Assembly (NCBI GenBank): GCA_017398105.1
Contig: JAFQHF010000078.1
Location: 1 to 25,685 of the forward strand
From: Oscillospiraceae bacterium
GTDB taxonomy: Bacteria > Bacillota_A > Clostridia > Oscillospirales > Oscillospiraceae
Direction of reading: 5' to 3'
DNA: 25,685 bases
Shown here piece by piece: positions 1-25,685 of this stretch. Position 1 is the first letter of the stretch. Every line of letters starts with the position of its first letter. Under the pieces are notes generated by a model. It was not told where the DNA came from. It saw only the letters and a list, made by a program, of their open reading frames with translations, and made no database searches. The position numbers and the translations under genes were made by a program.

Positions 1-187
1 AATTTGCTTCTAGCAATTAATTACTCAAGAATTTTCGTTGGCTGTTTGTATTCGCTCTTATACACGAACTCTTAAACAAATCCATAAATTTGTCCAAGGT
101 GTTTAAGTTTGTCTTTACGTTATTCAATTTACAAGGTACAGACTTTCAAAGTTCGTTTCGCGCAGCCACTATTGCAACCGCAGCGAA
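1..187 (-). other. probable rRNA operon leader (5' flank of a 16S gene outside the window)
   Basis: Read on the minus strand, this stretch follows four tandem strong promoters. It carries the motif CTTGTAAATTGAATAACG (about 122-139) followed by AAGACAAAC. This resembles the leader/spacer processing segment (CTTGAAAACTGAATAA...AGACAAAC) known from Firmicutes rRNA operons. It holds no convincing coding region; the short frames here are low-complexity Phe/Ser strings from T-rich repeats. I infer that a 16S rRNA gene begins beyond the left edge. Confidence 0.6.
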
Positions 188-194
188 CTTTGAT

Positions 195-223
195 ATATTA
201 GCACATCTTGTCGAACTTGTCAA
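195..223 (-). promoter_or_regulatory. tandem rrn-type promoter P4 (closest to the leader)
   Basis: On the minus strand, the -35 TTGACA (218-223) and -10 TAATAT (195-200) are separated by exactly 17 bp. An A-rich stretch (AAAAAAGTTC) lies directly upstream and resembles an UP element. Confidence 0.8.
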
Positions 224-303
224 GAACTTTTTTCAAGTTTTTTCAAAGTTTTTCAAGCTGTCGCTGCGCTCCAAGCTTTCGCTTTTCATCACGCAACTTT
301 TGT

Positions 304-332
304 AGTTTATCACATTTCGTTTCGCTTGTCAA
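304..332 (-). promoter_or_regulatory. tandem rrn-type promoter P3
   Basis: On the minus strand, -35 TTGACA (327-332) and -10 TAAACT (304-309) have 17-bp spacing. The same AAAAAAGTTC block precedes the -35. The -10 is the weakest of the four promoters. Confidence 0.7.
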
Positions 333-399
333 GAACTTTTTTCGTTTCTTTTCAAGTTTTTTCGAAGTGTGTCGTTGCGTTTCGTCACGCAACTTGATT

Positions 400-428
400 A
401 TTATATCTCACGAACTTTAATTTGTCAA
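400..428 (-). promoter_or_regulatory. tandem rrn-type promoter P2
   Basis: On the minus strand, -35 TTGACA (423-428) and a perfect -10 TATAAT (400-405) have a 17-bp spacer. AAAAAAGTTC lies immediately upstream, as in P3 and P4. Confidence 0.8.
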
Positions 429-502
429 GAACTTTTTTCACATTCTTTCAAATTTCCGTTCATTTCGATATCTTGCTCGCCGCTCTCGCGGACAGCTTGC
501 AT

Positions 503-531
503 ATATTAGCACGGCAGTTCCGATTTGTCAA
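503..531 (-). promoter_or_regulatory. tandem rrn-type promoter P1 (most upstream)
   Basis: On the minus strand, -35 TTGACA (526-531) and -10 TAATAT (503-508) have a 17-bp spacer, preceded by AAAAAAGTGC. It lies just past the 3' end of the CBS-domain gene on the same strand, so that gene could read into the array. Confidence 0.8.
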
Positions 532-584
532 GCACTTTTTTACAAAATCTGACATCTGTTTTTGTGCGCTTTGTCTTATGGTTC

Positions 585-607
585 TTTGTCCGCTCAAGAC
601 GGACAAA
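585..607 (-). terminator. hairpin downstream of the CBS-domain gene
   Basis: TTTGTCCG (585-592) and CGGACAAA (600-607) form an 8-bp perfect stem with a 7-nt loop, a few bases past the stop codon at 613. No clear T-run follows on the minus strand, so termination is only a possibility. It could separate the gene from the rrn-type promoters beyond. Confidence 0.35.
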
Positions 608-612
608 TTCAC

Positions 613-1041
613 TTACCGGCTGGACAAATGGCTGCTGATCTCCGTCAGGGCGTCCCCCGCATCCATGCAGGTCTCTTCTGACCGAGCCAGATCTCCGATG
701 CTGACCACGCCGCACAGCTTACCGTTTTCCATGACTGGCAGCCTGCGGATCTGCTCCCGGCCCATGAGTCCCGCCGCCATGGCCGCATCCATGTCCGGCC
801 GCCCTACGATCACCTTTGCCGTCATCACATCCCGGACGGTGGTTTTCCCCGCATCTTTTCCCGGCGCAAGGCACCGGGTCACAATGTCCCGGTCAGTCAC
901 CACGCCGCACAGCCGCCCATCGCTGCCGCAGACCGGCAGGACACCGATGTTGTAATGCTCCAGCATTCTCGATGCCGTCATTACCGTCTCCTCCGGATGG
1001 ATGCGCACCACCTGATTGGTCATAATATCCCGCAGTTTCAT
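613..1041 (-). CDS. two-CBS-domain protein
   Basis: This 142-residue protein consists almost entirely of two CBS motifs (about residues 1-60 and 70-130). Each has the typical ending GVVTDRDIV or GVVSIGDLA. CBS pairs bind adenine nucleotides such as AMP, ATP or SAM and usually act as energy or redox sensors; the partner of this stand-alone pair cannot be told from the sequence. The opening MKLRDIMTNQVVRIHPEETV is typical of small cytosolic CBS proteins. I chose the ATG at 1041 because GGAGG lies 7 bases upstream; the longer frame starting further out lacks a ribosome site. It is monocistronic as far as can be seen. A TGTCGAA heptamer (Spo0A-box-like) lies at 1054-1060, just upstream, and may be chance. 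Confidence 0.88.
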   Translation of the reverse strand: MKLRDIMTNQVVRIHPEETVMTASRMLEHYNIGVLPVCGSDGRLCGVVTDRDIVTRCLAPGKDAGKTTVRDVMTAKVIVGRPDMDAAMAAGLMGREQIRRLPVMENGKLCGVVSIGDLARSEETCMDAGDALTEISSHLSSR

Positions 1042-1383
1042 AGAAAGTCCTCCTGTCGAAAAGGCATTTGCCTTCATTATCTCCCAGGTTTTCCTTTTCT
1101 ATACAGAAGCCGGGACGGATATTTCCGTCCCGGCCAGCATGGCGAAAATCCCCTTTGGGGCTTTCCGCCAGCTTTTTGCAGTCTGCTGCGCGCACTCCTT
1201 GTGCGCCTTTGGCGCACAACTCGCACACTTGCAGCCTGAGAAGTGTTTTCGCCCACGTACACGCCGCGGTCGAAAACGGTTTTGAACTTTTTTCTGCTTG
1301 CGCAGAAAACTCTGCGAGGCTTTTTCTACAGTCTAACCGTGACGGATATTTCCGCCCCGGCCCTGATTTCTCATTACGCCAGA
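1042..1383. other. non-coding stretch with hairpins and a duplicated motif
   Basis: No gene is supported in these 342 bases. A 26-nt inverted repeat at 1109-1134 (11-bp stem GCCGGGACGGA) has a partial second copy in the same orientation at about 1336-1361 (GACGGATATTTCCG shared). A perfect 9-bp hairpin TTGTGCGCC/GGCGCACAA sits at 1199-1219. The block between the copies looks like degenerate repeat DNA. The hairpins may serve as termination or RNA-end signals for the AIM24-family gene that ends at 1384. Confidence 0.5.
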
Positions 1384-2097
1384 TCAGTCGCCCAGCTTGA
1401 TATTGATATCGCTGTCGCCGCCGAAGCTCATGTAAGGCTGCAGAGCCTGGGCCATGTGCATGGCGGGCATTGTCTGGATATACACCTTGCCCGGGCCGGT
1501 GACGCGGGTATGGAACAGGCCCTCGCCGCCCAGGAAGATATTCTTCGCGCCCCTGACCGTTTCGATATCCAGGGTGCAGCCTTCCGTCATGGCTGCCAGA
1601 TAGCCGGTATCCACCAGGATACTTTCTCCTGCCCGGAGGGTATACTCCTTGCAGTGACCGTCGATCTCCAGAAAGACCAGGCCGCTGCCGGTGATGCGCT
1701 GCATGATGAAGCCTTCGCCGCCGAACAGGCCCTTTCCCATCTTCCTCTGGAAATACATGGACAGCTCCAGTCCCTTTTCCATGGCCAAAAAGCCCCGCTT
1801 CTGGACAATGATGCCGTTGCCGGGACTTACCTGATAGGGAATGATGGAACCGGGAAAGCTGGAAGCAAATGCGATCAGACCGGGGCCCCGCTCTGCGGTG
1901 TATTCATTCATAAAAATGGATTCGCCGGAAAACAGTCTGCCGAAGGCCTTCTTCAGTCCGCCGCCTGCATTGGTCTCCATGCGCATATTGGTGCTCATCC
2001 AGCTCATAGCGCCGCTTTCGGTACAGAGGGTCTGGCCTGCTTCGGGGTAGCAGATAAGGACAGGCAGATTGCCGCCTTCGATTTCGTATTTGATCAT
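1384..2097 (-). CDS. AIM24 / TIGR00266-family protein
   Basis: This 237-residue soluble protein has the all-beta, glycine-rich pattern of the AIM24 family (TIGR00266). Examples are the N-terminal GNLPVLICYPEAGQTLCTES with MSWMS, the central SFPGSIIPYQV block, and repeated phrases such as FLGGEGLF and FGGEGFIM. Bacterial members have no firmly established biochemical role; the fungal namesake is a mitochondrial inner-membrane organiser. No signal peptide or membrane segment is visible. The ATG at 2097 is preferred because AAGGAGG lies about 7 bases upstream; the longer frame has no such site and runs into a repeat element. It stands alone between a repeat and a non-coding stretch, downstream of asd on the same strand. 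Confidence 0.85.
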   Translation of the reverse strand: MIKYEIEGGNLPVLICYPEAGQTLCTESGAMSWMSTNMRMETNAGGGLKKAFGRLFSGESIFMNEYTAERGPGLIAFASSFPGSIIPYQVSPGNGIIVQKRGFLAMEKGLELSMYFQRKMGKGLFGGEGFIMQRITGSGLVFLEIDGHCKEYTLRAGESILVDTGYLAAMTEGCTLDIETVRGAKNIFLGGEGLFHTRVTGPGKVYIQTMPAMHMAQALQPYMSFGGDSDINIKLGD

Positions 2098-2121
2098 GGT
2101 CGGTTCCTCCTTATATATATT

Positions 2122-2207
2122 TGTAGGGGGCGGCCTCCGGACGCCCCGCCGGTAACACTGACATACTGACACCGTGCTGCGGGACGTCGAGGACGCCGTC
2201 CCCTACG
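2122..2207. repeat. GTAGGGG...CCCCTAC inverted-repeat element
   Basis: This 86-bp element lies between asd and the AIM24-family gene. Its outer ends GTAGGGG and CCCCTAC are complementary. The inside carries further complementary GC-rich blocks (GGACGCCCC, GGGACG). It belongs to the same loose class as the elements at 4678, 7669, 8738, 12466, 13890, 17572, 22291 and 24416 but differs from them in inner sequence. Confidence 0.65.
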
Positions 2208-2217
2208 CTGTTTTGTA

Positions 2218-3222
2218 TTATTCCTTCACCAGCAGCTCCGCGATCTGGATGCAGTTGGTAGCAGCGCCCTTGCGGACCTGGTCGCCGCAGCACCACAGGC
2301 ACAGACCGTTCTCATCGGTCAGGTCGGGACGGATGCGGCCCACGAAGACGATATCCTGTCCGGAAGTGTCCAGAGGCATGGGGTACTGCTTGTTCTTCAG
2401 ATCATCCACCAGCTTGACGCCGGGAGCATCCTTCAGGATCTCACGGGCCTCTTCCACGCTGACGGGACGGTCAAAGTGCAGCTTTACGGAAATGGAGTGG
2501 CTGCGCATGACGGGAACACGGACGCAGGTGCAGGAGACATTCATCTCGGGCAGATGCATGATCTTGCGGCCCTCGAAGTGCAGCTTCATTTCCTCGCTGG
2601 TATAGCCGTCGCACTGCTCGCCGCCGATCTGGGGGATCAGGTTGTAGGCGATCTGGTACGCGAAGGTCTTGGCCTCCACGGGCTCGCCGGTGCGCAGAGC
2701 TTCCACCTGCTTTTCCAGCTCTGCCATGCCGGCAACGCCTGCGCCGGAAACAGCCTGGTAAGTAGAAGCCACCATGCTCTTGATGGGAGACAGCTTATTC
2801 AGTGCATTGACGGCAGTGACGGTGATGATGGTGGAGCAGTTGGGGTTGGAGATGATGCCCTTGTGATTCTTGGCATCCTCGGGGTTGACCTCAGGCACGA
2901 TCAGGGGCACATCAGGGTTCAGGCGGAAAGCAGAGGAGTTGTCAACGAAGACAGCGCCGGCCTTGACGATGGCAGGAGCGAACTTTTCGGCGATGTCATT
3001 CTCGGCAGCGCCCAGAACGATGTCCACGCCCTCAAAAGCGGAGTCGCAGGCTTCCTGAATGGTCACATCCTCGCCCTTGAACTTAAGGGTCTTGCCGGCA
3101 GAACGGGCAGATGCCAGGGGAATCAGCTTGCCCACGGGGAAATTGCGCTCTTCCAGGATCTTCATCATTTCCTGACCCACGGCGCCGGTGGCACCCAGGA
3201 CAGCAACGGTATACAGTTTCAT
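2218..3222 (-). CDS. asd: aspartate-semialdehyde dehydrogenase
   Basis: The enzyme reduces L-aspartyl-4-phosphate to L-aspartate-4-semialdehyde with NADPH, the branch-point step for lysine, threonine and methionine. The protein has 334 residues, the usual size. The N-terminal nucleotide motif is GATGAVGQE (residues 10-18). The catalytic cysteine is Cys129 in ISNPNCSTI, the general base is His242 in RVPVMRSHS, and a conserved VDNSSAFR segment is present at 93-100. The ATG at 3222 is chosen because GGAGG lies 8 bases upstream; an in-frame ATG at 3228 sits too close to that site. It follows lysC and hom on the same strand, so the first three steps to homoserine are together. A hairpin repeat lies between it and lysC, so separate transcript ends are possible. 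Confidence 0.97.
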   Translation of the reverse strand: MKLYTVAVLGATGAVGQEMMKILEERNFPVGKLIPLASARSAGKTLKFKGEDVTIQEACDSAFEGVDIVLGAAENDIAEKFAPAIVKAGAVFVDNSSAFRLNPDVPLIVPEVNPEDAKNHKGIISNPNCSTIITVTAVNALNKLSPIKSMVASTYQAVSGAGVAGMAELEKQVEALRTGEPVEAKTFAYQIAYNLIPQIGGEQCDGYTSEEMKLHFEGRKIMHLPEMNVSCTCVRVPVMRSHSISVKLHFDRPVSVEEAREILKDAPGVKLVDDLKNKQYPMPLDTSGQDIVFVGRIRPDLTDENGLCLWCCGDQVRKGAATNCIQIAELLVKE

Positions 3223-3260
3223 ATTCATTACCTCCAAAACATCAAAAATGCTGAATGATA

Positions 3261-3305
3261 AATGCTAAATGCAAAATTGGTCTCCCGAATTCTGCATTTA
3301 GCATT
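3261..3305. repeat. long AT-rich hairpin between lysC and asd
   Basis: AATGCTAAATGCAAAATT (3261-3278) and its near-perfect complement (3288-3305, 17 of 18 positions) flank a 9-nt loop. Further shortened copies of the TGCAAAATT/AATGC words lie on both sides (3243-3317). On the minus strand it follows the lysC stop directly and could end or stabilise that transcript. Confidence 0.6.
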
Positions 3306-3317
3306 TTGAATTTTGCA

Positions 3318-4637
3318 TTACTTTGTAATAAAGCTGTTGTACAGCACCCGGATGGCTTCCTTGAAATCCTTGTTGTCCACGCCGAAGATGATGTTCAATT
3401 CGTCGGGGCCCTGGTTGATCATACGGATGTTGATGCCGCTTTCGCCCAGTGCCGCAAAGATCTTACCGGAAATACCGGGACGGAAGGCCATCTTCCGGCC
3501 GACAGCCGCAACCACGGCAATGTTGTGGTGGACGGCCAGGGTATCGGGCTGAGCCTCCTCCTGGATTTCCGCCATGATGGTGTACAGTTCCTTCTCAATG
3601 GCAGAGGTGGGCAGGACCACAGAAACATTGTCGATGCCGTTGGGCACGTAATCCACGGAAATATTGTGGCGAACCAGAACCTTCAGAACCTTATACAGGA
3701 CGCCAACCTGATTGCTCATGCCCTTCTTGCTCAGGGAGATAATGGAGAAATCCTTCTTGCCGGTGATGCCGGTGATGAAGCGGTCGGGATCGTGGTCGCC
3801 CTCGAAGGATTCCTGGATCATGGTGCCGGGGGCCTCGGGATCGTTGGTGTTGCGGATGTTCACGGGGATGTTCTTCTCACGGACGGGGAAGATGGAATCC
3901 TCGTGCAGCACCTGTGCGCCGGAATAGCTCAGCTCCCGGAGCTCATCGTAGGTAACTTCGGGAATGGCCTGGGGATCATCCACGATTCGGGGGTCGGCCA
4001 TGAGGATACCGGAAACATCGGTCCAGTTTTCATATACGTCCGCATCCAGAGCAGCGGCAGCCAGTGCGCCGGTGATATCAGAACCGCCCCGGGAGAAGGT
4101 GTGGATGGTGCCGTCGGGCATAGCGCCGTAGAAACCGGGAATGACCGCGCCGTAGCCCATCAGGATCTGATGCTGCAGTGCTTCATAGGAATCCTTCTGG
4201 TTCACGGTACCGTCCATGTTGAACTTGACCCAGTCCGCAGCATCCACAAACTGGAAGCCCAGGTAAGCGGCCATCAGCTTGGCGGAGAAATACTCGCCCC
4301 GGCTGACCAGCTCTTCCTGAGAGACCTGCTTAGCCTCGATGCGCTTCTTCAGCTCCAGGAACTCCGGCTCCAGCTGCAGATCCAGACCCAGCTCATCCCG
4401 GATGTCCAGATAGCGGTTGGTGATCATTTCAAAAATAGGAGAGCAGTCCACGCCGTACTGAACGTGGGCATGGCACAGGTACAGCAGGTCGGTCAGCTTA
4501 TGGTCACCGCTGAACCGCTTGCCTGCAGCAGAGACAATGACGACCTTCCGCTCCCGGTCAGCCATCAGAATGTCTCTGACTTTGCGGTACTGCCCGGCAT
4601 CCGCCATGGAAGAACCGCCGAATTTGACAACTTTCAT
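3318..4637 (-). CDS. lysC: aspartate kinase (monofunctional, with ACT region)
   Basis: The enzyme phosphorylates L-aspartate, the first committed step to lysine, threonine and methionine. The 439-residue protein starts with the kinase signature KFGGSSM (residues 5-11). It has SRGEYFSAKLMAAYL and FSRGGSDITGALAAAAL further along, then a C-terminal regulatory half of about 140 residues with ACT-type sequence (VGVLYKVLKVL, ISGKIFAALGESGINIRMI). ACT domains in this family bind lysine and/or threonine for feedback inhibition; which one applies here is not visible. I place the start at 4637 (MKVVKFGG), just after a GAGAGGA ribosome site. The frame stays open for another 43 codons upstream but runs through a repeat. 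It is followed by asd and preceded by hom. Confidence 0.96.
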   Translation of the reverse strand: MKVVKFGGSSMADAGQYRKVRDILMADRERKVVIVSAAGKRFSGDHKLTDLLYLCHAHVQYGVDCSPIFEMITNRYLDIRDELGLDLQLEPEFLELKKRIEAKQVSQEELVSRGEYFSAKLMAAYLGFQFVDAADWVKFNMDGTVNQKDSYEALQHQILMGYGAVIPGFYGAMPDGTIHTFSRGGSDITGALAAAALDADVYENWTDVSGILMADPRIVDDPQAIPEVTYDELRELSYSGAQVLHEDSIFPVREKNIPVNIRNTNDPEAPGTMIQESFEGDHDPDRFITGITGKKDFSIISLSKKGMSNQVGVLYKVLKVLVRHNISVDYVPNGIDNVSVVLPTSAIEKELYTIMAEIQEEAQPDTLAVHHNIAVVAAVGRKMAFRPGISGKIFAALGESGINIRMINQGPDELNIIFGVDNKDFKEAIRVLYNSFITK

Positions 4638-4677
4638 TTTCTTATCCTCTCTTGTTCGGAAATTGCTGTCTGTACAC

Positions 4678-4877
4678 TGCAGGGCGGGGTCATGACCCCG
4701 CCGAGCAGGTAACGTTTTTTGCGTAGGAAAATACATCGCACAACGAAACAAATGCGATAAAACCATCCACAGAAATCATTGATGGCGGATCGGCGGGTTG
4801 GTACTCCGCGCAGCGAATCTGTAATACAGATATTGCCGGGAGCAATCATACAAACATTTATACGACCCCGCCCTACA
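4678..4877. repeat. MITE-like element, long form (about 200 bp), inverted relative to the copy at 7669
   Basis: The left end carries the palindrome GGCGGGGTCATGACCCCGCC; the right end is GACCCCGCCCTACA. In reverse complement, its right half matches the left half of the element at 17572 (GTATGATTGCTCCC, GATTCGCTGCGCGGAG). Its remaining half matches the element at 7669 (GATGATTTCT.TTGGATGG/GATGGTTTTATCG). It fills the gap between hom and lysC. Confidence 0.75.
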
Positions 4878-4893
4878 GATTATTTTCCTGTCA

Positions 4894-6003
4894 TTACGCC
4901 CGGATGGCAGCCACGAAGGCATCGGGATTTTCCTTCAGCCAGGCGTGCATATCGGCAACGGAAACAGCCTTGGTCACGACTGCGTTGCCCCAATTTTCTG
5001 CCACATCGCCCTGCCAGCTGCCGCGGACATACCAGGTCAGCTCTTCGGAGGTATCGGCTGCCACCTTCTCGCCGTAGGGAGCGTAGAAGCCCTTGCCCTC
5101 CAGAACATCCACCAGATCCTGCACCACATTATATGCAGTGGGATACCGGCCTGCGCCCTGGCCGTAGAAGCTCATGCGCTCGGAAGTCTCACCCAGGAAG
5201 GTGATCAGGTTGTAGTTCATGGGAACGGCAGCCTCCAGGTCGCCCTCCTTCACCAGGGTGGGCTGAACATAGATGCTGTAGCCGTCACCGATGCGCTTGC
5301 CGGTGGAGATCAGCTTGCAGACCAGACCGTGGGCCTTGAAATTCTCCACGTCCTGCGCCTGAATATTGCGGATGCCCGCCACGGGAACGGTGGCCTTATC
5401 CACAGTAACGCCAAAGGCGATGTTGGAGGACAGAATGACCTTATGCCAGGTGTCGATGCCGTCCACGTCGGTGGAGGGATTGGCCTCCGCATAGCCCAGC
5501 TTCTGAGCCTGCTTCAGAACGTCGGCATAATCCAGACCAAAGCGGGTCATGTTGTCGAGAATATAGTTGCAGGTGCCGTTCATGATGCCGCCGACTTCCA
5601 GAATCTTCTGGACACGGCGGGAACGCTCCAGCTCGGACAGCCAGCCGATGCCGCCGCCCACAGCTGCGGTGGAGCGGAAGGACACGCCCTTCTCCCTGGC
5701 CAGAGGCAGCAGTTCATCATAGAAGGTGCAGACCAGCGCCTTGTTGGAGGTGACCACATTCTTGCCTGCCTCGATGGCAGCGCGGACAAATTCATAAGCC
5801 GGATGCAGGCCGCCCATGGCTTCCACCACGGTATCGATGGAATCATCGCCAACGATGGCATTGATATCCTTGACGGATTCGGCATCGGGAAGATTGATAT
5901 CTTCCAGGCACAGAACCTTCTTCACCTGCATATCATCCCGGGAAGTGGTGATCTCGTAAACGCCCCGGCCAACCACGCCGAAGCCCAGTAATCCGATGTT
6001 CAT
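4894..6003 (-). CDS. hom: homoserine dehydrogenase (short form without ACT domain)
   Basis: The enzyme reduces aspartate-4-semialdehyde to homoserine, feeding threonine and methionine. The 369-residue protein starts with the NAD(P)-binding motif GFGVVG (residues 7-12). It has VVTSNKAL with the conserved Lys88, the substrate-loop motif MNGTCNYILD (141-150), and DVDGIDTWHK with the catalytic pair Asp184 and Lys188. Classical bacterial Hom proteins (about 400-440 residues) end in an ACT domain. Here only about 60 residues follow the catalytic core, without an ACT pattern, so feedback control by threonine is probably absent or acts elsewhere. The ATG at 6003 has GGAGG 8 bases upstream. A promoter lies at 6093-6121, divergent from thrC. 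Confidence 0.94.
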   Translation of the reverse strand: MNIGLLGFGVVGRGVYEITTSRDDMQVKKVLCLEDINLPDAESVKDINAIVGDDSIDTVVEAMGGLHPAYEFVRAAIEAGKNVVTSNKALVCTFYDELLPLAREKGVSFRSTAAVGGGIGWLSELERSRRVQKILEVGGIMNGTCNYILDNMTRFGLDYADVLKQAQKLGYAEANPSTDVDGIDTWHKVILSSNIAFGVTVDKATVPVAGIRNIQAQDVENFKAHGLVCKLISTGKRIGDGYSIYVQPTLVKEGDLEAAVPMNYNLITFLGETSERMSFYGQGAGRYPTAYNVVQDLVDVLEGKGFYAPYGEKVAADTSEELTWYVRGSWQGDVAENWGNAVVTKAVSVADMHAWLKENPDAFVAAIRA

Positions 6004-6073
6004 AGAAACATCCTCCGTTATTTTTGTAGATTTGGGCACTTCGCAGAAACAGATGTGCCCATCTCGAAAACAC

Positions 6074-6102
6074 TTGCTTTTTTACGAAAAACAGTATATC
6101 AT
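6074..6102 (+). promoter_or_regulatory. possible thrC promoter, overlapping the hom promoter
   Basis: On the plus strand, TTGCTT (6074-6079) and TATCAT (6097-6102) are 17 bp apart. Both boxes are weak matches. If real, it shares bases with the divergent hom promoter, so the two genes could be co-controlled. Confidence 0.35.
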
Positions 6103-6121
6103 ATACCTACTCAAATTTCAA
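6093..6121 (-). promoter_or_regulatory. probable hom promoter
   Basis: On the minus strand, -35 TTGAAA (6116-6121) and -10 TATACT (6093-6098) are 17 bp apart. The leader to the hom ATG would be about 85 nt. Confidence 0.6.
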
Positions 6122-6206
6122 CTACGCCAAAAGGCAAAGGATTCGCAATGTTTTCCTGTCTTTTTGTGCAAATCGCAACAAAGAAAACGATTAACTGGAG
6201 GATCTT

Positions 6207-7652
6207 ATGTTATATCATTCCACCCGCAGCGCACAGCCCTGCGTTGATTCCGCCCAGGCCGTTCTGGAAGGTCTGGCTCCCGACGGCGGCCTGTATATGC
6301 CCGTTTCCCTGCCTGCATTCGACTGGAAGAAGTGCCTGGAAGGCTCTTCCATGGATATGGCAACCATGATCCTGTCCGCCCTGCTGCCGGATATCCCCGA
6401 TATGCCGGAGCTGGTCAGACGGGCCTACACGGGCAAGTTTGAGACCGAAGACCTGACCCCCACCGTGCCCGTGGGCGATTTCGGCGTGCTGGAGCTGTTC
6501 CGGGGCCCCACCTCCGCATTCAAGGATGTGGCCCTTTCCATGCTGCCCCAGCTGCTGACCGCCGCCAAGACTACAAAGGGTATGCAAAAGGATATCCTGA
6601 TCCTGACTGCCACCTCCGGCGATACCGGCAAGGCCGCTCTGGAAGGCTTCCATGATGTGCCTGGTGTGCGCATCTGCGTGTTCTACCCCTACGGCGGTGT
6701 TTCCCAGGTTCAGCGGGCCCAGATGGTGACCCAGGAGGGCGGCAACGTGGCCGTCTGCGCCGTTTACGGCAACTTTGACGATGCCCAGACCGGTGTCAAG
6801 AAAATCTTTGCCGCCTGCCAGGGCAGAGAGCTGCCCTTCGCCCTGTCCAGCGCCAACTCCATCAACATCGGCCGTCTGGCCCCCCAGATCATGTACTATT
6901 TCCGCGCCTACCGGGATCTGCTGGATGCCGGTAAGATTTCCATGGGCGAGGAAGTGAACTTCTCCGTTCCCACCGGCAACTTCGGTGATATCCTGGCAGG
7001 CTACCTCGCCAAGCAGCTGGGTCTGCCCGTTGGCACGCTGATCTGTGCCTCCAATGCCAACAATGTTCTGACGGACTTTATCCGCACCGGTACTTACGAC
7101 CGCCAGCGCCCCCTGCTGAAGACCACCTCTCCCTCCATGGACATTCTGGTGTCCTCCAACCTGGAGCGCCTGCTGTACCTGCTGAGCGGCGATACCGAAC
7201 TGGTGGCAGGCCTTATGAAGCAGCTGAACGAAAACGGTTCCTATACCGTTCCTGCTGCACTGCTGGAAAAGATCCGGAGCGAGTTCTGGGCCGCCTACTG
7301 CGACGATGCCCGGGCTGACGAGATCATGGGCCGTGTTTATAAGGAACTGGGCTATCTGTGCGATCCCCACACCGCCTCCGGCTGGGCTGCCGCCGAGGAC
7401 TACGTTGCCGAGACCGGCGACAAGCGGGCCATGGTGGTGTTGTCCACCGCTTCTCCCTACAAGTTCCCCGTGGCCGTGCTGACCGCCATCGGCGGCGACA
7501 CCAGCGGCACCGAATTCGACCAGATGGAGCGTCTGTCCGCCATGACCGGCGTGGCCATTCCGAAGAACCTGGCCGGCCTGCAGGGCAAGGAAGAAAAGCA
7601 CACCGGCGTCATCGAGAAGGATGCCATGCTGGAATATGTGCTGAGCCTGTAA
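6207..7652 (+). CDS. thrC: threonine synthase
   Basis: This PLP enzyme converts O-phospho-L-homoserine to L-threonine and phosphate. The 481-residue protein opens with YHSTRSAQPCVDSAQAVLEG and DGGLYMP, typical of the family's N-terminal domain. The PLP-binding lysine is Lys106 in GPTSAFKDVAL. The phosphate-binding loop is TATSGDTGKAALEGF, and SANSINIGRLAPQ and PTGNFGDILAGYLAK are also family signatures. The length fits the long (E. coli/fungal-type) threonine synthases. GGAGG lies 5 bases before the ATG. It is divergent from hom and followed, after a repeat element, by thrB, so the last two steps to threonine are together. Confidence 0.97.
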   Translation: MLYHSTRSAQPCVDSAQAVLEGLAPDGGLYMPVSLPAFDWKKCLEGSSMDMATMILSALLPDIPDMPELVRRAYTGKFETEDLTPTVPVGDFGVLELFRGPTSAFKDVALSMLPQLLTAAKTTKGMQKDILILTATSGDTGKAALEGFHDVPGVRICVFYPYGGVSQVQRAQMVTQEGGNVAVCAVYGNFDDAQTGVKKIFAACQGRELPFALSSANSINIGRLAPQIMYYFRAYRDLLDAGKISMGEEVNFSVPTGNFGDILAGYLAKQLGLPVGTLICASNANNVLTDFIRTGTYDRQRPLLKTTSPSMDILVSSNLERLLYLLSGDTELVAGLMKQLNENGSYTVPAALLEKIRSEFWAAYCDDARADEIMGRVYKELGYLCDPHTASGWAAAEDYVAETGDKRAMVVLSTASPYKFPVAVLTAIGGDTSGTEFDQMERLSAMTGVAIPKNLAGLQGKEEKHTGVIEKDAMLEYVLSL

Positions 7653-7668
7653 GGATATTGTGCGCTTT

Positions 7669-7808
7669 TGTAGGGCGGGGTCATGACCCCGCCGACCCGC
7701 CATCGATGATTTCTATTGGATGGTTTTATCGTATTTTTAACATTTTGCGCTATATTTTCCTGCGCATATACTGCTACCTGATCGGCGGGGTCATGACCCC
7801 GCCCTACA
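7669..7808. repeat. MITE-like element, short form (140 bp)
   Basis: Both ends carry TGTAGGGCGG plus the perfect palindrome GGCGGGGTCATGACCCCGCC, in inverted orientation, about 24 identical terminal bases. The AT-rich centre contains TTGGATGGTTTTATCG and CGGTATTTTCC-like words shared with the element at 4678. It sits between thrC and thrB, and its hairpin ends may attenuate or stabilise a joint transcript. Confidence 0.8.
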
Positions 7809-7830
7809 TTTGTATTTGGGAGAATAGAAA

Positions 7831-8721
7831 ATGAAACGAGTCACCATCCGCGTGCCGGCTACCACGGCCAACCTGGGCCCCGGCTTTGATGCCTTCGGCT
7901 GCGCACTGAGTCTGTATACCGACGTGACCTTTGAGGAAACCGAGTCCGGGTTGGAGATCACCGGCTGCGACGAGGAATATACCGGCCCGGACAATCTGGC
8001 CTATACCTCCTACTGCGCGGTTCTTAGCACCATGAGCGAAGAGATCCGGGGCGTGAAGATCCATATCGATGCCCATATCCCCATCTGCCGGGGCCTGGGC
8101 TCCTCTGCTGCGCTGCTGGTGGCAGGCGCCATGGGCGCCAATGTGCTCCGGGGCAACAAGCTGTCCACCCAGGGTCTTCTGAATATCACCAACGCCATGG
8201 AAGGCCACCCGGACAATCTGGCCCCCGCCTTCTACGGCGGACTGACTGCCTCCATGGTGGACGGCGGTCTTCCTGTATCCGTCAGCTTTCCCCTGCACCC
8301 GGACTGGGAATTTCTGGCCCTGGTTCCGGACTTCGACCTGCCCACCACCCTGGCCCGCTCCGTCCTGCCGGAACAGACCAGCCGGGCGGATGCCATCTAC
8401 AACATCGCCCACGGCGCGCTGGTTCTGAAGGCTCTGGAGCTGGGAGATGAAAAGCTGCTGCGCAATGCCATGCAGGACAAGCTCCACCAGAACTACCGCA
8501 AGAAGCTGATCCCGGACTACGAAAAGATCGAGGCTCTGGTACGGACCACCGGCGCAGCCTTCTGCCTGTCCGGCGCAGGCCCCACCCTGCTGTGCATCAC
8601 CCAGGATCAGAAGCTGGAAGAAAAGCTGGCCCGGAAGCTGGATGCCATCACGGAAAAGAACTGGCAAATGCTGCCGCTTCACGTGGAATTCCAGGGCGCC
8701 CATGTGATCTGCGCGGAATAA
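7831..8721 (+). CDS. thrB: homoserine kinase
   Basis: This GHMP-family kinase transfers phosphate from ATP to L-homoserine, giving the substrate of threonine synthase. The 296-residue length is normal. The start VTIRVPATTANLGPGFDAFG is the family's substrate-side signature. The ATP-binding loop is PICRGLGSSAA (residues 84-94), and the C-terminal glycine loop is CLSGAGPTLLC. The ribosome site (GGGAGAA, 8 bases upstream) is weaker than in neighbouring genes. With asd, lysC, hom and thrC it completes the route from aspartate to threonine in one 6.5-kb region. The gene is separated from thrC by a repeat element, so translation may be independent. Confidence 0.97.
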   Translation: MKRVTIRVPATTANLGPGFDAFGCALSLYTDVTFEETESGLEITGCDEEYTGPDNLAYTSYCAVLSTMSEEIRGVKIHIDAHIPICRGLGSSAALLVAGAMGANVLRGNKLSTQGLLNITNAMEGHPDNLAPAFYGGLTASMVDGGLPVSVSFPLHPDWEFLALVPDFDLPTTLARSVLPEQTSRADAIYNIAHGALVLKALELGDEKLLRNAMQDKLHQNYRKKLIPDYEKIEALVRTTGAAFCLSGAGPTLLCITQDQKLEEKLARKLDAITEKNWQMLPLHVEFQGAHVICAE

Positions 8722-8737
8722 TTGCATACAAAACACT

Positions 8738-8841
8738 TGTAGAGCGGAGGCCTGTCTCCGCCGGTCAGTATAGAAACCCGAGCGTCCGCTATGCCGCTCA
8801 AAATTTCAGACTGTCCGGCGGGAACAAGCCCCCGCCCTACT
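8738..8841. repeat. GTAG..CTAC inverted-repeat element, diverged copy
   Basis: The element starts TGTAGAGCGGAGG and ends with CCCCCGCCCTAC. The ends are imperfect complements, and internal GC hairpins are present (CGGAGG..CTCCGCC). It fills the gap between thrB and the small minus-strand gene; no gene is visible in it. Confidence 0.6.
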
Positions 8842-8848
8842 GTTTCAT

Positions 8849-9028
8849 TCAGAAAACCGCTGTTTCTTCTTCCTCTTTCAGCAATTCCGGATGCTTCAGC
8901 TGAATCCATTCCTTGATGATCTCTTCCGACAGCTGAGAAATGCTCCATTTTTTCTCCGCCGCGACCTGTGCCAGGATGCCTTTGATTTTGATATTGGTCC
9001 TGTATGTAATGTATTCGGTCTTTTTCAT
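8849..9028 (-). CDS. small ribbon-helix-helix-like DNA-binding protein
   Basis: This 59-residue protein starts with a short beta-type stretch (TEYITYRTNIKIK). Two helices follow (GILAQVAAEKKW and SISQLSEEIIKEWIQLK), the layout of MetJ/Arc-type repressors, with a charged Glu-rich tail. Such proteins dimerise and bind short palindromes, often their own promoter. The ATG at 9028 is chosen because GGTGAT lies about 7 bases upstream; an ATG seven codons further out has no ribosome site. Its upstream DNA holds the dyad GTATAC-atg-GTATAC (9042-9056), a plausible self-operator. No toxin or relaxase partner lies beside it. It diverges from the structured RNA gene. The fold call rests on pattern only. 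Confidence 0.65.
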   Translation of the reverse strand: MKKTEYITYRTNIKIKGILAQVAAEKKWSISQLSEEIIKEWIQLKHPELLKEEEETAVF

Positions 9029-9041
9029 TTTTACATCACCC

Positions 9042-9056
9042 GTATACATGGTATAC
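9042..9056. promoter_or_regulatory. GTATAC dyad, candidate operator
   Basis: Two GTATAC hexamers are separated by 3 bp. The dyad lies between the small ribbon-helix-helix gene start and the -35 of the divergent RNA promoter (9065), a position where a repressor could influence both. Confidence 0.4.
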
Positions 9057-9064
9057 CTTTTTAC

Positions 9065-9093
9065 TTGACGAAACCATAATTATCAGATATACT
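9065..9093 (+). promoter_or_regulatory. promoter of the structured RNA
   Basis: -35 TTGACG (9065-9070) and -10 TATACT (9088-9093) are separated by exactly 17 bp. Transcription would begin near 9100. There is no ribosome site or coding frame between here and the terminator at 9320-9355. Confidence 0.75.
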
Positions 9094-9099
9094 AAATAT

Positions 9100-9355
9100 A
9101 CGTAAAAAATGTTGCTTGCCTGTTTCGCAGAGTCCGGCTGTCGGGGTTTCGCTTATGGCGCGGTCATTCTCTCTCCCGGATGACCTGCCGAAGAGGGTCG
9201 GATAAAAAAGATTTCCGGTTGGAGTGCTGTCTTCGGAAGTTGCTGCATTTCGAGCAGGCGGGCGGTTCCCCTCGCCCGTCTCCATTTTAAAGAGAAACAG
9301 GCACATTCTAAGTAGTTACAAAAAAGCTGTTCAGAAAATTCTGAACAGCTTTTTT
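9100..9355 (+). ncRNA. free-standing structured non-coding RNA, class not recognised
   Basis: A consensus promoter and a strong terminator bracket about 250 nt with no credible coding frame. The ends of the inner part pair perfectly: TGCCTGTTTC (9117-9126) with GAAACAGGCA (9294-9303), a 10-bp closing stem. Inside are hairpins GGTCAT/ATGACC (9162-9185), a 7-bp stem of ATTTCCG with CGGAAGT (about 9211-9240), CTGC/GCAG, and GGGCG/CGCCC (about 9260-9278). The next gene downstream runs in the opposite direction, so this is not a riboswitch for it. Size and closed ends recall 6S RNA, but I cannot match the sequence to 6S, SRP, RNase P or tmRNA. The Spo0A/XRE module and other loci are far away and give no clue. 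Confidence 0.65.
9320..9355. terminator. strong bidirectional intrinsic terminator
   Basis: AGCTGTTCAGAA pairs with TTCTGAACAGCT, flanked by A6 on the left and T6 on the right. It ends the structured RNA on the plus strand and the PsiE-like gene on the minus strand. Confidence 0.93.
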
Positions 9356-9376
9356 CATGTGGTATGGAAAAATACG

Positions 9377-9838
9377 TTACTCCACTTCCACCATTTCTTC
9401 CTTCAGCTCACTGCGGCGGATCAGGAAGCGGCGGATGGCAAACAGACCGGCAATACAGCCGATACAGGCCAAATTGCTCCAGGGATCGTCATGGCTCAGG
9501 ACAACGTGACGGGTGATAGCCACAGTCAGAACCTCCAGAATGTTGGCGGGGGTGGTATCGATGAGCATTCGCACAAACTCCAGGCCAACCACGATGGTCA
9601 GCAGATTGTGCAGCATATGGTTCACATCTGCAAAATATTCGCCGCCGCTGGCAATCATATGGTAGATTTCCAGGCTCAATGCACCCAGCAGCGCAATAAT
9701 CGTAAGCACTGCAATGAAACGCTCGATGTAATGCAGGGCCCGGCGAAACAGATGCTCCACCCGGCGATCATGCTTGGTCACCTTCTCAATATACGCCTGA
9801 ATTTTCGGATCATCGGAATGGGGGACATGATTGCTCAC
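9377..9838 (-). CDS. PsiE-like membrane protein
   Basis: This 153-residue protein has about four hydrophobic segments (near residues 38-62, 80-95, 100-115 and 122-136). It carries the phrase VVGLEFVRMLIDTTPANILEV followed by TVAITRHVVLSH, which resembles the phosphate-starvation-inducible PsiE family. The biochemical role of PsiE is unknown. The start is a GTG at 9838, with AGGAGG 8 bases upstream; the next in-frame ATG is far inside. The C-terminus is acidic (LKEEMVEVE). It is transcribed alone and shares the bidirectional terminator with the convergent RNA gene. A small conserved membrane protein of another family cannot be excluded. Confidence 0.7.
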   Translation of the reverse strand: MSNHVPHSDDPKIQAYIEKVTKHDRRVEHLFRRALHYIERFIAVLTIIALLGALSLEIYHMIASGGEYFADVNHMLHNLLTIVVGLEFVRMLIDTTPANILEVLTVAITRHVVLSHDDPWSNLACIGCIAGLFAIRRFLIRRSELKEEMVEVE

Positions 9839-9931
9839 TGGATATTCCTCCTATTTCTGTGATAATATATCATTATACACGATATTGTCCAAAAAGCAAA
9901 GATTTTTTTACCGTTTCTTTGGACATTTTCA

Positions 9932-11020
9932 TCACAGCAGCTTCCGGATCAGCGGAATCCGCTTCAGGATCAGGCACAGTCCCAGGGTCATCAGCAGAAC
10001 CGCCAGAGAAAATACCGCACTTCCCGGTACGCTGGCCAGGAAGGGCACCTGCACCGCCCGGGAGGACAGTGTCCAGGTGGGGATCACATGCAGCAGATAA
10101 ATGCCCAGGGTATTGGCGGAAATGGTGCGGATCAGGGGCCTGTCCTGCTTCCAGTTCAGGCACAGCACAAACAGGCACAGCACATTCACCAGGGTAAACA
10201 CCGTGTCATAGCCCTTCCAGACCACATCCCACAGCTGCTGCAGCATCCGGGAAAACAGAATATACATCACGCCCTGGATCACAGTGGAGACTGTCAGTAC
10301 AACCAAGGCAATGCAGTTGCGTTTCCGGGCAGGAACGGCCTCGATCTTCTCCTGTACCGACAGCATGATGCCGCCCATGCAGAAGTACACAAAGGCATAG
10401 CCCGCGATCTTCTGGAAGGGATTGAAAATATTAAAATTATGTCCCGCGTAAACCATCCGCTCCTGCAGCAGGAACCGGCACAGCAGGGTGCGGATCTGAT
10501 TGATCAGGGTATTTCCCATGGTCAAAAACGCACACACTGCCACGAAGCAGTAAAACGCCTTTTTATCATGGTCGTACGCCGCCTTCATCAGCGGGAAGAA
10601 CACATGCACGCCTATCAGAGCGCCCATATACCAGATCTGGTTGGCCCACTCCCAGTTGGTCAGCTTATACCAGAAGGACTCCCAGGTAAGCCGCTCTCCG
10701 AACACCGGCTGCATGATCAGCGTCAGCACACTGCCCCAGAAAAAGCTGAGAAACACCATGCGGATCATCCGTTTCACATGCTTTTTCACATCCAGAGGTC
10801 TTCCAAACAGCAGGTAGCCGTTGCAGAAAAAGAAGATCGGTACGCAGGTGGCCAGCAGCGACCGGGGGAACACCGTCAGATAGGTACCCAGGTCGCTTTT
10901 CATAATGTAGTCGTAGGTATACAGAGACCCATGGAAAAACAGCACAAAATAGATGCCGATGCATTCCAGCAGATCGATATGCGTCAGTCGGGCAGGTGGT
11001 TTTAAAGAATTCGTCGGCAT
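9932..11020 (-). CDS. acyltransferase-3 family membrane protein
   Basis: This 362-residue polytopic protein has about ten hydrophobic segments. It begins with the family pattern RLTHIDLLECIGIYFVLFFHGS; the histidine in the first membrane segment is the usual active-site residue of acyltransferase-3 (OafA/WecH-type) enzymes. The mid-region WYMGALIGVHVFFPLM and the late TLGIYLLHVIPTW are also typical. Members move acetyl or other acyl groups onto cell-surface polysaccharides or lipids in the cytoplasmic membrane. The acceptor is not visible here, since no polysaccharide genes adjoin. A ribosome site (AAAGGATA) lies about 9 bases before the ATG. It appears to be a single-gene unit. Confidence 0.88.
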   Translation of the reverse strand: MPTNSLKPPARLTHIDLLECIGIYFVLFFHGSLYTYDYIMKSDLGTYLTVFPRSLLATCVPIFFFCNGYLLFGRPLDVKKHVKRMIRMVFLSFFWGSVLTLIMQPVFGERLTWESFWYKLTNWEWANQIWYMGALIGVHVFFPLMKAAYDHDKKAFYCFVAVCAFLTMGNTLINQIRTLLCRFLLQERMVYAGHNFNIFNPFQKIAGYAFVYFCMGGIMLSVQEKIEAVPARKRNCIALVVLTVSTVIQGVMYILFSRMLQQLWDVVWKGYDTVFTLVNVLCLFVLCLNWKQDRPLIRTISANTLGIYLLHVIPTWTLSSRAVQVPFLASVPGSAVFSLAVLLMTLGLCLILKRIPLIRKLL

Positions 11021-11127
11021 AGCGGCGGTATCCTTTCGGTTTTCTTTCTATTATATCAGCGCTGCGGTGGTTTGTAAAGCCGCCAACGGGTTCCCAAACC
11101 ACCGTTTCGCTTCTTCGGCCCAATGTT

Positions 11128-11240
11128 TGTCATCCTGAGCGGAACGAAGGGAAGTCGAAGGATCTACGCATTTACGATATCCTTATGAAAAACGTTTTTG
11201 CGCAGACCCTTCGACTCGCTTACGCTCGCTCAGGATGACA
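11128..11240. repeat. TGTCATCCTGAGCG...CGCTCAGGATGACA inverted repeat element
   Basis: Perfect 14-nt terminal inverted repeats (TGTCATCCTGAGCG) bound a 113-bp intergenic element. Inner complementary words are GTCGAAGG and CCTTCGAC. It differs in sequence from the GTAGGGCGGGG family. It lies between the acyltransferase and the S-layer-homology gene. Confidence 0.8.
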
Positions 11241-11271
11241 TTTTTGTGACTTTATGCCATCCGATGCGCTC

Positions 11272-12396
11272 TTACACCAGCTGATCGATTTTCTGTTCCT
11301 GGGCGGCCTTGACCGTCTGATAGAGGATGTTTGCCGCCTGGCTTCGGGTGATGGGAGTATCCTCGTCCTGCGCAAAGCTTTCCTGCGCAGAAAGATCCAG
11401 AGCATTTCGCAGCATCACCGCCACCTCGGCCCCGGTGATGGGTTCGTCAGCGCCGAAGACCTTCTGATCCGGCAGCCCCGCCGTCAGGCCCGATCGGATG
11501 GCAGCCGCCAGATAGGGCTGCAGCCAGACGGGGATCTCATCGGTATAGCCGGTACAGGCCAGTTCCTCCTCTTCCGGGATATCCAGAGCTTTCACCAGCA
11601 TGGCAACAAATTCCCCACGGGTCACTTCCTTGTCCGGCCCGAAGCAGGCCGTCTGACCCAGACTCTCCCCCACAAAAATGCCGCTGTGGCGCATCCACTC
11701 CGCTGCGAACCGGCAGTCTCTGCCCAGGGTATCCGTATACTGGGCCGCATCCGTCGGCTTCAGGATGGTAATGGTAACGGTAGCCTCCCGGGAAATTTTT
11801 CCGGCAGGGTCGGCAGCCGTATAGACAAAGGAATCCACACCCACCTTATTCTTCTTCGGTGTATAGGTGAAGGAGCCGTCCGAGCTGATCTCCACGGTGC
11901 CCCGCCGGGGCTGACGGGTGACGGTGAAGGTCATGGCCTGTCCCTCCGGGTCGCTGACCTTCAGCTTTGCGGTATTGGGAAGGTTTTTGTAGGTCTCCAT
12001 GGCAGAATCCTCCGCCACAGGGGGCTTGTCCTCCCTGCCCCGGATGGACAGGGTCATCACAGCACTGTCGCCCACAAAGGTCTCGCAGATGGGAAGATAC
12101 GTCAATTCCACCGTCCGGTCAAATTCCGACCGCAGAGGAGTGACGGTCATCTGCCCCAGCTGCTCGGCTGTCAGGATATCTCCCTCCATGAGAATGCGGT
12201 TTCCCAGCTGCAGCAGCCCCAGTTCCTCCGGCAGTCCGGTGATGCAGATCCCTTCCAGGGACATTTCCCCGGAAAAGTCCTCTGCCGAAAAACAATAGGT
12301 GCTGTCGCAGTCAATTTCCGCTGCCGCCGCAGGCACGGCCAGCCCCAGCACACAGCCCGCTGCCAGCAGAGCGGAAAGAATACGGTTACGATACAT
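11272..12396 (-). CDS. secreted S-layer-homology (SLH) protein with cadherin-like domain
   Basis: This 374-residue protein begins with a signal peptide (MYRNRILSALLAAGCVLGLAV..., cut after AAAA near residue 26). A beta domain follows (about 27-130). Then comes a tandem-95/cadherin-like repeat (about 145-215) with GTVEISSDGSFTYTPKKN and DSFVYTAADPAG. Two clear SLH motifs follow (about 225-275 with FGPDKEVTRGEFVAMLVKAL; 285-340 with FGADEPITGAEVAVMLRNAL), then a degenerate third (TPITRSQAANILYQ). SLH domains anchor proteins to cell-wall polysaccharide at the cell surface. The ATG at 12396 has GGAGG about 10 bases upstream; the longer frame runs through non-coding DNA. It is a single gene. The cargo function is unknown. 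Confidence 0.9.
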   Translation of the reverse strand: MYRNRILSALLAAGCVLGLAVPAAAAEIDCDSTYCFSAEDFSGEMSLEGICITGLPEELGLLQLGNRILMEGDILTAEQLGQMTVTPLRSEFDRTVELTYLPICETFVGDSAVMTLSIRGREDKPPVAEDSAMETYKNLPNTAKLKVSDPEGQAMTFTVTRQPRRGTVEISSDGSFTYTPKKNKVGVDSFVYTAADPAGKISREATVTITILKPTDAAQYTDTLGRDCRFAAEWMRHSGIFVGESLGQTACFGPDKEVTRGEFVAMLVKALDIPEEEELACTGYTDEIPVWLQPYLAAAIRSGLTAGLPDQKVFGADEPITGAEVAVMLRNALDLSAQESFAQDEDTPITRSQAANILYQTVKAAQEQKIDQLV

Positions 12397-12465
12397 GATG
12401 CTCTTACCTCCAATTTTTGAGTTCGGAGGTAGTGTTTGCCAAAGTAAGAAAAATATACACATAAG

Positions 12466-12494
12466 TGTAGGGCGGGGACAAGCCCCGCCCTACA
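12466..12494. repeat. minimal TGTAGGGCGGGG hairpin (solo end)
   Basis: A 29-nt near-perfect inverted repeat, TGTAGGGCGGGG/CCCCGCCCTACA with a 5-nt loop, lies between tatD and the SLH gene. It looks like one end of the larger elements without a centre and may act as a transcript-end hairpin for tatD. Confidence 0.65.
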
Positions 12495-12500
12495 CTTGGA

Positions 12501-13265
12501 TCATTCGATTCTGTAGAGTTTTTTTCCGTTCTCCACGGTAATGGCATGGACTTCTTCCACCGTCAGGCCCCGGATTTCTGCCAGCTTCTCTGCCATGCGG
12601 TAGAGCTTGCCCGGGTCGTTCCGTCTGCCCCGGAAGGGCTCCGGTGCCATATAGGGGCAGTCCGTCTCCAGCACGATCCGCTCCAGCGGGATGGAGGATG
12701 CCACCTCCACCGCCTTGCGGGCATTTTTGAAGGTCAGCACGCCGGTGAAGCCGATGTACCAGCCCCGCTTTACCAGCCATTTTGCCATCTCTGCCGAGCC
12801 GGAATAGCAGTGGAACACACCCGTCACATTGGGGAATTCCTCCACGATCTTCATGCCGTCCTCGTGGGCTTCCCGCTCATGGACGATGACCGGAAGCCCC
12901 AGTTCATCGGCCAGGGCCATCTGCATCCGGAAGGCTCTCTGCTGGATCTGCCTGGGAATGTCTTCGTAATGGTAATCCAGGCCGATCTCGCCGATGGCCT
13001 TGATTTTCGGGTTCTGTTTACATAACGCCCTGTATTCATCCAGAACCGCCTCCGTTACCTCGTCCGCCGCATCCGGATGGGAGCCCACGGCGGCATACAT
13101 ATAGTCATAGCGCCGGGAAAGCTGGGATGCGTTCCGGGAGGATTCCAGACTGCAGCCGGGATTCATCAGCAGGGCTATGCCCTTTTCCGGCAAATTTTTC
13201 AGCAGCGCTTCCCGGTCGGCATCAAAGGCATGGTCGTCCATATGGGCGTGGGTATCAAATAACAT
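12501..13265 (-). CDS. TatD-family metal-dependent hydrolase
   Basis: This 254-residue TIM-barrel hydrolase has the full TatD ligand set. It shows DTHAHMDD (His6 and His8 region), GEIGLDYHYE with the bridging glutamate, VIVHERE, FHCYSG, and the late aspartate in LETDCPYMAPEPFRG. TatD enzymes act as 3'-5' DNA exonucleases or D-aminoacyl-tRNA-type hydrolases in the cytoplasm; the physiological role in Firmicutes is not settled. AAGGAG lies about 6 bases before the ATG. It starts 11 bp after the stop codon of the upstream membrane-protein gene on the same strand, so the two form an operon. Confidence 0.95.
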   Translation of the reverse strand: MLFDTHAHMDDHAFDADREALLKNLPEKGIALLMNPGCSLESSRNASQLSRRYDYMYAAVGSHPDAADEVTEAVLDEYRALCKQNPKIKAIGEIGLDYHYEDIPRQIQQRAFRMQMALADELGLPVIVHEREAHEDGMKIVEEFPNVTGVFHCYSGSAEMAKWLVKRGWYIGFTGVLTFKNARKAVEVASSIPLERIVLETDCPYMAPEPFRGRRNDPGKLYRMAEKLAEIRGLTVEEVHAITVENGKKLYRIE

Positions 13266-13276
13266 AGCAGTCTCCT

Positions 13277-13801
13277 TTACAGGGCATCAATGATGTTGGG
13301 GTCGTCGCCTTCATCCAGCCAGGGATTTCGCTTCAGCCGCAGCGCAAACATGGCAATGCCGATCACCAGCACCACCGCTCCGCAGAGGGTGAATACAATC
13401 CGGGAAGCTGTCAGCGGCGCAAACACCAGCCCCACCGCAGCGATCAGCAGCGCAATGCCCATCAGGGTGCTGTCCTTGCGCATACAGTTTCCGCCCTCAA
13501 TGGCCAGCAGCACACCCAGGAACCGGCCGATATTCTTCGCCAGCAGCAGGGGCTGGGCCAGAAGCGAGGAGCCGATCATCAGACAAACCACCGCCCAGAT
13601 GCCCTTGGACACCCGTCCCCGGGAGGCCGTCACCGCACCGATCACACAGCCTACACCGGCTGCCGTCAGAATCCAGCCGATGACTTTGGCAATGAGAATG
13701 GACGCGGAATCCGGGCTTAGCATCAGCAGCAGGCCAAACAGCATCAGCGTCACCGGCATTCCAAACCGGTTCAGCAGATTGGAGAATTTCATTTTTTTCA
13801 C
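13277..13801 (-). CDS. DUF308/HdeD-like membrane protein
   Basis: This 174-residue protein has about six closely packed hydrophobic segments arranged as pairs. Examples are MPVTLMLFGLLLML, IGWILTAAGVGCVIGAV, IWAVVCLMIGSSLLAQPLLL, LGVLLAIEGGNCM, LMGIALLIAAVGLVFAPL and VFTLCGAVVLVIGIAMFAL. This matches the short-repeat layout of DUF308 (HdeD-like) inner-membrane proteins. The tail (WLDEGDDPNIIDAL) is acidic and cytoplasmic-looking. The start is probably the GTG at 13801, with GAGGTG 7 bases upstream; an ATG three codons on is the alternative. It is the first gene of a two-gene operon with tatD. Function is unknown. Confidence 0.75.
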   Translation of the reverse strand: MKKMKFSNLLNRFGMPVTLMLFGLLLMLSPDSASILIAKVIGWILTAAGVGCVIGAVTASRGRVSKGIWAVVCLMIGSSLLAQPLLLAKNIGRFLGVLLAIEGGNCMRKDSTLMGIALLIAAVGLVFAPLTASRIVFTLCGAVVLVIGIAMFALRLKRNPWLDEGDDPNIIDAL

Positions 13802-13889
13802 AGGGATTCACCTCTTTCTTCCCCTTACTATACCCGTTTTTGGCGTGGGTGTCAATAAGTCCGCAAGTGATCATTTGATGTACTCATCC

Positions 13890-14028
13890 CGTAGGGCGGG
13901 GTCATGACCCCGCCGACCCGCTGCCGAGAATTGCCATGGTTTCTATGATTGCATTTGTTACATTACGCATTATTCTTTAACTGCGCAGTTTCGCAACCTG
14001 ATCGGCGGGGTCATGACCCCGCCCTACA
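13890..14028. repeat. MITE-like element, short form (139 bp)
   Basis: The ends match the 7669-7808 element (GTAGGGCGGGGTCATGACC on each side, inverted), and ACCCGC and ACCTGATCGG adjoin the ends in both. The AT-rich centre has diverged. The rest of the 333-bp gap between uxaC and the DUF308-like gene holds only the uxaC terminator and the DUF308-gene upstream region. Confidence 0.8.
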
Positions 14029-14067
14029 GGGCATATCGCTGCATCGTTATCTGTTATTCCATTCGCA

Positions 14068-14099
14068 AAAAAGCTCCCGGAAGGCGAGCCTTCCGGGAG
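14068..14099 (-). terminator. intrinsic terminator of uxaC
   Basis: CTCCCGGAAGGC and GCCTTCCGGGAG form a 12-bp perfect stem with a 2-4 nt loop (14074-14099). On the minus strand it is followed by CTTTTTTG. It lies 36 bp after the uxaC stop codon. Confidence 0.92.
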
Positions 14100-14134
14100 G
14101 TTGGACTATGTGTGCCTATTCAGTAATCCGCCAA

Positions 14135-15538
14135 TCAAACGCCGAAGTAGCGCTTTGCGTTGTTGGAGGCGATGTCCTGAACCATCTGGCCCAGAGCAGC
14201 CATATCAGCGGGATACTCGCCGTTCTCGACCCAGCCGCCGATCAGGTTGCACATAATGCGGCGGAAGTACTCGTGACGGGTGTAGGACAGGAAAGAACGG
14301 GAGTCGGTCAGCATGCCGATGAAGTTGCCCAGCAGACCCAGGTTTGCCAGGGAAGTCATCTGCTCGATCATGCCGGTCTTGGTGTCGTTGAACCACCAGC
14401 CGGAGCCGTGCTGAATCTTACCGGGAACCTCGGGGCCCTGGAATGCGCCCAGGAAGGTGCCCAGCTGAGCGTTGTCGCCGGGATTCAGGGAGTACAGGAT
14501 GGTCTTGGGCAGCTCGTTGGTCTCGTACAGGTTGCTCAGAACCTGAGTCAGCTGCTCGCCGGAGTCGGTGATGGCGATGCAGTCGAAACCGGTGTCGGGG
14601 CCCAGCTTCTTGAACATGGCAGCGTTGGTGTTGCGCAGGCAGGAGAAGTGGATCTGCATGACCATGCCGTGCTTGGCGTACTGACGTGCGCAGTGCAGCA
14701 GCAGAGCGGTCTTGTAAGCGTCGATCTCAGTCTTGGTAAGTTGTTCGCCGGCCATGCCCTTCTTGAAGATCTCAGTCAGCTCTTCCTCGGTAGCCTCCAC
14801 GTAGGGAACGTAGCCCAGGCCGTGGTCGGTAGCCTTACAGCCGTGGTCAGCGAAGTACTGGATACGCTGAGTCAGGGCCTTCTTAACGCACTTGATGCAG
14901 TGGAACTCGAAGCCGACGACTTCTTCCAGCTTGTGCATGTACTCAACGAAGGTAGCCTTCTCGATGTCCAGAGCCTTGTCGGGACGGAAGGAGGGGCAAA
15001 CCTTGGTCTCCATGGTGGGATCGGCAGCGATCTTTGCGTGCCACTCCAGAGAGTCGATGGGATCGTCGGTGGTGCCGACCATGTAAACGTTGGACTGCTT
15101 GACCAGGCCGCGGGCGGTCATGGTGGGGTCATTCTGCAGCTTATCGTTGGCCAGATTCCACACTTCCTCAGCAGTCTCGCCGTTCAGGACGCCGTAGTAG
15201 CCGAAGTAGCGCTGCAGCTCCAGGTGGCACCAGTGGTACATGGGGTTGCCGATGCACTTGGGCAGAGCTTCAGCAAACTTCTGGAACTTCTCACGATCGC
15301 TTGCGTCGCCGGTGATGTACTTTTCCTCAACGCCGTTGCCGCGCATGACACGCCACTTGTAGTGGTCGCCGCCCAGCCAAACCTGAGTGATGTTCTCGAA
15401 CTTGCGGTCCTCCCAGATTTCCTGGGGGTTGATATGGCAGTGATAGTCCAGAATGGGCATCTTGGATGCGTAATCGTGATACAGGACCTTAGCGGTCTCG
15501 GTGGACAGCAGGAAGTCCTTATCCATAAACTGCTTCAT
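14135..15538 (-). CDS. uxaC: glucuronate/uronate isomerase
   Basis: UxaC interconverts D-glucuronate and D-fructuronate, or D-galacturonate and D-tagaturonate, the entry step of uronate use in the cytoplasm. The 467-residue size is normal. The metal-binding DYHCHINPQEIWED (His33 and His35), WKWR-like HYKWRVMRGNGV, TTDDPIDSLEWH, and the C-terminal SRSFLSYTRHEYFRRIMCNLIG match the family. The ATG at 15538 has AGAGG 9 bases upstream; a TTG three codons earlier overlaps the ribosome site and is rejected. The gene has its own promoter (15603-15630) and terminator. It is the last gene of the catabolic locus, but no downstream uronate genes (uxuA, uxuB, kdgK, kdgA) are in the window. Confidence 0.96.
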   Translation of the reverse strand: MKQFMDKDFLLSTETAKVLYHDYASKMPILDYHCHINPQEIWEDRKFENITQVWLGGDHYKWRVMRGNGVEEKYITGDASDREKFQKFAEALPKCIGNPMYHWCHLELQRYFGYYGVLNGETAEEVWNLANDKLQNDPTMTARGLVKQSNVYMVGTTDDPIDSLEWHAKIAADPTMETKVCPSFRPDKALDIEKATFVEYMHKLEEVVGFEFHCIKCVKKALTQRIQYFADHGCKATDHGLGYVPYVEATEEELTEIFKKGMAGEQLTKTEIDAYKTALLLHCARQYAKHGMVMQIHFSCLRNTNAAMFKKLGPDTGFDCIAITDSGEQLTQVLSNLYETNELPKTILYSLNPGDNAQLGTFLGAFQGPEVPGKIQHGSGWWFNDTKTGMIEQMTSLANLGLLGNFIGMLTDSRSFLSYTRHEYFRRIMCNLIGGWVENGEYPADMAALGQMVQDIASNNAKRYFGV

Positions 15539-15602
15539 GGGAATCAACCTCTTTCAATTGTTATTTGAGTCATGGCAAAAATCCACAAATCATCGTAATT
15601 AT

Positions 15603-15630
15603 ATTATACAAGGAATCACACGAAATGCAA
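15603..15630 (-). promoter_or_regulatory. uxaC promoter
   Basis: On the minus strand, a perfect -10 TATAAT (15603-15608) lies 16 bp from TTGCAT (15625-15630); shifting by one base gives TTTGCA with 17-bp spacing. The leader to the ATG is about 60 nt. Confidence 0.65.
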
Positions 15631-15650
15631 ATCATTTTTTGTGATTTTGC
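15627..15650. promoter_or_regulatory. inverted repeat over the uxaC -35, candidate operator
   Basis: GCAAATCA (15627-15634) and TGATTTTGC (15642-15650) are inverted, with one extra base in one arm. The dyad overlaps the -35 box, so a bound repressor would block the promoter. The cognate regulator is not known. Confidence 0.45.
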
Positions 15651-15668
15651 AAAAAATTTGGTTCCGGA

Positions 15669-16520
15669 TCAGAACCAGTCGCCGTAGCCCAGCTTCACCA
15701 GATTGTCGTGGCTGATCTTCACGGATTCCAGAGGCTTGCGGTCGTAGGTCATGTCCTGCTCGATGAAGAAGAACTCGCAGCCGCAGCGCTTGCCGGCTTC
15801 GATGCACTCGGCAATGGGCAGGGAGCCTTCGCCAACCTCAGCAAATTCCACGATTTCATTCAGATTGTCAGAACCCATACCCAGCTTGGCAAACTTGGGT
15901 CCATTGATGCGGTAGTCCTTCAGGTGCAGCAGGCGGACGCGGCCGTCGAAGCTCTCGATGACCTTGACGGGGTTAAAGCCGCCCCGCTGGAGCCAGTGGA
16001 TGTCCAGCTCAAAGCCATAGTATTCGCCATGATCCTTGAGGATTTCCAGAACAGTCTTGCCATTGTGCATGGACAGCTCAAAGTGGTGGGTATGGAAGTA
16101 CAGGTCGATGCCGTTTTCCTTCAGCTTCTGACCTACCGCGTTGGTCTTGCGTGCGTATTCGGCTGCGGCTTCATAGCTGCCGCAGGCTTCAGCGGATGTG
16201 GAGCCAAGGCGGACCGCCGTGCAGCCCAGAGCCTTGCAGTCGGCTACGATCTTGTCGAAATTGTCCCGCAGATTGTCAAAGAGCGCATCCCACTGGTTGC
16301 CCATGGGCTCTAGCATGGCGCTGATGGCACTGACCTGGATGCCAAAGTCTTCCCTGGCCTTCAGCAGCAGATCGATATTTTCCTGGTTCATCAGAATCTG
16401 GCTGACCTCAATGTGGTGGATGCCAATTTCCGCCACCTGCTTCAATGTCTCATACAGGCCGATCTCGCGAACCGTTGCGGCCACAGTACTCATCTGCAGG
16501 CCGATCTTCGGATTTCCCAT
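15669..16520 (-). CDS. TIM-barrel sugar isomerase/epimerase (AP-endonuclease-2 fold), copy A
   Basis: This 283-residue protein is of the xylose-isomerase-like TIM-barrel superfamily, which includes IolE, IolI and 3-keto-sugar epimerases or eliminases. Metal ligands can be placed at the family positions: Glu in HTHHFELS, Asp in GFELDIHW, His in LLHLKDY, Glu in FFIEQD. It is closely related to the next gene upstream; both end in GYGDWF/GYEDWF. The ATG at 16520 is favoured because GGAG lies about 8 bases upstream; an ATG two codons earlier is too close. A terminator separates it from its paralogue, so it may be partly independent. The reaction (epimerase, isomerase, dehydratase or beta-eliminase) cannot be assigned. 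Confidence 0.88.
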   Translation of the reverse strand: MGNPKIGLQMSTVAATVREIGLYETLKQVAEIGIHHIEVSQILMNQENIDLLLKAREDFGIQVSAISAMLEPMGNQWDALFDNLRDNFDKIVADCKALGCTAVRLGSTSAEACGSYEAAAEYARKTNAVGQKLKENGIDLYFHTHHFELSMHNGKTVLEILKDHGEYYGFELDIHWLQRGGFNPVKVIESFDGRVRLLHLKDYRINGPKFAKLGMGSDNLNEIVEFAEVGEGSLPIAECIEAGKRCGCEFFFIEQDMTYDRKPLESVKISHDNLVKLGYGDWF

Positions 16521-16579
16521 AATCATTCTCCTCTGTAAAAAATGTCAGGCAGGGCAGATCCTGTCCTGCCCGGTGCGGC

Positions 16580-16617
16580 AGAAAAACGGCCCGCCGCGTT
16601 TATGCGCAGCGGGCCGC
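16580..16617 (-). terminator. intrinsic terminator between the two tandem TIM-barrel genes
   Basis: CGGCCCGC(TGCG) pairs with (CGC)GGCGGGCCG around a short loop (16587-16616). On the minus strand TTTTTCTG follows. It should end or attenuate the upstream TIM-barrel transcript. A second weaker hairpin GGGCAG/CTGCCC lies at about 16545-16571. Confidence 0.85.
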
Positions 16618-16647
16618 AGCCTAAGTAAATTTCAGCTGTTCTGGAAA

Positions 16648-17529
16648 TTAGAACCAGTCCTCGTAGCCCAGGGAAACCAGGTGAGCGCGGGAATCCTTCA
16701 GGCAGTCGAAGGGATCGCGGCCGTAGGAGTCGTCCTGCTCGATCAGGAAGTACTCGGCGCCGCCGGCCAGACCAGCCTCGATGCAGGCCTTCAGGGGCAG
16801 GGAGCCTGCGCCCAGCTCAGCAAAGCGGACGGGCTGTGCGAAGAAAGCGTTGGCGAAAGCCTTCATGTCGAAGCCCTTGCTCATATCGGGCATCTCAACG
16901 TTGGCGATCTTGTAGTCCTTCAGGTGCAGCAGACGGACGGAGCCTGCGTACTTCTTGATGAACTCAACGGGGTTCTCGCCGCCGCGGTGGATCCAGTGGG
17001 TATCCAGCTCGAAGCCCATGTGAGGAGCGTTCTCGCGCAGGACGTCCAGCAGGTACTTGCCGTTCTCCAGCTTCATGAACTCGATGTGATGGTTGTGGTA
17101 GTACAGGTCGATGCCGTCTTCCTTCAGCTTCAGGCAGTACTCTTCAGCTTCCTTAGCGAAGTCGATGCACTTCTGCACATTGCCGATGGCGTTCATGGGC
17201 ATCATGCCGATCCGGAACATATCGCAGTTCAGGGTGCGGGCATCGTCGATGTACTTCTTGTAGTCATCGGGATTGCTCAGGTATTCGCCGGGCATGCCGG
17301 GAACCATGGGGGAGATGGAAGCGGTCAGGGAGGAGATGTTGAAGTTCAGCTCGTCGATGGCCTTACGGAAGCCGGCAACGTTTTCCTTGGTCATGGGGAC
17401 CTGGGAAACTTCTGCGCAGTGGAAGCCGATGTCGGTCAGCTTGCCCATAACCTCGAAGGGCTCAAAGCTGGGCATCTTGGCAGGGGCGATGGTGGACATC
17501 TGAACGCCGATCAAACCTTTTTTGCTCAT
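16648..17529 (-). CDS. TIM-barrel sugar isomerase/epimerase (AP-endonuclease-2 fold), copy B
   Basis: This 293-residue protein is a paralogue of the adjacent copy A. Shared stretches include IGVQMST, AEVSQ, GIDLYYHNHHIEF, GFELDTHWIHRGGENPV, VRLLHLKDY, GSLPLKACIEAG, FLIEQD and the C-terminal GYEDWF. The four metal-binding positions are intact. It differs from copy A by an insertion after HLKDY (MPDMSKGFDMKAFANAFF), near the mouth of the barrel where substrate binding would occur, which suggests a different substrate or step. AAGGAG lies about 9 bases before the ATG. A strong terminator follows. It sits downstream of the Gfo/Idh/MocA pair, whose product it may process. Confidence 0.88.
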   Translation of the reverse strand: MSKKGLIGVQMSTIAPAKMPSFEPFEVMGKLTDIGFHCAEVSQVPMTKENVAGFRKAIDELNFNISSLTASISPMVPGMPGEYLSNPDDYKKYIDDARTLNCDMFRIGMMPMNAIGNVQKCIDFAKEAEEYCLKLKEDGIDLYYHNHHIEFMKLENGKYLLDVLRENAPHMGFELDTHWIHRGGENPVEFIKKYAGSVRLLHLKDYKIANVEMPDMSKGFDMKAFANAFFAQPVRFAELGAGSLPLKACIEAGLAGGAEYFLIEQDDSYGRDPFDCLKDSRAHLVSLGYEDWF

Positions 17530-17571
17530 GGGAATACACTCCTTAATTCATATTTAGTGTGGTAATATCAC

Positions 17572-17771
17572 TGTAGGGCGGGGTCATATGAACTATTGTA
17601 TGATTGCTCCCAGCAATCATCAGAATTGATGATTCGCTGCGCGGAGCACCACCCCGCTGGCGCACTTTCGTAATGGACCAGGTTGCATTTCTGCTGAATG
17701 GAATATTTTTGTATTCTCTTCAGCCGGAAAACATCGTTGCCTGGTCGGCGGGGTCATGACCCCGCCCTACG
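17572..17771. repeat. MITE-like element, long form (200 bp)
   Basis: The right end is an intact GGCGGGGTCATGACCCCGCC palindrome followed by CTAC; the left end is TGTAGGGCGGGGTCAT. The left half shares GTATGATTGCTCCC and GATTCGCTGCGCGGAG with the reverse complement of the 4678-4877 element. It lies between two genes of the catabolic locus and makes read-through uncertain. Confidence 0.78.
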
Positions 17772-17782
17772 CTTGCGTTAAA

Positions 17783-18787
17783 TTACACTTCCACCAGCCG
17801 TCCGGTATTGGAGGAACGGAAGATGGAGTCCATCAGCTTGACGATCATAGCGCCTTCGCTGATGTGGATGTAGTCATCGGTATTGTTCTTGACCGCATTG
17901 TAGAAACGGGCGATCAGGCGGGTGTGGGAAGCACCGTAGTAGAACTTGATGCCTTCCAGCTTGGGAGCCTTGCAGATCACGGTACGGGAGCTGTCGGCTT
18001 CGATCTTATACAGGGTGTTGTCCTCGATGTGGAAGACGCCCTTTTCCATGGCAACACGGATCTGGACGGATTCGTTGGTCCAGTTGTTGTTGGTAGCGAA
18101 GAACAGGCCGTTGGCACCGTTGGCAAACTCCAGGCGGGCGATGATGTCGCCTTCCACCTCGACCTCGGGGTACTCGTTGGTCTGGCCGACCACAGCGTGC
18201 AGCTTCTTGATGTCGCCGCCCAGGAAGTACAGCAGATCCAGAGTATGCAGGGACTGGTTGATCATGGAGCCGCCGCCGGCGTACTTCCACTTGCCGCGCC
18301 AGGGCTGGGTATCGTAGTAGGTCTTGTCACGGCGCCAGGGCACGAAGCCGCGGATGCCGATGATCTTGCCGTACTCGCCGGATTCGATGATCTGCTTCAG
18401 AGCCTCGGTGGTCTCGTTCATACGGTTCTGCAGGCAGACACCGATCTTGACCTCGGGGTGGGCTGCTTCCAGAGCGCAGAACTGCTCGGCTTCCTTGGAG
18501 TTCAGGGCGATGGGCTTTTCGCAGAAGACGTTGAAGCCCATTTCCACCAGCTCCTTGGTGACGGGGTAGTGCAGGTAATGGGGCAGCAGATTATGGATGA
18601 CGTCGGGCTTGACTTCCTCAGCCATCTTCTTATAGTCGGTGTAGAACTTTACACCTGCGGGAACCTTGGCAGCCAGCTCTTCGTTGATGTCGCAGATGGC
18701 GACCAGCTCCATGCCGGGGTTGGAGGCGATGGCATCGATATGCACGATGGAAATGGTGCCAAAGCCCACGATTGCAGCCTTCATCAT
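17783..18787 (-). CDS. Gfo/Idh/MocA-family oxidoreductase 1
   Basis: This 334-residue NAD(P)-dependent sugar or cyclitol dehydrogenase is of the Gfo/Idh/MocA type. The N-terminal Rossmann motif is AIVGFGTISIVH (residues 5-16). The family hallmark CEKP lies at 89-92. The active-site pattern SLHTLDLLYFLGG supplies His181 and Asp184. Members oxidise a ring hydroxyl of sugars, inositols or glycosides to a ketone. AAGGAG lies 8 bases before the first of two adjacent ATGs. It follows a second oxidoreductase (85 bp apart) with a GC hairpin between, probably co-transcribed. No signal peptide is visible, so it acts in the cytoplasm on imported substrate. Confidence 0.93.
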   Translation of the reverse strand: MMKAAIVGFGTISIVHIDAIASNPGMELVAICDINEELAAKVPAGVKFYTDYKKMAEEVKPDVIHNLLPHYLHYPVTKELVEMGFNVFCEKPIALNSKEAEQFCALEAAHPEVKIGVCLQNRMNETTEALKQIIESGEYGKIIGIRGFVPWRRDKTYYDTQPWRGKWKYAGGGSMINQSLHTLDLLYFLGGDIKKLHAVVGQTNEYPEVEVEGDIIARLEFANGANGLFFATNNNWTNESVQIRVAMEKGVFHIEDNTLYKIEADSSRTVICKAPKLEGIKFYYGASHTRLIARFYNAVKNNTDDYIHISEGAMIVKLMDSIFRSSNTGRLVEV

Positions 18788-18813
18788 AGCAAATTCTCCT
18801 TATAGGGCCGAAA

Positions 18814-18838
18814 CCCACGGCGGCTGTGCCGCCGTGGG
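18814..18838. other. GC-rich hairpin between the two oxidoreductase genes
   Basis: CCCACGGCGG and CCGCCGTGGG form a stem of 10-11 bp with a short loop. On the minus strand only TTTC follows, so it is a poor terminator. It may instead set different mRNA stability for the two genes. Confidence 0.6.
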
Positions 18839-18872
18839 CCGGAAATCATGTAAAAGAACTATTCGTTAAGAA

Positions 18873-20066
18873 TTAGTCACGGACAGGGAACTTGCCTTCA
18901 GCAGCGATCAGCTTGTTCAGCTCGGCGTTGTACTCTTCCTCGTTGCAGGGGTAGGAGACGGTCTTGCCGGTCCATGCGGACAGCTGGGAAGCGTTGGCCA
19001 GACGGACGCCCATGATGCCGTCAGCGCCGGGAGCCAGCAGCTCGGTGCCGAACAGGACGTGGGAAGCGAAGTTGGCCATAACGGTGCCGTGCTGGACGCC
19101 CCATGCATCGTTGTTCTCGAACTCTTCGATGTCGTACAGGCCGCCGCCGGAGGAGTTGGAACGAGTCAGCATAGCAACAGCCATCATATCCATGGTGGCG
19201 TTCATTTCGGGCTCGGACTTGTGCATCTTGTAGACGGTAGCCTTCTGGGAGTTCTCGACGACGATCTTACCGGCGGAGAAGTCGATCTCCAGACGGTCGG
19301 TGCCGATAGCGTCGTGGGTGCAGGTGATGAAGGAGCCGGTAGCGCCGTTGGCGTACTTGGTAACGATGGTGACGTCGTTCTCAACGCCGATGTTACGGTG
19401 TGCACCGTTGATGTTCACGGAAGTGACTTCCACGGGAGTGCCGCAGATCCACTGCCACAGGTCCAGCTGATGGGGAGCCTGGTTGACCAGGACGCCGCCG
19501 CCTTCGCCGCCCCAGGTTGCACGCCATGCGGACTGTGCGTAGTAGGAGTCGGGACGCCACCAGGTGTTGATGATCCAGTTGGAGCGGCGGATCTCGCCCA
19601 GCTCGCCGGAAGCAACGATCTGGCGGATCTTCTGGTACAGCTTGTTGGTTCTCTGGTTGAACATGATGCCCAGCTTCACTTCGGGATGAGCAGCTGCGCA
19701 GTCCAGCATCTTCTGAACGTCGGAAGCGCGGACACCGGCGGGCTTCTCACCGATGACATGCATGCCATGCTCCAGAGCGTAGATGGCGATCTCGTGGTGC
19801 AGGTAGTGAGGAACGGTGGTGATGACAGCGTCAACGTTGCCGGAAGCGATCATTTCCTTGTAGTCAGCGTAGACGGGGATGTTGGGGAACTTGGCAGCAG
19901 CAGCCTCGCGCTTAGCCTCGTCGATGTCGCAGATAGCGCCCAGCTCGCAGTGAGCGGGAATTGCAGCAGCGGGGAAGCCGGGGAAAGCAGGGGTGCCGGT
20001 CAGAATGTTGACATAGGAGCTACCCTGTGCGCCGAAGCCGATGATACCATAACGAATCTTGTCCAT
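18873..20066 (-). CDS. Gfo/Idh/MocA-family oxidoreductase 2
   Basis: This 397-residue protein is of the same family as the next gene but clearly divergent and longer. The Rossmann motif is YGIIGFGAQGSSYVN (residues 6-20), the EKP hallmark lies at 107-109, and the catalytic region APHQLDLWQWICG supplies His199 and Asp202. A tryptophan/tyrosine-rich insertion (WIINTWWRPDSYYAQSAWRATWGGEGGG, about 164-191) precedes the catalytic histidine. This is often seen in members acting on larger glycosides, though that is only suggestive. AAGGAG lies about 8 bases before the ATG. It is the second gene after the AraC-controlled promoter region. The substrate is unknown. Confidence 0.93.
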   Translation of the reverse strand: MDKIRYGIIGFGAQGSSYVNILTGTPAFPGFPAAAIPAHCELGAICDIDEAKREAAAAKFPNIPVYADYKEMIASGNVDAVITTVPHYLHHEIAIYALEHGMHVIGEKPAGVRASDVQKMLDCAAAHPEVKLGIMFNQRTNKLYQKIRQIVASGELGEIRRSNWIINTWWRPDSYYAQSAWRATWGGEGGGVLVNQAPHQLDLWQWICGTPVEVTSVNINGAHRNIGVENDVTIVTKYANGATGSFITCTHDAIGTDRLEIDFSAGKIVVENSQKATVYKMHKSEPEMNATMDMMAVAMLTRSNSSGGGLYDIEEFENNDAWGVQHGTVMANFASHVLFGTELLAPGADGIMGVRLANASQLSAWTGKTVSYPCNEEEYNAELNKLIAAEGKFPVRD

Positions 20067-20086
20067 TTTGCATTTCTCCTTACTTG

Positions 20087-20103
20087 TTGTAAAAATTTTA
20101 CAA
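20087..20103. promoter_or_regulatory. TTGTAAAAATTTTACAA palindrome upstream of oxidoreductase 2
   Basis: This is a perfect 17-nt dyad, 20 bp upstream of the start codon. It may be an operator or a leader hairpin. A further small hairpin GGCTCC-atg-GGAGCC lies at 20114-20128. No strong promoter was recognised here. Confidence 0.35.
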
Positions 20104-20145
20104 TTTTATTTCTGGCTCCATGGGAGCCTTACTTATGGATTCAAC

Positions 20146-20238
20146 TGTCATTCCGAGGAGGGCAAAGCCCGACGTGGGAATCTCCTGCAAATTTCCGGGA
20201 GATTGCCACACCAGCGTGCGCGCTGGTTCGCAATGACA
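20146..20238. repeat. TGTCATTCCGAGG...TTCGCAATGACA intergenic repeat
   Basis: A 93-bp element has TGTCATT/AATGACA ends in inverted orientation and inner complementary words (GAATCTCC near 20179 and GGGAGATTGCC near 20199). It is a third repeat class in the window, located between TIM-barrel gene C and oxidoreductase 2. Confidence 0.7.
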
Positions 20239-20247
20239 TGCAGGATT

Positions 20248-21120
20248 TTAGATAGCCTTCAGAACCTCGCACAGGGCGTTGTACTGCATGGCGTAGCCTT
20301 CAGCACCGTCCTTGGCCTTGTTCTCGGAGATGACCTCGGTAGCGTCCACAACTTCCAGGCTCTGCAGAGTTGCGAACAGAACCAGGTGGGGCTCCAGGGT
20401 CAGGAAGCCTTCGTAGCCGTCTTCACGGATGGCCTTCTTCAGGATTTCGGGAATCTTGCCGTCGCCGGTGGCGCAGACAACGTTCTCGTTCTTGCCGGCC
20501 ACTGCATCCTTGATGTGGATGTAGGCAACGTGCTCCTTCAGCAGCTCCCAGCACTCGACGGTGTTCTCGCCGCACTGCACGAAGTTAGCGAAGTCGAAAG
20601 CAGCCTTGAAGTTGGGGGAAGCCAGCTCATCCAGGATGACCTTGCAGCGGGAGCCGATGTCGCCGTAGATGTCCTTCTCGTTCTCGTGGATCAGAACAAC
20701 ACCGTACTTGGCAGCGATGTCAGCGAAGCCGCGCAGCTTCTTCAGGACTTCGTCCTTCCACTCATCAGGGTTCTTGTTCAGCATCCAGAAGCTGAACATA
20801 CGGATGTACTTGCAGTCCACCAGGTTGCAGATCTGGCACAGGGTATCCAGCTGAGCCAGCTGCTTTTCGTAAGCGGCCTCATCATCGATGTCGATCTTGC
20901 CGATGGGGCTGCCCAGAGAGGAGACCTTGACGCCGGCGGCATTCAGCCGGGGCAGGATGCTCTCCTTAAACTCTTCTACGGTGTAATCTGCAATGCCCTT
21001 GCCGTCAGCGGCGCGCAGGCAGATGTACTCCATACCCAGTTCCTTGACAACCTTCAGCTGAACGTCCAGCTGGGGATCGATCTCATCGGCAAAGCCGGAG
21101 ATAATGATTTTCTCAACCAT
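20248..21120 (-). CDS. TIM-barrel sugar isomerase/epimerase (AP-endonuclease-2 fold), copy C
   Basis: This 290-residue protein is a third xylose-isomerase-like TIM-barrel protein, only distantly related to copies A and B. Family-type ligand positions are Glu in VVLIHENEKD, Asp in FKAAFDFANF, His in AYIHIKDA, and Glu in FLTLEPHL. Its start IISGFADEIDPQLDVQLKVVKELGMEYICLR is typical of sugar phosphate isomerase/epimerase annotations. AAGGAG lies about 9 bases before the ATG. It is the first gene behind the promoter region shared with the AraC-type regulator, so it is probably the most directly controlled gene of the locus. Confidence 0.88.
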   Translation of the reverse strand: MVEKIIISGFADEIDPQLDVQLKVVKELGMEYICLRAADGKGIADYTVEEFKESILPRLNAAGVKVSSLGSPIGKIDIDDEAAYEKQLAQLDTLCQICNLVDCKYIRMFSFWMLNKNPDEWKDEVLKKLRGFADIAAKYGVVLIHENEKDIYGDIGSRCKVILDELASPNFKAAFDFANFVQCGENTVECWELLKEHVAYIHIKDAVAGKNENVVCATGDGKIPEILKKAIREDGYEGFLTLEPHLVLFATLQSLEVVDATEVISENKAKDGAEGYAMQYNALCEVLKAI

Positions 21121-21243
21121 GGGAATCGTTCTCCTTCCTTTTTTCGGTTTTCACAAAAACCGCAGGTGTTTTTTATGCACATTGTACAATTGCATAAGTT
21201 CCAATGGGCATAGTGACACCTTTTTGTTCACGTTTACCATGAT

Positions 21244-21273
21244 AGCATATTTTTTTGCAAACTTCATTGTAAA
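21244..21273 (-). promoter_or_regulatory. probable promoter of the catabolic locus
   Basis: On the minus strand, -35 TTTACA (21268-21273) and -10 TATGCT (21244-21249) are 18 bp apart. The leader to the TIM-barrel gene C start is about 115 nt. Confidence 0.5.
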
Positions 21274-21279
21274 TGTTGC

Positions 21280-21308
21280 TTGACACATTGCAAAACTTGC
21301 TATATGCT
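21280..21308 (+). promoter_or_regulatory. promoter of the AraC-type regulator
   Basis: -35 TTGACA (21280-21285) and -10 TATGCT (21303-21308) are 17 bp apart. It is back-to-back with the catabolic promoter; the two -35 boxes are 6 bp apart. Confidence 0.7.
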
Positions 21309-21351
21309 ATATTCAACCTGATTCGTAAGTTTTTTTCTATGGAGGTTTTCC

Positions 21352-22275
21352 ATGCCTGCAAAAACACAGCGTTTTGAGACCCGCCAGCACATGAAGAACA
21401 ACACCTTTGAGATCTTCCGCTACCGGGACGACTATCCCAAGGAGGTGGCCCTGCACCACCATGACTTTTATGAGATCTACTTTTTCCTGTCGGGAAATGT
21501 ACAATATAATGTAGAGAGCCGCAGCTATCTGCTGACGCCCGGCGACGTACTGCTCATCAGCCCCATGGAGCTGCACCAGCCCATGTTCGGCAGTGAGCAC
21601 CGCAGCTATGAGCGGATCGTGCTTTGGATCGACAAGCGGTTTCTGGACGGCTTCAGCATACCGGGACAGGACTTCACCCAATGCTTCGATACCTCCGCAC
21701 CGGGACATACCAACCTGCTGCGTCCGGAAGGCGTAGCCCGGCAGTTTCTGACGTTCCTGCTGGAGCAGCTGATCTCGGAATACACTTCCGACGACCAGTA
21801 TCAGGAAATCGCCTCCATGACTTATCTGGCCCAGGTGCTCATCAGCCTGAACCGTCTGGCCCGGCAGAAAAAAAGTGAGGAAGATTCTGTCCGCGCGCCG
21901 GACTCCAGCGTGTACAATGTGCTGGGCTATATCAACGACCATTACAGCGAGGATCTTTCCCTGGACTATCTGGCAAACAAATTCTTCATCAGCAAATACC
22001 ATCTGTCCCGGGAATTCCAGCGGCTGGTAGGCACCTCCGTCCACCGCTACATCATCCAGAAGCGGCTGGTCATGGCCAAGCAGATGCTCAGCGAGGGGCG
22101 GCCCTCCTCGGAGGTATACCAGCACTGCGGCTTCGGAGACTATTCCAATTTCTACCGGGCCTTCAAGGCGGAATACCAGATCAGTCCCAAGGACTACGTC
22201 CTGCTGCTGAAGGAATCCGCCTACCGCGCCGACCCCCTCCCCCATCGCATCCGGGAGCGGATGGCAAAGGAATAA
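21352..22275 (+). CDS. AraC-family transcriptional regulator with cupin sensor domain
   Basis: This 307-residue protein has an N-terminal cupin-type sugar-sensing half (HHHDFYEIYFFLSGNVQYNVESRSYLLTPGDVLLISPMELHQP, about residues 33-80). A C-terminal double helix-turn-helix covers about residues 195-290. The first helix-turn-helix is LSLDYLANKFFISKYHLSREFQRLVGTS and the second is SSEVYQHCGFGDYSNFYRAFKAEYQISPKDY, the classic AraC signature. The divergent arrangement with the catabolic genes, and a shared short promoter region, suggest it activates them when their sugar is present. GGAGG lies about 8 bases before the ATG. A repeat element follows the gene. Confidence 0.95.
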   Translation: MPAKTQRFETRQHMKNNTFEIFRYRDDYPKEVALHHHDFYEIYFFLSGNVQYNVESRSYLLTPGDVLLISPMELHQPMFGSEHRSYERIVLWIDKRFLDGFSIPGQDFTQCFDTSAPGHTNLLRPEGVARQFLTFLLEQLISEYTSDDQYQEIASMTYLAQVLISLNRLARQKKSEEDSVRAPDSSVYNVLGYINDHYSEDLSLDYLANKFFISKYHLSREFQRLVGTSVHRYIIQKRLVMAKQMLSEGRPSSEVYQHCGFGDYSNFYRAFKAEYQISPKDYVLLLKESAYRADPLPHRIRERMAKE

Positions 22276-22290
22276 CCGCAGGATAATAAA

Positions 22291-22396
22291 TGTAGGGCGG
22301 GGTCATGACCCCGCCGGGCAGTCACGAAACCTGAGTGGTAAATACCCAATGCTCAGGCACCGGAAATGCCCGGCGGAGGCATGCCTCCGCCCTACA
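22291..22396. repeat. GTAGGGCGGGG-type inverted-repeat element (106 bp)
   Basis: The left end is TGTAGGGCGG with the GGTCATGACC palindrome; the right end is GGCGGAGGCATGCCTCCGCC followed by CTACA. The two ends carry different palindromes, as if built from two subfamilies. It lies directly after the AraC gene and may terminate it. Confidence 0.72.
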
Positions 22397-22577
22397 ATAT
22401 TGTTTTTTATACTAGTTTTTGTTAAAAAGCTTTAAAAGCTTTTTATAGCACCGAAGGTGCGTCAAAAACTTTATGAGACGTGATTCTATGATTTTCTTTT
22501 TCGAAAATCATAGAATCGGCAGCGCAGAAAGCGATGCCTTTTTATTTAAAATTGAAGATTTTAAATAAAAAAGAGTA
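22397..22577. other. AT-rich non-coding stretch with three hairpins
   Basis: AAAAAGCTTT-A-AAAGCTTTTT lies at about 22424-22444. A perfect 15-bp stem, GATTCTATGATTTTC with its complement, lies at 22482-22517. A 13-14 bp stem built from TTTTATTTAAAAT lies at 22539-22571, next to the stop codon of the Spo0A-domain gene. None has a textbook T-run for either strand, but together they should separate two convergent transcripts. No gene is visible. Confidence 0.6.
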
Positions 22578-23063
22578 TTACTGCCCCTCCCGCAGTCTCT
22601 GTTTGACGATGTTGGCCAGCCGCGCGATGAATTCGCCGTTGGTGGGCTTGCCCTTTTCCGGGTGGACGATGGAGCCGAAATAGTGGTTCAGGATATCCAG
22701 ATCCCCCCGGGTCCAGGTCACCTCGATCAGGTGACGGATGGCCCGCTCCACCCGGCTGGCAGTGGTATCGAACTGGGCTGCCAGCTGGGGATACAGCCGG
22801 AAGGTGATCTGATCGATGAACACCCGGTCCTGAATCACCAGCAGCACCGCCTGCACTGCATAGGGGTGGCCCAGCAGATGATCCGGCGCCCCCAGCTCCA
22901 GTAGAATCTGGCGGATCTGGTATTCCGGGTCCAGAAACGCCCCCCGGGAAGGCCGCCCCTGAAGCAGATACCGGATCTCCTCCCGTGCCTTTTTCTTCGT
23001 CTCCTCGTCGCAGGCGGTACACAGCCGCATCAGCGCATCAACCTGTTTTTCCAATGGTGTCAT
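22578..23063 (-). CDS. stand-alone Spo0A C-terminal (DNA-binding) domain protein
   Basis: This 161-residue protein has the Spo0A effector domain over residues about 50-158. It starts at IRQILLELGAPDHLLGHPY. The recognition helix is TASRVERAIRHLIEVTW (101-117), followed by GDLDILNHYFG and KPTNGEFIA, close to the Spo0A sequence as known. The receiver domain with its phosphorylated aspartate is missing. In its place is a short charged helical N-terminus (TPLEKQVDALMRLCTACDEETKKKAREEI). It should therefore bind DNA without phosphorelay control, or antagonise genuine Spo0A at 0A boxes. AAGGAGG lies about 8 bases before the ATG at 23063. The frame continues upstream to a TTG but without a ribosome site. 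It faces the XRE/ImmA pair across a shared operator region. Confidence 0.9.
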   Translation of the reverse strand: MTPLEKQVDALMRLCTACDEETKKKAREEIRYLLQGRPSRGAFLDPEYQIRQILLELGAPDHLLGHPYAVQAVLLVIQDRVFIDQITFRLYPQLAAQFDTTASRVERAIRHLIEVTWTRGDLDILNHYFGSIVHPEKGKPTNGEFIARLANIVKQRLREGQ

Positions 23064-23204
23064 ATGCAAAATCCTCCTTGAGATAAAATTACGAAGCGTT
23101 ATGTCCAATAAAGCGGACGGTATTTGTGATATCGTAACGGTACTGTACAGAGCCTCCTCCGTCCGGGCGGCTGCCCCCTTCGGGGAATATTTCCTGCCGT
23201 ATAG

Positions 23205-23233
23205 TTGACTTAAGTAATCTGGTATGCTATAAT
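23205..23233 (+). promoter_or_regulatory. promoter reading toward the XRE/ImmA genes
   Basis: -35 TTGACT (23205-23210) and a perfect -10 TATAAT (23228-23233) are 17 bp apart. The first ACTTAAGT operator (23208-23215) overlaps the -35. The leader to the XRE start is about 145 nt. Confidence 0.75.
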
Positions 23234-23238
23234 ACCAT

Positions 23239-23245
23239 TGTCGAA
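23239..23245. promoter_or_regulatory. TGTCGAA, candidate Spo0A box
   Basis: A perfect match to the 0A-box core lies at the expected transcription start of the XRE/ImmA promoter. The same heptamer also occurs at 209-215 and 1054-1060, so a single match is weak evidence. Confidence 0.35.
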
Positions 23246-23293
23246 AGATGAAAAACAATCGAGATAGATTACTTAAGTAGCTCGTTTGTTCGC

Positions 23294-23322
23294 ATTATAA
23301 CGCTACTTAAGTCACTTGTCAA
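23294..23322 (-). promoter_or_regulatory. promoter reading toward the Spo0A-domain gene
   Basis: On the minus strand, a fully consensus TTGACA (23317-23322), 17 bp and TATAAT (23294-23299) are present. One ACTTAAGT operator (23305-23312) lies in the spacer. The leader to the ATG at 23063 is about 220 nt. Confidence 0.8.
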
Positions 23323-23384
23323 TCCACAAATTGACTACTAAAGTAATCTTCTGCGAAATGCACAAAGCGTTAGGGGGAACTTTT

Positions 23385-23735
23385 GTGTTTTTTAACAGAT
23401 TGAAGGCATTGTGTGACGAACGGGGCATCAGCCCTTACAAGGCCTGCATGGACATCGGCCTGAACCGCTCTGCGGTGGCCAAATGGAAAACCGGCGGTCA
23501 GCCCAACGGCACCACCGCCGCGAAGCTGGCAGAATACTTCGGTGTCACCACCGACTATCTGCTGGAACAGACAGACGAAAAAAATACACCCGCTGGGTTC
23601 CAGCGGGCGGTTTCTGATGACGATATCAAATTCGCGCTCTTCGGCGGCGACGGAGAAATCACCGATGCCATGTACGATGAGGTGAAGAAGTTCGCCGCCT
23701 TCTTGAAGCAGCGGGAGGCGGAAAAGAAGGAGTAA
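23385..23735 (+). CDS. XRE-family transcriptional regulator
   Basis: This 116-residue protein has an N-terminal helix-turn-helix (residues about 2-62). It reads FFNRLKALCDERGISPYKACMDIGLNRSAVAKWKTGGQPNGTTAAKLAEYFGVTTDYLLEQ, the layout of phage-type repressors. The C-terminal part (about 70-116) is charged and helical. The start is a GTG at 23385, with AGGGGGA 8 bases upstream; the longer frame from 23316 has no ribosome site and would cross an operator. It is followed 2 bp later by an ImmA/IrrE-type peptidase. In such pairs, known from ICEBs1, the peptidase cleaves the repressor to relieve repression. Four nearby palindromes are its likely operators, giving autoregulation. Confidence 0.92.
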   Translation: MFFNRLKALCDERGISPYKACMDIGLNRSAVAKWKTGGQPNGTTAAKLAEYFGVTTDYLLEQTDEKNTPAGFQRAVSDDDIKFALFGGDGEITDAMYDEVKKFAAFLKQREAEKKE

Positions 23736-23737
23736 CC

Positions 23738-24166
23738 ATGGAAATCCAGAACCTCTATGCCCTGGCAAGACAACAGAATATAGAGGTATTCCCCTTTCCC
23801 CTGCCCCAGACCGGCTCCATGTCCATCATGGAAGACAGCGGTGCCTGCTGCATCGCCATGGATGATGCCGTCCTGGACGGGGCCGTCCGGGAGCGGGTGC
23901 ACCTGAGCCACGAGCTGGGCCACTGCATCACCGGCAGCTTCTACAACCGCTACGCCGCCGTCGACTGCCGCCAAAGGCATGAAAACAAGGCCAACAAATG
24001 GGCTATCGAAGCCCTGATCCCGGTGGATGAGCTGGATGAAGCCATCGCCGACGGCTGCACCGAGGTCTGGGAGCTGGCAGACCGGTTCCAGGTGACGGAG
24101 GATTTCATCCGCAAAGCCGTATGCTACTACGTCCACGGCAACCTGGCGGATGAATTGTATTTTTAA
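23738..24166 (+). CDS. ImmA/IrrE-family metallopeptidase
   Basis: This 142-residue zinc metallopeptidase has the HEXXH motif HLSHELGHC (His58, Glu59, His62). The downstream helix RHENKANKWAIEALIPVDEL supplies the probable third ligand Glu82 and the family-typical A-N-x-x-A-x-x-x-L-I-P pattern. ImmA-type enzymes cut the repressor encoded beside them after a cell signal. The start codon lies 2 bp after the XRE stop, with AAGGAG inside the XRE gene end, so the two are translationally linked. The C-terminal half (EVWELADRFQVTEDFIRKAVCYYVHG) is the usual short helical tail. No integrase, excisionase or conjugation genes are in view, so this pair may be a domesticated or remnant switch. Confidence 0.92.
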   Translation: MEIQNLYALARQQNIEVFPFPLPQTGSMSIMEDSGACCIAMDDAVLDGAVRERVHLSHELGHCITGSFYNRYAAVDCRQRHENKANKWAIEALIPVDELDEAIADGCTEVWELADRFQVTEDFIRKAVCYYVHGNLADELYF

Positions 24167-24394
24167 TGCGTGTTCGGCGCTGTGCAATTCGATACTGCCC
24201 AAACCCGCTCGGTATCGTTCCCGGCACAAAGTCTCAAACCATTTTTCGTGCGTGTTCGGTGCTGTGCAGTTCGGTACTGCCCAAACCCGCTCGGTATCGT
24301 TCCCGGCACAAAGTCTCAAACCATTTTTCGTGCGTGTTCGGTGCTGTGCAGCTCGATACTGCCCCAACCCGCCCGGTATCGTTTCTGCCGCAAA
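24167..24394. repeat. 82-bp tandem direct repeat, about 2.7 copies
   Basis: Copies start at 24167, 24249 and 24331; each begins TGCGTGTTCGG. The first two are nearly identical (three or so changes). The third is shortened and more diverged (CCCCAACCCGCCCGG). Each unit contains an inverted word pair GATAC/GTATC around the sequence TGCCCAAACCCGCTCG. The first copy begins at the base after the immA stop codon. The 82-bp period is not a multiple of three, so the apparent reading frames in it are not a repeat protein. It is not a CRISPR array: units are contiguous without spacers. Confidence 0.88.
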
Positions 24395-24415
24395 TGATCA
24401 CCATTGACGCACCAA

Positions 24416-24568
24416 CGTAGGGGCGGATTTTTAATCCGCCCTCAGATCGCAGAAGAACCTTCCGATGCGGGGTATGTCAAGGCTCCCTTTACCCAAGGAA
24501 AGCTTCTGCGTAAAACAATCCGCGTAATATTCCGAACCAGCAGGGCGGATTGAAAATCCGCCCCTACA
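24416..24568. repeat. CGTAGGGGCGGATTTTTAATCCGCC... inverted-repeat element (153 bp)
   Basis: The terminal inverted repeats GTAGGGGCGGATT and AATCCGCCCCTAC match, and each end also contains its own small palindrome (GGCGGATTTTTAATCCGCC; the other differs by GAAA). It has the same general design as the GTAGGGCGGGG family with a different core palindrome. It fills the gap between the tandem repeat and the lipoprotein gene. Confidence 0.8.
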
Positions 24569-24612
24569 CCGGAATTGCGCCCGTTTGTATCCATCTTTGG
24601 GAGGATTCTGTT

Positions 24613-25539
24613 ATGAAGCTTCTTTACATCCTGTTTCTGTGTCTTTCCCTGCTGCTGTCCGGCTGCGGAAAAGACTGTGACCATCAGTTTGTCCATACCT
24701 CTTCCAAAGAGCCCTCCTGTGTGCTGCCCGGGATTCTGGAGGAGACCTGCACCCTGTGCAAGACCCTTCGGGAGACGGTGATCCCGGAAACCGGCCACAG
24801 CTTTGCCCTGTACAGTGCCGAGCCCTGTGTGTGCACCCGGTGCGGCGAATATGTGGAAGGGGCCGCCGCAGACCCGTCCCATCCCTGGTACGGCAAAACC
24901 TGGCTGGCCCTGGGCACCTCTCTGACCTCTCCGGAATTCGGCCGGTATGTGGAGCCTCTGGCGGAGCGCAGCGGCCTGATTCCTTCCAACCTGGGCATCC
25001 CCGGTGCCTGCGCCCATGACCTGATCCTGCACCTGGCCCGAACCTCCGGAGATCTGAAGAAGGCCCACCTGATCACGGTGGAATTCGGTGTCAATGACTG
25101 GAACCAAAACATCCCCCTGGGAACCCCCGGCGACACGGTGCCTTACCTGTACCAAACCGAAGACTGGCACAACGACGGCTCCCCCCGGGGCACCTATGCC
25201 GGTTCCTGCTATCAGGTCTTCCACGCCCTTCTGGAAAATGCCCCCGGAGCCCGGATCGTCTTTCTGACCGACCCGGCCGGAACCTGGGAGGAGAGCCTGC
25301 GCACAGACAAAAACAAGCTGGGCCTGACCCAGCGGCAGTATGCCGAGACCGCCATGGCAGCGGCACAGCTGATGGGCATCCCGGTGATCGATGCCGGCGG
25401 CACCGCCCAGATCGGCCAGGAGCACCCGGAATACTACACCGACCATATCCACCACACCGACCTGGGCGGCAGACAGTACGCCCTGACAGTCTGGATGGAG
25501 CTGAAAGACATTGCCCCGCTGCTGACGGGTGTGGGGTAA
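24613..25539 (+). CDS. SGNH/GDSL-hydrolase lipoprotein
   Basis: This 308-residue exported lipoprotein has a short signal (MKLLYILFLCLSLLLSG) with the lipid-attached Cys18 in the lipobox LLSGC. A Cys/His-rich segment follows (about 20-80: CDHQF, CTLCK, ETGHSF, CVCTRCGE), resembling the small metal- or disulfide-stabilised repeats of clostridial surface proteins. An SGNH hydrolase domain covers about 95-305. Block I is LALGTSLT (nucleophile Ser103; GTS replaces the usual GDS), block II has NLGIPGAC, block III is EFGVNDW (Asn161), and block V is DHIH (Asp277, His280). Such enzymes cleave acyl esters from surface carbohydrates or lipids. GGAGG lies about 7 bases before the ATG at 24613. Confidence 0.9.
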   Translation: MKLLYILFLCLSLLLSGCGKDCDHQFVHTSSKEPSCVLPGILEETCTLCKTLRETVIPETGHSFALYSAEPCVCTRCGEYVEGAAADPSHPWYGKTWLALGTSLTSPEFGRYVEPLAERSGLIPSNLGIPGACAHDLILHLARTSGDLKKAHLITVEFGVNDWNQNIPLGTPGDTVPYLYQTEDWHNDGSPRGTYAGSCYQVFHALLENAPGARIVFLTDPAGTWEESLRTDKNKLGLTQRQYAETAMAAAQLMGIPVIDAGGTAQIGQEHPEYYTDHIHHTDLGGRQYALTVWMELKDIAPLLTGVG

Positions 25540-25552
25540 GGCGTAGTCAAAA

Positions 25553-25685
25553 CCCCCGGCTAAGCCGGGGGCTTGATTTAGCCCTATAAGGGCATTTTAC
25601 AAGCATTTGCCCCTAAAGGGGCCCTGAATGGTTTGCCGACCGCGTTTCATTCACTGGCTGCCCCTTAAGGGGCTTTTCTTATGCC
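25553..25685. other. cluster of four GC-rich hairpins at the right edge
   Basis: The perfect inverted repeats are CCCCCGGC-taa-GCCGGGGG (25553-25571), GCCCTATAAGGGC (25581-25593), GCCCCTAAAGGGGC (25609-25622) and GCCCCTTAAGGGGC (25660-25673). The first can act as a terminator of the lipoprotein gene. The last is followed by TTTTCTT and is the best terminator on the plus strand. Such serial subterminal hairpins are also typical of IS200/IS605 element ends; no transposase is visible inside the window. Confidence 0.6.
25660..25680 (+). terminator. intrinsic terminator
   Basis: A GCCCCTTAAGGGGC stem is followed by TTTTCTT on the plus strand. The gene it serves is either the SGNH lipoprotein gene upstream or a transcript starting within the hairpin cluster. 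Confidence 0.55.

Follow-up and report, generated by a model that had tools for sequence, protein, structure and literature searches.

Genomic context of the segment

The segment studied here sits in the gap (8722-9376) between the genes for a homoserine kinase and a psiE-like protein. The window, that is, the whole stretch of 25,685 nucleotides analysed, is probably chromosomal, as threonine-pathway genes adjoin this site. The features of the locus are as follows.

7831-8721, plus strand: homoserine kinase gene
8849-9028, minus strand: candidate ribbon-helix-helix (RHH; CopG/Arc-like) protein of 59 residues, likely repressor of divergent promoters; aligned with 8 relatives
9042-9056, strand not applicable: operator O1, palindrome GTATACATGGTATAC
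9065-9093, plus strand: promoter TTGACG-17-TATACT, 10 of 12 consensus positions
9087-9101, strand not applicable: putative second operator O2 (ATATACTAAATATAC), overlapping the -10 box; 12 of 13 pattern positions
9100-9355, plus strand: proposed RNA; start near 9100 inferred from the -10 box, end from the terminator
9117-9126, plus strand: predicted closing stem, 5' arm
9132-9203, plus strand: predicted long hairpin arm (helices 9132-9142/9193-9203 and 9157-9169/9178-9189), with the C-rich loop UCUCUCCC at 9170-9177
9210-9241, plus strand: predicted third hairpin
9256-9281, plus strand: predicted G+C-rich hairpin, with the C-rich apical loop UUCCCC at 9266-9271
9294-9303, plus strand: predicted closing stem, 3' arm
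9320-9355: perfect two-way terminator common to the proposed RNA and the psiE-like gene; 17-bp stem 9320-9336/9339-9355
9838-9377, minus strand: psiE-like gene, ending at 9377

The loci compared were those around the homoserine kinase gene, taken as the best 80 of 99. Among these 80, the nearest relatives, whose homoserine kinases are 79-96% identical to that of the window, belong to Oscillospiraceae metagenome genomes, several of them Candidatus Faecousia. A narrow literature search combining "Faecousia" with small RNA returned no paper, which does not show that nothing is in print. A psiE match was found in 20 of the 80 loci; one of these (L011) has psiE elsewhere, leaving 19 loci in which the gap ranges from 45 to 2898 bases. 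The site therefore tolerates turnover.

The promoter belongs to a probable RHH-repressor module

The consensus promoter and the strong bidirectional terminator of the original prediction were both recovered. What is new is the membership of this promoter in a probable RHH-repressor module, consisting of the RHH gene, a palindromic operator and the divergent promoter. The module occurs, patchily, in 17 of 136 genomes of the genus (loci L087-L103), and it lies inside the gap between homoserine kinase and psiE in L002 and L057. The RHH protein was found in three of 380 family genomes, two of which (G002 and G019) were already among the known ones, the third being G328. It had no match among plasmids and phages, and a search of viral contigs with the pattern of its alignment gave 36 pattern matches and no relatives.

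At least 13 of the 14 positions of the operator pattern GTATACATNGTATAC agree in the window, as they do in 15 of the 17 relatives, the exceptions being L098 and L100. For the window and for each of the 15 matching relatives, this score was reached by none of 200 base shuffles. An exact TTGAC is present in the corresponding stretch of 13 of the 17 relatives. In 16 of them a palindrome resembling O2 (at least 11 of 13 positions) is found on or close to the -10 box, at another offset in some, a count made without a shuffle control.

The 59-residue protein is likely an RHH repressor of the CopG/Arc type. Its structural model has two helices (mean pLDDT 79, pTM 0.53), the strand segment not being seen in the monomer. 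The best Foldseek matches were CopASO, Arc, SvtR, ORF56 and CopG, none at E <= 0.001; by sequence the protein reached 2k9i at E 0.63 only, and no Pfam match exceeded the cut-off. As in the modules of CopG, Arc and the antitoxin CopASO, a small candidate regulator, two-helical in the model, is encoded next to a palindromic operator and a promoter that points the other way; the window differs from these in having no protein gene behind that promoter. The promoter is thus conserved and probably held down by the RHH protein; its product in the relatives is a protein.

The folded segment occupies the place of an acidic-protein gene

In 14 of the 17 module genomes, the same divergent promoter leads into a gene for an acidic protein of about 85 residues. 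As regards the other three, the gene is absent from L094, which keeps the RHH gene, operator and promoter; the contig of L099 ends 75 bases on; and L100 has a different region. One member of the acidic protein family gave no match in NCBIfam, and one of four members gave a sub-cut-off match to DUF6809 in Pfam, with nothing else found there. Neither the RHH regulator nor the acidic protein (one member of each) matched anything in PADLOC.

The acidic-protein gene is missing from the window without a convincing trace, and the folded segment occupies its place. Indeed, no trace of it was detected in the window by tblastn, nor by a DNA profile of the gene. A decayed copy was considered on the basis of a profile match in one forward frame (E 0.022) and was rejected, as 62 of 300 shuffles equalled its score in a frameshift-tolerant comparison. 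Since the same promoter drives a protein gene in 14 of the 17 relatives, its presence does not in itself argue for an RNA gene.

Predicted fold of the segment

Positions 9117-9303 fold to a predicted -77.8 kcal/mol, as a multibranched junction closed by a 10-bp stem. The perfect closing stem of the original prediction (9117-9126/9294-9303) is thus reproduced, as are its four or more internal hairpins, of which the minimum-energy fold contains five and the centroid four. Base-pair probabilities are about 0.7-1.0 in the main helices and 0.59 in the short helix 9242-9244/9253-9255.

This fold beats nearly all shuffled sequences. Out of 2000 dinucleotide shuffles, 10 reached its energy, 7 had a closing stem of at least 10 bp, and none combined the energy with a closing stem of at least 8 bp. 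The z-score of 9117-9303 is -2.8 to -3.1 on the plus strand and -1.2 on the minus strand, an asymmetry that does not resemble a simple DNA palindrome, and 14 of the 62 pairs are G-U on the plus strand. The minus strand nevertheless folds too, with a 9-bp closing helix. Much of the signal of the longer segment comes from the terminator, since z weakens from -5.8 with it (9100-9360) to -2.9 without it (9100-9310). Real DNA sets a lower bar: a helix of at least 10 bp closing at least three hairpins was found in 130 of 6000 strands from the 80 related loci. Among pieces with no open frame of 60 codons, a group that does not include the target itself, it was found in 8 of 238. Within the window, at least 25 of 340 strands have z <= -3.5, several of them overlapping REP-like repeats. 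The predicted structure is therefore better than chance, by a margin that is not wide.

The predicted fold presents two C-rich (UCCC/CCCC) apical loops, at 9170-9177 and 9266-9271. Two or more such loops together turned up once among 2000 shuffles and 37 times among 6000 genomic strands, for a motif that was picked after the fold was seen. Passages in two publications describe UCCC loops as target sites of Gram-positive small RNAs (PMC3861533, PMC4132741). Loop one could pair with a GGGAGA preceding the start in two of 18 genes of the window, those for the homoserine kinase and a CBS-domain protein, at -9.9 and -9.7 kcal/mol. This is no more than a lead: these energies come without a control, several start sites were guessed, and the window holds 16 copies of GGGAGA, both strands counted. 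Loop two could instead pair within the molecule, with 9140-9156 (-7.9 kcal/mol).

No known RNA class and no relative

As the original prediction had suggested, the DNA was searched against Rfam. Rfam 15 at gathering thresholds gave no match anywhere in the window (SRP RNA, RNase P RNA, tmRNA, raiA and others), and ARAGORN found no tRNA or tmRNA there, in agreement with the earlier statement that the signatures of SRP RNA, RNase P RNA and tmRNA were not recognised. Up to E = 10, eleven weak matches were obtained in 9050-9380, none relevant and all far below the gathering score, most of them falling on the terminator palindrome.

The suggestion of a diverged 6S RNA found no support, and we consider a diverged member of this or another known class extremely improbable. 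The segment resembles 6S RNA (RF00013) in length and in having a long closing stem. It differs from it in its predicted fold, a multibranched junction instead of one long hairpin with a central bubble, and 6S RNA was matched neither in the window at the gathering score nor in 9050-9380 up to E = 10. Moreover, of 41 genus genomes, 38 carry a recognisable 6S RNA at E <= 0.001, and in 26 it exceeds the cut-off, which makes a diverged 6S RNA unlikely here.

The original prediction had also stated that the segment holds no credible coding frame. That statement needs correcting, as an uninterrupted ATG frame of 81 codons (9306-9061, minus strand) spans the whole segment. A word-based search found no homologue of this frame, neither NCBIfam nor Pfam gave a match, and no ribosome-binding site was seen by eye; a protein of 81 residues encoded there would also reach into the RHH module's promoter region. 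We regard such a protein gene as scarcely credible.

Relatives were sought in 136 genomes of the genus, 400 of the family and 345 of the order; these sets overlap, and the host species is not among them. Whole-genome blastn of the segment gave short matches in 3, 1 and 1 genomes of these sets, respectively. When the 80 homoserine-kinase loci were compared with the query 9050-9360, L002 alone matched, over the first 51 bases, which hold the operator and promoter; a comparison of 19 genomes with 9050-9320 returned the L002 promoter plus one 26-base match. Blastn candidates were scored up to two per genome in the family and order sets and up to five in the genus set, so that a weak relative may have escaped notice.

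The earlier proposal to build a covariance model from relatives found no relatives to build on among the 136 genus and 400 family genomes, and the model used (R1) was built from the single window sequence given twice. At E <= 1 it matched in two of the 136 genomes of the genus. In the family set, with stricter filters and up to six candidates scored, three of the 400 genomes gave a match at E <= 0.1 (best E 2.1e-4, in one genome). In the 80 homoserine-kinase loci it gave six matches at E <= 5, those inspected being in L045. Eleven loci with weak matches were inspected; each match lay for more than 60% of its length inside a frame free of stops for 100 codons or more, and they were therefore rejected as chance.

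Thus, neither blastn in the genus, family and order genomes nor the covariance model in the genus and family genomes yielded a credible relative of the segment. Blastn of 8800-9400 against plasmids and phages, blastn of 9100-9320 against E. coli, and exact patterns of 18-20 bases against viral contigs gave no match. No second copy was found in the window, where the other matches had at most 7.6 bits. As for the RNA gene of unrecognised class originally proposed, the segment is structured by prediction, apparently non-coding and without an Rfam match, and the claim of a new class is unsupported because no relative was found and there is hence no covariation.

A possible orphan small RNA and alternative explanations

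We propose, with a probability of roughly 40%, that the segment specifies a small regulatory RNA, orphan and possibly young, which is under RHH-repressor control and would most likely act as an antisense RNA through its C-rich loops. An RNA of about 200-255 nt would be transcribed from the divergent promoter of the module and would stand where the relatives carry the small acidic-protein gene. Binding of the RHH repressor to O1 and to the palindrome over the -10 box would probably hold this RNA down. Its likeliest action would be for the two C-rich apical loops to pair with G-rich Shine-Dalgarno sequences and so block translation of target mRNAs. The proposed RNA would thereby resemble the UCCC-loop small RNAs of Gram-positive bacteria (the Staphylococcus aureus Rsa family and RNAIII, and Listeria LhrC) in being free-standing and structured and in having C-rich apical loops that could reach Shine-Dalgarno sequences (PMC3861533, PMC4132741). 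It differs from them in having no sequence relative or Rfam match and in its predicted long multibranched closing stem.

We rate equally the explanation that the segment is a functionless transcript or filler: the protein gene would have been deleted or replaced, the conserved promoter would still fire, and the fold would be a chance product of a repeat-rich genome. The segment's lack of conservation in the genus, family and order genomes searched is what this explanation expects, and L094 likewise keeps the RHH gene, operator and promoter without the protein gene. The variable gap between homoserine kinase and psiE and the abundance of strong folds in the window and related loci point the same way. 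Filler accounts less readily for the combination of energy and closing stem, matched by no shuffle, for the strand asymmetry, and for the lack of any protein-gene remnant beyond a match that shuffles equal. The first two of these observations argue for the small RNA, as do the conserved operator and promoter of the module, its recurrence in the genus with the protein gene in 14 of 17 cases, the G-U pairs of the plus strand, the rarity of two C-rich loops and the precedent of UCCC loops as target sites. Weighing against the small RNA are the want of any relative and hence of covariation, the post hoc choice of the loop motif, the possible internal pairing of loop two, and the folding of the minus strand; comparable closing stems in genomic strands and z values near -3 in the window are not rare, and the promoter evolved together with a protein gene. 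A small non-autonomous mobile element of the MITE type, inserted behind the promoter and bounded by 10-bp terminal inverted repeats, is very unlikely: the inverted repeat at the ends (an equally distant 10-bp repeat arose in 7 of 2000 shuffles) and the variable site would suit it, yet there is no second copy in the window or in the genus, family and order genomes searched, no target-site duplication was seen by eye, and the fold is strand-asymmetric.

If the proposed small RNA is transcribed and functional, the locus would offer a traceable case of small RNA gene birth, as relatives that have kept the protein gene allow the history of the promoter and operator to be followed. A more specific scenario, which we consider rather unlikely, is birth by promoter takeover, an RNA with C-rich loops having replaced the protein cargo of the RHH module while the operator was kept, so that the output changed from protein to antisense RNA. 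If the segment is filler, it would serve as a warning that a good promoter, terminator and fold alone do not make an RNA gene.

Other features of the window

The REP-like palindromic repeats of the window are centred around GGCGGGGTCATGACCCCGCC and number nine copies between 4672 and 22396, which are 64-100% identical to the reference. At 24159-24404 an 82-base unit is repeated three times in tandem; compared with the first copy, identity is 94% for the second and 78% for the third. A protein with a Spo0A C-terminal domain (E 9.8e-34) is encoded at 22578-23258 on the minus strand. Three genes for xylose-isomerase-like TIM-barrel proteins (15669-16526, 16648-17529 and 20248-21120, minus strand) are found near a GFO/IDH/MocA oxidoreductase gene, and the first two of them have repeats in common.
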